64,000 nt of DNA. It comes from Psococerastis gibbosa (Eukaryota > Arthropoda > Insecta > Psocodea > Psocidae). A model generated the notes under the pieces. The model worked only from the letters and a program-made list of their open reading frames with translations, was not told the origin of the DNA and made no database searches. Within the stretch, counting starts at the first letter, position 1; each line of letters starts with the position of its first letter. Positions 1 to 64,000 of this stretch are shown piece after piece. A program made the translations under genes and the position numbers. The DNA lies in contig OZ020485.1 in the NCBI GenBank assembly GCA_963971405.1, positions 39,429,469 to 39,493,468 on the forward strand, written 5' to 3'.

Positions 1-341
1 AAGGAAATAGCATCTGATAACTACTGCAGGCCTTCACAAATTCCAAAAGGACAAAACGCAAGCAAGCAACATGGATCCGTTGTATTCCACACGCATACAT
101 GTGTACTCTAGCTTTAGGTGGAAGTCACGTATAAAGTGGGTATATAAGAAATTTGTCGGGTTTAGGCTGGGGTTTTTACCGAAATCCTTTTTAATCTATT
201 TTTATAATAATAATAATAGATTGAAACATGAAACATTTTAATTTTTGCCACCCCTCGGAATCTGCCTCCGTAGGATGCAGCCTATGCCCTATACATAATC
301 AGTCTGCTGGGTAACAGGGGCCAGGGCCCAGAGAAAATAGT

Positions 342-814
342 CAGTGCCGGTTTTACCATGTGGAGAGTGTGGCGAAAGCCACAGGCCCCAGCGACGGATC
401 CAGACCATTTGTTTGGGGGGGGGGGGGTAGTTGTGTGAGTAAAAATAGAACAAACATATGTAGTATCGATTAAATTAGAGCGCAATAAATTAACTTACAA
501 TAGAATTACCCCCCCCCCCTGCATCCGTACTTGACAAGCCGCGCATTTTTACGGCGCCCCGCGCTTGGCACAAACTTTTTAATTAATTAAAGTAGGCTAA
601 TAATTTTTTTCATTAAATTAAAAAAAAGAGTGTAAAAAATATTTAAAAAATAAAAAGTTTTAAATGTAATCGCGAAATTGCTTATTATTTTTTACTTTAT
701 TATTTTCATTTGCTGAATTATTGTCAGTTTCAACGCCCCCACCCACCCCCGAAAAAACATTTTCCGGAGTAGGGACCCCACTTAATTGAACCGCCACAGG
801 TAAAACCGGCACTG
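342..814. mobile_element. hAT-like element with perfect 16-bp TIRs
   Basis: The ends are CAGTGCCGGTTTTACC and its exact reverse complement. The CAG...CTG termini and GC-rich subterminal sequence are hAT-like. I could not read a convincing 8-bp target duplication (AAAATAGT against AGTACATA). A smaller hAT-G element (389-533) is nested near its left end. There is no transposase; it is non-autonomous and about 330 bp without the nested insert. Confidence 0.65.
389..533. mobile_element. hAT-G MITE, subfamily 1
   Basis: TIRs are CAGCGACGGATCCAG and, reversed, CAAGTACGGATGCAG. A G-run of about 14 lies just inside the left end and a C-run just inside the right. The flanks ACAGGCCC and ACAAGCCG are probably a decayed 8-bp duplication (6/8). 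The interior is near-identical to the copies at 2879, 41560 and 50268. Confidence 0.75.
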
Positions 815-1852
815 AGTACATATAATACTAAGTTCGGTACATTGAAATAGTTTTTGTAACATACGATGGAATTGGAAAGGGCCGAGACGCAAGTGCCTCT
901 TCATAACACAACAATAAAAGTTCACGGCTAGGGTTCATCATGCAAACTGAATGCTTAAGAAGCTTCGGGGAAGGCGACTTCTGTAAATTGTAATGCAACA
1001 ATACGACCTTAGTAATCCGTTATCTTAAGGAGAAGTATGGCAATATTATAATATGCTCCTAGTAGGCCATCATTTTTTATCAAGCGTGGAGATGCTTTAC
1101 TGCCCCGGGGGGTACTCTTTTAACAATGAATACAATATGAACGCACGGTAGCTGTGCCTGGAGCAAGGACCATCCCAGGGCCGGCCACAGTCGAATCTCT
1201 CAGGTTCCCCCCGCCCTGCATAGGCATGCACAGGTAGCACATATGATGCAACGCATGCCATTGTTCACACCTCTAACATCAATCGATGAAGCTTTATCGC
1301 ATATTCATAGCGTAGCTGCAAGGGCACTTACCTTACCTATAAATGAACAACGTGTAGGTAAAATCATTGTCCCTTATGTAACAAGATACCTAACACACCC
1401 TGCCTGTTTAAAAGACTTACATGAAATAAGCGGTATAACAACGAGTGATTAAGACTTGATTACAATGATGGTAGTTTCACTGACCCCGTGCACTAGACAA
1501 TATTTGACATTACATTGTATATACGGAAGTGACATTACTAATGCGTCACTTGTATGAAATTTCAGTAATTATTTCGATTTGCAAATACAAATAGGCCAAA
1601 GGTACCAGTTCTTTTTCCTAGGTCAAAACCGGTCTGGTTTGGTTGCCCTTAACTGCAGGCTTTGACTTATTGTCATTGGCGTAATTAGGGGGGGGGGGGG
1701 TCTGAGGGGGGGGGGGGGCTTAGCCTTCTTAACTTTTCAGATCAATGCTAAGCTTGTAAAAATACCATTTGTATATATATATCACTATATTTTTAAACTT
1801 TGATAAAATTTATGTATTTTTAAACTGTATGCATTGTACTATTATATTTAGG
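815..1852. other. No recognisable gene
   Basis: This is AT-rich sequence with two G-runs of 13-14 near 1688-1715, after a sequence resembling the subfamily 3 hAT end (GGCGTAATTA). A matching right end is not visible. A 69-codon open frame at 1243-1452 has no recognisable motif. Confidence 0.4.
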
Positions 1853-1965
1853 ATATTGTAAAAATTTCCACCCTAAAACGGGCCTAGCCCATAGGGAAAA
1901 GTGTTAAAAACCTGTAAAAATTGTATTTTGGAAATATATTTTGATTTGATTGACTGATTGTTTGA
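1853..1965 (+). repeat. REP-H dispersed repeat, 3' end with (TGATT)n-like tail
   Basis: This segment contains GGGCCTAGCCCATAGGG and ends in a GATT/GATTGA tail. The same sequence occurs inverted at 19318-19425. The tailed end suggests a retroposon 3' terminus. No coding sequence was seen. Confidence 0.6.
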
Positions 1966-2870
1966 TGTCATGTATTTATCAACTAGTCAACTAGTACATA
2001 CGTACATGCCTAATACCACAATTAAATAGGTAATATACATACAGTATGCTACCGGTCCAAATTAAAGATCTATTACTTGTACTGCTGCGAGTAATATTAT
2101 CTTTCTTAAAAATGACTGATTGATTGACTTATGCTTTATTTTCTTTGATATTTTCCCTCAAACAAAAGGCAAGGTCTTTGCTGGATAAGCCACAAAGTCA
2201 CGCCCTTTGATTAAAAAAAGACAGATACAGCAAGGGCAACAGCATGAAAGCAGCTCAACTTCTCCAGGGATTAAGGTTGATGGCTGGAGAAAAGAGGTCG
2301 TTAGGAAACAGGGGTGAGGTTAAAATAACTTGTCCGCAATTAACAGTGCATTGTCATGTTACATAGGCACTCCTATTTAATTGATCCCAACTGTCCGCGG
2401 CTCCGCGCTGAATGGCAATGGGCCCCGAGACTATAAAATTAATGTAAGTTAGACTCAAAAACATACCGTAGGCTACACTATAACTTAGACTTCTGAGTTG
2501 TGTGAAAAACCAAAATGTGGAAACATGTCGCTCCTTGATTTGCCAACTGTTTTAACTGTAAAAATATTTTTTTTATTGCATCAAATAATTTCTTTTTTCC
2601 TTTATTGCGTCCATCTATATCTGCAAGCCTGAAAAAAATTGAAAATTTCTTGGCTGAAGTAATAAAAGATAATAAATTGAAACCAGCGGAAAAAACTTTG
2701 GAACGCTCTCCTGAAAAGTTAGCATTTTCAGTTAGGCAAGTCAAGGAGCGGTGTACAGTATGATAACACTGTGAAAACCTATCATCCCATGTTTTTACTA
2801 TTGATAAATAAATTAAAAATTTAAACGTTTAAACGTTGTATGGACACATTTTCAGTATTGTAGCCAATCA
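1966..2870. other. No recognisable gene
   Basis: AT-rich sequence. Around 2117-2215 there is a stretch beginning GATTGATTGACTTATGC that may be another tailed retroposon end, but I found no clear sister copy. Nothing else can be assigned. Confidence 0.35.
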
Positions 2871-2878
2871 GTGTACGC

Positions 2879-3052
2879 CAGGGACGGATCCAGCCCATTT
2901 TTTTTGGGGGGGGGGGGTAGCTGAGGGTCAAAATAGGAAAAACTTATGTAGGATCGACTAAATTAGAGCGTAATAACTTAATTTACAATAGATTTACCAA
3001 ATTTGGGGGGGGGGGGCAGCTACCCCCCTACCACCCCCTGTATCCGTCCTTG
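2879..3052. mobile_element. hAT-G MITE, subfamily 1, with perfect 8-bp TSD
   Basis: The element is 174 bp. It begins CAGGGACGGATCCAG and ends with the complement of CAAGGACGGATACAG. It is flanked by identical GTGTACGC (2871-2878 and 3053-3060), the 8-bp duplication characteristic of hAT transposition. G-runs of 12-13 lie inside both ends. It is non-coding, and this copy defines the family. Confidence 0.92.
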
Positions 3053-3060
3053 GTGTACGC

Positions 3061-4090
3061 CTAAGGACGGCCACTGCGGGGGAGTCCGTTAGATAGCAAG
3101 AATTAAGTTACAAGCACATTTGGGATTACCAAATCGAGACTTGTAACAACCTGGGAGCTACACCAGCCGTGCACAATGCTCGGTCTCTTGGTACTATTGT
3201 ACAAATAAAATATTGAAACACATAGCAACAGTTAACTTAAAAAAAAAGTCCTGAAGAACATAATCCATGTCTTAGTAAAGATAATATTTTTAACAACCAT
3301 AAAGAAATAAAACATATACCGTAATGTATTATCGCGGGGCTGAAGACAGAGGGCGTGTCGACTTTCTTGTCCAATTCTTAGCTCATGCATCTGGCATAGA
3401 AGAACAAATTTAACACCTGCAGTAGGTACAAGGAAGAGAGATATTTACGCTTGAAGATTGCAAAATTGAGTGAGGCAGACTACGGTACTCGGTAAGCAAC
3501 TCAATTCAAGCCAGTTATTTTTTATTGGCATTAAGAAAACTAAAGAACGGCGATTCTAATAGTATTGATAGTAGGCTATTATAGCAATATCAAAAGGATA
3601 ATCAATAAAAGTAAATATGCCGGCGGTTTCGCTACAGTTAATGGCTTCAGAATCAGAAAGAACAAAGCAGCCCTAAAATAAGAGTAAGAGGCGCAGCAAA
3701 AGCAATACCACGATTTCGCCTCGAGCAGGTATTGTTATCTTCAGAGTAACATCAAGACCAGGATCATCAATTAAAAGCCATGGTGTAATTGAGTATTTAT
3801 TCAATTAGGAGTCAATTAGACCTTTACTATCAGATCTTCCCATCAAATTGCACTGTATACCAGACTATACAGGTAATCAGTGATGGAAAATTGCAGCTAG
3901 AGGGCGGTGATTGGTTGATCCGGTATCTTAACAATGAAGGTCAGAAAAATGACATTAAATTATAATGCCACGATTTAGATTGTAGGCTACTTGAGAAAAG
4001 AAAAACGGTTTCAGTAGTCCCAAAAAGGTGGGGGCGATGATACACGAGTGCTATACGTTTGTTTTTAAATAATAATATTAAGGGTGACAA
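3061..4090. other. No recognisable gene
   Basis: I see no open frame with protein-like composition, no shared repeat and no RNA gene in this kilobase. Confidence 0.4.
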
Positions 4091-4413
4091 TAGGCTTGGG
4101 CCTACATGTCCACCGAGTTATTAGTGATATGTTGGTATATTGTAAGTTGTGAGAATTAGCGTGTAGTGGCAAACTGTTAAGCCTTTTAAGGCTAGCTTGG
4201 GCTTGCCTACATGTCCACCGAGTTGTTAGTGATGGGTTGGTATATGTGAGTTGAGTGAATTAGCGTGTAGTGGCAAACTGTTATCTTAAGTCTTTTAAAG
4301 CTAGCATGGGCTTGCTTACAAGTCCACCGAGTTGCTAGTGATATGTTGGTATGTTGTGATTTGTGTGAATTAGTGAGTAGTGGCAAACTGTTATCTTAAG
4401 ACTTTTCAGGCTA
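4091..4413. repeat. Tandem repeat, three units of about 104-110 bp
   Basis: Units start at 4091, 4195 and 4304. Each carries GTCCACCGAGTT, TAGTGAT..GTTGGTAT, GAATTAG.G.GTAGTGGC and AAACTGTTA in the same order. Divergence is mostly substitutions plus short indels. It is not part of any dispersed family seen here. Confidence 0.9.
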
Positions 4414-4453
4414 AGATTCATGCTTACTATGAATGGGACAGATTTTTTATCCT

Positions 4454-4535
4454 CCAGCCGCAACTCGGCATCTGTATCCATTTGCCTTAGGACATCAGCA
4501 TTAGCGTTAGAACTGAAGGCTTGGCAGCTGAAATT
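4454..4535 (-). mobile_element. Short non-LTR retrotransposon fragment (lineage E)
   Basis: The sequence matches the stretch just upstream of the reverse-transcriptase C-terminus in the copies at 55535-55850 and 24665-25020, including AACTCGG, GCATC/TGTATC and CTCAGCATTA-like blocks. It is too short to assign a frame. Confidence 0.5.
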
Positions 4536-4539
4536 TTAT

Positions 4540-5150
4540 GCAGGCGGAAGCTGTGTTAGAAGGGTGCTGAAGAAGTAACAATGACGGAGCCATTTATGAG
4601 TCACTGGTATGTAAAACTACAACTGATACAGTTAATAGTGTACGGGTGGACCCTGAACTTGTACGGCAGGTATGGGACGGGACGACGTCCGGTGTGATAA
4701 ATAATGTGGGCATCTGACTCGCCTTGCCGCTCGCTCGTACCTGACCTACCGGAAATCGGATATAGGTTCCGCCCGGAGGCATGCAACTTTTAGACCGACG
4801 AAATGATTTTATATCATCAAAAAATCACGCATGACTCATTCTAGGGGGAGATTTACTCTTCTTCCGTATTAGGTAGCGTATGCAGGTAACAAAGCCGTGG
4901 CACGAAAGTCGACAACACCTCGATCATTCAGGCACGACGACTGGTAGTGGATTCTGTTCTATTTGGGAAACATGAACGCCAGGCGCGTTGAGGTTTCGAA
5001 CGTCGACCTTAAATAAATGATGACTATGATACTTTAAATTGAATCACCATGGTGGAGGTAGAGATATCCTTACCCGCTATACAAGAAATGGAACAAATGG
5101 AGATGTGACAGAGCTCAGAGTATCTTATTGTTTAACACGACACATAACGT
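4540..5150. other. No recognisable gene
   Basis: Mixed-composition sequence. The small open frames here show no domain and overlap one another on the same strand in different frames. Confidence 0.35.
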
Positions 5151-5350
5151 ATTTTTTTTTTAATTTTATTGATAAAAGGTTAAAATCGCATACAAACAAT
5201 TTAATGAATGTATCCGATTTACCTCTTCAATCGCCTCACTAAGTAACCTAATAGGTACTTGTGTCGAGTTATGACACGTCTCCAACTGCAAGATGTGTAG
5301 AGACTCGCATAAGTACAAGCACCCTACCCCTTTGCCACCGAAGTCGCTTT
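5150..5350 (-). repeat. REP-A, about 190-bp SINE-like repeat
   Basis: Shared with 6846-7040, 18583-18765, 26890-27070 and 28072-28215. On its forward strand the family starts near GTGGCAAGGTGGTAGCGTGC, which contains a good tRNA-type A box (TGGCNNAGGTGG form), and ends in an AT-rich tail. A convincing B box is not visible, so tRNA origin is likely but unproven. It abuts the reverse-transcriptase fragment on its right, which fuses the two into one chance open frame. Confidence 0.65.
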
Positions 5351-5384
5351 AGTAGGGTACTGGCCAGCAGAAAACTCTCCGAGT

Positions 5385-5697
5385 TGGCTGAAGTGGTACT
5401 GAGAGACTACCGATGCAGGTTTAGGGGTAGACGACGATCCACAATAGATCAAATCTTTACTGTCCCAATGGTTCTCAAGAAGTGTTATGCGTTCAACGTG
5501 GATGTGCATCAGCTTTATATAGACTTCAAACAAGCGTACGATAGTGTGAAAAACAAGAAGTTGCGCGATTAGCTTCAAGAGTTAGGGTTCCCGCAAAAGG
5601 TGGCCAGACTGGTGTGGGTGACCATGAAAGGGACACGAAATAAGGTAAAACTACAGCTACTTCGTGAACATTTCGTATAACTAGGGCTCAGACAAGG
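5385..5697 (+). pseudogene. Non-LTR reverse-transcriptase fragment (fingers/palm, broken)
   Basis: The translation contains GRRRSTIDQIFTVP and YIDFKQAYDSV, matching the reverse-transcriptase segment that holds the first catalytic Asp in non-LTR elements. After an in-frame stop near 5571 the same frame continues with ELGFPQKVARLV and, past a second stop, GLRQGE, the block before the YxDD region. The YxDD motif itself is missing because a SINE-1 tail abuts at about 5700. It is a dead 5'- and 3'-truncated relic; the element lineage is not resolved. Confidence 0.85.
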
Positions 5698-5699
5698 AG

Positions 5700-5755
5700 A
5701 AAAGCTTAGTAATAGAGCAAAAAGTCAATATTTATTTATATTTATTTATTTATTA
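5700..5755 (+). repeat. SINE-1 3'-end fragment
   Basis: The sequence AGCTTAGTAATAGA..AAAAGTC followed by a TTTATT-rich tail matches the last part of the SINE-1 copies at 22543 and 38157. The tRNA-related head is absent. Confidence 0.7.
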
Positions 5756-6845
5756 CGACTATCAACCCTTTGTTAAATAATTACGTTACCTTAGTTACGC
5801 TATAGTCATTCTACAGTCTATCAGGTGATCTAGTAAGCAGTAAAAAAAAATTAATATCTATCCATTGGGTGCCCAACTACACGCGACCGCAGCACGCCTT
5901 ATTGCGTATGTAGCATAAATATGCAATATGCAGTTAAATAAATCTAATAAGGAAGTAACGAGACAAAAAAATTGAACCACATCTTCTAGTACCTGAAAGA
6001 CCTTCACAGTCAGCGTAGAGAGGACTGCAATGAACTTTTTTTGCAGGCCTTGAAGGTACGCTTCCCTCATGTGTCTATCATTGCCGACAATCCCCAGGGC
6101 CAAGACAATACACGGAGCTTCTCTCCAGCAACTTTCGTGGTCGGGATTCTCATGACAGTTTATAGTAGGTTCGCCTTGAAACCTGAATACGGAAAATAAG
6201 GCTAACCGCGTCCTTGATCATCGCATCCTCTTGCTGGAGGATCCATTTGTAATTATTTATGTATCAATTTTTTGCACTATACTTGAGATTGCAGCAATCA
6301 TATGTGATAGCCATACTATAAACTGTAGTGATTAACTTGTGTTAAAATTTCGTCATCGTCCCATTTAAGGCAAACTGATTGTACAACATTAAATTTGAAA
6401 TGTTGGCGTGGGCATTTGTTCTGTTGCTAACATGGTACATGCTGCCCTATATGAAGAAGAATGACTACGGTATTTTTCATCGTCACCATAGTAATTAATA
6501 TTTGAAAAGACCCGGCAGTGTACCCCACTACATAGTAACTACTTGCAGCGTGCAGCAACGTTGATTGTTAAAACAAGTAAGAATGGGCCTATGCTACCCT
6601 AAAATAGGCGTTGCATCTGCATCTGCTTGTGAAGTAACTGCTATAGTACAGAGGCGGACTGGGACTGGAAATTGCACCTGGCATTTTCGGATACCGCGGC
6701 CCCTTCCTCATATTAGTTCAAAAATTTGAAATTGAAAATGCTGTTGTAATACTTGCTATTAACACAAATTTTATTTTAAAATTTGTTGATTTTTTTTTCC
6801 TTTGTACGTCCGGCCACAAAGAACTATTTTTTTATCCTTAGGCTA
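5756..6845. other. No recognisable gene
   Basis: AT-rich and unassigned. At 6650 the sequence CAGAGGCGGACTGGGACTGG looks like one end of a hAT element, but I found no matching opposite end. Confidence 0.35.
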
Positions 6846-7040
6846 CTTCGATGGCATAGTGCTGGTACCTTGTTCGTACTAGTGCGAGTGCGAGTCTCTA
6901 CCCACCATGTCATCGGTGACCTGTCGTAACTCAACACAGGTATTACTTGCAGAGGCGGCTGAAGAGGTTATTCGGATACATTCATTGAATTGTTTGTATG
7001 CGAATATATATATTTTTTTTTTAATAAAAGAAGATCTTTG
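6846..7040 (+). repeat. REP-A copy
   Basis: The forward copy runs from an A-box-bearing head (ACTTCGATGGCATAGTG) through GCGAGTCTCTAC and GTAACTCAACACA to an AT tail. It is more decayed than the copy at 18583. Confidence 0.6.
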
Positions 7041-7268
7041 TAACAATAAAAGATAAGCTACCTTATCTAGGATAACAACAATAATAATGCAATATGCTTT
7101 ATGCATGAAGAATTGTAAATATTAAAAAAAAAAAAATTAATAAATGTTGGTGTTTTTAACTGTGTATTACAAAAGCCAAAACGCAGGCCGATATGGGTGA
7201 CAAGATGACGTCACATTCTAGATACTACGAATCCAACTAGTTGTAATTCCCAGACTGGCGGCTACTCT

Positions 7269-7630
7269 ATGGTCTTACAAATGGCGACACATTCTGCAGC
7301 TTTCCTAACGACATATTTTATATTTTATTGTTACAACTGTCAAGCAGTATATTATAGTGGATTCAAGTTTGTAGATTGGAAATTTGAATTGTACACTGTT
7401 GTCCTTATGGAAATATATTTGCTATTTGAACCTTTTGAATTACCTATTTATAGCCTTTTATTGATAGTAATGTATATGGGAATATATAATATAGTAAGCT
7501 AACGAATGACCTTTAGAAGACAAGGGGTTAGCATGAAAACAAGACTTTATTTACTTATAGTCTTATTGTTTGCCTTTTGTTTATTTTTCAATAAAGCCGT
7601 TTTCCATTTCATTTTCATTTCATTTCAAAA
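7269..7630 (+). repeat. REP-G retroposon 3' end with AATAAA and TTTCATT tail
   Basis: The end (7536-7630) has GTTAGCATGAAAACAAGACTTTAT, then TTTTTCAATAAAGCCGTTTT, then repeated CATTTCATTT. The same block ends the copies at 34420 and 40250. The upstream segment around 7310-7355 recurs at 40918-40955. The AATAAA followed by a short repeated tail is the layout of a non-LTR retrotransposon or its SINE partner. No conserved reading frame was seen. Confidence 0.6.
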
Positions 7631-8149
7631 AATGACCAAAATTTGCCTTCAGCTTCTGACCACGAGAATGAGTTATTTCAGCTTTGGTGACATAAGGTAA
7701 GTGAAAGCTTGCCCCTGAAATAAAAAACTTTACGAATAATTAAGGAGTGGTTGAGAAAACAATATGGGCTACTTTGTTTATAGTAATAGCTTAAATATCT
7801 ATAATAATATAGTATGCAATATGAGAAAGGAAAATAACCTCAATTAGAAACAAACCATGTGTGATTGTTACCTAAATCGCGGCCCAGTGCCTTATTTAAC
7901 AAAACAATGGGCCTTAATTCAATTTGGCCTACATTTGTAACCTCTAACCAAACAAAACCGAATATTTGGGAAACTATAATGGCATTATAAGGAAGTCCGG
8001 CGCACGCACGCGTCTGACGTAATGCACACACAATACCTTCAGTTACTGACTTTGGCGTTGAATTTTGTCATGCCTCTGTTTTATGGGCCGAAATAATTAA
8101 TTGATGGGCGGTTCGCTCCGGTGAGACACTCGAAAATTATTTAAATATA
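7631..8149. other. No recognisable gene
   Basis: AT-rich sequence without shared repeats that I could detect. Confidence 0.35.
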
Positions 8150-8660
8150 TTAAAATACATAAAAAACATTTCTTCTTTTCCTTCTTCTTCTGTAGTTGCA
8201 ATCTAGCGATTGGTTTGCAGAAAATCTTTCCACCTCCTTCTCCACTCCTCCCTGTCTTGGGCCGTTCTCTTGAGTTCCAAGTAGGTTCCGCATCTCATAT
8301 CTTTCTTGAGGTCTTCTGCGTACGCCTTCCTTGGTCGCCCTCTTGCATTGGTGCCTTCGATTGTGCCTTCTATTATGGTGCTTAAAAGTCCTTCCTGTCT
8401 GATCAGGTGACTCATCCATTTTGCTCTTCTCACCGAAATGGAGGTAATTAGGGATCTTTTATCATTTATCCTTTGATTCATTCGTTATGTGGTCTCTCCA
8501 AGATATTATCAACATTCTCCTATAGCACCACATTTCGAAAGCCTCCAGCTTCTTTTTGCTTCTTTCGTGTATGCACCATGTCTCACAGCCATAAAGCAGT
8601 ATGCTCCATACTAGTGATTTAAGCAGTCTTTTTCTAACATTTATATCGATGTTGTTGTTA
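8150..8660 (-). pseudogene. Non-LTR retrotransposon C-terminal fragment with a frameshift
   Basis: On the minus strand one frame reads LLYGCETWCIHERSKKKLEAF and CYRRMLIISWRDHITNE. After a one-base indel near 8475 it continues in another frame as INDKRSLITSISVRRAKWMSHLIR and GRPRKAYAEDLKKDM, ending WRRRWKDFLQTNR. These are the classic blocks after the reverse-transcriptase domain in endonuclease/reverse-transcriptase elements. A CTTCTTCTT-rich tract at 8170-8190 corresponds to the (GAA)n-like tail. The fragment is 5'-truncated and non-functional. Confidence 0.88.
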
Positions 8661-8699
8661 TAAATATATTTAAATACTTTGATTTAATGTTAAAAATAT

Positions 8700-9577
8700 T
8701 TTCTATTAAACCTTTTGTTGGCAGACATGTTCCGTTAGGTAGTTATGTACAGTAGCTGGGCTAATTTTGTCCAACAATATTAAAAGCTAACAGTAGAAGC
8801 AAAAATCCACCAAGACCTCAGAAGACCTCAGAAGACCTCGGAGCAACTGCTGCCGAGGCACGGAATGGCAAGGAGTGGAAGAGAACCTGCCGTATCGCTG
8901 ACCCCACCTAGGGATAAAAGCGACGAAAAAGGAAAAAGAATTAGGGTTAAAAAAAGTAAGGGAAAAAGTAGAAATAAAAAGTAAATATTGTAATTAAATA
9001 CCATAAGCAAAAATTTCCATTGAGCTTCACGTTTAGTTTTTTCGATTTCTATCGTCTCTGATTTCTCCACTTTACCAGGGCACATATTATACAGGTATAA
9101 AGCAGTTTTTCGACGAGGGTGATACCTACCAAAGCGTGAGGCCTTAAGCGGTGGCCTCATTGTATCTAGTGAAAGGCAAAAAATTTGGGAGGGGGGGCTT
9201 GAACCACCTAAACCCCCCACCCCATGCATATCTGTTTCAAATCTTTTAAATAATGTATGAGCGCTTGTAAGAGTCTGAACGGTGGCAAGAAAATAATGAA
9301 GAATGACGAAGCTAATTAATTTTGTAAAATTATAGTTAAAAATAGAGTGTCATGGCTGAACTAATTTATTGAGAGGAATTGTGTTGATGGTGCAGTTATG
9401 TGATTGTTACTTAGGGGAAAGTAAAGGCTAAGGACAATGGGGGAAAGCCAAGGCTACGATCGACTTTACATAAGTATTTACAATTGAAGGTTAATCTGAT
9501 TGACAACCTTACGTGGGAATTTGGAGCAGACTGACTGTCAGACCGATGAAAGAATAATAATAGTTATATCAATCTGA
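8700..9577. other. No recognisable gene; short AGAAGACCTC repeat and a G/C-tract end
   Basis: Three or more tandem copies of AGAAGACCTC occur near 8820-8840. Around 9185-9225 a G-run followed by CCTAAACCCCCCACCCC resembles one arm of the G-tract elements, but no paired end was found. A 133-codon open frame here has no recognisable motif. Confidence 0.35.
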
Positions 9578-9841
9578 GCCGGCCGCCATACCAAGTTGAA
9601 TCCAGCGGACCAGAGCAGGTTCAAAGCTGCAGATAACATGGTCGTGTGCACAGTGCCGGTAGGGAAACATGGTAGGACTTGTCCTGGTCACCTTCGAACT
9701 AATCGTGTGACTTCACTGTGTTTCCCAAGTGGTTCGGAATCCACTATAATCAGGAGGTCCACTGTCCTATGGGCTGGCATAGGACAGTCAAGTCGGGGTC
9801 GCCTAAGTCGTTATTAACCCGACGAACACTACTACTACTAA
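9578..9841 (+). mobile_element. SINE-3, intact insertion with 13-bp TSD
   Basis: This 264-bp element starts GCCGGCCGCC and ends in (ACT)n. Both sides carry TATATCAATCTGA (9565-9577 and 9842-9854), a duplication length typical of target-primed retroposition. Sister copies are at 44391 (minus) and 53885 (plus, interrupted). An open frame with NPADQSRFKAADN and VCTVPVGKHGRT is shared by the copies; it probably reflects nucleotide identity rather than a protein. I see no clear pol III A box, so it may be a tailed LINE 3' end. Confidence 0.88.
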
Positions 9842-9887
9842 TATATCAATCTGATCAATTACATTCCACCGCTATACAAGGAACGTG

Positions 9888-10237
9888 TGTGCTTCTGAGG
9901 GTAAAAAAATAAAAATAACTAAATTTTCATGAAAAATCACTAAAAAATAATTTTCTGCTGAACCTTTCTATCGATGATTTCTACCTTCAGGTATGTTTTA
10001 GGTGTTAAATAGAGTAACAATACCGAACAGGTTGCTTCCCCAAAAAAGTATTTGCTTTAGTGCAAAAAATTATTGTTTGAATGAATCATATAAAATTCAC
10101 GCCCCAATACATTGCGTGACGTGCTATTATTATTAAATTATTTACTATGAAATAACTCATTATCTCTAACTACTAATACTAATTGATAAATTGGAAAGCA
10201 TGTTCGAGTAAACTCGGACCAGTTCTTTGGATTGTTT
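9888..10237 (-). mobile_element. REP-C, truncated copy
   Basis: This is an inverted partial copy of the 0.85-kb element at 13565. It runs from TGAGGGTAAAAAAATAAAAATAAC to the terminal block AAACTCGGACCAGTTCTTT (reverse of the AAAGAACCGG end). About 500 bp are missing from the other side. Its terminus faces that of the copy at 11345. Confidence 0.75.
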
Positions 10238-10672
10238 CTGTTTGAAGTTTTGGCCATTAGTTCTCGTTGTCAACCTACACCGGCTACAAGCGATTAATGG
10301 ACAAGCTTAGACAATCTTAACATTAATGTAATGAAACAGGCGAAAGCATGACTTAACCAAGTACAGATACGAGTCAGATCTACTTTCAGACTAACGTTGA
10401 ATGTCCCATAAATATTGTACAATAAATGCAAATAGCAACTGGACGGCTACGTGCTCTCTCCCTGACGAGTATAACCACTGCTTTAAAATGAACGCTCATC
10501 ACAGGTCAAGGTAACTCACATGTGTCGCAAAATCGTCACTTACTTTATCCTCATCGTAAAAATGTCAATTCAGCGACACAAGATCAAATCTCAGCTTAAA
10601 TACATTCAGGGACGTCATTCAAGGTAGGTACATTTTATGTCCAGTCAAGTTTGACATCCCTTACTGCAGTTT
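10238..10672. other. No recognisable gene
   Basis: Unassigned sequence between a REP-C end and a retrotransposon tail. Confidence 0.35.
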
Positions 10673-10734
10673 TCAGCTTAACGTAACTCGGTTACTATTG
10701 TAACTTGAGGTTTTACATTGTGTCCCTCTGGTTA

Positions 10735-11039
10735 CACCTTTGCTTCTCCTTCTTCTGGCTCTACAGCCCTTGATGAGCTTTGGCCTGCTCGACAACACTC
10801 CTCCAGTCATCTCGGTTTTGTACAACGCTCCACCCTCTACGGACTCCCAACTCACGAAGGTCAGTTTCCAACTTATCCTTCCAGCGTTTTAGAGGACATC
10901 CGGCCAGTTGTCTTCCTTTCATGCTTGCTTTGTATATCGTTTTCCGCATGCGGGCGTCTGACATTCTTACGATGTGTCCCAGCCATCTTATGCGGTGCTC
11001 TTTTGTGAACCTTTCCCTAAGGTGGCTGAAATAGATCAT
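10735..11039 (-). pseudogene. Non-LTR retrotransposon C-terminal fragment (lineage D)
   Basis: The minus-strand frame contains IRWLGHIVRMSDARM, then PLKRWKDKLETDLRELG, NRDDWRSVVEQAKAH and a stop, then a GAAGAAG tail. These are the blocks at the extreme C-terminus of endonuclease/reverse-transcriptase elements. The fragment is intact within itself but lacks the catalytic region. Related pieces lie at 29842-29994 (plus) and 54600-54720 (minus). Confidence 0.85.
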
Positions 11040-11344
11040 AAATTAAGTCCTAATTTTTTTTTATCATAGTGTAACCACTCAAAAACCGCCTGACACTCTT
11101 TCCAACTTCCATCAGAGGTTTTGCGAATTCTGAGATGATTTTTGGCTGGCTCTGTTATGAACATATAGCACCAGCAGGATGCACCGTGTTCGAATTGTTC
11201 ACCTTGATAAGTTGCTGGAAGTCAGAGTTTCCAAAAAGAAGCACTGTGCTTTCACAAGCTACGTCAACGACTGGGGTCTTTTAATAATATTATCAAAAAA
11301 TTACTTAATACTATGAAATCGTTTAAAATAGGCCTTGGCCAATG

Positions 11345-12239
11345 AAAGAACCGGTTCGAGTTGACTCGAACGTGCTTTCCAATTTATCAATTAGTATAGG
11401 TACCGTATGTATGGTTATGTCGCGATAGGCCGCCCGCGTGCTGAGTACTTGGACCAGCTGCTCAGAGATTTCAACTGCACGACGTACAGGGACCTAAAGA
11501 GGCTGGCCGAGGACAGAACGGAATGGAGGATCCGGAGCATGCTGCTGCAAACCAACCCCTAGTGGTTGTGCACCATAAGAAGAAGAAGAAGAATAGGTAC
11601 CGACACAGATAATATGAGTAAACTTATAGTAATTAATTTTCCTAGGTTTCAATTTCGATTGCCTCAACTTTCCCTATGCGAATACTCTGAAATTAATCGG
11701 TGGGACGATTGCATGATCAGATATGTAGAACGGTCAGATCAATAAATTACAACAGAGTAACAATAGCAAGGTATGCATAAATTATCCATAATTTCTTCAC
11801 AAAATAATTTTTTGTATACAACCAAATCTTTGCTTGGGAAAGCAACCTAATTGGTTTATTTACTCTATTTAATAGCTAAAACATACCAGAAGTAAAAAAG
11901 TATCGATAGAAAGGTTCCGTAGAAACATTATTTTTTAGTAATTTTTAAGGAAAATCAAGTCGTTTGTGAGAAATTTTATTTTTATTTTTTATTTTTGGAG
12001 GGTGAAACCCCCTAAAATGAGTTACCGGTAGCCCAAAATGTTTTTTTTCTCGAAATATGATTTTTGTGAACCTACATGCCGAATTTCATCCAAATCCGTC
12101 GAGTAGTTTCCACACAAAAAACAGACAGACATTTCGTAAAAACCACATGATGGGCTTCTGGTACCTCAAAACGTGTAAATTCACAGAAATCGCGAAATCG
12201 AAAATTTTGACCATCACCAACGTGTAAATATGGAAGCAA
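11345..12239 (+). mobile_element. REP-C copy interrupted by a retrotransposon tail
   Basis: The copy starts AAAGAACCGGTTCGAG, with TTTCCAATTTATCAATTAGTA inside the end. It resumes after the insertion at 11406-11592 and runs to a decayed right end near 12239. Characteristic internal blocks are AGTAGTTTCC, ACAGACAGACATTTCGTAAAAAC, AAAACGTGTAAATTC and AAAATTTTGACCATCAC. No open frame is conserved. Confidence 0.8.
11406..11592 (+). pseudogene. 5'-truncated non-LTR retrotransposon tail with 10-bp TSD
   Basis: The frame 11419-11562 reads GRPRAEYLDQLLRDFNC, TYRDLKRLAEDRTEW and MLLQTNP before a stop, followed by CATAAGAAGAAGAAGAA. These are C-terminal blocks of an endonuclease/reverse-transcriptase element. 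Identical ATAGGTACCG flanks it at 11396-11405 and 11593-11602. It sits inside a REP-C copy, so REP-C is older. Only about 48 codons are retained. Confidence 0.9.
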
Positions 12240-12900
12240 AAATTAGTTGCCCGGAGCAGTTTGTCAGCAAACAGACAGAGTCAGCCTACAACCGATTAAT
12301 TGAAAACAAGCGTAATTCTCCAGCCTCTTTGGGAATAATGAACTTGTGTCTCAAGTACACAGCCAATGTGCTGAGCACGACACGACTTACGACCTGATTT
12401 CCAGCTCCCATCAACACAGTAGACAGTAGTTGACCTACTCAACTCCCTCCCAGGTTCTACCACGGGACTGCCACATCTCGACAATCCTAGGTCTCTGTCA
12501 AATACGTAGTTCTATGCAAATTGCGGATCAATGCAATATTGATTGACAGGCCAAGAGAGGCAAGATCAAGGCTGCTCAGGTACCAGGCCATGAACCTCAA
12601 CTAGCGGGCACTCGTTGTCCACCCTCATACAACTTTAAAGACGTCAGTCGTTGGATCTTCCGCGTTGAAAAAAAGCTAAGGTCAGTAATCAAAGATAACA
12701 TCTACTTTTTTTGGGTTCAGTAAAATAAACAGAGTGGCTAAATAGTTGAATTGACGTAGAGGTAAGCAGGATGTGTCAAGCCTATTGACAGTCGATCAGT
12801 GATTAGACTACACTACCTATACCTTAAAAGACTAACAGCACAGCAACGTGGTTTGGACAGAGACTGATTTCAGTAGCCAAATCTAGGAAATTGTTAAACG
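12240..12900. other. No recognisable gene
   Basis: Unassigned sequence. Small open frames lack motifs. Confidence 0.35.
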
Positions 12901-12905
12901 GGAAC

Positions 12906-13150
12906 TGAAAAAAATTCTTGGCAGGTGTGTTGATGTCTTCCAAAGAATGAATAAGTTGTTTGTCCGACAAGGTTCAGAAAGTGGGGACACGAGAAAGGAA
13001 ATAATTGTTAATTTTTATTCCTAGGTATTGCGGATTCCTTCGAATTTAACTTTCCGTAAAGAGAGAAAATTTCTTGGCAGGAGCGTTGGAAAGTCTTTGA
13101 AGTGATGAATACGTTATTTGTCAGACAAGGTTCGGGAAGCGGGGAGCGAT
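12906..13150. repeat. Direct duplication of about 85 bp
   Basis: The blocks 12906-12990 and 13066-13150 share TTCTTGGCAGG, GTTG..GTCTT, GATGAATA and TTGTC.GACAAGGTTC in the same order, separated by about 75 bp. Divergence is roughly 20 percent by eye. Confidence 0.7.
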
Positions 13151-13280
13151 TGCAGATTTTGTCGCTGGGTATATATAATAATCTAAGAAACCTACCTAAC
13201 ATTTGGGACACCGTGAAGCGAATGGGAACGCTAAATTCTACTAATAGCTTTGTCACTTGGTATGCATCTATGTTTATAAT

Positions 13281-13522
13281 CAGGCGCGGATCTACGGGGG
13301 GGGGGGGGCTATGGGGGCTATAGCCCCCCCCATTAGGGTCCTCAAAATGCGTAAAACCCCACTATTTCAGTCCCGGGCCCCCTTGTGCTCGATCGTATTA
13401 ATTACCTATAATATAGAACCCTTATTGCTCTGAAAATGCGTTAAACCCAATATTTCAGCCCTAAAAAAAAATCGAAATATAATCGTAGCCCCCTCCTTGG
13501 TCTCATTCTAGATCCGCACCTG
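13281..13522. mobile_element. hAT-G MITE, subfamily 4
   Basis: TIRs are CAGGCGCGGATCTAC and the reverse of CTAGATCCGCACCTG. The flanks TTTATAAT and TTTATACC suggest a decayed 8-bp duplication. A G-run of 12 lies inside the left end, with a short GGCTATGGGGGCTATAGCC hairpin beside it. The element is 242 bp and non-coding. Confidence 0.8.
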
Positions 13523-13564
13523 TTTATACCGTATGTAGTAAGTAATAAATAAATAAATAAATAA

Positions 13565-14415
13565 AGAACCGGTCCGAGTTTACCCGAACATTCTTTCCAA
13601 TTTATCAATTAGTAGACGGAGAAAATTAGTAATTTCGGGTAAATAATTTTCCTATGGCTGAATTTCGGATATCTCGGAGGGGGGGGGGGGTGTCCACCTG
13701 ACGTCACTGGAAGGTGAATTCTAGATAGGTCAGACAAACACATTACCACCCAGTAATAATGGCAGGACACGCAATGCATTTGAACGTGAATTTTCTATCA
13801 TTTTTTCAAAAAATGATTTTTTGCTCAAAACCAAATACTTTTTTGAGAAAGATACCTGTCCGGTTGTTTTGTTACTTAATTTATCACCTAAAAAATGCCT
13901 CAAGGTAGAAGTCATCGATAGAAAGGTTCCACAGAAAACTTATTTTTTAGTCATTTTTCATGAAAATTGAGTTATTTTTATTTTTTACTCTCAGAAGCAA
14001 ACTATCAAGGGGCAAGCAACCCCCCGCATTTTATTACCATTACTAACGACTACAATATATGTGAATTTAAAAGAAATCGTTGGAGCCATTTTTGAGAAAT
14101 CAATTTTTTAGAAGTTTTGTTTTTAGTTTTTTGAGAATAAAACCACCATGAATTGAGTTAGCCCAAAATAACAAAAATCGTTCCAGAGGTATATATTTTT
14201 AGTGAACCTACAGGCCAAAATTAATAAAAATCAACCGAGTAGTTTGCCCGGAAAGCAATGAACAGACAGAGCGACAGGCAGACAGACAGACAGACATTTC
14301 GTAAAAAACCCTTTTTTGTGTTCCTTGGACATCAAAACGTGTAAATCCGTTGAAATCTCGGAGCCGAAAATTTTGACCATCACAAAGCTTCCCTTATACT
14401 ACGTATAAATTGGAA
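13565..14415 (+). mobile_element. REP-C, near-complete copy
   Basis: About 0.85 kb. It begins AAAGAACCGGTCCGAGTTTA and ends TACGTATAAATTGGAAAGCA. Both ends, read inward, contain TTTCCAATTTAT, so the termini are subterminally inverted. Inside are a G-run (13678-13690), GACGTCACTGG, a GACAGACAGACAGACA tract (14277-14295) and the TTTCGTAAAAAAC and GACCATCAC blocks. AATAAATAA-type sequence lies on both sides; it may be a duplicated target within an AAAT microsatellite tail. No transposase frame. Superfamily not assigned. Confidence 0.8.
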
Positions 14416-14419
14416 AGCA

Positions 14420-14472
14420 ATAAATAACCATTTATTTTCAAACAGACCTAAAAGTCCAATAAAAACCAAATC
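14420..14472 (-). repeat. REP-K short dispersed repeat
   Basis: The sequence ATTT..TTCAAACAGACCTAAAAGTCCAATAAAA recurs at 43285-43335, in both cases beside an AATAAA-repeat tract. It looks like the tailed end of a retroposon read on the minus strand. Confidence 0.55.
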
Positions 14473-15464
14473 TAATATACGATAAGTATAAGAAGGTATA
14501 AGGTCTATAGGCATAAGCAGGTATGCATATTGTATACTGTAATAAACAGATAGTAAGAGTACGTCAATTATTTTACAATAAAATTTATTTTTGAATTTTG
14601 GGTAATACAGGTTATTAGAAAAAAGTGACTGCTAGAATTGATAGAAGTTCTTAACCAAAGCCATGCTGTTATTAACATTTTTATATATATATTTGAGATG
14701 AAGATACATTTATATGCATTTCTTCTAAAAGTACTTGTCTAGGACTCCCCACAGGAACAAAAAGTACGGTAACGCAAGTTACCAAGGTAGAGATTCAGCT
14801 GCGTGTCATGTTCACAAAACTATGCGTGATTTTAAAGGTTAAAACTAATCTTGAGTTCTTTCTGAGCCATCTAAGCATGTTATAACAACAATAAGCCACG
14901 ATTTGGATGTAACCTTGACCACCACTACTTAGATTCTCTAGTGTGCGTGCGATACCACGTGCGAGACCTTTCTTTTTAATGTACTATTGCAGAAACGACC
15001 CAAAAAGTCTCAGAATGACTGTACTTGGCGTAATTGTAGGCGGGTTGGATACGTCTAATTAAGTCCTCTTCAATCTTGTGGTTTTCTCAGCCAAGGTTAC
15101 GACTTCTATGGTGAAATTGCTCGAGTCTGGACTCACATCTTCATCAGTTTTGAAGAATTGGGGTTAATCATAGGTATTATGATGGTAGCGGTTGTTTTGC
15201 GGTAGGTATACGCTTTTTTAAGCTGAGAAATTAATCTTTTCAAGGTTGCTCAGGAAACGGGGACATTACGTTGAAATGAAATTGTGAAATTTAATGTCGT
15301 ATATTTTGATTGATTATGATTGCATGATATTACCGTAAATACAAGTACAATAGATGAAGCTACTATAGACAATAACAATGCAAGAAATATTGATCACCCG
15401 CGCAAATCCGAGACTGTACTATATTGAAAAGAAGCGATTGGAGGCTTTGGAGCCCTTCTAGTAT
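14473..15464. other. No recognisable gene
   Basis: AT-rich and unassigned; no shared repeat detected. Confidence 0.35.
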
Positions 15465-15620
15465 AGCGGGCCTACTATGCCGTTTAGTAATTTAACATAT
15501 TTCTGGGGTTGAAAATGTAAACAAAACAGTTTTGAATAGCACTTTGCACTGTAAAATTATCTTCTTTACATTTTTAATCCCAGGTTAAGATTAAAAATAA
15601 TCCCCATAGTAGGCCCCAGC
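15465..15620. mobile_element. MITE-A copy
   Basis: Palindromic MITE with ends AGCGGGCCTACTATG.CG and the reverse of CATAGTAGGCCC. The core reads GGGTT.AAAATGTAAACAAAAC, GAATAGCACTTT, then ATTATCTT.TTTACATTTTTAATCCCAGG, so the two halves can pair almost throughout. Confidence 0.8.
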
Positions 15621-15654
15621 AGAATTCAAGGAGCTTATCGATATTGAATGTATA

Positions 15655-15852
15655 TTTGCGTCTTCTCTTCGAGTTAAACAAGTCTCAAATCGGTGATAAG
15701 ATCTACTAGTGCGTTCCTTGTCGAAAAACCGGAGGCTGTGGTTTGGCAAGAAGACGATTTCCCTTTTCAGAGCAGCCGTCTCCAGGGTACAAATTGTCAT
15801 GATAATCGACAATCTCCGATAGAAGAGGCATTTACAGAAGAAGAAGCTGACG
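15655..15852 (+). mobile_element. Repeat block plus lineage E retrotransposon 3' end
   Basis: 15655-15717 matches 38640-38700 (GCGTCTTCTCTTCGAGTT, AAGTCTCAAATCG). From about 15718 the forward frame contains SSRLQGTNCHDNRQSP and ends in GAAGAAGAAGC. That matches, in reverse, the lineage E tails at 24690 and 55540. It is a short decayed 3' end. Confidence 0.6.
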
Positions 15853-17956
15853 CAGGTTTCTTCAAATCCACTGAGCAGTCTTATCACACGCCATTATTAT
15901 GTCTTTCACATGAAATATATAATATAACAATCCAAGCGTTCATTCAGACTAGTTCTGGTCACAAACTTCGGCACCCACAAAAGTCTCCCATTCAGACAGG
16001 CATTTCCGAAAGTACTAAGGCTTTTCCGTCAGAAGAACGGGCATTTGCCCAGGATGTGTTCCGCTGTTTCTTCTTCTATAGTTCATAGTATCGGCAGCAT
16101 TATAAGAATTTTCTTGTCAAGTGTCGATGGAATATACGACAGGTATTCTTACACTTGGAGGGAAGAAAATGGCTGTTTTTGTTCATTTTCATTAATTCCA
16201 TACTAACCAGCACGTCCTCTTCAGCCGATAACTAAGGCTACTTATCGACAGGCTATCATGAGTTCTTCAGGCTATGAATGTAAATTGGTTGCAGCCTCGA
16301 TATATGATTGGCAGGAGCGTGACGCACGCGGGGGAATGCTTCCCACGTGAGGGGGCGCTGGTGCAACCAATTTGTCCATCATTACGTATCTATTAACGTT
16401 GCCCAGACTATTGCAGACTTCCTGTATTGACATGGGTAGTTAGCACCTCTCTAGACTGCTGGTTGGTGCAACCTTTTGGCCGGGAACACTTTCTGGGAAG
16501 TCACGTAAGCTGAACCATAGGTTTTATGTGCAACTGAATGAACTCCATGGCTTTGACCAGGCAATACCATCCATACGCTATCCTATTCCGTTCCTTTTCA
16601 TTCTTGCTATTTTCCACTGTTCCATGGCGTCAGGTGTTCGTGGCTCAGCGCCGAAATAACCACTTGTTTCATTAATATTGTCATAAATATTTTGTCATAC
16701 TCATTGTCATACTCATTTTCTCAATAAGTCAAAACGATACAGTAAACCAGATTTAGATGGGAAGTATACTAGGCCTCTAATAATGTATTGTAAATGGACA
16801 GATGTGAGCAATAGTCGGGATTTTTTTCAGAGGAGGTCGAACCAGAAGTAGCTTATGTACACAAAACCAGATTATTATCGAAACCACTCATCCCCCTCCC
16901 TACTCGGAGAGTTTAGAAACTGTAGATGTTACATTCATATTGCTGCTCCTCCGCGGAAATATAGGCAATAAATTGTGAGTTTCTTTCCATGCATTTCCAC
17001 AGCTCTGTAAAGTTAAAATTTAACCGATGAAGACTAATTAAATCCATATTACTGCAAAAAGGGAGGCCTGGGCGGGGGTTCCCCAGGGGATAATAATTTA
17101 GGCGGGACATATCGAATAGCGGGATTCTATGCCTTGAGAACCTATTGGCGTATCAATTGACACTAATCGACCTTTCCCAGAATTTGGCGCCAGTGATAAG
17201 AAATATTGTAGTTTAGTTTGGTTTACCTATATTTTCGAACAAATTAGCAATTGCTTTTTAATGACAATGAAAAAACGACCAAGCACAGGCGTATTAGTCT
17301 ATTCCCGTATTTGATTGCATTTTTTCTGTTCGCATTTCTGAGGAGGAGGGGCATTTAAACACCCCCTTACCCCCCCCCCCCATTATTAGAGCAATTTACC
17401 ATACACTGTGCTGAATGCTCATACATATGCACAGTACATTTATTCTTAGCTATAACGCTCAGCATTGTACAAAATTGAGCTCTCGGCTTATTGTAAGTCC
17501 ATCCATTAAGAACTAGCCAGTACAGATTTCAGCGATGATAAAGTAACTGAAACGAAACAATCACTAAAATTAGGTACACAAATATGAAATAGGCACCTTA
17601 CTTACGCTGGAATAACTAAATGCGTACGATATCTAACCATGCAAAGCAAACAAATCTTTAAAAAAAAATGACATATTTACGACAAGCAACTGGAATTGCA
17701 TCAATATGTCCCCACATTCCGCTATAGGTGAGACACGCCCCACGATCCCGGCTACAAAACAAATTTAGTAAAATGAGACTCTGGAACGTTAAATTCCAGG
17801 ACAAGGCCTGAAAACATGTCAACGGGAAAATCACTGGAAGCCGTTTCATCAGACATGCGGGCTTCACCAGACGACAAGGACGGGTCGAAAACCTCACAGG
17901 ATCACTCCTTATGCAGGCACGGTGACTCACTGGAGGGCCACAAGTTGTGTATAGTA
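15853..17956. other. No recognisable gene; isolated C-run
   Basis: Two kilobases with no shared repeat or protein-like frame. A C-run (about 17374-17384) after a GGAGGAGGGG motif may be a lone G-tract element arm. Confidence 0.35.
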
Positions 17957-18005
17957 CTTTTCTTCTTCGAATGCCTCTTCTATCAAAGATTGGCGATCAT
18001 GGTAA
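17957..18005 (-). repeat. Lineage E retrotransposon tail fragment
   Basis: Contains CTTCTTCGAATGCCTCTTCTATCAAAGATTGGCGATCAT, the reverse of the 3' terminus of lineage E. It is the same motif as at 24690, 29225 and 55540. Only the tail is present. Confidence 0.6.
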
Positions 18006-18092
18006 ACACGTAGATACCGTATTTCGGACTCCCCAGGAAGTCAAGTAAATGTACAAGTAGAGTATCGAATGTACTTAGTCATGATGCTCTGA

Positions 18093-18359
18093 ACTCTAAC
18101 GGCGCTCCTGACCGGGCACGGGTCAATTCGCGTCCACCTGATAAGAATGGGCTTCTCTTCAAAAAGGGCATGTCGCCATTGGGGACTGGAAGAGGAAACA
18201 GCAGAACATCTCCGCAAGTGTAGTGCTCTCTGGAGGGAGAGACTCGAGTGCAAGGGGGCTGCCTTCACGGCTCTCCTGCAAGTCAAGGCCATCGGCTTGG
18301 AGAACTTGGCTGTGTTCGTCAACAAAACTAAACTCACAGACTTGGGAAGTGTGACGTGA
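18093..18359 (+). pseudogene. Non-LTR retrotransposon C-terminal (post-RNase H) fragment
   Basis: The frame reads LTALLTGHGSIRVHLIRMG, then GLEEETAEHLRKCSALWRERL, then LENLAVFVNKTKLTDLG and a stop. The LTGH...HL..MG and EETAEHLL..C..L blocks are typical of the region after RNase H in Jockey/R1/I-like elements. One zinc-ligand Cys (CRHWG for the usual CRxCG) appears lost. It is about 88 codons, truncated at 5'. Confidence 0.83.
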
Positions 18360-18582
18360 CTTATGATATAATATTGAAGGTCTCCCACTTATCAGTTATG
18401 TTAAATATAATTTCCCGCTTACTCCTTTACTCTGTTATACCCCTATGATTTTTTCCCATTCAGCAGTTATGCTGCCTTAAAATGTATTGTACTTGAGTAA
18501 TAATTGAGGAGCATGTATGCAAGTGGCGATTTGTCACTTGAAACTGCAAATGCTGGAGAGAAGCTTTTAAAATATAAGCGAC

Positions 18583-18765
18583 TTCGGTGGCAAGGTGGTA
18601 GCGTGCTTGTACTTGTGCGAGTCTCTACACACCTTGCGGTCGTAGACGCGCTGTAACTCGACACAAGTACCTATTAGGTTACTTAGTGTGGCGATCGAAG
18701 AGGTTAATAAGATACATTCATTAAATTGTTTGCACGCGATTTAATCTTTTATAAGAAAAAATCCC
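18583..18765 (+). repeat. REP-A copy (best preserved)
   Basis: It starts GACTTCGGTGGCAAGGTGG with an A-box-like element, runs through GCGAGTCTCTACACACC and TGTAACTCGACACAAGTA, and ends in an AT tail. The reverse strand carries a chance frame similar to the one fused at 5261. Confidence 0.68.
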
Positions 18766-19317
18766 TTTCGGCTCTGCAGATCAGGTGTAGGGAGATTCCG
18801 CAGACCCTACGCTACCTACGCTATGTATGTAATAAAAAAAAATAATACTTCATTATTTTCCCGGCCACAACATCAACACACAAAACACTCATGTGTTCCA
18901 AATTTCGAACCACAATGCCGATTACGAACTTTTACTTATGAAATTATTTTCACTTTGACAGGATGCCATCTTAAAATGGTTGATTTGTCGTAAAAAGTAT
19001 TGATCACCATTATCGTATATAATAATACGGGCTTTCAGTCAAATTTTAATTCATTCCTCTGCGACCAATATTAACTGAGATATGCATTATACAAGGTTTC
19101 AATTGGCCGCCATCTTGTAACTAAATAGTGGATCTACCTGGTTAACGAACTCGATCAAGACATTTGTATGATCAATTTCCGTGCCAAGTTTCTCAAAATA
19201 AGATAATATTTACGGAAGTTAGAGTGTTTCCTAAAATCGTTATACATCCATACATAAATATCTTAATATATATATTTCGACTGTCTGTGTGTATCTCACG
19301 GGCCTCCTCTCAAACAA
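18766..19317. other. No recognisable gene
   Basis: AT-rich sequence with several CGCCATCTTG-like phrases but no paired repeat. Confidence 0.35.
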
Positions 19318-19425
19318 CAATCAATCAATCAAAATTTATTTCCAAAATAAAATTTTTACAGTTTTTTGTCACTTCCCTATGGGCTAGGCTCGTTTTAGGG
19401 TGGAAATTTTACAACTGGACCGATT
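19318..19425 (-). repeat. REP-H copy
   Basis: Inverted copy of 1853-1965. It starts with a (CAAT)n tract, the reverse of the TGATT tail, and contains CCCTATGGGCTAGGC.CG.TTTAGGGTGGAAA. Confidence 0.65.
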
Positions 19426-20819
19426 ATGATGAATGTTTTTTTGTGTGTGTTCAAGGAGATTCGAGGATGGTTTAAGTTAACAATTTGGTCCACTGGAGAA
19501 TGTTTTTATAATTAATTTTAGTAGTTTAAGTAGTTGTGTGGTGGAGGCAGTGGTGGTTTTAGGCTCAGAGGGTCATGAAATGAAAAGTTGTGAAGAAATT
19601 TTCCGAAAGTCAAACATTGGTCGCCATCTCAATAGGTAGATGGATCTCCCTAAAAAAATGCTTCTACATTATGGGATGTAATATTTTAATCAATATTCTT
19701 TGATAACATAGGAATCACATGGGACTTTTTATTACATTTCTTGTAGCAGTCAATGTCAGTGGTAGGTACCACCAACTCAAAAATGATTTTTTTGTGACAA
19801 ATCTCCTTTTGCATTCATGCTCCTCAATAATTAGTGTATTTACGACTCCATTTTTCAAAAGCTTGCCCCTCTCAAGGACCCCTGTTTTTCTCTTGTCAAA
19901 ACTGTTAACTATTAGTTATGAACACATTCACCATTTTTTGAGTCATCAATCACATGTTACATCCCTATGTATAGTCCTTAGTCGCAGTACGTGAGTGCGT
20001 GAATTCATGGAGCACATGCAATTCCACATTATAAGTGGCCAGGTAACATATAAATTAAATTGACCTTTTGACACTATAAACACTACCCTAATAGCAGAAT
20101 CAACATCTGTAGTCTGACATACACGGATGTGCTGTGCAAGAAAATGAGGCAGAGCTAAATTCAGTGTCAGATTCAAACGCTTCATTAGCATCTTGGCCAA
20201 TCATCCTTTACAGCTTTACGATGTCTATTACGTTTTCTTTTTATTTAGTTCCTTGTTCAATAGTAATTAGGGCAGAATATGTTCACGGTTGAATCAAGGA
20301 TACCCAGGCCATAAAAGAGAAGGATTTTTAGAAGAATCCGCATTGCGAGGACAATTATAATGGTCAATCTAGGATGATAGGAAACGTTTTACAGGTCAGC
20401 AAAAAGGCTGTTGCTAATGATTGCTAAATTTCAAATATTTTGTAAACAAGGATAGATCGTTCATTTTTTACGAAATTAATCAATTTCTCGTACACAGCTC
20501 CAAGGATATGAAAGTGGTCTGATGAAAAATTCATTAAAAGTACAAGATTTCGCAGGAAATTTAAATTTTCTAATCTGAAATAACTCACTATTAATTTTTA
20601 CACCTTTTGGTGAAAGTTTGCAACTGTTGTGTATTTCTCATTTGGCCATTTCCATATCTTTGTTACTGTAGAACTAGAAATTATTTAATTTCGTCAAATA
20701 TACACAACCATTTCTTGTATACAAAATATTTGAAATCTGTCCCTTAAGCGCTTAACTGCGTTTAAATAAATATGTCAACAAGCACAAAAAGGTATAAATT
20801 AAAATCGTCAAAATCAGGT
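19426..20819. other. No recognisable gene
   Basis: 1.4 kb of AT-rich sequence without repeats or frames that I can assign. Confidence 0.35.
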
Positions 20820-21312
20820 AGTTGTGTCATTGTACCAGTGCCTCAGTAGCTGTATAAGAAAGCTTTCCCTAAGAGATGGTGTTGTGGGTGTGGGTGTCCC
20901 TATTTTGAATAAATTTCCCACACCTCAGGCTTTAACATACATAAAATGCATCTATATATGGCATATGCAAAGACGTAATGTAATGATTTTTAATGTCATG
21001 AGAGCGACAACTGTTACGAGGTCCCAGTTTTAGCAAGTAGTGAACTCCCCTCTTTTGGAGCCTGAGAACAGCGTCCATAGTTCCTACGGAGGTTTCTCCC
21101 CAGGCCAATATGCCGTAATTATTACTAATTACAAGGGAGTGGTAGCTGATCGGAACCTCTGGAGGGCACATAGAGCTAACGCGCCTGACTACAAAAAGGC
21201 CACTATTCAGTTCTTTTAATAACTTTGCGTAATCCACGTGTGTCTGAGGATGAAATCCCGTTGGGTGATAAAAAGAAGGAGAATGTACAAGGTGCAGCTG
21301 TATATCTTCCAT
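20820..21312 (-). pseudogene. Jockey/CR1-like reverse-transcriptase C-terminal relic
   Basis: The minus frame has HVDYAKLLKELNSGLFVVRRV, YHSLVISNNYGILAWGET, LQKRGVHYLLKL and SCRSHDIKNHYITSLHMPYI. After a stop near 20932 the same frame continues with FIQNRDTHTHNTIS. These follow the order found at the end of Jockey/CR1-type reverse transcriptases (YGxxxWG, LQKRAVR, R.SCR, then R..HxxNTR). The catalytic YxDD block lies upstream and is absent. It is a relic with at least one stop. Confidence 0.85.
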
Positions 21313-21781
21313 AAAGAATGGGCGAATACAAGGGAAAAAAAAATTTAAGACCCGGATTTGTAGTCATAGTAGTACAATAAAGTTTGTCCTTGAAACAGAA
21401 ATGCGACCTTCAATCTTTCCGCATCCTTGAACACTGAAAATGAGAAAGGCATACCGTGACTGGGGGAAATTACAATAAATGAGATGTTACTGCGTCGCCG
21501 CCTCAGTAGACCCGAAACCTTGCAAAATTCATCTGGTTTAAGTCATTGAGACTGAAATAGGAATTGAATGTCAAGTGCAAGGTAGGGGTCAGAATCCCAC
21601 CTGTACAGTCATTATAGGCACGGTATTGTTTGAAGCTTTGTATTGGCAGGAATCATAGCTTTGGCATGTTCTGTGCAGGATGTACCAATTGTACCCTATT
21701 AACATAATTACTTAATTGCCCATATTGCAAATTTTTTTACCGAACGTAGAGTAGCGTTTTCCATATTGGCAGATGCCAAAT
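21313..21781. other. No recognisable gene
   Basis: Nothing assignable between the reverse-transcriptase relic and the dimer repeat. Confidence 0.35.
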
Positions 21782-22036
21782 GGCAAGGCTATTGGAATAC
21801 CGAGCCTATTTTTTCCTCTCAAAAATTTCCACCTTAACGAGACTCGTATACATACATTATCTTAATTTAAATCTAGGGATTCAAAACAATTTTCTATTAT
21901 TAAGGTACAATCGGAGAGGAATACCGAGGCCATTTTTTCCTCTCAAAAATTGTCACTGTTACAAGACCAATACCCCAATCTATGCCTACATAATTTAAAT
22001 CCAGGGATCCAACAAAAAATTTTATTATTAAGGTCT
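21782..22036. repeat. Tandem dimer, about 130-bp unit
   Basis: Two units share GGAATACCGAG.CCATTTTTTCCTCTCAAAAAT, TAATTTAAATC.AGGGAT and TTATTATTAAGGT in the same order (starts near 21793 and 21919). Confidence 0.8.
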
Positions 22037-22542
22037 AATGGGAGTGGTATCCTATCGTGGGATACTGATTCCACTCGTTTTTTGTACGAAGTCGAATTTC
22101 CCAGTAAATATTTATTGTAGAGCTAGAAAAGATATTGTAGGTTTTAGAAGAAATATTTGTCCATTGTTTGATATATTATTTGTGACTGTCGCTAGCTCCG
22201 ATTGGCCACAGTCGCCAGAATTGATTTTTATAAAAATCGGTTAGTACTGCGTCGCAGGCCGCAATTTTTTTTCATACCAATTCGGACGATTGTATTAGTT
22301 ACGGTAACATATCATGTATAAAAATGTCTAGAAATATTTCTTCTAATGGCTCTGCAATGAATAGTAACCCTGAAATTATTACATAGCAAATATTGTCATC
22401 GGCAACTTCTATTGTAACGAAACGCCGCGCATCAGGATTGCCGGGAGTCAAAAAAGGTTTACGGTTTACCGTTGTGTCTCTAGTTGCCAGGAGACTTGGC
22501 TTACCTTTGAGTATCGGTAAAGAGTGATTGAATTGTGAGTCG
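22037..22542. other. No recognisable gene
   Basis: Unassigned sequence upstream of SINE-1. Confidence 0.35.
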
Positions 22543-22750
22543 AGACATGTAGAGTAGTGGTACGGACTCTAACTTTCACCCGAAAGGTTGTTGGTTCGAG
22601 TCCTACACTTCCTGGCCATGCTTCGGAGGGCAAGTAAAGCAGGCGGTCCCGGGCCTTCCTAGTTGAGTGTAAGAGACGGCTTTATAGCCCTAACTCCGCT
22701 AGGTTGGCTTAGTAATAGAACAAGAAAAGTCCATTTTTATTTATTTATTC
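22543..22750 (+). mobile_element. SINE-1, tRNA-derived, full length
   Basis: The head has an A box TAGAGTAGTGG (22550-22560) and a perfect B box GGTTCGAGTCC (22593-22603), 33 bp apart as in tRNA genes. A body with GGGCAAGTAAAGCAG, GTTGAGTGTAAGAGACGGC and TTAGTAATAGAACAAG follows, then a TTTATT tail. It matches 38157-38370 over its whole length. The tRNA-like part lacks proper arms, so it is not a functional tRNA gene. Confidence 0.9.
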
Positions 22751-22764
22751 ATCTAATTGTTTAT

Positions 22765-22800
22765 AATAGTAATAATAATAATAATAATAATCGCCTTTGA
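22765..22800. repeat. (TAA)n microsatellite
   Basis: A run of about nine ATA/TAA triplets (AATAATAATAATAATAAT), shortly after the SINE-1 tail. Confidence 0.9.
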
Positions 22801-24664
22801 TTAAAAAAAAATGTTCGTTAAAATATACATTTTTGTCAGGCACAGAAAGAACAAGAGCGTGGCGTGAGTGAAAACGTGCGGGAGGGGTGATACGATCGCA
22901 GTCGTGACTATAGACAGCCTCGCAAAACATTCTGGCTTCGACTATGGTCGCCTGGGTATAAAGTCAGCTTTGCGTTTTGATAGTGCTGGTGTCGCTCTGC
23001 GCTGAGCCGAACTCCAAAATGTTATAACAGCAACCAGATTGGTGTGGGCCCTCCAACTGTACTGTAGCGAGTGCGTTTAATTTTGGGGCCATCAAAAATG
23101 TGCTCCATTTCGACTCACGTAGAATTCTCGGCTTTACTAGAAAAATTGCTGTAGTCAAGGTCGACGCTTCAGATTGGGACAGACTAAGGTTATTTTGGGT
23201 TCGCTTAACATTTGCAGGGGGTTGAGAACTGGATCCGCGACTGGTTCGTTTCATTTTGGTCCCCCCTGGATGGGGTGTGGTTTCTAACGGTGGTATCAGT
23301 TGGTTTTAGTCTTTAGTGGAGTAGGTATAGGCTCTGACGGTTGTTGGTGTATCGCGGACCGCACCCGTCTGTGTGCACGAGCTGAAGTTAGCCAACAATG
23401 GTGTGGATGCACTCAACTATCTGGGTTGTGCACGTGATCAACACCCAGCGACATTCCCACCGCATTCAGCACAAATATCTTCTGGATGACCAAACTAAAT
23501 ACAGTAATTACCCGCCAATGGCCTTCCCGCGCAGTAGTATGTACTTAGACCTTTTCTGTTGGAGCCACCACTACGGACGGAGTCATTAAGTGGATGGCAG
23601 GCTAGCGTAACAATTTCTGTTGCACTTGGCATGTGGTCTCCTGCGTTCTTGAAGTAAATGCTTCATTGGAAGGGCGACTTACCTCATCTTTCCTATTGTA
23701 CCATCAACCTTCAGACTTGCAGGCGCATCCTGCGGTTTCATTACTCGTCTGCTTAATGGGGTAAAATTGTAGCTAATGGAAAATGCAGTTTCATTGAATT
23801 TTTGTAGTCTTCAATTTGTTGTGCCTCGTCTCACGTCTTGCATCTTCATCTTCTATTTATTACAATAATAGGTTCAATAGTATTGTATTACTAATATTAC
23901 GTAATACTCCACTGATTGGAATTAAACTTTTTCATTCATTTGCTTAGTGAAAACGTATCTAAGGAATTTTTCATTTACAACTTTGAGGGGTGGAAAAGGT
24001 GGGAGAACATTTGTCTCATTATTTCCCATTCACTGATGAGCAGCAAGGCAGCCAGTTGCCCTATACGAAGTAGTGAAACCAGCACTTACTAAATGTGCCA
24101 AAAACGGCAAAAGCTATATAGATAAAGTAATTAATAATTATTACCATTGCCCAACAATATATAAAAAAATATAAAATATAAAATATATATATAAAAATAC
24201 ATTATATGGTATTTTTCTAAATCCTCTAATTTCGGTTGCCTATATCCGTGGTCCAACGAATAATAAATTAATATGTTACTGGGTACTTCAGTGTACAATA
24301 CACCAAATAACACTTTACTGTAACTGGACCACTAAAAGGACCAGGTCAAAATGAAGAAACTCAACATGCCGGATTCAAACAACAAATCAGCGACATGTAC
24401 GACAAATCCATGAAATTGGACCACTTTTCCACCATCACCTAACCTGTATCCTTACTTTTTCCCTGTGCGTAAAAATATATGGTCTTAGAAGGTCCGATTA
24501 ACCTTCACATACTATACGGTAAAGCAGTATTATGATAGGTAAGTTTTCAAGTTGCTTCAAGACTATGCTGCTACAATCTCCAAATTTTCCAGTTAGCTTA
24601 CCGGACGCTCATTCCAAATGAAATCTAAGATGGATATTAACATGTATTATGCTTTTTCCATATT
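22801..24664. other. No recognisable gene
   Basis: Mostly unique sequence. An AT-only stretch lies at 24158-24200. Several short frames lack motifs. Confidence 0.35.
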
Positions 24665-25020
24665 ATTCAATTCAATTCATTCCTTTTCTTCAAATTCCTC
24701 ATCAATCAAAGATTGGCGATCGTCATGGCAATTTGGACCTTGAAAACTACTGTTTTGAAAAGGGAAGTCGTGCTATTCCCAAACCACAGCCTCAGGCTTT
24801 TCAACCGGGATGTTCTTCTTCTGACGGGAGCCCTCAGTATTTCAGTCTTCGTATCATCCGTTGGATTATTACCTTGTATTATTAAGTTACATACAGAAGA
24901 GCCTTCTGAGAAGGCGATATTTTTCGTTCTCTTCACACATATGTTAGTTTCCGTTTATAAACCGTCAGCAGCAACTCGGCTTATGCATCAATTCGCCACA
25001 GGATCTCAGCGTTCACTGCA
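24665..25020 (-). pseudogene. Lineage E non-LTR retrotransposon 3' fragment
   Basis: The minus frame contains RTSRLKSLRLWFGNST and VQIAMTIANL, matching the SWL..L..WFG...LF..AV...IA..IAN terminus of this lineage. The reverse strand at 24960-25015 extends into the same upstream block as 55768. The copy is more decayed than 55535-55850. Confidence 0.78.
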
Positions 25021-25601
25021 TTAAATACTATCATTTGTTTTCTATTGCAGAAGACCACGCGTTTGTGCGTGAAAATCAAGAGGGCTAAACAGTCAGCCAT
25101 GTTACGGGTCAGACGAATTTCCACATGTTCTTAGCTCATGAGTCTCGAATTCATTTAGCGGTCTAGTTAATCTACGGCTATTCATGCCGAGAAGCAGCGG
25201 AGGAAATAAATTTTGATGGCATACAAACATCATGTCAACCACCATAAGTAGCAAACGATCTTGATTGCATGAACTTGAATGGTATTCCCACACTTGTTGT
25301 CACTTTCTCCCATATGGAATTGCGCAACGCAGGCTTTAGATGTATACCGTCTGAAATCAATCTGTTGCACATATTGTTCATACGTATGATGAGTGGGTAA
25401 GCTCACCTTCTCATGTAACAATTTCTGAGGAAGTCACTCCACCACAGTAGTGGTCTGTTACTCCACTCCAAGTGGAATCGATTCCTACGGACTGAATCTG
25501 ATGTCTTGTGAGGGGACGTAACTCCACTAGTCACGCGGACTCACGCCTGTTCCGATTCCTAATCATACTCCATTAAATCCAGCTCAGATTTAACAGAGTA
25601 C
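25021..25601. other. No recognisable gene
   Basis: Unassigned. ACTCC-rich phrases at 25435-25580 do not form a clear repeat. Confidence 0.35.
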
Positions 25602-25995
25602 GGCGCCGATTCCACCGACCGGCTAGGGATAAATACAAATACGGTGACGTGGTAGCAGACATTCAAGACTTAGGCGGGGTTTCCACCGATCTCGCATTGC
25701 AGAATGCAAATGACATTGACGGAAATGTTTCTTTTACTCCATGTCATAGTTAAAGTTGATCAATGATCATGGAGTAAAATCACAAACAAACAAACTAAAA
25801 TTAAAAAACTGCGTCATGGGATATGTTAATAACAAACATATTAATAGATTTCTATAAAAAGAAAAACTATAATTTCCGTCAATGTCATTTGCATTCTGCA
25901 ATGCGAGGTCGGTGGAAACCTCGCCTAAGTCTGGAATGTCTGCTACCACGTCACCGCTTTTGTTTTAGCCCTAGCCGGTCGGTGGAAACCCCGCC
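25602..25995. mobile_element. MITE-C copy (PIF/Harbinger-like)
   Basis: The outer arms carry CCACCGACCGGCTAGGG and its reverse. Inner arms carry TTAGGCGGGGTTTCCACCGA and CTCGCATTGCAGAATGC and their reverses. The middle has TGATCAATGATCA and ACAAACAAACAAACTAAAAT. The right terminus reads GGTGGAAACCCCGCC rather than GGTGGAATGGGCGCC, so the terminal module has been swapped or never changed. A target duplication is not clear here. Confidence 0.85.
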
Positions 25996-26889
25996 TTAGC
26001 GAATTGCACCATCCCATCGCATGTACACAGGGCTTTGACTAGCCGACCCGATGGACTCGTTACGCCGGATGACAGTAATAATGATCGTGTACGGTGGACA
26101 AAGTTGGAATGACGAAAAATATTTAAATATGGATCCGGATTTTATAGATCTGATCACAGCTGCATCATTAGTGAATAGTATAAAGACAATACTGATAATG
26201 TCATTATTATTGACCGTTTAGGGGCAGCTTATCACGCGTGTACGTACTACTCATTGTATCGTAAAATGGACACCGCGTGCATGTACAACTGTAAATGTTC
26301 ATGGAACAAATTAAATTAATTAATAACAATTCATATAAAAAAACCTTTCTTTTACTAACGTATAAATAGGAAAGCGTGTGCGGAATTGTCCGTGTGTACC
26401 GGATCTAATGGTATAACCGTTCATTTTTACTTTTTCGTTTTGAAATGCACGAAAGAAACGAACGCGGACAGACGTAGTAGGAGTATTGACGAAGAACGGT
26501 TGACTAACAAATGGACCGGATATTACCGAATAAGACATAGGGATTATTTAACCAATTTAGGTATTCACGGTAAAGATGGGGCTAGTTTAGGCCAAAGAAC
26601 ACGTTTTTAGATTCAAGTATGTGGTGTACATTGTATTGTACAATGCATCCGGGCAGCACCTCATTTAATGATAGCTAATTAATGTACTGTATAGAGCGAG
26701 GAATTCTATTAGGATGTGACATAGAAAAACATTCATTGAAGAATTCAGGTATCAACGCTACTAAACTCGGTTTATTCCCGCTACGGTAGGTACCTGTTTT
26801 TATATAAGACATTTCTAATTTTTACTCCATCAGCGTCGGAATGGTACAGAGGCCTAGACCAGCAAATACTAGAAGAATTCTTTTTTATA
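25996..26889. other. No recognisable gene
   Basis: Unassigned sequence. A 74-codon open frame at 26386 shows no domain. A GTACATTGTATTGTACAATG hairpin lies near 26627. Confidence 0.35.
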
Positions 26890-27070
26890 TATATATATTT
26901 TTTTTAAATGATTAATCGCATACAAACTATTTAATGAATGTATCCGATTGACCTTTTCAGTCGCCTCTGTAGGTTATTACCCGTGATGAGTACGACACGT
27001 CTCCGATTCCATGGCGTATTAAGACTCGCACAAGTGCCAGCACGTTACCACCTGGCCATCGAAGTCGAAT
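26890..27070 (-). repeat. REP-A copy
   Basis: The inverted copy's AT tail is at 26885-26915 and its head (GACTTCGATGGCCAGGTGGTAACG on the minus strand) is near 27068. The A box TGGCCAGGTGG is intact here, with CTGGCACTTGTGCGAGTCTT downstream. Confidence 0.65.
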
Positions 27071-28071
27071 TGAACACATTGTATAGTAGTACCTAGAGCA
27101 TACATAGCAACTTTTACAACATCTTACCAATGTATAGCACCAAAATATTTAACGTACTAGATATTTGTTCTGGGTTTTAGTAATAATAAGGTAATAAACT
27201 AAGGGAAGATAGGAGAACTGAGGGCTTCCGGCAGAAGAAGAATATCGTCGAAAAACCTGTGACAGGGTTGCCTCTTCAACATAAGTTAGTTTAATTTCAG
27301 TACTATGTACCATATAAAACCATTTGCTTCAATTTATTAACAAGGCCATGACTATAAAAACCTGCAAACTTTGGTTAAACTGGGTGCCATAGGAGCGCTA
27401 CAGGAGCAGCTCAAAAAGACCAATTTTGGGGTTTTCGTTGTTTATAGGTAGAGAACGACTACTTGGCAGCGCTCATATGGTTTGATATGATGCCGGGGGT
27501 GTGTAGGAACTTGACTCGCGCGCTGCCGCGCGCGTTGACAAGTTCACTCTTGCCGGTTATTTAGGCTACAATTATTGTTATGTATTCTGTGTAACTGTCA
27601 GTATGGCTCCTGACAACAGATATTTTGTAAATTTCCTACTATAGCCTACTTCCTCCGCTTTTTGCCGTACATTTTCTATCCTTCCTTCCCAATACACCAA
27701 CATGGCCATGATGTTTCACGCGCTTGTTAAATTAAAATAATTAAAATTATTATTTTTCAGGGCTAGACAGGGGCTGGCGCAAGCACGAGGAGCAGCTAAT
27801 TACTCCTGCCAAGTCTATATTTGGCAGTAAGGCGCAATGTTGGCTCATGATTGCGCTCCATGTCTTGCGTGCCCTCCGAGTAAACATAGGCAGACGCAAT
27901 GGTAAATGTACGTCCGGAGTCATACGTGCTTTTTCAAACCCGTACCAAACGTCTATTCAAATAGTCGTCAAGAAAACCATACGCAACACATCAAACTCAA
28001 GCTATTTCGGCACTACTATAGCAGAAGTGTATTCACAGAGAAAGGAGGGGGTATAGTGGTAAATGATCAGT
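27071..28071. other. No recognisable gene
   Basis: Unassigned. A GCGCGCTGCCGCGCGCG palindrome occurs near 27519. A 69-codon frame at 27847 is not recognisable. Confidence 0.35.
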
Positions 28072-28215
28072 TTGGAATGGTGGTAGCGTGCTTGTACTTG
28101 TGCGAGGTTCTACACACCATCCGATCGGAGACGTGTCGAAACTGAACTCAACTCATACAGTAGGTGCATTAAATTGTTTACATACGACTAATCTTTTATT
28201 TAAAAATATATATTG
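28072..28215 (+). repeat. REP-A copy, shortened
   Basis: Matches GGTGGTAGCGTGCTTGTACTTGTGCGAG and the AT tail, with about 40 bp missing between. Confidence 0.6.
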
Positions 28216-28244
28216 TATATTATTGTTAAGAGCGTACGTCCCGT

Positions 28245-28365
28245 AGGATATACATATAGGTAACCCAAAATCCGTTTCTTTTACAGACTTATTATTTAAT
28301 TAACAAAGCAAGATAATAAAGATTTGTCTCCTTTATGTTGTAGAAGACTACATCAATGTCAACAG
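28245..28365. mobile_element. MITE-B half copy
   Basis: Carries TTAATTAACAAAGCAAGATAATAAAGATTTG and GTTGTAGAAGACTACATCA, the left arm of the palindromic element at 34065 and 62589. The complementary arm is missing. Confidence 0.65.
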
Positions 28366-29215
28366 AAAAAAAAGAAAACTTACATAACCCGACCACGATA
28401 GGAGAGGACTTGGAACAAGACGTCAGGGGAAAAACCGGAAAGGAGCACTTTTGGTCGAAATTGAGATAATGGTGGCCGTCTGTTCAGTTTTTAATGTATA
28501 GTTTCATATGCCCCAACAAAACCGAAGAAAAAGTAAGGTTCTTCAAAAATGGCATGGGAAAAAACAGCATACAGGGGAAGAAACGGCTACTTTAAACTTC
28601 GATTTCTGAAAAATCAATCGAATCAAATTTTTCCCCTGACGTCACTTATAAAAAATGAAATAAACACGGTGTTCCGCTTATGCCTTGCTTATGCTTTCAA
28701 ATAAACTAAGTGTTCTAAGTACTATCCTATTTTATCGTAGTTGGGTAGTCGCATTTTATACATGATCACCCTAAACACAGACCCTGTGACTACACTTCAT
28801 AAACCCCCGGCCCCTGGACACCTCTCACTGACACAGACCACCTAATAGAAACCCCTGGACTCGTAGAAAAGTTGCAAAAACCTCCAATGTCTGCTTGGTT
28901 TGGCTGAACCTATGGTGAACTTTAGAAGTACGAGTAATAAGGGAATCGAATTTTAGGTTGGAGTATGGAGAGGTGTGAAAGATCAAGGTCCCTGATGGGA
29001 AGATGGGACTTGACTGCCAATAATATTCAATACTCAGTAGCACACTCTCATTAAATTATGTATTACCATTATTCAAGGCCAAAGAAAGGATTACACCGCG
29101 AGAATAACTATTATGCAATGTTACGTTGCCGGGGCAGTCCTGAGTCGCGGTCGCTAACGTCCCATAGGTCTGCAAGTATGCAGATTACTTCTTCTTCTAT
29201 ATCTACCTCGTTAGT
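28366..29215. other. No recognisable gene
   Basis: Unassigned sequence with C-rich phrases (CCCCGGCCCCTGG, ACCCCTGG) near 28800-28860. Confidence 0.35.
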
Positions 29216-29217
29216 AC

Positions 29218-29290
29218 CCCTTCTTCTTCTTCGTATGCCTCTTCTATCGAAGATTGGCGATCATCATGACAATCATTAGACACCAGATAC
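29218..29290 (-). repeat. Lineage E retrotransposon tail fragment
   Basis: Contains CTTCTTCTTCGTATGCCTC and TCGAAGATTGGCGATCATCA, the reverse of the lineage E 3' terminus and tail. Confidence 0.65.
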
Positions 29291-29841
29291 CATACTTCGG
29301 ACTCCCCGAACGGAATTAAAGTATGTAGAGTGTCGAGTACTCCATCAGTGGATAATATTGTAGTATGGAGATAGAAAGTGGGTGGCACATTCTTGCTGAG
29401 TGCCATAAGTTATCTGCGTTTTTTCCAAAACGATTGAGTATTATGAATTTTGAACTTTTTTAATACAACTTATTACAACTTAATTTAGTAAATAATTAGG
29501 AATAATACATTTGTAAAAACTGACCAAAGTGAATCAAATTATTATAAGCGTGACATCAAAAACGTCATTTGTAATATTACAACAAAACAACTACGAAATT
29601 CTGGTGTCGCGATATCCGATCAGTTTTGGAGTTCTTTTATGTCACTTTTAAAACTACCGCCAGTTCGTTCGCCTTTTTATTTTGGCGGAAATTTTGATTA
29701 TTTATCTTACCCCGGTCTCCCCTATAATAAATAAACAGAAATAAATAGGTAAGCATGTAAAGGTCCCCTCATACCTGTTCTTTACTTATGAGATGATCTG
29801 CTGACTGCTACATATTTTTTAAGAGGAGATTGTTACAATAA

Positions 29842-29994
29842 ACGCTGGAAGGATGAGTTGGAAACTGACCTTCATCACGAGTTGGGACTTGGGAGTCCGT
29901 AGATGGTGAACCGTTATACAAAACCGAAATGACTGGAAGAGTGTTATCGAGCAGGCCAAAGCTCATCAACGGATGTAGAGCCAGAAGAAGAAGA
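29842..29994 (+). pseudogene. Lineage D retrotransposon tail with 15-bp TSD
   Basis: The sequence corresponds to the last blocks of the 10735-11039 fragment (RWKDELETDL; the Arg-Asp-Asp-Trp-like and QAKAH coding region) and ends AGCCAGAAGAAGAAGAAG. Flanks AGATTGTTACAATAA (29827) and AGATTGTTATAATTA (29995) match at 13 of 15. It is a very short 5'-truncated insertion; the frame is broken. Confidence 0.82.
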
Positions 29995-30009
29995 AGATTG
30001 TTATAATTA

Positions 30010-30539
30010 CAAGATGGAAAGAGCATTGGCTCGTTCCAGCCACTGGGTTAGCTGGGGGATACTGACCGCCAAGCTTCTATGGCCCATTGACCGTCTGGAA
30101 CTGAGCCAATAGGCTTCCATAAATTCCATTCTGATCTTAGCCAATTTTTTAATGTCAAGTGTTTGCTTGGCCTGGAGGTCATGGGTGGCTGTGCAATGGT
30201 CAACTTAACTGGAAGAGATGTGGCCGCGGATCGTTATTAAGTGATTATACCCGCGGTGTTTGCCAATGAAGTAAGCATACCATCATCTGAAGAAATAAGT
30301 AGCAGTCAAGGCAAGACTAGAGCAAAATTATATGATTTGACCGGGTTATTGCACACTGCGGTAAAATACGATATAACCGGGAGATAAAAATGACTTATGT
30401 ATACAATAATATATGCAATTGTATAGTAGAATTATTTTCGCTTTCAATATCCCAATACTAGGCATTCCTTTTTGTGGTTATCCTGTGTCGGTCACATAAA
30501 ATGTGCGGTAAACAGAGCGGAGACTTTTCCAAAAGTTTG
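30010..30539. other. No recognisable gene
   Basis: Unassigned. CACTGGGTTAGCTGGGGGATACTGACC at 30040 resembles no family here. Confidence 0.35.
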
Positions 30540-30895
30540 TTGTTTGTTTCTTTTGTTTTCCAACGTCGACTTTCAGAATTTCTGTTTTAAACAACCCTGT
30601 CAGCGGGAGTTTATTAACTTGAGGCACCCCAAGACCAGACTGCTTCACCAGAAGCGGAGTTGACTCACAGGGTGGACTATAATGGATTCCGAACTACTTG
30701 GGGAACTCAGTAAAGTCACACGATTAATTCGGAGGTGACCAGAACTCGAACGCACGTAGACTGACTGGTATCGTCTCCGCGCGTTATCATGTCCCACCAT
30801 GTTCCCCTGTCAACGCTGTGCACACAACCAAGTTCGCTGCAGTTTAGAACAGGCTCTGTTTTGGTGGGTTCAATTTGTTACAGCCGTTGACAAGT
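30540..30895 (-). mobile_element. SINE-3, long variant
   Basis: Inverted relative of the 9578 element with the body extended by about 100 bp (AAGCAACCCTGTCAGC region). It carries a TTTGTTTG-type tail at its low-coordinate side, i.e. (AAC)n on the minus strand. It shares CGGAACCACTTGGG-like and CAAGTTTGCTGCAGTTT blocks with 58262-58620. Confidence 0.7.
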
Positions 30896-31796
30896 TTCCA
30901 CGTAGAAACCTAAGTCTGTTGCTTCGCCCTACGTTCACATGGGGCAAGGAGTTTTTTATTTTCGCCATGGGCCTTCCCAATGACCATGACATGACTATCC
31001 TCAATAACCAAACTCTCTTGACTAAATCCATCCGTGCAAAGGCGGGTAGGTAATAATTGTTGGGGGGGGGGGGGGGGTATTTAAGTCCAACATGCTTTAT
31101 TTTAAGAAGGGCATCTGTCATGATTCAAGACGAGCATTTTACCGTATGTTGCGCCACGAAAACATGGCAAGTCGTTTGCCTTCTTTGTATAGCTGTTAAC
31201 ATTTGACAAAATCGCCGGCCATCTTATCATCACTAGACGTCCTTCCTATCGCGAACTATATAAGTACCCATAGGGTACACGGACCTCAACTTTCCTCATG
31301 TCCGGCACTTGACAGCTTATCACGTTTGGGTGGTCATTAGTCATGTATAGGTATATCGCCCGCAGGGTGGGGTTGTAATTTAGTAAACAAACATTGTACA
31401 ATAGATAGTGGATGGTCCGTAAATACGAGTAATTATTATTGTTATTATACTATATCTATATGATTGAAAATATAATACACGGGCCAACACGGTATTAAAC
31501 CCCATAAATAGTCCGTTGAAACAACGGTTAAGTACAATGGAAAATACTATTCTTATCTATTCTTAACAGACTCACAGCTACGGTGTCGTAGTTTGTGACT
31601 GAAGTCACTTCTGACTTCTTGACGTTGTTTCCCTAACTCCACGAAGGTTGGCATTCGCATTTTCCAACCACTGGGACACAGTACAATAGGCTGCCATTGT
31701 ATACTCATACAGATTTTCTTTCTCATATTGATGTTTTTTAAACTGCCCAATTGGCCACTTCTTTTAAAAATAATAAATAGGAGGATTCATCGCAAT
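30896..31796. other. No recognisable gene; G-run of about 17
   Basis: A G-run lies at 31062-31078. I found no flanking CAG...CTG ends. The rest is unassigned. Confidence 0.35.
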
Positions 31797-32625
31797 TATT
31801 GATTTTTGCTTTCCAATTTATACGTAGTATAAGGAAACTTTGTGACGGTCGAAATTTTCGATTCCGAGATTTCAACGGATTTACACGTTTTGAGGTCCCA
31901 GGAACCCAAAAAAGTGGTTTTTACGAAATGTCTGTTTGTCTGTCGTTCTGTCTGTCTGTCTGTCTGTGCGTCGATTTCCGGGCAACTACTTGATGAAATT
32001 CGGCATGTAGGTTCACAAAAATCATACCTCGGAACAATTTTTTTTATTTGGGGCTAGCTTAATTTGGAGGGGTTTTATTCTCAAAAAACTCCAAAAAAAA
32101 AGTCTAAAAAAATTATTTCTCAAAAACGGCTCCAACGATTTCTTTTAAATTCACATATATTGTAGTCGTTATTAATATGAACGAAATGCGTGGGGTCGCT
32201 TGCCCCTTGATAGGTTGCTTCTGGGGGTAAAAACATAAAAATAACTAAATTTTAATGAAAAATGACTAAAAAATAATTTTTCTGCGAAACCTTTCTATCG
32301 ACGATTTCTACCTTCAGGCATGTTTTAGGTGTTAAATTGAGTAACGAAACCGGACAGGTTGCTTTCCCAGAAAAGTATTTGGTTTTGCAAAAAAAAATGT
32401 CCTGCCAGTATTGCTGTGTGGTAATGTGTTGGTCGGACCTATCTAGAATTTACCTCACCTCCAGTGACGACAGGTGGACAACCCCCCCCCCCCCCCCGAG
32501 ATATCGGAAATTTAACCATAGGAAAATTATTTACCATGACATTACTCATTTTCTCTATCTACTAATTTTGATAAATTGGAAAACATGTTCGAGTAAACTC
32601 GGACCGGTTCTTTATTTATAATATT
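31797..32625 (-). mobile_element. REP-C, near-complete inverted copy
   Basis: Runs from TGCTTTCCAATTTATACGTA at 31808 to ACTCGGACCGGTTCTTT near 32614. It has a TGTCTGTCTGTCTGTC tract at 31940-31965, GACGACAGGTGGACA and a C-run of 15 at 32481-32497. Similar over its length to 13565-14415. Confidence 0.82.
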
Positions 32626-32797
32626 ACTAAATCCCCCCCCCCTAACAAATTTTTTTTTCTCTCTCTTGACCCCCTCTCATATTTCATCCTGCGGACGGCC
32701 ATGGGCAGATGTTAACCGAGAATGTATTCTTCAATGATAGATTTTCTAGCTGAACTGTTGCAACTGCCTTTGTGCAATTGTGCACTATGCCTAAAAG

Positions 32798-33362
32798 CAG
32801 TGCCGGGCTTGGCCTTCAGGGGTCCGGGATGGTACGGCGGGCCCTTTCTCGGGCAGAAAAGTCTTATACCCTTTGACCAATATCAATTATAAAATGGAGA
32901 CAAAGGATGCAAAATAGAATGGAGTGAGGCGATTAATCATTAATGCCACGACACGTTCCAATTTCCCGCCAAATATTTCGACAAGTTTATTTGTTTTTGT
33001 TTTGATTTTTTATTCTATTCTAAATTTGAATTGGGCGGCTTCTCCAGGCGGCGCCGCAGGGTTGCCAGATTTACAAAACATAAAAACCGGACAGAGAGTC
33101 AATGGGCCGTTCTATCTAGTGTAAATTTTTCTAAAAAAAAAGTCTTTTTATCTAGTCTTGAATTTAGTGAATTTTGAGGAACTTTCTATCATTGTGGCTA
33201 GTATCAGATTTTTAAAATAATTTCATTCTATCCTCCAGAAAAAAGTTTATTGCACGCTCGAGCAAAAGAACCGGACGGTCTGACATCAATTTTTTCACCG
33301 GACAGAGGTACGAAAAACCGGACACCTGGCAACCGTAGGCCCCATAGTCAAGCCCGGCACTG
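32798..33362. mobile_element. hAT-like element with perfect 8-bp TSD
   Basis: The element is 565 bp. Ends are CAGTGCCGGGCTTGG and the reverse of CAAGCCCGGCACTG. CCTAAAAG flanks it at 32790-32797 and 33363-33370. The termini resemble the element at 342-814. Inside lies a second inverted-repeat segment (33058-33335). No transposase frame. Confidence 0.92.
33058..33335. mobile_element. Nested inverted-repeat element, GGGTTGCCAG ends
   Basis: Ends are AGGGTTGCCAG and the reverse of CTGGCAACC. The phrase ACCGGACAGAG occurs near both ends. No target duplication is visible. The terminus matches the element at 33577-33929, pointing to a common family. Confidence 0.6.
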
Positions 33363-33576
33363 CCTAAAAGTTGCTAGTAAAGCATCTTCTTGAAATTGAC
33401 GCGGGGCGACACGTGGAAGCCTCCTTGAACTGAGCCGTCCTTGGAAAAAGCCTTGAACGAGGTTCGAATTCAGGGTCGCTCTCGTTTACCACTGCAAGCC
33501 ATTAACATTGCGCGCTTCAAACAGCATTCCAGGCTGTTTACGAAAAATGCTGTTCCGCATATCCATAAGGCATAAA

Positions 33577-33929
33577 TAGGGTTGCCAGACGCCAGGGATT
33601 CAGACTGCCGTCAGGAATGTCAGGAATGGCCGGGTGAATGTCAGGAATTTTACGAGAAGCATGCAAATAAAGAATATTGATTTCGTAACGTTAAAAATGT
33701 GAAATAAAGACTGAAATGAAAAACCTTTTCGCGCTTTAACTTCAATCCAAAATTTGGCGGGAAATTTACGACATTATAATACGATATATACCTAATTTTG
33801 CAAAATTATTTATTTGAATTCTAGCAAAGCAGTTTTTAACAGTGAAATGCACAAATTAATTTACACCATCTAGAATGACACTTTGGTTCAGGTGTCAGGA
33901 ACTGAGGTTTCTGAAATCTGGTAACCCTA
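33577..33929. mobile_element. hAT-like element, TAGGGTTGCCAGA ends, perfect 8-bp TSD
   Basis: The element is 353 bp. Ends are TAGGGTTGCCAGA and the reverse of TCTGGTAACCCTA. GGCATAAA is duplicated at 33569-33576 and 33930-33937. The interior has three GTCAGGAAT repeats near the left end and GTGTCAGGAACTG near the right. Non-coding. Confidence 0.9.
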
Positions 33930-34064
33930 GGCATAAAGGACTGTATAAAAGGTTTTGTATGTGAGTAGCGTGGTCTGCTTGGGCCTTGGACAAGCCCCTG
34001 CTTCAAGAGAGACAATCAGAGGGGTAAGTGTAAATAAATTGAATTGAATTGTTAATGGGACATG

Positions 34065-34400
34065 CTACGTAGAAATTTCAAAATTTGTTGCTTTAAGTGA
34101 CTTTTTATTTTTTTAATTAATTAAAAAAGCAAGTTATTAAAGATTTGGCTCGTGCAAGTTGTAGAAGACTACTTCATGCATCATATAATAGGAAATATTA
34201 AATTTTCGGTACCTTAGTTCTTTCATAAAAATCAGAGGGGACTAAAGTTTTGTGTAATCTGAGATTTTTGGAAAAACTACAAAACCGAAAATTAAAAATA
34301 CCCGATTATATGATGCACGAAGTAGTCTACTAAAACTGAGCCAAATTTTTAATAACTTGCTTAGTTAATGAGATAAAAAAATGAGTCTCTCTCCGGTCTT
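34065..34400. mobile_element. MITE-B, near-complete palindrome
   Basis: Left arm: AAGCAAGTTATTAAAGATTTGGCTC, GTTGTAGAAGACTACTTCATGCATCATATAAT. The right arm is its reverse from 34296 to 34380. About 75 bp of loop separates the arms. Relatives are at 62589 and 28245. No coding sequence. Confidence 0.82.
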
Positions 34401-34419
34401 GTAGTGGTGATGACAATGG

Positions 34420-34645
34420 ATCCCCCCCCCCCCGTATACATTTTATCCTTCTTTTTTTTCACTCTTCCTCACTTGTTTCTTCTCTATTTAATTTTGCATT
34501 AATCAATAATAGGCTACATACATTATTTTATGTTTTTTTTAGGGTTAGCATGAAAACAAGACTTTATATAATATTATAGTCGTATTGTTCTTCTTTTGTT
34601 TCTTTTTCAATAAAGTCGTTTTCATTTCATTTCAAAAGTATTTAA
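34420..34645 (+). repeat. REP-G retroposon 3' end
   Basis: Shares CAATGGATCCCC followed by a C-run, CTTGTTTCTTCTCTATTTAATTTT, GTTAGCATGAAA, CAAGACTTTAT and TTCAATAAAGTCGTTTTCATTTCATTT with 40250-40470. Polyadenylation-like signal plus repeated tail; no reading frame. Confidence 0.7.
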
Positions 34646-35034
34646 TTTTGGGGTGCATTTCCTCTTAACATCAAATATCTATTATCAATGTAAACACATT
34701 TATCTGGGCAGTTTAATCCATGTTTTGTACCTCCTTCTAACACAGATTGGCCCCTATTGAATTTGATTTGTGAAAAAAACGATTGGTGTGGTAGTCTTGA
34801 AGTGCAGGCAACATGTCACATAAATCGAAATGTACAGAAGCATTTTTTTTTAATTTAACGGACATTTTTTACGGCTCTGCGATCGATATTTCATGTGAAA
34901 ATAGACTTTATACAAAAAACACGTAGTGGGTTGTGGCATTAAGGGGGAAGAAGAAGAAGTAAGAAAAAAGTAATAAAACCTTAGTTAATTCTTATTGAAA
35001 AAGTCGACACATTGGCTCATGACAGGCCGGACTT

Positions 35035-36530
35035 GCACCTGCATTCCCCATTACAGCGATCACCGAAGCACTGAACAAGCGGGAGTCCGGATTACCGAAG
35101 CCCCATACTGTATTAGTAGTTATTTGACCGGAAAGTAAATCTTTTCAAGTTGAGTCGCTTTTTCATTCGGTTTAACATGACGAGAAAGTAAAAAATGAGC
35201 GATAACGGTGCTTAATCTGCTGTCAATGGTTCCGGAGCTACTGGGTCAATATTCTTACCCATAGGTCAGTCAAGGCCACCGATGGAGTGCAGATTGAGGT
35301 TTTCTGCACCCATTAATTACCCATGCAGCTCCTCGGCCGTGCATGACGAAAACCCGCCCGCCTCCCCCGCGAAGCCCATTGCCCGGCCGGATTACAGCGA
35401 TTACTGAACAATCGGGAGTCCGGACTACCGAGGCCCTACGCTGTATTAATTAGCTCTTTGACCGGAAAGTCAATATTTTCAATTTGTGTCGTTTTTCATT
35501 CGGTTTAACATGACGGGGAAGTAAAAAATGAGCGATAACGGTGTTTAATCTGCTGTTAATGATTCTGGAGCTACTGGGTCAATAGTCGTACCCATAGGTC
35601 AGTCAAGGCCACCGATGGGCCAATGGAGTGCAGATTGAGGTTTTCTGCACACATTAATTACAGGGACCTATGGGCCACTTTAAGTAGGCCTGGGTCTATA
35701 TAATGTCCTTCAAAAAATTACAATTACCCTTTAATTACCCATGCAGCTGCTTTGCCGTGAATGACGAAAACCCGCCCGCCCCCCCGCGAAGCGGCCCGTT
35801 CAGATTACAGCGATCACTGAACAAGCGGGAGTCCGGATTACCGAGATCTCCGAGGCTCTTTGATTGGAAAGCCAATCTTTTCAATTTGTGTCGTTTTTCA
35901 TTTGGTTTAACATGACGGGGAAGTAAAAAATGAGCGATAACGGTGTTTAATCTGCTGTCAATGATTCTGGAGCTACTGGGTCAATAGTCGTACCCATAGG
36001 TCAGTCAAGGCCACCGATGGACCAATGGAGTGCAGATTGAGGTTTTCTGCACACATTAATTACAGGGACCTATGGGCCACTTTAAGTCCATTAAGTCACT
36101 TAAGGTCCATATAAAGTCCTTCAAAAAATTACAATTACCCATTAATTACCCATGCAGCTGCTCGGCCGTGAATGACGAAAACCCGCCCGCCTCCCCCGCG
36201 AAGCCCATTGACCGGCCGGATTACAGCGATCACTGAACAAGCGGGAGTCCGGATTACCGAGGCCTGACTCTGTATTAGCTCTTTGACGGAAAAGTCAATC
36301 TTTTCAATTTGAGTCGTTTTTCATCATGGCGGGAAAGTAAAAAATGAGCGATAACGGAGCTTAATCTGCTGTCAATGATTCCGGAGCTACTGGGTCAATA
36401 TTCTTACCCATAGGTCAGTCAAGGCCACCGATGGACCAATGGAGTGCAGATTGAGGTTTTCTGCACCCATTAATTACCCATGCAGCTGCCCGGCCGTGAA
36501 TGACGAAAACCCGACCACCTGCCCACCCAA
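35035..36530. repeat. Tandem array, four units of 0.34-0.42 kb
   Basis: Unit starts, marked by TTACAGCGAT, are at 35051, 35392, 35805 and 36221. Each unit has CGGGAGTCCGGA.TACCGA, TTTGACCGGAAAGT, AAAAAATGAGCGATAACGG, GGAGCTACTGGGTCAATA, AGTCAAGGCCACCGATGG, GCAGATTGAGGTTTTCTGCA and AATGACGAAAACCCGCCCGCC in order. Units 2 and 3 carry an extra segment of about 70 bp (GGGACCTATGGGCCACTTTAAG to AAATTACAATTACCC) that units 1 and 4 lack. No frame runs through. The extra segment recurs alone at 60522. Confidence 0.92.
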
Positions 36531-38156
36531 TGCAGTGGAATGTCCATCCACAAGGACGCCCGTTTGAACTCCATTACGAAACTAGATCACTTCACCTTGA
36601 CTGTAAAAAATTTCCGATCGACTTGTTTGTCCGAGTTATTCCCTGATTCATGTGCCAATCAGGTATTTGCATTCTCCAGACTCCAACAGAGCAGGCCATT
36701 AACCTATTGGCAAATCATCTCGACATTTTGGTTCAAAATTCAATCGCCCATTAGTCAAATGAAAAGGTCGTCAAACTGAGTGACACTGCGGATTCGAAAT
36801 TAGGCAAATCTGACGAGATGTACATTTAAGTCTAAAGCAATGTCGCTTCGTCTATTAATGAGTTAATCAAGTAGTGCCAATTCATTGGGAGGTGGGTCAG
36901 AATACCAATATGAGGGATCAGAATCAGAATCGGTACACCCACCTATAACACGAGGCAAAGGGGAAATATTGTAAGGCCATCATCGAGCTCTGCCGAACCC
37001 CGTATTATCCTATATGATCGTGATCATAATAATCGAATTTGTTGAGATTTCGTTGGTGTCATCACTGTGCCTACTGTCGCGGCGAAACCGCGGAAAAATT
37101 CTGGTATTTGTTGTACACAGTGCCAAAAGCAACCAGAAGAAACCTTAGAAAATTATCTCCGAACACGGCCCAGCACCTGAATACATTGAAGTAGCCTATG
37201 CTTTTTATAATTTCACAACCTATCACACGTTTTCTCATAACTTGCTGCTTTGTGCATTAGTCCAGAGGTACTTCACACCATAGAATCTCAGTACGTAAAC
37301 AATTGATGTTGCCCTCCACTTCTGCTTGAAAAAATGATGCAAAGTTAATTGTGGGAATTTGTATTGTTCTTGCAAATCTGTTCTCTTTCACGATTGAAGG
37401 CGAGTAACTATTTTTACTTGCCTACTTACTACAAAGTAAGTGAGTTTGTAACTTCGCACAGAAGGTTATACCTCTCTTTTTTGACTTCTTGTTGCCGCGG
37501 GGAGGGGGAAAGGAGAAGCCCTGATAGCCAGGATTTTTTTCGGGGCGGGGGGGGGGGGGGTTAGAAATTTCATTGGGTATTACATAGTGGTTTTTATATT
37601 TCCTCTCAAAATCCGATTCTATCTATTATGAAGCCATTTCATTCCGGGGGGGGGGGGGGGGGTTTGAACCCCCATGAACCCCCCTTTGGCTACGGCCTTG
37701 CTGATCAGTGGGCGATCACAGGACCTTCCTGTCTATACTCCACTAAAGCCTTGCTTGATACCTATATCACCGTTACAAACCACACCCTATCCAGGGGTGA
37801 CCAAAATGTATCGAAATATTCTCAAAGTACTGCAAATGTTAAGTGAACTTGAAAACTGACCATACTCTGTCCCAATCTGAAAAGATATTGCCACAGTCAT
37901 TATACCATAGGGATAAGAGTCCATATTACGTTAAACATCAATAACTCTATGCGGATTCTGGTGTTAGGGTTGTTTATAGTTTATATTTTTGAGGTTATTG
38001 AGGGGGCTTTTAGGGAGTTTTTTCTTTGCCTCTTTGCGGGCCCTTTTGCATGGCCTTATGGTTAATCTGCCCCGGTATGCTAGTGACGTCGTAAGTGACG
38101 GTTTAGATTAAATCTTTCTTCTTACTCTTTAGCCACCTTGTAAATCAGGTAAGTCA
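36531..38156. other. No recognisable gene; two long G-runs
   Basis: G-runs at 37543-37560 and 37647-37662 flank about 85 bp and are followed by CCCCCATGAACCCCCC. The pair resembles the G-tract pattern of the hAT-G MITEs, but CAG...CTG ends and a target duplication are not found. The rest is unassigned. Confidence 0.4.
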
Positions 38157-38370
38157 GGACATGTAGCGTAGTGGTACGGACTCTGACTTTCACGCGAAAG
38201 GTTGATGGTTCGAGTCCCACACTGGCTAAATTTTCTGGCCTTGCTCTGGAGGGCATGTAAAGCAGTCGGTCCCGGGTCATCCTAGTTGAGTGTAAGAGAG
38301 GGCTTTATAGCCCTAACTCCACTAGGTTGGCTTAGTAATAGAAACAATAAAAAGTCCTTATTTTAATCAA
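38157..38370 (+). mobile_element. SINE-1, tRNA-derived, full length
   Basis: A box TAGCGTAGTGG (38164-38174), perfect B box GGTTCGAGTCC (38207-38217), a CTTTCACGCGAAAG hairpin between them, then the same body and TTAGTAATAGAAACAA end as 22543. The tail is A/T-rich. Estimated identity to the other copy is high (about 90 percent by eye). Confidence 0.9.
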
Positions 38371-38554
38371 TAAGAACAGATTTGATTAAATTATAGGATA
38401 TGCTATGCTGAATAAGTAATTATTTATTATGTTTTATTTTGATCTGATTTTTAAGATCAAAGAAAGGAAAATGACCATTTACCAACATTGGTTATAGCCT
38501 ATAAGTCGTATCATAAATAATTAGATTACTCGTGACTTCGTGGTATTTCATTTT

Positions 38555-38874
38555 AATAAACAAAAAATAACAAAAACTTAGAGTTTTAGAAAAACTTGTT
38601 ATAACAACCCGAATTAGTTTCTTTCCTCTCCCTAGTCACATTTGCATCTTCTCCTCGAGTTGAGCAAGTCTCAAATCGCAGATAAGGTGTAACTGTGCTA
38701 GTGGGTTTCCCTCTGTAGATGGCAGTTCTTGCCGAAAGCGCTCAGGGTTTTATACTAACACAAGTGGGTTTCTTAGACAAAGTTAATTTCTTAACGATTA
38801 TTTGGGTTTTACTAATTCGGGTTGTTATAACAAGTTTTTCTAAAACTCTAAGTTTTTGTTATTTTTTGTTTATT
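38555..38874. repeat. Perfect 64-bp inverted repeat around a 192-bp spacer
   Basis: 38555-38618 and 38811-38874 are exact reverse complements over 64 bases (AATAAACAAAAAATAAC... to ...CCCGAATTAGT). The spacer includes a block shared with 15655-15717 (CATCTTCTCCTCGAGTTGAG). No target duplication is evident. Either a young inverted-repeat element or a local inversion-duplication. Confidence 0.93.
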
Positions 38875-39448
38875 TGTTAATATAATTCACCTAATCGGCA
38901 TATTTATAAACGCATGTGTTATTAGCTAATTTAAATATAGCAGATGGTGACTTGAGCGTCGTGCAGCCATACAATTTACAGTAATTTAAACAGTTTATTC
39001 GCGCACTCGCATCCATAAGGCACGATATGTGAATCACACTTTCTACGTATTGTATAGTACTGTATGTCATTTACACAACAATCGAGCACTCAGTTTATCC
39101 GGAACCTAGAAGGTAATGCCTTTATCTAGGTAGAAGGGAGGATTTCCGCTACCGGAATAACAATTGATATTGCAGCGTAGTGGGATATTGGTTGTTATTA
39201 TTTGTGGTAAAACCTTGTATATGCAGGCAAAAAAGCCATTGGTTATCCAAGGTGAAAATTCGCATTAGAATAATAACCAATAATCAAGTTCAACAGCAGT
39301 GACAGTAGAAGTAATAATAATAGTAATAATTAGTATAAACTAATAGTAATAATTAATAGAAAGAAACGTTTTTCCATAAAATAAAAATAGGAGTAATGCC
39401 AAGTTATCTACAACTACAACGATTCTTGGACACCGATGGCTAAAATAC
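38875..39448. other. No recognisable gene
   Basis: Unassigned AT-rich sequence with AATAATAG repeats near 39312-39355. Confidence 0.35.
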
Positions 39449-39621
39449 CAGCAGCCTGATCGAGGCGATTATAATACCGGGGTTAAATAAATACCCTAGG
39501 ATTATAACTGTAAACAAACAAATTTTGAATAGCACTTTCCATTATAAAATTATCTTGTTTACATTTTTATTACCAGGGGATTAAATAAATACCGGTATTA
39601 TAATCGCCTCGATCAGGCTGC
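39449..39621. mobile_element. MITE-A copy, ATAATACCGG subfamily
   Basis: Ends are CAGCAGCCTGATCGAGGCG and its reverse; arms include ATTATAATACCGG and TTAAATAAATACC; the core is GAATAGCACTTTCC. Almost the whole 173 bp can fold into one hairpin. Same subfamily as 43365 and 46284. Confidence 0.88.
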
Positions 39622-39703
39622 AGATGTTCTACATTCTACAACATATAGGAGAGATGATAGGAAGAAATTCGTTTTTCAAAAAGTACTTTTGAAATATACC
39701 TAA

Positions 39704-39842
39704 GGCGGGGTTTCCACATACGTCAATGGTCAATGGTAAATATGGTTTTGACGTGGTAGCAGACATTTTTAGCATGTTAATGTCTGCTAAAACGTCAATA
39801 CCACATTTACCATTGACCATTGACGTATGTGGAAACCCCGCT
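39704..39842. mobile_element. Short hairpin MITE related to MITE-C
   Basis: About 139 bp with arms of about 63 bases that match at nearly all positions. The outer part GGCGGGGTTTCCACATACGTC is shared with the 61180 element's ends; the inner GACGTGGTAGCAGACATT is shared with MITE-C outer arms. The flanks are TAA on the left and TTGA on the right. No coding sequence. Confidence 0.85.
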
Positions 39843-40249
39843 TGACAGGACTTGACGGTGCTATTAAGCGATTGGATTGGATTCGAGTCTTTCGTTCGAC
39901 CCTGCGCGAAGTTTTGCGTTAGTGCACAGAAGAAAGTGTACATGGAGAGACAATTATTAGCGTTTCTACGCTACTCATATTCACATCACAGACAACGACC
40001 AACAGAGCAAAGGCGGCCTAAGGGGGTGGCGAACAGGGCAATCGCCCGGGGCCTCGCTCTTATCAACAACAACAATAATTCGTGTATTTCTTTAAATTTT
40101 TTTTTTACATCAGTAAACAAAAGCTGAAGTAAAGCTGAAGCAGTGATTGGGGATGCAGAGTGTTGTTACTGGGGCTGCTATATTCTACAACCAGTTACCA
40201 GAAAACTTTTAACATAATATAATAATAATTTGTGTATTTTTGTTTACTT
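39843..40249. other. No recognisable gene
   Basis: Unassigned; an (AAC)n-like stretch lies at 40062-40075. Confidence 0.35.
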
Positions 40250-40472
40250 TTTTACAATGGATCCCCTCCCCACCCCCCCCCCCTTAACCTTCTCTCCCCC
40301 CTCTTCTTTTCTTGTTTCTTCTCTATTTAATTTTAAGCGTCTATCTATTAATACAATATGTTTGTTTTTAAGGTTAGCATGAAACGAAGACTTTATAGTC
40401 TTATTGTTCGCCTTTTGTTTTGTTTTTATTCAATAAAGTCGTTTTCAATTCAATTTCAATTCAATTCAATAA
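40250..40472 (+). repeat. REP-G retroposon 3' end
   Basis: Same order of blocks as 34420-34645, ending AATAAAGTCGTTTTCAATTCAATTTCAATTC. A related upstream fragment is at 40918-40955. Confidence 0.7.
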
Positions 40473-41219
40473 GTAGATAGAAGCTGATGTGCCCCGTCAT
40501 GGCAGCCTCATCCAACCTGTGTGTTTTCTTCTCCCAAACATCGAGAATACAAACAATCCCAGTTCCACCCAGTTCGAGCGCGAACAATATTTACAATTGA
40601 GGAGCTTGGTTACAAACTTGGACAACTCCATTTTTTTCACAAAATGGGGTTTTGATCCGACCTTGCAGAAAATTTTAATGACCACCTGCACATTGTAAAA
40701 TAAAGTGAGAAAAGCAGCCAGATTGCGCAGGGCACAGAAGCGCTGAGAAGTCTAGGGTTAGTCATAAACTTAATCTAAATTTTCAACAGAAAATCCGCTC
40801 TTCTGAAAAATTGTACAACTTGGAATTGTCCATGTTTGTAAACAGCCTCCTCAATTCTTATTACTTGCAAAAAAACATATTGTGTTATTATTGTCAACCC
40901 ATAAGCTACCTCCTAATCTAGCATATTTTATATTTTGTTGTTACAACTGTCAAGTAATAACCTATGCTTCCTAATAAATTCGATTACTTGCAAGGCCCGC
41001 GCCATTAATATAAAAGTAGCATTGGTTTGTGAAAGAACAGTTAAGATTAGCTCACAAGTGGCTACACCGCCTCCGCCTCTTTTCGCACAAGCCTTCTCCA
41101 GCGGCTATGGTCATTTCGGGCCGTCCTTGAGATTTCGTCATCGGCCGCTCATTCCCCGATGACTTTTGCCGCGTGTGCATGCTTACTTATTCCAAAGAAG
41201 ACTTTAAGACACACTAGAC
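40473..41219. other. No recognisable gene
   Basis: Mostly unassigned. 40918-40955 (ATATTTTATATTTTGTTGTTACAACTGTCAAG) repeats 7308-7355. Confidence 0.35.
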
Positions 41220-41405
41220 GTTGTAACTGCAACGGCTTTCACGGCTGAAGTCGTATGAAGAACCAGTAAAATCCGGGCTGATGGGCCGTGGTCGATATGA
41301 AAGTGAACTTTCAGACGTTTCGTCAACATCTGCGGTTGACATCTTCAGTGGTGCTGCGTATTTCGCAGTTTGTACCTTGGTGGCTTTGTAGCGTTGTTTG
41401 TACAA
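41220..41405 (-). mobile_element. Penelope-like terminal fragment (tentative)
   Basis: The segment has GGGCTGATGGGCCGTGGTCG, GACGTTTCGTC and CATCTTCAGTGG on the plus strand. These phrases are common in the terminal repeats of Penelope-like elements, which are known to carry hammerhead ribozyme motifs. A related piece lies at 62005-62065. No reverse transcriptase or GIY-YIG region is present nearby. The assignment rests on motif memory, not a search. Confidence 0.5.
41314..41348 (-). ncRNA. Hammerhead-ribozyme-like core
   Basis: The minus strand reads CTGAAGA, one T, GTCAAC, a 7-base loop, GTTGAC, then GAAAC and GTC. CTGAAGA fits the CUGANGA core, GTCAAC/GTTGAC gives a perfect six-pair stem II, and GAAA fits the second core strand. 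The extra T before stem II departs from the consensus. Just after it, TGAAAGTTCACTTTCA can form a six-pair hairpin where stem III would lie. Activity is unproven. Confidence 0.5.
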
Positions 41406-41559
41406 TTTATCATAAAATACCGATTATTGAGCCAAAAACGAGTATCTAGTATAGCAGAAGTAAATACGGATATCCCATATGCCAGTATTCCTTAAAGATA
41501 CTTTCCAAGCGATAGTGGGTCCGGGCCTAATAAGGAGACGATGGACCATCGATCGGTAT

Positions 41560-41710
41560 CAGGGACGGATCCAGCCGATTTTCGGGGTCAAAATAGAACA
41601 AACAATGTAATATCGATTAAATTGAAGCGTAATAAATTAACTTACAACAGGTTTACTACACTTCACTTGGAGGGGGGCAGCCACCCCCTGCCCCCCTGTG
41701 TCCGCCCTTG
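41560..41710. mobile_element. hAT-G MITE, subfamily 1, perfect 8-bp TSD
   Basis: The element is 151 bp. It begins CAGGGACGGATCCAG and ends with the reverse of CAAGGGCGGACAC. ATCGGTAT flanks it at 41552-41559 and 41711-41718. The left G-run has been lost (TTTTCGGGG), leaving a shorter form of the 2879 element. Confidence 0.92.
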
Positions 41711-42525
41711 ATCGGTATGCGACACGTATAGTCACCACAAACAATTCGATCCTGAGAAGTAAGATCTTAATATAGTAGCATTAGATAGTGGATAAAGATA
41801 CTGTACTAATATAATCGTATATGATAATGCATTAAAATGCGACTTTCATAGGCTAGATACTCTTTTCCTCATAGGAAGTTGTTCTTTACGGTTGGAAGAT
41901 GGTACACGTAAATTCGGCACCTACATTTTATTCCTATATAATATAATCACTAGGAATATTATACAACGCGGGTCAGCGTACCAAATAATAGGTTTTTGGA
42001 CGGGATTGGATACCAAAGCTGATGGGATATAATATACTTTATACAGTATAATATTGTAACGGGTGTACGAATATAATACAAAACCTGAGGTTTCGTATAT
42101 GAATATGAATCTATATACAGTATACAATATCTAATATGGATGCCTAAAAATAAAATCAGCAATCAAGCAATTGTGGAAACTTGGGATTTCTCAAACTGGA
42201 ATTTTATCGTATTATACGGATGGACTTCAAGTCAAAGATTAAGTGAGTTATGTACCGCGAAATCCTCTTGAAAGCAATGGCAATCTTCAGGAGCCCACTT
42301 ATGCAATGGACAAACAGTATTCCATGTTTCTTATGCTAACATCAACTTCCTGAAATCTTTCAAAGAAGTATTGACTTGTATTGATTAAGTTTTTTATTTG
42401 CAAGGAAGGACAAAGAGGGATTGAAAAAACGGTGCCAGTAGGAAAGCGTCACAGTAGCCTAACTACAGTACGTACAGTAGGTACTATTCAATTTGTAAAA
42501 GTGATGGCAATGTTGTAATACTATA
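41711..42525. other. No recognisable gene
   Basis: AT-rich sequence; the stretch 41920-42130 is dominated by ATAATATA phrases. Confidence 0.35.
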
Positions 42526-42623
42526 TAACAAAGGGTTAGTTGGACTTGTATTGCTTGCTGTGTTAATTGCCATTAGAGGTATGGGCTTAATATTCATAGA
42601 GCCCTTTGTCAGGGGAAGGGGGC

Positions 42624-42658
42624 GACGTTTCGGGAGTGGGTACTACTCCCATCATCAT
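42624..42658 (-). ncRNA. Second hammerhead-like core, inside SINE-2
   Basis: The minus strand reads ATGATGA, one T, GGGAGT, a 7-base loop AGTACCC, ACTCCC, then GAAAC and GTC. Stem II is perfect over six pairs. The layout equals that at 41314, including the extra T and the loop length. The first core base is A rather than C, which would probably impair catalysis. Confidence 0.45.
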
Positions 42659-42739
42659 GCTAAGTCCTGAGAAGGACTGAAGGTGTTTGGACGATTGACT
42701 CATTGCTCTTGAATTGTACTCTGAATTATTAAGTAAATC

Positions 42740-42808
42740 CGATCCCCTTGAGGATTCGAACAACCGTTCTCCCGATTGAAATGCAAGCCCTGTAACCACT
42801 CGACCACG
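42740..42808 (-). promoter_or_regulatory. Internal pol III promoter (A and B boxes) of SINE-2
   Basis: TGGTCGAGTGG and GTTCGAATCC are 34 bp apart on the minus strand in a tRNA-like context (GTGGTCGAGTGGTTA). The acceptor stem does not close, so this is a tRNA-derived promoter rather than a tRNA gene. Confidence 0.7.
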
Positions 42809-42850
42809 ATTAACAAAGCAGGCAATGTAAGTCCAACTTACCCTTTGTTA

Positions 42851-43364
42851 AATAGTACTTAGGTAGGCTACTATGTGCAAAGTGTATACGTATAACTGTA
42901 TAAGTGTATACGTATTACAAAGGTCTACAATACAATTGTTATAATGGATTTTCAACCACTAGCTGGGCAGAAGGAAGGAAGTATGATGAATATTTTAATA
43001 CATACGGTACCTTCAAATTATACATACATACAGTAAGTAATTCAGTGTAAGAGTTCAGTTAGTGTAAATACAAAATACAAAGTCAACTTCAAACAAATTT
43101 TGGGGATTTACAGAAAATCAATAAATGCACACAAGACTGTAAGTGTAACTTCAAGAGAACAGCTAATAGCCTATAGGAAAAAGTGTAATAGAATTTAAAA
43201 GCGTATTTTGCTGATTATGATCTGAAGGATAATTTAGTGTAAGAGGAAATTAGTCGTTCGTTTAAAATAAATAAATAAATAAACAAATAATCATTTACTT
43301 ACAAACAGACCTAAAAGTCCAATAAAATGCAAATATTAATTTAATGTAAGATGAAAAAATGTTC
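42851..43364. other. No recognisable gene; AAAT microsatellite and REP-K
   Basis: (AAAT)n at 43266-43288 is followed by a REP-K copy (43289-43335) matching 14424-14470. The rest is unassigned. Confidence 0.5.
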
Positions 43365-43539
43365 TGCACCCTGATCGAGGCGATTATAATACCGGTATTT
43401 ATCAAATCCCCTGGTAATAAAAATGTAAACAAGCTAATTTTATAGTGGAAAGTGCTATTCAAAATTTGTTTGTTTACAGTTATAATCCTAGGGTATTATT
43501 TATTTAACCCCGGTATTGTAATCGCCTCGATCAGTCTGC
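43365..43539. mobile_element. MITE-A copy, ATAATACCGG subfamily
   Basis: Ends are CTGCACCCTGATCGAGGCG and the reverse of CGCCTCGATCAGTCTGC; the core is GTGCTATTCAAAATTTGTTTG. Opposite orientation to 39449. Confidence 0.87.
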
Positions 43540-43607
43540 TATAATATAGTACTATAGTGAAACGTTCAACTAACCTACCAATGTAGCTGGATTCTCTTTG
43601 TTCAATC

Positions 43608-43777
43608 CAGGGGCGTAATTACCATGCTTTTCAGGGGGGGGGGGGGCAAAATGACAATTTCTAAACAAGGATGCGACGATTTCCGCATTAGTCAGGGTCA
43701 ATGTCGTATTGTTTCTAATCGCCGGGAGGGGGAGGGGGGACAATTGACCTCCTCCTCAGACCAAAAATGACCCCCTG
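43608..43777. mobile_element. hAT-G MITE, subfamily 3
   Basis: Begins CAGGGGCGTAATTACC and ends the reverse of CAGGGGGTCATTTTTGG. Flanks GTTCAATC and ATTTAATC are a decayed 8-bp duplication (6/8). G-runs lie inside both ends, with CAATTGAC beside the right one as in 52656-52844. Confidence 0.8.
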
Positions 43778-44164
43778 ATTTAATCGGATATTAATTAAAG
43801 CCATATAAATAGGTAAATTGAAAGAACGGGAAGCAATACAATACTCGTATCATTTACCGGAAGCTACTTGAATAATAATTTTGTAATGTCTGGTATAATA
43901 CATAATACGCCGAGGAATGTAGAATGAGCATTATTATTGTTATTTACAATGACGCGGCGTTTTCAGTAATGACACAAATTTCTACAGTTTTACTTTGAAG
44001 TCTGTAAAATGTATAAAAAAAAACTTAATGGTGGTTTTCAAAATATCACGGGTCAAATAGCACTTTGCAATTGATTACTTTTTTACTGGTACATTGTCAT
44101 ACAGTAAAAATTCATGCTTTGTTATAATCCTGGTACTCTCTATCATAATACATTTACCAGAACT
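43778..44164. other. No recognisable gene
   Basis: Unassigned AT-rich sequence, possibly intron of the 44733-46113 gene or beyond its end. Confidence 0.35.
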
Positions 44165-44300
44165 GCGAGAAAATGGCCATTAGTATTACCTTATTCTTGG
44201 GGTTAAAAATGTGAACAAAACAATTTTTAATAGCACTTTCCATTATAACATTATCTTGTTTACATTTTTAATCCCAGGTTATGATTAGTAGTAGTATGCC
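44165..44300. mobile_element. MITE-A copy, partly decayed
   Basis: The core TTGGGGTTAAAAATGTGAACAAAAC, TAGCACTTTCC and ATCTTGTTTACATTTTTAATCCCAGG is intact; the outer ends are altered (GGCCATTAGTATTA and TATGCCCGTCG). Confidence 0.75.
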
Positions 44301-44390
44301 CGTCGAAGCCGTAATTTGTGGCAATTCTGTGAGTTTAGCTTAACCATAGACAGACCTTCAAAGCTTAATTATTCACTGACATACAGAGTA

Positions 44391-44679
44391 GTAGTAGTAG
44401 TAGTAGTGTTCGTCAGGTTAATAACGACTTAGGCCTCATATTTGGACCCATAGAGCGACCCCGACTTGACTGTCCTACGCCAGCCCATAAGACAGTGGAC
44501 CTCCTGATTATAGTGGATTCCGAACCACTTGGGAAACACAGTGAAGTCACACGATTAGTTCGAAGGTGACCAGGACTAGTCCTACCATGTTTCCCTACCG
44601 GCACTGTGCACACGGCCAAGTTATCTGCAGCTTTGAACCTGCTCTGGTCCGCCGGATTCAACTTGGTATGGCGGCCGGT
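44391..44679 (-). mobile_element. SINE-3, intact insertion with 12-bp TSD, in the host intron
   Basis: The tail (GTA)n lies at 44391-44407 and the head GCCGGCCGCC-type sequence at the other end. ACATACAGAGTA flanks it at 44379-44390 and 44680-44691. It lies 41 bp past the donor of the large exon, in the same orientation as the gene. High identity to 9578-9841 implies recent insertion. The shared open frame (NPADQSRFKAADN) stays open here too. Confidence 0.9.
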
Positions 44680-44721
44680 ACATACAGAGTAAATAGTCTC
44701 TATTTTATAGTCAATATTCAT

Positions 44722-44738
44722 AAAGTACTTACATAATA
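44722..44738 (-). promoter_or_regulatory. 5' splice site of the large exon
   Basis: On the minus strand the exon ends TATTAT and the intron begins GTAAGTACTTT, a near-consensus donor. It keeps phase 0 and explains why the frame ends soon afterwards. A SINE-3 copy begins only 41 bp into this intron. Confidence 0.8.
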
Positions 44739-46113
44739 CGGATGCTCCACTTTCTTCAGCAATCCTTTCTTCATGTTTGGAATTATACTCGTTCCAGAGT
44801 CTGATTTTGGATCTTTCAGCGGTCCATTCACATCACTAAACTTTCTTTTGGCACTTATTAGCTTATCATAAGCACTACTACCGTAGTCAACACTCTTAGC
44901 ACCGTCAATCATTAGAACATTTCTTACACTATTTGGAACACTGTATAACTCTTCTTGTTGTCCCTCTTTCAGAGCTTTAGCAGATGAAGAGGAAGATGGA
45001 AGAGAATGAGAAGTGTAGCTATTGCTGGCAGATTCGAGAGAAGACGATGAGTAGTCTCGTTGATGATGGACAAAAGATAAACTTGGGGATAGCGATCGGT
45101 CCTTACTGCGCTCAGTATCTCTATTACTTTTACTAAAAGCACTCTCCGCTTTGACCCTTTGAAACAACTTAAGGCGCTCAGCAAGTGACTCCAAACTACT
45201 GCTGCTTGTTGCAGCATAGATATCTTTAAACCCACTACTGCTAGATGAGCTATATGTTTCTTCTTTCGTTGAGTGAGGGCTGCATAATATAAATTCTCCT
45301 TTAACTTTTGGAGGATTTGCCAAAAGGTGCAAACTCTTCTGGACAGATTCAGAAACACTTAAAAGGACGTCTTCTACTGGGACTTCGTTCTTTTGGTTCA
45401 TTACATGGGTAAGAAAGCTTGCTAAATCTTGAAGAACGACTTGAGTATGGTGTGCTGAATGTTTTCCACGATCTACAGTGCTATCTGGTGTGCCGCCTTT
45501 CCCTTTACTGCTTTGTCCGATTCTATAAACCTTTCTATTCTGTTTTTCGAACTGAATCGCAAAGCACTCCTCCCAACTATGTTGATATTCTCGTCTTGGA
45601 AGCTCATCTGCCAATTCATTGAGGAACTGAATTCGAAAATTCGACGTTCCTGGGAATTTTTCGCTGTATTTATAGATGAAATTGATGGGGTCAGTAGACC
45701 CATTGTGCACAGGTACGTGAGATATCGGTTGTTGACAAGAATCACATCGGGGCCAAATCGTTGGCGGTATAGAGACATCAAGCTTTCCCTCGGGAATGGT
45801 AGTAAGGTTTGGAGCTCCGTTTGCACAACAGGCGCCTTTGATATTTTTGGGTCGTCTTTTAATGCTAGAATAATTGGCAGCAAGGACATTGTCAATGAGA
45901 TCATTGGCTTTTTCGCGTTTTTTACGGTCCTGCTTCGTACGTTTCTCTCGCTTTGGCAGTGCGTCACATTCTGTACAACTACCACTATCTGAAGACGAAT
46001 TGCCGCGACTCTCATAGCCGGAACTAACAGATTTACGGGGAGAGTCTTGGCCACCAGCTTTTGCCACCTGCTCCACAGGTGCACTGCCGTCATCGCTGTA
46101 GAGCGGATTCACT
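44733..46113 (-). CDS. Large internal exon of an unrecognised Ser-rich host protein
   Basis: This is an open frame of 460 codons bounded by splice signals. The acceptor is TTTGTTTACAG just above 46113, and one base of the exon completes a split codon. The donor is TAT|GTAAGTAC at 44733/44732, in phase 0; translation would stop ten residues beyond the donor if unspliced. Residues are counted from the exon start. There is a Ser/Gly/Asp segment with SVSSGYESR (about 29-37), a Lys/Arg-rich run PKREKRTKQDRKKREK (54-69) that could be a nuclear localisation signal, Cys pairs CTEC (47-50) and CDSC (124-127), a more ordered part (about 130-265) rich in aromatic and charged residues, and long Ser runs from about 275 to 420. 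I see no signal peptide, membrane segment or known catalytic motif. I do not recognise the family. A scaffold or regulatory protein is only a guess. Open frames on the other strand and frame here are shadows. Confidence 0.82.
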
Positions 46114-46135
46114 CTGTAAACAAAGACATTAATAA
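46112..46135 (-). promoter_or_regulatory. 3' splice site of the large exon
   Basis: The minus strand reads TCTTTGTTTACAG before the exon base A and then GTG AAT CCG. The tract is short but pyrimidine-rich. A second AG two bases later is a weaker alternative. Upstream, the frame becomes hydrophobic low-complexity sequence typical of intron read-through. Confidence 0.7.
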
Positions 46136-46283
46136 TGATGAACATCATTTTTTAGGGATATTTCAGAGCGTCGGTAATGTTTGGGTTTCATTTCCACCTT
46201 GTTACAGACTAACAATAGTTGCTTGCAAGCTCAAATCCAAAATATAATCATGCCTACGACCAATCTGTATCATGTTAAAGTAG

Positions 46284-46458
46284 CAGCAGCCTGATTGTGG
46301 CGACTATAATACCGGTATTTATTTAATCCCCTGGTAGTAAAAATGTAAACAAGATAATTTTGTAATGGAAAGTGCTATTCAAAATTTGTTTGTTTACAGT
46401 TATAATCCTACGGTATTTATTTAACCCCGGTATTATAATCGCCTCGATCAGGCTGCTG
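46284..46458. mobile_element. MITE-A copy in the intron upstream of the exon
   Basis: Ends are CAGCAGCCTGATTGTGGCG and the reverse of CGCCTCGATCAGGCTGCTG; arms carry ATAATACCGG and TTAAT/TTAA..AAATACC. A hairpin of about 80 bp per arm would form in the pre-mRNA. Confidence 0.87.
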
Positions 46459-48011
46459 GTATACAAAGAGGGATATATAATATTGTACAAGACGGTACCC
46501 AGGAATTTTGAGAGGGGAGAGGGGTATCAGTCAATAGTACAATACTCGTATAAAATGTAGTAAAATTGTAGACTTTGTATCCTTGTAACTGCAAACTGAG
46601 CGGCCCGGGAAAATACAGATAAAATAGGTGCGAAACATTGGGGTTATTACGCATTTAGACAACAGACGGGTTTTGCATTTGCATTTTGCAGGAAAACTAT
46701 TTGGGTCAAAACCTAAATATTGTACAATTATAGTAGTAGAGCTTATTTTACATACAAGAAACACCTATTTACCACAGTTTAATTTCTAACAAGTTACATA
46801 TTTGTGGACGGGATAAGCACGGTACCCATTGCAACTTGTCTAAAGTCATAGCAAGTTTCTAATGCTTAGTGCCCAATCCTTGAGGGATGTATCACATAAC
46901 ATCGAACATAATCAGAAGATAGGTTTGAATTCTCCTCGCCCAGTGTTTCTCATCAGGAACGTTATTGCGACCCAAAATTCTGCTCCTCGTGGGTTTGTGA
47001 CCCACCACTGTTTTATCTTCAAATTTTTAATAAGAGCCAACTAACATCAAAGTATATAATAAAACGAAATACATCAGTTATTTATATAACAATTATTACA
47101 GTTTTAATTTTTTTAAATGCAATTCGCTAAGTGAAATTTGGACATATACAGTATATGCCTCTGAAACTAATTTTGTAATTCTTGGCTCTACAGACGACAA
47201 AGCAACTCGAATGTCTCCACATACGTGGTACTTTACAATATTTGACTCGGTGTCTTCGCGACACAATCTGTTATATTAGAACGGCCATTTAGCCCTTCTT
47301 CTCTGTCATTGGGACTTCTATGGCGGAGCAGCTTCGTGGTCTATTTATTTACATCCTTCCTCTTGAACCGGCTGATTAGTGTCAGATTTCGCGCCAACTC
47401 ATCGCTCTCATCTCAAGTGAAGTCACCATCGCTCTAATTCCTGTAATGAGCGGCATTGAGCAACTTGTTGAGCAAGTCGGAGTGCTCCCGGGGTTTTTGG
47501 CCCCCGTTGACCCCGCGTCCCTTAGAGCTAATTCCCCGGTGACGAGACAATGCTAATGAAACGCACCAAGCACTGGTTCGTGCTTAAGAGTTAAGACTAT
47601 TAATAACACCGTACGATATAATCTTAATTCTTATCAAACAACACTTAGCACATGTAAAATCTAAACCATGGTAGTTTTTTCTGTCAACAAATTAGCCACA
47701 ACTCACAATAGTGATAAACATTATCCACATTATTCTTTTAAATTACAGTACGAAATTACGGGTACAAAGTAAGAAATCTGAGGTACCGTACCTACCTATA
47801 GGCTCTCGTTCTTAATTAATTTAGAAAAAGCCTGTGTGTAAATGTAAGTGTATGAGTGGCGGATTTACCAAAAGGCAACTGAGGCAAATTCCTATATCAA
47901 TCCGTGCGCTCATACCGTACATTAAAAATGTTTTTGTGCATATTATGTAAAAAAAATATCAGAAATTAGGAACAAGGGCAGAGACTATACCGAACATTTC
48001 CAAATACGCTC
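46459..48011. other. No recognisable gene
   Basis: Upstream of the exon on its strand, so probably intron. No second exon could be supported. A GC-richer patch lies at 47440-47560. Confidence 0.35.
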
Positions 48012-48176
48012 CAGCGGCCCGATCATGGCGATAATAATACGGGGGTTAATATAATACCCCGGTATTAAAAATGTAAACAAGATAATTTTACAATGGAAAG
48101 TGCTATTCAAAATTTGTTTGTTTACAGTTTTAATCCCAAGAGTAATTTATTACCAATCGCCATGATCGGGCCGCTG
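48012..48176. mobile_element. MITE-A copy
   Basis: CAGCGGCCCGATCATGGCGAT at the left and its exact reverse at the right; the core is AATGGAAAGTGCTATTCAAAA. One of the best-preserved termini in the family. Confidence 0.9.
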
Positions 48177-48206
48177 AAGGATGTAACTGCGCTACTTTTA
48201 TTGTAT

Positions 48207-48794
48207 CTGCGGCCCTACTATGCCGTTTAGAATTGAATGAATCAATGAATGAATGAATATATTTTAGTACGATACAATGAGAAAATATATACAATATAAC
48301 AACAATTTATAAAAATCACGCCACTGGGCAAATGCACATAGTTGTGGGGTTAAAATGTAAACAAAACAATTTTGAATAGCACTTTCCATTGTAAAATTAT
48401 CTTGTTTACATTATTGTTATCCCGGGCCTTAAACCTGGCTATTCACGAGGGCTCCAAACGGACGCGCGCCAAGACAAATGGCGCGTCCTGTTCCATTTAG
48501 ATTTTAGCGTTAGCGCCATTTAGAGGGGTCATCACGACTACGCTGAACCTGTCACTCCAAATCTTTCAAATGGTACAGTGTAAAAGTACCTCTTCCATAT
48601 CGTCACACTGTACAATTTGAAAGATTTGGAGCGACTGGTTCAGCGTAGTCGTGATGACCCCTCTAAATGGCGCTAACGCCAAATGGAACAGGACGCGCCA
48701 TTTGGCTTGGTGCGCGTCCGTTTAGGCCCTCGTGAATGGCCAGCTTAAGACTAAAAATAATCGTCATAGTAGCCGGTGCCCAGTAGGCCCGCTG
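48207..48794. mobile_element. MITE-A copy carrying two insertions
   Basis: Starts CTGCGGCCCTACTATGCCG, has the usual core at 48345-48425, and resumes with GACTAAAAATAATCGTCATAGTAG after the TTAA hairpin (48433-48744). A second insert of about 110 bp (48231-48340) begins with AATGAATGAATGAA and looks like an inverted retroposon tail. Confidence 0.8.
48433..48744. mobile_element. TTAA-flanked hairpin MITE (piggyBac-like)
   Basis: 312 bp that fold almost completely: arms of about 140 bases with ATTCACGAGGGC, AACGGACGCGC, GCGTTAGCGCCATTTAGAG and CATCACGACTACGCTGAACC. TTAA flanks both sides (48429-48432, 48745-48748). The sister MITE-A copies have a single TTAA at this point (CCCAGGTTAAGATTAAAA), which proves the duplication. 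TTAA specificity is the hallmark of piggyBac-like transposases. Non-coding. Confidence 0.9.
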
Positions 48795-49194
48795 ATGTGA
48801 ATCCTATCGGATTATTTTTCAAAGTTGACCTACCTGGTTATAGCATAGATATGAGTGTCAGCATGTGAGCTGGACAGTTCAGGCAAAGCAGCTAGAGGGT
48901 CCTGCGTGACTGTCGGCGGGTCCGAAGTCTTGTGTGGTGCGCCAGACAGGCACTGGATCATTCTTAGGTGGGCGAGTCCTCAAATCCCCGGTAGGGACTC
49001 ATTGGAAGGTATCTGTAACCCCAAAAGATTTACATTTCAACAAAAAGTATAGGGAGTGCTAAGTAACAATCAATTTCTCCGAAGAAAATATATTGGACGT
49101 TACATGAGACCGAGTAGTGCAAGCGCCAATCATGCGGGCGTCACCAGGAGGGAGTAGGAAAAACATTATTTAGCATAAGTTCATTTCAATAGTC
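48795..49194. other. No recognisable gene
   Basis: Unassigned sequence between a MITE and a retrotransposon end. Confidence 0.35.
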
Positions 49195-49199
49195 GTGCC

Positions 49200-49420
49200 C
49201 ATTTTCTTCTTCTTCTTTTTCGCTTCTTCTTCCTCTTCCCTCTTAGTCCCGCGTGCGCAGCGTGAGGGGGTCGCCCCGGACCCATTCTTATACTCGGCCC
49301 GGTTGGACGCTAACGCCTTCAGCTCGGCCATTGTTTTTGCTCTTGCTCGGCGAGTAATTCAATTCTTTCCTGGAGGGTTGTCCTTGGTCTGCCAATGGGT
49401 CTTCTACCTTGTGGCCAATT
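49200..49420 (-). pseudogene. Non-LTR retrotransposon C-terminal fragment (lineage F)
   Basis: One minus-strand frame includes EQEQKTMAELKALASNRAEY, followed by a (GAAGAA)n-rich tail at 49205-49240. Relatives are at 57605-57740 and 58735-59026. Stops and frame changes mark it as dead. Confidence 0.72.
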
Positions 49421-49448
49421 TTCACTTATAATAATACAATAACATCCA

Positions 49449-49525
49449 GCGGTCCTACTATGGCGATTAGTATTAACTTACTCCTGGGGTTAAAAATGGA
49501 AACAAAACAATTTTGAATAGCACTT
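49449..49525. mobile_element. MITE-A, truncated half
   Basis: CAGCGGTCCTACTATGGCGATTAGTATTA, then GGGGTTAAAAATG.AAACAAAAC and GAATAGCACTT, after which the sequence departs. The right half is lost. Confidence 0.82.
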
Positions 49526-50267
49526 GATGGTAATTGGTAGTTAGAGGGCCAAAACCATAGTATTTGGTCAATTTATGCCATTTTGGAAAAAATGCTCTAA
49601 TTGAGATCGGCTGTTTCTCGCGGTTACTATTAAGGGTAGGAAATGTTTATACATGCTTAATTGTAGCAAATTTGATGCTCTGCAACTTTGAATCATACTT
49701 TTTGGTCCAAAACCATTTAGTTTAGAAGTTATGAGTGAAAACCTGAAACAAGTCGGAAAATTTTGAGGTTCCAGTGCAGCCTATGCCCGGTCCAATGCAC
49801 GAGGGATGACCTATGGCAGGCCAACAGTGCTGCCTACGACTTCACCCGATTTTGGGATGTTCGCCTGGACACGAAAAAGTAAAGTAAGTTTGAGGTTTTC
49901 ATTGGGGCGATGGTTCCCTTTGAAACCCTGACGTCACGAATATGCACTTAAGTCTTAGAGCCATACGTTCAGTTAAAGTTCTAATGGTACCTGTACCATA
50001 GAATAGGTATCTAAGAAGACAATGTCCATTTGCCAATGAAAATAATAGACAGTGATATGTAGGCCGGCATGGAGCGTTATTCAAAGAGGTATGGGTGTGG
50101 CGGGAATTACCAAATATTATAATAACACCTTCCCTCTATCCATTAAGTACGACACTTGATTCGCTTATATAATACAAAAGCTGACAGAAAGACAGAGTGT
50201 CGCCCGAACAGCGAATTTTTAGAGTCAGGTCAGTGAGTGTATAGTAGAACTTGTCAATGAAGGAGTC
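49526..50267. other. No recognisable gene
   Basis: Unassigned sequence; no shared repeat found. Confidence 0.35.
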
Positions 50268-50623
50268 CAGGGGGGACGGATCCAGCCCATTTCGGGGGGG
50301 GGGGGGATTAGTTGTGGGTGAAAATAGGAAAAAAATGAAAGAAAGAAAATTGTCTTTATTTCCCATATGGGCGAATTTTGGGCCTTTCGGCCCACTCTTA
50401 TAATTAACCCATAATGTTAAATTAGATATTACACAATGCTTTTATTTACCATATAAAAAATGTACAAATTTAACTGAATTAAAAAAGAAAAAAGGTAAAT
50501 ATATACAAAAAAATGTAACTGCAACATGTGTAGTATCGCTTAAATCAGAGCGTAATAAATTAACTTACAATAGATTTACCAAATTGGGGGGGGGGGCAGC
50601 TACCTCCTCTGTATCTGTCCATG
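50268..50623. mobile_element. hAT-G MITE, subfamily 1, interrupted
   Basis: The left half (50268-50334) and right half (50521-50623) match 2879-3052. Flanks TGAAGGAG (50258) and TGAAGGAC (50624) agree at 7 of 8. The insert between them is a REP-J retroposon. Confidence 0.82.
50335..50520 (-). repeat. REP-J retroposon inserted in the hAT-G MITE
   Basis: On the minus strand the end reads AATAAAGACAATTTTCTTTCTTTC, a polyadenylation-like signal and TTTC tail like that of REP-G. The same end occurs at 57212-57285. CCTTTCGGCC is shared. No reading frame. Confidence 0.62.
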
Positions 50624-51270
50624 TGAAGGACCACCATTCATGAATTATTCGACAAAATAGGATAGGCCGTTGAGCGGTTGTGATGTAATGGGAACGTAAA
50701 GCTATGGGGCCACAATGCGCAATAATTGGCTATGATGAGAAGTCTTGTATGTACACAAGGGAAACATCAAGCTCTTTTATTGTACGATTACAAATGCGCT
50801 GAGTGCCTGCATAATTCTTTGTTAATGGGCCTTAAAGAGAGTCCTATTTGAATATTGTTCCATGTGAATGGGATTACAAATACAGTATAATGAGTACTCG
50901 CCCTCCTGCGGTTATAAAAGACCATATAGCGGCGTTGTTTGTGAGTATAATATTAAATGATTACCAGCATCACCCGTTGACAATCATATAATGTTTATAT
51001 TGTTATAATGCGCAGGCTTGTGATTTGCAGGGTCAAGTGCATGGCAATGCACCTTTCCGTCGCGATTTGTTGATAGTTAATTAAATAGTTATTGTATATT
51101 CTGTACTATAAATATATATACTGTATGTGTGGATGTATAGTACTATACTATATTAGGTGGCAATAATTTTTATTTCATTAATTTTAATTTCAAAGGTAAT
51201 TTATTGACAAGAAAATCAAAATGAGCTTTAAATTATTATACTGATTATATTACAAATACATAGGGTTGGG
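50624..51270. other. No recognisable gene
   Basis: Unassigned AT-rich sequence. Confidence 0.35.
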
Positions 51271-51451
51271 CAGGGACGGTTTCAGAAAAAGTTTTCGGGG
51301 GGTGGGGGGGGGGCGGTGGCCTGAAAAATATCGCGTTTCCCTTACTTGAGCAATAATTTTTCCTCATTTCCTTCAAAAGTCCATTATATCTAGTATAAAG
51401 CAATTTCTGTTGGGGAGGGGGGGGGGGCGACCGCCCAAGGATCCGTCCCTG
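51271..51451. mobile_element. hAT-G MITE, subfamily 2, perfect 8-bp TSD
   Basis: The element is 181 bp, CAGGGACGGTTTCAGAAAAAG to GGATCCGTCCCTG, flanked by GGGTTGGG at 51263-51270 and 51452-51459. It shares CCTGAAAAATATCGCG and TCATTTCCTTCAAAAGTCCAT with 58753-58934. G-runs lie near both ends. Confidence 0.93.
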
Positions 51452-51519
51452 GGGTTGGGTACACCCAGGAAAAATGTTTTCATTACTGTATGTCGTGCCT
51501 CCAACCTCGACGATGAGGT

Positions 51520-51770
51520 TCTACCAGTCAGTCTACGTGCTTGTCGAGTCCTGGTCACCTCTGATTTAATCGTGTGACTTTACCATGCTCCCCCCAAATG
51601 GTTCGGAATCCACTATAATCAGGAGGTCAGTCAACTCCCCTTTCCCTCGAGGTGAAAGAGTCTGCCCTTAGGGTGCCTCAAGTTAATAAGCAGACTCAGT
51701 CCCCCCGCCAGTTTAACAGGGTTGCTTAATGCAGAAATGCTGAAAGCAGGCGTTGGAAACAACAACAATT
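51520..51770 (+). mobile_element. SINE-3, long variant, 5'-truncated
   Basis: Contains AATGGTTCGGAATCCACTATAATCAGGAGGTC as in the short form, then GCCTCAAGTTAATAAGCAGACTCAG, AACAGGGTTGCTTAATGCAG and an (AAC)n tail. Confidence 0.72.
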
Positions 51771-51783
51771 CAATTTGAAAGTC

Positions 51784-51915
51784 CAGCAGAGTGCGACTAT
51801 TTTTACTCTTAATCTGGGATTACAAATGTAGAAAATTTTACACTGGAAAGTGCTATTCAAAATTCTTTTGTTTACATTTTTAACCCCTAGAATAAGTTAA
51901 TACTAATCGGGATAT
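51784..51915. mobile_element. MITE-A copy, shortened
   Basis: CAGCAGAGTGCGACTATTTTTA at the left, then the core AAAGTGCTATTCAAAATTC and TTTACATTTTTAACCCCTAG. The right end stops after AATCGGGAT. Confidence 0.78.
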
Positions 51916-51937
51916 TAATTTATAGTCTAATAAGTTA

Positions 51938-52057
51938 ATCTGGCTGTTCAAAATGTAAACAAAGCAATTTTAAATAGCACTTTCCTTTCTAAAACTATCC
52001 TATTTACATTTTTAATCCCAGGTTAACTTAATACTAAACGTCATAGTAGACACACTG
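51938..52057. mobile_element. MITE-A copy, shortened, next to the previous one
   Basis: Begins at GGCTGTTCAAAATGTAAAC, with TAGCACTTTCC and ATTTTTAATCCCAGGTTAA, and ends CGTCATAGTAGACACACTG. Only 22 bp separates it from the preceding copy. Confidence 0.78.
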
Positions 52058-52655
52058 CCGATACTACGCCAACTAGTTTACGAGTATGACGTGATCGCAG
52101 TAACCTAATTCTGTTGACTGGTTTCTGCTAACCGATTTCCCTTGAACTTGAACGTGGCAAATAAATTACTGAATCAACGTAAAGATGCGTGGTAGTAGTA
52201 TACTATAATTAAATTATGTAATGACTCTTTCGTCACTGAACAAGCGAACGAGTTCCAGAATGGCCGGAAGTGCAATCAAACACGTTTCGGCAATGCCTTG
52301 CGGAGTCTCCAGCAGGTACGGAGAGACTACACGGTTTCATTCAACTGTAAATTACTATGCGTGCTACACATACCCGAACTTGGCTCAGTCATACATACGC
52401 TTGTTACATTGCGTCAGTGGTAAGCTAACTAAGTTTGTCTCAGCTTGTCCATTATCGCTTGCAGCCGGTAGAGATTTAGCATACATGGAGGACAGTTTAC
52501 CAATGCCCACAAAACAGAACAGTACAATTCCAAAAATCAGTGGCGTATGCATATGGGGGGGGGGGTGGAACGACAGTAAAGTAATTTACAAACAAAACGG
52601 TCAAAATCGAATAAGTCGAGATCAAATAAAGAAGAAATTGTGGATATCATTAGCC
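52058..52655. other. No recognisable gene
   Basis: A 168-codon open frame (52221-52727) runs from here into the next MITE. It ends in Gly-runs encoded by the G-tract, so it is most likely spurious. At 52539 CAGTGGCGTATGC plus a G-run looks like another hAT end without a partner. Confidence 0.4.
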
Positions 52656-52844
52656 CAGGGCTGTAATTTCAATATTTTTCAGCTGGGGGGGGGGGGGGGC
52701 GAGATGACAATTACTTTGCATTTATAAACAATCTTTACAGTTACACAAGGATTTCCTCGTTAGTTAGGTAATATCATATTTTTTGCCAATCGCAGGGGGG
52801 GGGGGCAATTGACATCCCCCCCCAGACCCTAAACGACGCCCCTG
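52656..52844. mobile_element. hAT-G MITE, subfamily 3
   Basis: 189 bp from CAGGGCTGTAATTTC to ACGACGCCCCTG. Flanks CATTAGCC and CTTTGGCC (6/8). It shares GACAATT, a G-run and GGCAATTGAC with 43608-43777. Confidence 0.8.
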
Positions 52845-53869
52845 CTTTGGCCTACACATAAATGCTCAGGAAGACATTCCCCAGAACAGACCGTGTCGTT
52901 ATGCCATGTCTGCTGTTATATATTCCATGTGTCTACAGAATAAATAAATAAGGACAACAACAAACAAACTAAACGGAAAACGGTTTCTCGGAATTAAATT
53001 AACGGGTTAATCGTCGAACGAGGCATCCTATTATCTGCCATCCTTCAAAAAAATAACTATCACCCAACGAGTGTTTTTTCAATGCATAATAATTAATTTG
53101 TACATGAAACATACAATCGAAGAACCGAAGAAACCGTGTTCAATTTCTTCCAGTCGAAAAGAGTCCAAAATGACCCATAACAAAAGCGTATAGCCGACAA
53201 AGGCTTACTAATACACAGAGATCCTGCCATGAATTATTAATAATACGATAGGTAGTGAGTGCGCTGACGGCGCGGGGAGGTTCCATCAGGGGTCACGTGG
53301 GTCAAGTTATTTAAAGGGTAGAGGCACAAGGTTACCGAAGAAGGCGTGGCCTCTCTCACAATACCCTGGTCCCTGGGTCCGTTCACATAGCCGAATTTCA
53401 CAGAACCGGGATTGGCCCCCTCCTGCCAAGGCCCCCCACCAACACCTTCTTTAAGGAGGGACCCGATGTGCTGAGATGAATAATGACTGTTGATTTAGAA
53501 GTAACAAGATAATTATAAAGGTTGAGATTAGTCTTCAGGGCTTTGTTTTACGTATTTCACAATTATTAATCCCATGTTATTGTGAATCTTCCTAAGGTCC
53601 GTGAGAGACCATGGCCTGTTTGTTTTATTGGTGTCAGCCATTACAGCCACTGCCTTTAATGGCGTTTTGCATTGGGAACTAACTGAAATCTACATAAAAT
53701 CATTTTCAATTCTCCGGTGCCGCATTTAAATTAGCTATGCACACACTATAGTTGATGCGTTGATGAACCCTGCTACCTTAATTTGTTAATATCAGCAAAA
53801 TACAAAATAGTTATACCTTGCCTTAATATCACTGGGGTCGGATCCGAAATCCGAATTAGGCAGTGACAG
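52845..53869. other. No recognisable gene
   Basis: Unassigned sequence without repeats that I could match. Confidence 0.35.
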
Positions 53870-53884
53870 CTACCCATCTCCCTA

Positions 53885-54510
53885 GCCGGCCGCCTTACCA
53901 AGTTGAATCCAGCGGACCAGAGCAAGTTCAAAGATGCAGATAACTTGGTAGTGTGTACAGTGCCGGTGAGGCGCCCATTCCACCGACCGGCTAGGGCTAT
54001 TTACAAAAACGGTGACGTGGTAACAGACATTCAAGACTTAGGTGGCGTTTCCACCGACCTCGCATTGCAGAATGCAAATGACATAGACGGAAATTAGAAT
54101 TTTTCTTTTTATAGAAATCTATTAAAATGTTTGTACTTAACATATCCCATGACGCCATTTTTTAATTTTTGTTTGTTTGTTTGTGATTTTACTGTATGAT
54201 CATTGATCAATTTTAGCTATGGCATAGAGGAAAATAAACATTTCCGTCAATTCTGCAATGCGAGGTCGGTGGAAACCCCGCCTAAGTCTTGAATGTCTGC
54301 TACCACGTCACCGTTTTTGTAAATAGCCCTAGCCGGTCGGTGGAATGGGCGCCTAAGGAAACATGGTAGGACTTGTCCTGGTCACCTCCGAACTAATCGT
54401 GTGACTTGACTGTGTTTCCCAAGTGGTTCGGAATCCACTATAATCAGGAGGTCCCCTGTCCTATGGGCCCATACCGTGGCCTGGGACTGTGTCCAACCAT
54501 ACTACTACTA
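53885..54510 (+). mobile_element. SINE-3 copy with 15-bp TSD, split by a MITE-C
   Basis: Starts GCCGGCCGCC and ends in (TAC)n. CTACCCATCTCCCTA is duplicated at 53870-53884 and 54511-54525. It is split at CAGTGCCGG by MITE-C (53970-54353); with that removed it is about 240 bp. Confidence 0.92.
53970..54353. mobile_element. MITE-C (PIF/Harbinger-like) nested in SINE-3
   Basis: 384 bp, ends GGCGCCCATTCCACC and its reverse. Flanks are TGA (53967) and TAA (54354). The uninterrupted SINE-3 copies at 9578 and 44391 read CAGTGCCGGTAGGGAAAC here, which fits a 3-bp TWA-type target duplication. TWA targets with GG-starting TIRs are typical of PIF/Harbinger. Non-coding. Confidence 0.9.
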
Positions 54511-54594
54511 CTACCCATCTCCCTAGAGTGAGTCGACCCGACGCGAATCTAGTGGAACTAGAGCCAGTACCTGAATCAATATTCTAAGCAAATC

Positions 54595-54725
54595 ACTGGA
54601 CAACGGACAATCTTCTTCTTCTTCATCTCTCTCTGCAGCTTTGACCTGATCGTCAACACTCCTCCAGTTGTGTCGGGTTTTTACGACGCTGCACCATCTA
54701 CGGACTTCCAACTCGTGGATTTCTC
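54595..54725 (-). pseudogene. Lineage D retrotransposon tail fragment
   Basis: The minus frame has RRWCSVVKTRHNWRSVDDQVKA followed by a GAAGAAGAAG tail. It corresponds to the NRDDWRSVVEQAKAH block at 10761. Decayed. Confidence 0.75.
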
Positions 54726-55534
54726 ATTGACACCTCCAACGGTTTCGTGTACTTGCCTGTATTCGTCTTCCCCTCATTCTTACTATGTAGATTTTACTCG
54801 GCATGTGGTCTTATGACATTCTTACAACATTCAGACGTTGCGCTTTTATACAGCGGGTAATGTCTTCTCCATTGAGTATTGCGGCGGATACTCCACGTTT
54901 GTATGCAACATTCGCTATGGCTCGTTAGCGTTCGTCATCAATGCCGGTACAGCGAGTGGTCAATCGATCCGCGGATGCTTCAGAACTGGGTCCCTTGACT
55001 TTGCAGACGCCTATTGCACGTAAAACGTTCAGTAAAGGCCACATGGCTGTATCTAAATAGGCATCGCGAATTCCTCAAGAGGTCGATGCCGGTGATGCGA
55101 TGGGACATAAGAAGAAGCGGACATCCGAACGCAGTGAGTCAAGGTCAGGTGGGAGAAAGTGGTTGGTCCGGAAAGGGCGTTCGGGTATTACATTATGCCG
55201 GCTACCGACACCTACTTCCGAGCATGCACATACGGCGCATACACTCGTCTGGGCTCGTGGGATCGCAGACTGAGATGAACCGCCAAGAGTTGAAAGTCCC
55301 TCGACGAGTTGCATTCTATCAGCGGTCAGATTAAAACACGCCCACACGCAGCAGGAGAGAATAGTTGACAAGGCACTGAGCAGCTAGATAGATAATCATA
55401 CTTGAGTACATTAGCTATACGGCGAATTCCTTCAGGTAAACGGCGCTCGCTATGAATTCGTTGATCGTCACCTGTACATTAGTTATTCTAGGAATAAAGA
55501 GCATACGAATGCTTATTCCCTTCTTATTCTTTTA
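54726..55534. other. No recognisable gene
   Basis: Unassigned. A 106-codon frame at 55014 has no motif. Confidence 0.35.
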
Positions 55535-55850
55535 ACGACTCTCCTATCAAAGACTAGCGATCATGGCAATTTGGACCTTGGAGACGGCTGCCCTGAAAAG
55601 GGGAAGTCGTGCCAAACCACTGGCTCAGTTTTTGCAGCCAAGATGTTCTTCTTCTGCCGGGAGCCTTCCGTCCGTCTATCTTCCCCTGGGTTATTACATG
55701 CACAAGGTGATACATTGCGTTCCTCATCATGTGGCCGAAATATGATAGTTTCCGTTTCTCTGTCGTCAGCAGTAACTCGGTTTCTGCATCTTTTCGCCTC
55801 AGGACCTCAGCATTAGGGAAACGCGCAGCATACGACTGCATACCCACATT
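55535..55850 (-). pseudogene. Lineage E non-LTR retrotransposon C-terminus (best copy)
   Basis: The minus frame has RFPNAEVLRRKDAETEL, TTEKRKLSYFGHMMR, LVHVITQGKIDGRKAPG, RRRTSWLQKLSQWFG and SRLQGPNCHDR. This is the familiar KRKL.Y.GH.MR...GKI.G.R..GRRR.SWL..L.QWFG order after the reverse-transcriptase domain. It retains about 98 codons; the catalytic part is absent. Confidence 0.88.
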
Positions 55851-57604
55851 TCAAATGCACTGATTCTGTTCTCCATAGCTTGTGCAAATTCCTATATTCC
55901 TATTCCTATTTAGCGTTAACAACTCACTGCAAGGGTTACGTTAGTGTCTTAAGGTCTCTTTACTTCTAGTTATTCCACACTTCCTCTGGTACCAGTTCTA
56001 CTATCCTGAAATCGCCCGCAAACTGGTTTTGTACCCCTTCCTTAGTTCCTTAGCCTTGCTCCTCTTCATGTTTCCTCTATTTCTTCCTCCAGCCATTTTC
56101 ACCCGCACCTGCTGTTATCCATTCGCGTTTCCGTGTCCGAACCATCTCACCTCCACTTACCTGCTATATGATGCATGCAAGTTCCGACCCTTAATTGGAC
56201 CATAGCTTGGCTTAATAAGGTTATCCCCTTATAATGCTTAAAAATAATCGCAATAGTATGTCCTCAGATGGGTGGGTCGACACGTAGGCTGCAGTTTTGA
56301 GTTTCAGATTACTGTTTATATGTAAAAGTAAAAGTTTTCACCTTTATAACTTTTTATTGTTGTATATACTGTATTTTTCAAAACTTTGCCAACTGAAAGA
56401 GCCCTAAGTGCTGTAGGTACGCACAACGCACTAACCACAATATAACGCACAAAGCCCTACCTAATGAATTCTGTATTTACACATGCCAACTACTGCGCAA
56501 GCCTGGTGTAGACATCGTTGACACACGGGTGTGTGTCGCTCCAGGCAACGGCAACGCCTTCAACTTTCATCCTCCCAACGTTAGCAGCCATTAAAAGGTG
56601 TAGTACAAGTCATAAAGCCAGCCAAATCTTCTTAGATACAGCCAATTAATCAGTCGCTACTAGATGTTAAGGACCAGGGGTTGTTGATGTCTTGACAATT
56701 GCTTGAAATGCTTGAAAGTCTCATGATTAGCTTATCATCGCATCATACCGTAATAATTAGCCAAGATTTCGGTTCCTAATTATCCCTCTTACACAACAAC
56801 CAAATCTTCTGACGAACTAGGCCGACTAGCGTACACATATTAGGCCTATTGTACTGTAACTTATCCAAGTTCGTGTTTAGGCTATCTGTTTCCATTTTTA
56901 TTACATCTGTTGATAGCCTAGAGCCGAAACCGGTCGTATAATAATATAATTGTTTTCATTTTGTGGACTAAGCTAAGTCATTATTCATCATATTATTGGA
57001 CTTTGTCTGTTTGCAAATAAACGCTTATTTATTTATTTTATTTATTTATTATTTTTAATTTTATAATTTCCAAGAGAATATCACACAGTACCATTTTATT
57101 TCAAGGGATTGAAGACTATGAGGCGACCGCTTCAGGCCTCGCGCTTGGCCTAACATTGTGTATGAAGAAACCCACTATTTCCCGCCTATATTTTCCGAAC
57201 TTCCCCCCGGAGAGAAAGAAAGAAAATTGTCTTTATTTTCCAAATTTTGGTCCTTTCGGCAATTAAAATTAACCCCTCTGGTGTGAGTTAGTGTCAATAT
57301 GGTTTTGTCTATAAAATCTCAACTAAGGGGGCGGGGGGGTGGTGCCTACGACCGGGAAAAATAATAATCCTGTTGTCCGTACGCAGGTCACTTCTGGTTC
57401 AAGCCCCGCTGAAAACACAACTGGCAACTGCCCTGCGCGTCCCCTGCGTTTAGATGATACACCTCATATGGACATAGGAATTTACTAAAAAATGAAAGCT
57501 ATTAGTTGTCTTCAACTCATCATTGTCATACCTATTGACGCGGAGAGGGGGGGAGGTTTAATGAGAAATCGCGTATCTGGACTTTGTGAACTTCTGATCG
57601 GAAT
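55851..57604. other. No recognisable gene; TTTA microsatellite and REP-J tail
   Basis: (TTTA)n at 57025-57050 and a REP-J end at 57212-57285 (AAAGAAAGAAAATTGTCTTTATTTTCC). The rest is unassigned. Confidence 0.45.
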
Positions 57605-57740
57605 TGCTTCTTCTTCGTCCTCTTCCCGCTTAGCGCCGCGTGAGGGGGTCGCCCGAACTCTTATTCCACCCGGCTCAACGTCTTGAGCTCGCCCATTGTT
57701 TTTCCTCTTGCTCCGGCGAGTTGTTCGACTCTTTTCATCG
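57605..57740 (-). pseudogene. Lineage F retrotransposon C-terminal fragment
   Basis: The minus strand contains KTMGELKTLSR, corresponding to KTMAELKALASNRAEY at 49200, followed by CGGGAAGAGGACGAAGAAGAAG. A stop breaks the frame. Confidence 0.65.
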
Positions 57741-58261
57741 GAATTGCAACCGTTCATTTCCATTTCCATCATTATGTCATTGCTCCGGCCTAGAACTAGA
57801 TCTCGCACCAATGTTTCGCCTCAGCTCTCACGAATCCTGGCAGCATGTACTGTTGGTACCGATGATTACCCCAAGCCAAGCAGAAGACCTTGTGCGCGTG
57901 CTGCAGACTTTGGCAATCCGCCCTTGTCCGACCCGTCTGAGGACACTGGTCCAGCAAGGACAGATCAAGGCCGTACGGCCGCATCTTTCAGACATTTCTC
58001 AATCTTCTCTCAACTGGGCCTATTATTGTTGTGCACTCCTTATCAGAATTCAAGGTTGCCGGCCATAGAGCGGCCATTGTCCGGCATCTCACTGACCCTT
58101 GAAAATGATGCGGTAGAAAGTGTTGGAAAAAGTTATTGTGAGGTATTTGTGCAGGACAAGTGTCTAGGTATATATTTTGGGAATTTAAATGCGAATCAGT
58201 GCCGTATTAAAGGGATATGCTACAATAATTGTAAAAGACCAAAGGCGTCTGCAATTTAAAC
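57741..58261. other. Open frame without recognisable homology
   Basis: A 187-codon plus-strand frame (57696-58259) crosses the lineage F remnant. It is Ser/Arg-rich with no domain I recognise. It starts inside a repeat, and overlapping open frames exist on both strands. Probably not a gene. Confidence 0.3.
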
Positions 58262-58620
58262 GTTTTGTTTTGTTTGTTTTTTCCAAATTCCGCTTTCAGC
58301 ATTTCTGCTTTAAGCAACCCTGTCAGCCTGGTGGGGGGAGTGAGTCTGTTAATTAACTTGCAGGACCCCAGCGGTAGAGTCCTTTACGGAGGTGGGGTGT
58401 TGACTGACAGGGTAGACCTCCTGATTAAAGTGAATTCCGAACCACTTGGGGAACATAGTAAAGTCCCAAAATTAATTTGGAAGTGGCTCAACACGCACTA
58501 AGACTGACTCGTTTCCATGTCCCACCATGTTTCCTGCCAACGCTGCGCACACTACCAAGTTTGCTGCAGTTTTGAACAGGCACAGTTCTGGTGGATTCAG
58601 CTTGATAAGGCCGTTGGCCG
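58262..58620 (-). mobile_element. SINE-3, long variant
   Basis: Inverted; the tail GTTTTGTTTTGTTTG lies at the low-coordinate side. The body matches 30540-30895, including AAGCAACCCTGTCAGC and CAAGTTTGCTGCAGTTTTGAACAGG. Confidence 0.72.
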
Positions 58621-58734
58621 CAATTTATAAACGTGACATGACTTCCATGAACAATGAAGTCGCGATGCAATGTGAGACAATATAATATATACCTTTAGTG
58701 AACAAAAAGCTGTGTTTACTAAATTTTAAGCTGG

Positions 58735-59026
58735 TTTCACAGACCGAGGACACAGGGACGGTTTCAGAAAAAGTTTTCGGGGGGGGGGGGGGGGGGCCTG
58801 AAAAATATCGCGATTCTTTTGCTTGAGAAATAATTTTTTTTATTTCCTTCAAAAGTCCATTCTATCTAGTATAAAGCTATTTCTCTCGGGGGGGGGGGGG
58901 GGGGGGGAGGGGCGCCCCCAAGGATCCGACCCTGCGAGGACAACCTTCGAGGAAAGGATTAAACAACTCGCCGAGCTCAAGACGCTAACGACCGACCGGG
59001 GTGAGTTCAGGAAATGGGTCTCCTAA
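58735..59026 (+). pseudogene. Lineage F retrotransposon C-terminus split by a MITE
   Basis: The left part (58735-58752) codes FHRPRT and the right part (58943-59026) codes TFEERIKQLAELKTL, RGEFRKWVS and a stop, in the same frame once the hAT-G insert and one target copy are set aside. The RPRTT..ERI..LAELK order is the end of a non-LTR element. Confidence 0.75.
58753..58934. mobile_element. hAT-G MITE, subfamily 2, perfect 8-bp TSD
   Basis: 182 bp, CAGGGACGGTTTCAGAAAAAG to GGATCCGACCCTG. CGAGGACA flanks it at 58745-58752 and 58935-58942. G-runs of about 17-20 lie near both ends. It is inserted in a retrotransposon remnant. Confidence 0.93.
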
Positions 59027-59647
59027 TGTTATCCGTTATCCGTTATGCATTAATACTGTAACTGCAAAGCTAAATCAGCATCTTGACTTAGGTTTTTTTG
59101 TAGTAACTTCCTCTGCTTCCCCGTCCTCAAAGTAGGTAGTCCATCATGGTAATGATGCTTACGCTGATAGGGGTCATTTAGCCAGGAGTGGCCACGAAGA
59201 ATTATGTCACAGAATTGGTTGAGCTAATTACGGGACAATAGAGGAAGTACCCGATACATAATACCTGGTATCAGACCGATAAGAGATCCATCTAGGCTGG
59301 CCTGCTCACTTCAATCCGTTTCGAGGCTCGTTATCTTCATGCATGACAGAATGCAGGTAGTGCAATACCGATTTAAAATCGTTCGGCTTCCTAGTTATGA
59401 ACCTTACGACTTTGCCTACGTGCATTTGCACACGCGCTATTTTCACAAGAAATTTAATTTTCACGTCTACATAGACTTACAATCTGTCCACTTGAGATGT
59501 TCAATAAAATCAATTAATTATTTACAGCTGCAAACACACGATCCAACTTGTTTGGACAAATTAGGTCTGTCCAATTTCAGTTGGATGTACAGACAGAAAC
59601 GATTCGACCGAAATGGCTGACAGATATTATTTATATGGCGCGATGAA
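59027..59647. other. No recognisable gene
   Basis: Unassigned sequence; the 93-codon frame at 59339 lacks motifs. Confidence 0.35.
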
Positions 59648-59902
59648 GTGGCTTCGGCTCGGCTATGTACAGGCCACACACGGTACACCCATAGTCACCT
59701 GATGACAGGTGAACCACCAACACCTTGCGACTGCGGTGGGGAGATGTCTGTTAGGAACCTTCTGGTGGAATGCAGACGCCTCTCCCCAAATAGTCGATGG
59801 TTCCTCCAGGCAACCAAGCGTCAAATCCTGAGAGACACGGAGGAGCATGTCAACCATGTGTTGATTTTCCAGTCCACTTCAGGAATTATAGCCAAAATCT
59901 AA
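59648..59902 (+). pseudogene. Non-LTR retrotransposon C-terminal fragment (GH...TH..LM type)
   Basis: The frame reads LCTGHTRYTHSHLM, then EPPTPCDCGGEMSVRNLLVEC, ending TSGIIAKI. The R.GHTR.TH.HLM and P.CDCGG..TV.HLLVEC blocks lie after RNase H in Jockey/I-like elements. About 85 codons, 5'-truncated. A different lineage from 18093-18359. Confidence 0.85.
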
Positions 59903-60521
59903 CGACAATAATAAACTCGGTGTGCGTAGCAGCAAGCCCTAGCTTGCAGTCACCTTTATAACAAATTTTTTATTTTTTTATTTTTTGTCCTCGCTGGTTA
60001 CTCCAGGAAAGTGAAGGAGATATATTGAAAAAAATAAAATTGAACAAATTATATATCGGCGCAGGTACCTCCGGATGCAACACCCAATGAGGCCCTAGGC
60101 ACAAACAAATACATGCCATGACTATTTTTGCTTCCCAATTGTTACGGGTTTGAATCTAAAAATAAATATATAGGTATATTATAAGGAAAATAAGTAGATT
60201 ATAATCTAATTATAATAATTAATTCAATTAATTGAACAATCATCATAATTATATTATTATATATTAAAAAAAGAAAGATATTATTTTGTTTTCGTTACAT
60301 CTTCTGCTATGTTATTAAAATTATTCACTTAACAATGGATAGAAGGTGCATTGTTGTTTATCAGGTCTTTCTACTTAAAGAAGAGGAAAGATACATTAAA
60401 AAGGCAACAAAGAAAACAACGTCGGTAGGCTACTTGTTTCTCTCCGCCATTGTATTGAATAACATGCAATTAACCAAACACAAAAATTCGTTTTGTCATG
60501 GCAGCAGGGGCATTAGGCAAG
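59903..60521. other. No recognisable gene; very AT-rich tract
   Basis: 60170-60285 is almost entirely A/T. Nothing else assignable. Confidence 0.4.
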
Positions 60522-60582
60522 GGACCTATGGGCCACTATAAGTAGGCCTGGGTTAATAGAACGTTCTTCAAAATAAAAATAC
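60522..60582. repeat. Isolated copy of the array's extra segment
   Basis: GGGACCTATGGGCCACTATAAGTAGGCCTGGGTTAATAGAACGTTCTTCAAAATAAAAA closely matches the segment present in units 2 and 3 of the 35.0-36.5 kb array. Confidence 0.8.
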
Positions 60583-60836
60583 TCACTACCTATTAGGTAT
60601 CGTATATCAGCAATCGCTGCGTCTGAGCAGGTTAGCGAAAAACAGCAGAAGTCAAAAGACATCAGGTAAGTTTTAAGCATCCCATAATAGTATGCCTATA
60701 CTACCCGAAGACGATGGGATGACATTTTGGAATACTCGGTTTATTCAAAAACTTGTATAAGGGAAACACAGAGTTTGTTCGATTTGTATGAGTGATCCAA
60801 ATGTAAACGGGCAGTTCCATTGTTTACTTGCCAATA

Positions 60837-61130
60837 GGGCTCTATATTAGACAGGTATTGTCATCCGCCATATTGTATCCATTATAAGTCTGGTGTATAA
60901 GCCAAGCATTGGGTGTTTACCTATTTATTTTTAGAAATTTATCGTTGTTTATTTATGATTATTTAAAAAACGTGCTACCAATTAGGGAAGTGTTTAATAA
61001 AAAATTTCTAAAGCGTGTATTCGTTTTTTTTTCTCAATATTTTTCAATCTTTTGCTTTTCTTACAATACTTACCATATAGGAAATATTGGATAAAACATG
61101 GCGGATGACAATACCCGGGTATATAGTGCC
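60837..61130. mobile_element. Inverted-repeat element with 13-bp flanking repeats
   Basis: 294 bp. Ends start GGGCTCTATAT and GGCACTATATA and share GGTATTGTCATCCGCCAT about 20 bases in. TTACTTGCCAATA is repeated exactly at 60824-60836 and 61131-61143. A long duplication with G-starting ends could fit Mutator-like elements (8-11 bp), but the assignment is weak. Non-coding. Confidence 0.75.
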
Positions 61131-61179
61131 TTACTTGCCAATAAATATATTATACAATAAAAAAATGCACGGTATCATA

Positions 61180-61658
61180 GGCGGGTATTCCACATACGTG
61201 CATCGTCAATGAAAATTATGATATTGAAGGACATTTTAATTTTTCATTGATGGCGGCCATACCACATGTTTTTTTCTAAAATTGACAATTTTCTATTGAA
61301 ACGTATGCGCCAAATTTTTGAAATTTGTTTGCATTTGTTTTTTGAAATTTTGTTTGTATTTGTTTTCTTCGTACACTTATTATTTTTAATAAAACCTAAT
61401 AATAGTAGGAGATCCGAAGTAAGATCGACCTTCACCGATCTGTTTAATGGATGAAAAGTGTTTTTTTTTAAAATCAATTAAAATAATTGTACTTGACATA
61501 TCCCATGACGCCATTTCTTAATTTTAGTTTGTTTGTTTGTGATTTTACTCTATGATCAATTGATCATTGATCAATTTTAACAATGGCATAGAGTAAAATT
61601 GAAATGTCCTTCAATTTCATAATTTTCATTGACGATGTACGTATGTGGAATACCCGCC
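61180..61658. mobile_element. MITE-C relative with exchanged ends
   Basis: 479 bp, ends GGCGGGTATTCCACATACGT and its reverse. Flanks ATA and TTA fit a TWA-type target. The middle (CATATCCCATGACGCCATTT, GTTTGTTTGTTTGTGATTTTACT, TGATCATTGATCAATTTTAAC) equals the MITE-C core, but the arms differ (ATCGTCAATGAAAATTATGA). About 200 bp at 61265-61470 has no counterpart in MITE-C. Confidence 0.83.
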
Positions 61659-62004
61659 TTAACCAGGATCTCATATCATTTGTTATATACAGTAGCTGCT
61701 CTGCAGAGTTCATTAGTGGTGTCTTAACAGTCAATGATATTACCATATACAATATAATTGAGGAGGATAAATAAAAAGGTAGTCTAGACTAAGAATTTTG
61801 CAATGATAGTCGTATTTTCTAATTGGCTGCAGGCGGTGTACATTTGAGTGGGTGTCGTAACAGCTCAGCTGCAGGGTTATATCACAAAGACCGTCATGGG
61901 AGCAAGCCGCAAAATTTCAGTCGACTCGGACAACCATCAGCGAGCTTAGCACCAACGTAAAAATAATTTATAACTTATTATGGCCGGAGTTACGTAATGG
62001 AGCA
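61659..62004. other. No recognisable gene
   Basis: Unassigned sequence. Confidence 0.35.
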
Positions 62005-62065
62005 GTAGAACCTGGAATGATAGGCCGTGGTCGTTCTGAAAGCGTACTTCCAAACGTTAAACGTT
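62005..62065 (-). repeat. Penelope-like terminal fragment, short
   Basis: GTAGAACCTGGAATGATAGGCCGTGGTCG...GAAAGCGTACTTCCAAACGTT parallels 41265-41318. It breaks off exactly where the hammerhead-like core would begin. Confidence 0.5.
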
Positions 62066-62074
62066 AAAAGCTTA

Positions 62075-62217
62075 CTGCGAGCCTACTATGCCGTTTAGTA
62101 CCTATTAAAAATGTAAACAAAATAATTTTCAATAGCACTTTCCATTCTTAAAATATCTTGTTTACAGTTTAAATTCGAGGATAAAATTAAAAATAATCCG
62201 CCATAGTACGCCTGCTG
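62075..62217. mobile_element. MITE-A copy
   Basis: CTGCGAGCCTACTATGCCG at the left, core CAATAGCACTTTCC, and CGCCATAGTACGCCTGCTG at the right. Confidence 0.85.
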
Positions 62218-62464
62218 GAAAGTAAAACTCGCGGATTGTTATATTAGTTTTTGTTAATGAGAGAATTAAGTAGGAACGTAGGTGCTGCATATAAAGAATA
62301 TCACAAGAAATGATTGGTACCGTATTTAAAGAACTTGCAGTAGAAATGAGGAAAGGGAAACATAAAGTTAAAATTATATTAAACGGCCCTCTAGAAAAAT
62401 GATAATTTATGGACTACGGTACAAAAGATTGAAACGCTTCATTCATATTAATATTCACTTTATC

Positions 62465-62959
62465 AGCTGTCACACCGTGGCGATTATTTTTAATCTTAAC
62501 CTGGGATTAAAAATGTAAGCAAAATAACTTTAGAATGGAAAGTGTCATGCAAGATTGTTTTGTTAACATTTAAAATCCCAGGTTAAGAGTATGCATCCCA
62601 TAGGAAATTGGCAGCCCGAAATTTAATATTTCTTATTTTTTATTTAATCCACTAAGCATGTTATTAAATATTTGGCTCATTTAAGTTGTAGAAGACTACT
62701 TCATAAGGGTATTTTTAATTTTTGTTTAGTTTTTTTTTTTTTTACGTGAAATTAATTTTTTATGAAAAAGCTACGGTACCAAAAATTAAAAATACCCTGT
62801 TATTTGATGCATGAAGTAGTCTTCAACCACTAAAATGAGCCAAATCTTCAATAACTTGCTTCGTTTATTACATAAAAAATAAGAAGCATTAATGTTCGTG
62901 CTACCAATTTCATATGTACACTCATAAGATTAAAAACAATCACCATAGTAGGCCCGCGG
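62465..62959. mobile_element. MITE-A copy split by MITE-B
   Basis: The left part (62465-62588) has GTGGCGATTATTTTTAATC, the core and ATCCCAGGTTAAGA. The right part (62930-62959) has TTAAAAACAATCACCATAGTAGGCCCG. Joined, they match the uninterrupted copies. Confidence 0.88.
62589..62924. mobile_element. MITE-B nested in MITE-A, TAAGA duplication
   Basis: 336 bp with TAAGA at 62584-62588 and 62925-62929. Arms contain GAAATTGG.AGC.CGAA near the ends and TTTGGCTCATTTAAGTTGTAGAAGACTACTTCAT further in. Same palindromic plan as 34065-34400. Confidence 0.87.
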
Positions 62960-63373
62960 GTGTTTATTCCGAACTAAAAAGTTGCTATGCAACGTGCACG
63001 AACTGTTTTCTGTCTTTTGTGGTCGTGCATGTCATGTAGCTCCTGCGCAATATTGACATCAGGAAATATGACATTCCAGGAACTTGTTTCAGACACCATG
63101 TTAGTAAACTAATACAACAACTAATTAAACACTATTCCATAAATTCTGTTAATTCCTTTTACAGCATGATCTATTATTTCAGTGCCAATGGTGAACACAT
63201 TGTATTGCATTATATTAATAAACTTATTAAATAAAATGATGCAGCGTCTCATATAGTGGGGGATAAAAATTTCCAAGTGTAAAAAGTAAAAATGCATAAT
63301 CAAGGTTGATGTAATACAGACCATTATCATTTACTTTAAGACTATTATTGACTTGTTCTAGTACTTGGATGGT
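62960..63373. other. No recognisable gene
   Basis: Unassigned AT-rich sequence. Confidence 0.35.
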
Positions 63374-63376
63374 TAA

Positions 63377-63759
63377 GGCGCCCATTCCACCGACCGGCTA
63401 GGGCTATTTACAAAAACAGTGACGTGGTAGCAGACATTCAAGACTTAGGCGGGGTTTCCACCGACCTCGCATTGCAGAATTGACGGAAATGTTTATTTTC
63501 CTCTATGCCATAGTTAAAATTGATCAATGATCATATAGTGAAATCACAACAAACAAACTAAAATCAACAAATGGCGTCATGGGATATGCTAAGTACAAAC
63601 ATGTTAATAGATTTCTATAAAAAGAAAAATTCAAATTTCCGTCAATGTCATTTGCATTCTGCAATGCGAGGCCGTTGGAAACGCCACCTAAGTCTTGAAT
63701 GTCTACTACCACGTCACCGTTTTTGTAAATAGCCCTAGCCGGTCGGTGGAATGGGCGCC
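63377..63759. mobile_element. MITE-C with perfect TAA duplication
   Basis: 383 bp, GGCGCCCATTCCACC to its reverse, flanked by TAA at 63374-63376 and 63760-63762. Inner arms have TTAGGCGGGGTTTCCACCGA and CTCGCATTGCAGAAT. Nearly identical to 53970-54353 but with the middle in the opposite orientation. Confidence 0.92.
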
Positions 63760-64000
63760 TAAGTCAAACTAATATCTGCCATAATTTCAATGGTAAGTAT
63801 GTCTCAGCTTGTCAATTGTCAGTGTGGGTTGACATTGAGGACGTGAACTAGTTTTCCAACGACTCAAAAGTCGTACGGAAACAGTTCCAATCTTATCCAA
63901 AAAAAAACCGATGGGGTCGTTGGCGGGGCAAGGTTCACAAGTTTTTTTTCTTCTTTCTATTCGCCCAGTACAAGGGGCATATATTCACAAATACAATACA
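63760..64000. other. No recognisable gene
   Basis: Window end; unassigned. Confidence 0.3.

What the first reader, a model, noticed from the sequence alone, without database searches (positions are those of the whole stretch)
42526..42850. A composite element: inverted ends, tRNA promoter and a hammerhead-like core in 325 bp
The sequence shows 42-base inverted ends (37/42), a tRNA-type A and B box right after one end, and a hammerhead-like core (stem II of six perfect pairs, GAAAC) near the other. SINEs normally lack long inverted ends, and TIR elements normally lack pol III promoters. Hammerheads are known in Penelope-like retroelements and retrozymes. The combination suggests a pol III-transcribed, possibly self-processing unit that moves as DNA, or a SINE captured between TIRs.
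Basis: partly seen in the sequence, partly recalled or inferred. Interest (0 to 1): 0.78.

Follow-up and report, generated by a model that had tools for sequence, protein, structure and literature searches.

The report
SINE spread by Penelope-type retrotransposon
This is an old copy of a short, repeated jumping element that combines a tRNA-like start with the ribozyme-bearing end of a Penelope-like retrotransposon, and its inverted ends look like its own tail copied backwards during insertion, not the ends of a cut-and-paste transposon.

Summary
The sequence features are real, but the reading changes. The window copy (about 42488-42857, minus strand) belongs to a genome-wide family. Its sense strand reads: tRNA-like A/B-box head, minimal hammerhead-like core, about 150-nt tail. 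The "inverted ends" are this tail, present a second time in inverse orientation at the head end. Of 64 inserts annotated, 41 carry such an arm. Strong target-site duplications (18 of 64) lie outside the arms, so arms and body entered together. In 29 of 41 armed inserts one arm ends near tail position 310 and the other near 346; none has both at 346. This one-sided extension matches the published "tail" on one of two inverted pLTRs of Penelope-like elements (PLEs). Six of 35 element- or body-selected copies run upstream into a PLE-type GIY-YIG endonuclease C-terminus; 20 of 35 start within six bases at the tRNA-like head. The hammerhead-like motif occurs 1,467 times in the genome, an altered core twice, and its stem II changes compensatorily between families. 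Best explanation: a SINE made from a PLE terminal repeat with a pol III-type head, moved by PLE machinery. The window copy lacks core base C3. No intact partner PLE was found.

The parts
42488..42808 (-). direct (main) copy of the SINE: reference positions 10-345 of 347, 87% identical to the family reference
   Evidence: row L001, converted to window coordinates
42806..42857 (+). inverted arm: second piece of the 3' tail (reference 262-313) joined head-on to the head end; it ends at the inner site while the main copy ends at the outer site
42796..42806 (-). A-box-like TGGTCGAGTGG of the tRNA-like head
   Evidence: sequence; box consensus recalled
42752..42762 (-). B-box-like TGTTCGAATCC (family majority AGTTCGAATCC)
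42663..42678 (-). 6-bp hairpin AGTCCTTCTCAGGACT just 5' of the hammerhead-like core
42624..42658 (-). minimal hammerhead-like core (ATGATGAT-GGGAGT-loop-ACTCCC-GAAACGTC); C3 is A in this copy; no closed stem III
42488..42530 (-). outer end of the tail, including the roughly 36-nt extension present on only one of the two arms

Best explanation
A SINE with a tRNA-like head, derived from the terminal repeat (pLTR) of a GIY-YIG Penelope-like element (PLE) and inserted by PLE machinery. Shown from sequence: head, minimal hammerhead-like core and tail form one unit; the same unit follows directly on a PLE-type endonuclease C-terminus in some copies; many copies begin at the head; some inserts have clear target-site duplications of 10-15 bp; a second, inverted, shortened copy of the tail is often fused head-to-head; where both ends are defined, one arm ends at an inner site and the other about 36 nt further out in 29 of 30. 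Inferred: RNA polymerase III starts transcription at the head; a PLE protein binds the tail region, cuts both strands of the target and starts reverse transcription at two neighbouring internal sites, one per side; the two cDNAs, each truncated at its own point, are joined head to head. When only one side is copied, an armless SINE results. The hammerhead may cut some template RNAs in the middle.
For: Arms are the element's own tail with variable junctions. TSD score >=8 in 18 of 64 inserts against 0 of 505 mismatched flank pairs. Reciprocal inner/outer ends in 29 of 41 armed inserts, 1 both inner, 0 both outer, 11 with an end elsewhere; among the 21 armed inserts fetched by the element or body query (neither holds the extension), 12 are reciprocal, 6 in each direction. 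The same anatomy is published for PLEs: optional 31-bp tail on one of two inverted pLTRs, TSDs of 9 and 10 bp (PMC3846280), and two adjacent internal RT start sites with cutting and extension of both strands (PMC11167929). Of 35 element- or body-selected copies, 20 start at reference 1-6, 9 at 7-17, 6 run on into PLE-type coding sequence. EN-plus-head DNA query: 36 of 40 scored hits (889 candidates) cross into the head. The EN piece matches 20 of 20 PLE endonuclease loci fetched from this genome, which were found with Pfam GIY-YIG. HHR-like motif 1,467 times, altered core 2. No TTTT in the 347-nt sense reference.
Against: No intact or long partner ORF: longest open frame 187 aa among 150 scored of 344 EN C-terminus candidates. 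The EN pieces of this family reach no GIY-YIG Pfam match; their identity rests on similarity to other PLE ENs, with E-values for a small database. The RT domain was not shown; L114 has only a PLE-like stretch judged by eye. None of 20 PLE EN 3' flanks carries this tail. No transcript data. Rfam recognises neither tRNA nor hammerhead. 46 of 64 inserts, the window copy among them, have no strong TSD, perhaps from age. The sharp 5' end could come from RNA processing instead of a pol III start.
Confidence: 0.84

Rival explanations
1. SINE captured between the TIRs of a DNA transposon, or a pol III unit moving as DNA.
For: Long inverted ends, strong fold of the whole unit.
Against: Arms are the SINE's own tail at variable junctions; strong TSDs outside the arms vary in length, 10-15 bp; 23 of 64 inserts lack the arm; where both ends are defined, exactly one of the two arms has the 36-nt extension in 29 of 30.
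Confidence: 0.03
2. No separate SINE: all copies are 5'-truncated PLE insertions, and the start at the head reflects processing of the PLE transcript at a tRNA-like structure (RNase P-type cut) or an RT stop.
For: The head lies directly downstream of PLE-type coding sequence in some copies; arm starts also cluster at 257-263, just 3' of a GAGGC/GCCTC hairpin, as if RT stops there.
Against: 20 of 35 head-containing copies start in one 6-nt stretch, 6-11 nt before the A box, about where a pol III start is expected (recalled); no TTTT in the sense reference.
Confidence: 0.25
3. Inverted arms arise by self-priming (fold-back), as proposed for rotifer PLEs (PMC3846280), and not by priming from both sides of the target.
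For: Head-to-head arrangement in 14 of 14 motif neighbours under 1 kb among 100 listed places on C1; a slight excess of shared variants between the arms of one insert, 9 in 2,190 positions against 137 in 64,095 between inserts (29 inserts).
Against: The two arms are truncated at unrelated points (for example 259 against 115 in L061, 262 against 1 in L006) and end at different outer sites.
Confidence: 0.2
4. Retrozyme: a circular self-cleaving RNA with hammerheads in direct repeats.
For: Hammerhead-like core, small non-autonomous unit.
Against: Same-strand motif neighbours within 1 kb: 0 of 14 (100 of 1,467 places); core lacks a closed stem III; pol III-type head.
Confidence: 0.04

Closest known systems
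Penelope-like elements with GIY-YIG endonuclease (Poseidon of Anolis, PMC11167929, main text read; Pen2 and others of Adineta vaga, PMC3846280, sections 6 and 11 read)
   Same: Head-to-head inverted terminal repeats, extension of about 30-40 bp on only one of them, TSDs of about 10 bp, minimal hammerhead, frequent truncation.
   Different: Here the terminal repeat has a tRNA-like A/B-box head between the ORF end and the hammerhead-like core, and the unit spreads without the ORF. No such head was seen before the motif in L104-L107 of this genome.
Sm-alpha / Sj-alpha SINE-like elements of schistosomes (passages in PMC8490949; Ferbeyre 1998 and Laha 2000 seen only as references)
   Same: Small SINE-like element with a type I hammerhead; a pol III promoter there is recalled, not from a call.
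   Different: The passages I read describe no head-to-head arms with reciprocal ends and no link to a PLE endonuclease.
Metazoan retrozymes (PMC7229834, passages)
   Same: Small, non-autonomous, hammerhead-bearing; PLEs are suggested there as the mobilising machinery.
   Different: Canonical type I hammerheads in tandem repeats and circular RNA; no tRNA-like head in the passages read.
tRNA-derived SINEs that share a 3' tail with a LINE (recalled)
   Same: pol III-type head plus a tail taken from an autonomous partner.
   Different: Partner is of PLE type; inverted second tail; 3' ends at two sites; no poly(A) or simple-repeat tail seen.

Membership tests
SINE (tRNA-derived) | Short, high-copy, non-coding unit flanked by variable-length TSDs | tested here: met
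   64 distinct inserts; strong TSD in 18 of 64 against 0 of 505 control pairs; 46 of 64 without one
SINE (tRNA-derived) | Internal A and B boxes at a tRNA-like distance | tested here: met
   TGGTCGAGTGG and AGTTCGAATCC, 33 nt apart in the window; consensus recalled, no chance control run
SINE (tRNA-derived) | Recognisable as tRNA by a tRNA model | tested here: not met
   ARAGORN none in the window; Rfam none at E<=10 in 20 loci
SINE (tRNA-derived) | Transcribed by RNA polymerase III | not testable with these tools
   inferred from the 5' ends
PLE-type insertion | Head-to-head inverted terminal repeats with an extension on one side only | tested here: met
   29 of 41 reciprocal, 0 with both outer
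PLE-type insertion | Unit adjoins a GIY-YIG endonuclease ORF | tested here: met
   decayed fragments only; Pfam does not recognise them
PLE-type insertion | RT of PLE type in the same element | tested here: inconclusive
   L114 shows only a decayed PLE-like stretch, by eye
Hammerhead ribozyme | CUGANGA core, stem II, GAAA, UH cleavage site | tested here: met
   family majority CTGATGA-T-GGGAGT..ACTCCC-GAAACGTC (197 exact places), with one extra T before stem II; the window copy has lost C3
Hammerhead ribozyme | Match to an Rfam hammerhead model | tested here: not met
   minimal PLE forms lack helix III (PMC6155905)
Hammerhead ribozyme | Cleavage activity | not testable with these tools
   indirect: 5 of 116 arm pieces start exactly after the predicted cut
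TIR DNA transposon / MITE | Constant termini and constant-length TSD | tested here: not met
   variable junctions, strong TSDs 10-15 bp, arm absent in 23 of 64
Retrozyme | Direct repeats each with a hammerhead | tested here: not met
   14 head-to-head, 0 same-strand neighbours under 1 kb in 100 listed of 1,467 places

The most novel reading that the evidence does not exclude
A Penelope-like retrotransposon carries a pol III promoter in its terminal repeat, between its ORF and its ribozyme, and so produces its own SINE. The SINE inherits the PLE's two-site reverse-transcription start region, and each insert records the pair of start sites used on the two target strands. The hammerhead cuts template RNA in vivo, since some arms begin exactly at the predicted cleavage product.
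Probability: 0.4. Interest if true: 0.78.

Novelty: new variant of a known kind. Interest (0 to 1): 0.62.

Why it matters
How PLEs integrate, and what their hammerhead is for, are not settled in the two PLE papers read. A high-copy SINE family with short, readable inserts records start sites, truncations and junctions that PLE biochemistry predicts. It would also add PLEs to the machinery that carries SINEs. In nine answered text searches I saw no described PLE-driven SINE; I saw listings and abstract starts only, apart from five papers of which outlines, sections or passages were read, (six exact phrases) found 0 papers, and most subscription journals are not covered. The case also shows that inverted ends around a SINE need not mean a DNA transposon.

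Tried and rejected
TIR transposon: rejected. The 617-aa open frame found with the tail peptide looked like the partner PLE; it runs from an intronic copy through a likely splice acceptor into what looks like a host exon, so rejected. Tail as the start of a PLE ORF: the sense frame is open for the last 81 codons of the reference, but one antisense frame is open for 69 codons too, there is no Pfam match, and in another PLE of this genome the equivalent frame stops at once (L104-L107); left open. Partner among 20 PLE EN 3' flanks: none matched the tail at E<=1, though 4 of 20 (L104-L107) have an exact CTGATGATGG..CCGAAAC motif about 380-390 nt from the EN match start. RVT_1 search: its 150 scored matches could not be tied to this family. 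Within-insert shared variants: too few to decide between one template and two. De-duplication lost two inserts wrongly: L024/L044 (armless, reference 2-310) and L070 (pieces 259-345 and 233-310 in opposite orientation, that is, reciprocal); both fit the picture and are not in the counts. Species: not determined; 409 Mb and nine contigs over 20 Mb seen in listings; a limpet was a guess.

Full report
What is in the window. Minus strand, about 42488-42857. The two inverted arms (49 nt, 88%), A and B boxes (42796-42806, 42752-42762) and a hammerhead-like core (42624-42658) are all there. The strand folds far better than shuffles (z -7.8), as a sequence with such arms must. ARAGORN and Rfam recognise nothing at their thresholds. 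A permissive Rfam search of the region gave two sub-threshold snoRNA matches, and of 20 loci with copies 13 sub-threshold matches, none to tRNA or hammerhead.

It is a repeat family. The genome (409 Mb, 68 contigs, unnamed) gave 40 scored places of 2,697 first-look candidates. I fetched 88 loci, many overlapping: 28 of the 40 places (8 there, 20), 30 of 40 of the body query, 30 of 40 of the tail query, and a few later ones. After removal of duplicates, 64 distinct inserts were annotated against a 347-nt reference; L113 and L114 among them were fetched for their PLE pieces. A check found that two inserts had been dropped wrongly; they are left out of the counts, and both fit the picture.

Anatomy in sense orientation: GGCGAGGGCCG, A box, B box, a spacer, hairpin AGTCC..GGACT, CTGATGAT-GGGAGT-AGCACC-ACTCCC-GAAACGTC, then a tail of about 150 nt that ends ...CCCTTTGTTAAATA (position 310) or about 36 nt further at ...CAAATAGATT (about 346).

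The arms. In 41 of 64 inserts a second piece of the tail, or in single cases of another part, stands in inverse orientation on the 5' side of the main copy, mostly directly adjoining it. Its inner junction differs from copy to copy. Target-site duplications reach score >=8 in 18 of 64 inserts (10-15 bp; 12 armed, 6 armless) against 0 of 505 flank pairs taken from different inserts; at score >=6 it is 22 of 64 against 6 of 505. In the armed ones they lie outside the arms (for example L004, L006, L027, L060, L074, L078, L084, L111). Arm and body therefore came in together. The window copy itself shows no clear duplication.

The reciprocal ends. 21 inserts have the main copy ending at the outer site and the arm at the inner site, 8 the reverse, 1 both inner, 0 both outer, and 11 have an end elsewhere (inner 303-320, outer 330-347). 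Part of the set was fetched by a tail query, which favours the first class. Among the 21 armed inserts fetched by the element or body query, neither of which holds the extension, 12 are reciprocal, 6 in each direction. In PLEs of a rotifer an optional 31-bp extension is found on one of two inverted pLTRs, with TSDs of 9 and 10 bp (PMC3846280, sections 6 and 11 read). In Anolis the PLE protein cuts and extends both strands and starts reverse transcription at two adjacent internal sites, the stretch between them being that extension (PMC11167929, main text read). The match is close in layout and size.

Link to a PLE. Upstream of the head, 6 of 35 element- or body-selected copies continue in a sequence that L113 shows to be the C-terminal part of a GIY-YIG-type endonuclease. 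A DNA query across this junction gave 40 scored hits of 889 candidates, 36 of them crossing into the head; the scoring favours long matches. The peptide YIGETCRSLAERVQEHKRGV... matches all 20 PLE endonuclease loci that I had fetched after the Pfam GIY-YIG search, at E 8e-5 to 0.009 in a small database. Pfam itself does not recognise these fragments. The copies seen are decayed: the longest open frame is 187 aa among 150 scored of 344.

A separate SINE. Of the same 35 copies, 20 begin at reference 1-6 without PLE sequence before them, 9 at 7-17, 6 run on. Of 30 tail-selected loci, 4 begin at 1-18 and 26 at scattered places between 91 and 259. A sharp start 6-11 nt before the A box is about what a pol III start would give (recalled). 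The sense reference has no TTTT. Processing of a longer PLE RNA at the tRNA-like head would give the same picture and is kept as a rival.

The ribozyme. CTGATGATGG-N3-24-CCGAAAC occurs 1,467 times (749 + 718), its reversed control 0; an altered core occurs 2 times, its reversed control once. The exact family core occurs 197 times, reversed control 0. In the first 100 listed places, all on contig C1, 88 have a stem II of four pairs or more, of which the first two are fixed by the pattern; 25 of 37 distinct stem-loops form pairs three and four, against 405 of 1,332 when sides are dealt between types. The main types are GGAT/ATCC, GGTG/CACC, GGTA/TACC and GGGAGT/ACTCCC: compensatory change between families. 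In the same 100 places, 14 neighbour pairs lie within 1 kb, all head-to-head. So minimal hammerhead-like motifs in inverted pairs are common to several families here, and 4 of 20 PLE 3' flanks carry one. Minimal PLE hammerheads without helix III are known (PMC6155905, passages). Of 116 arm pieces (72 direct, 44 inverted), 5 begin exactly at the base after the predicted cut GUC, 9 within 193-199, and 12 within 257-263 just 3' of a hairpin. The first cluster fits cleaved templates, but C-rich microhomology at the junctions and alignment uncertainty weaken it. The Anolis study found cleavage only with protein added, no need for cleavage in vitro, and no reads ending at the site.

Judgement. A SINE with a tRNA-like head and a PLE terminal repeat as body and tail, inserted by PLE-type priming (0.84). 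The pol III step, the cutting of templates and the identity of the partner protein are inferred. The window copy is diverged (87% to the reference), without C3, and probably inert.

Noticed in passing
window 42450-42465 and 42860-42875: A separate 16-nt inverted repeat (88%) just outside the element, possibly part of the target sequence.
   Followed up: no
L113:3771-4734 and 4463-6316: Two copies of the element in opposite orientation beside a likely exon of a host gene with zinc-finger-like C-terminus; an open frame runs from the copy through a likely splice acceptor.
   Followed up: partly
G000, first 100 listed of 1,467 places, all on C1: Hammerhead-like motifs of at least four stem II types; all 14 neighbour pairs under 1 kb are head-to-head.
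   Followed up: partly
reference 257-263 (tail): 12 of 116 arm pieces start here, just 3' of a GAGGC/GCCTC hairpin, as if reverse transcriptase stops at it.
   Followed up: no
L104-L107, about 380-390 nt from the EN match start: Related PLEs have CTGATGATGGTGTAACACCGAAACAGC(T/C)GT, a hammerhead-like core followed in three of four by a palindrome, with no tRNA-like head seen before it.
   Followed up: partly
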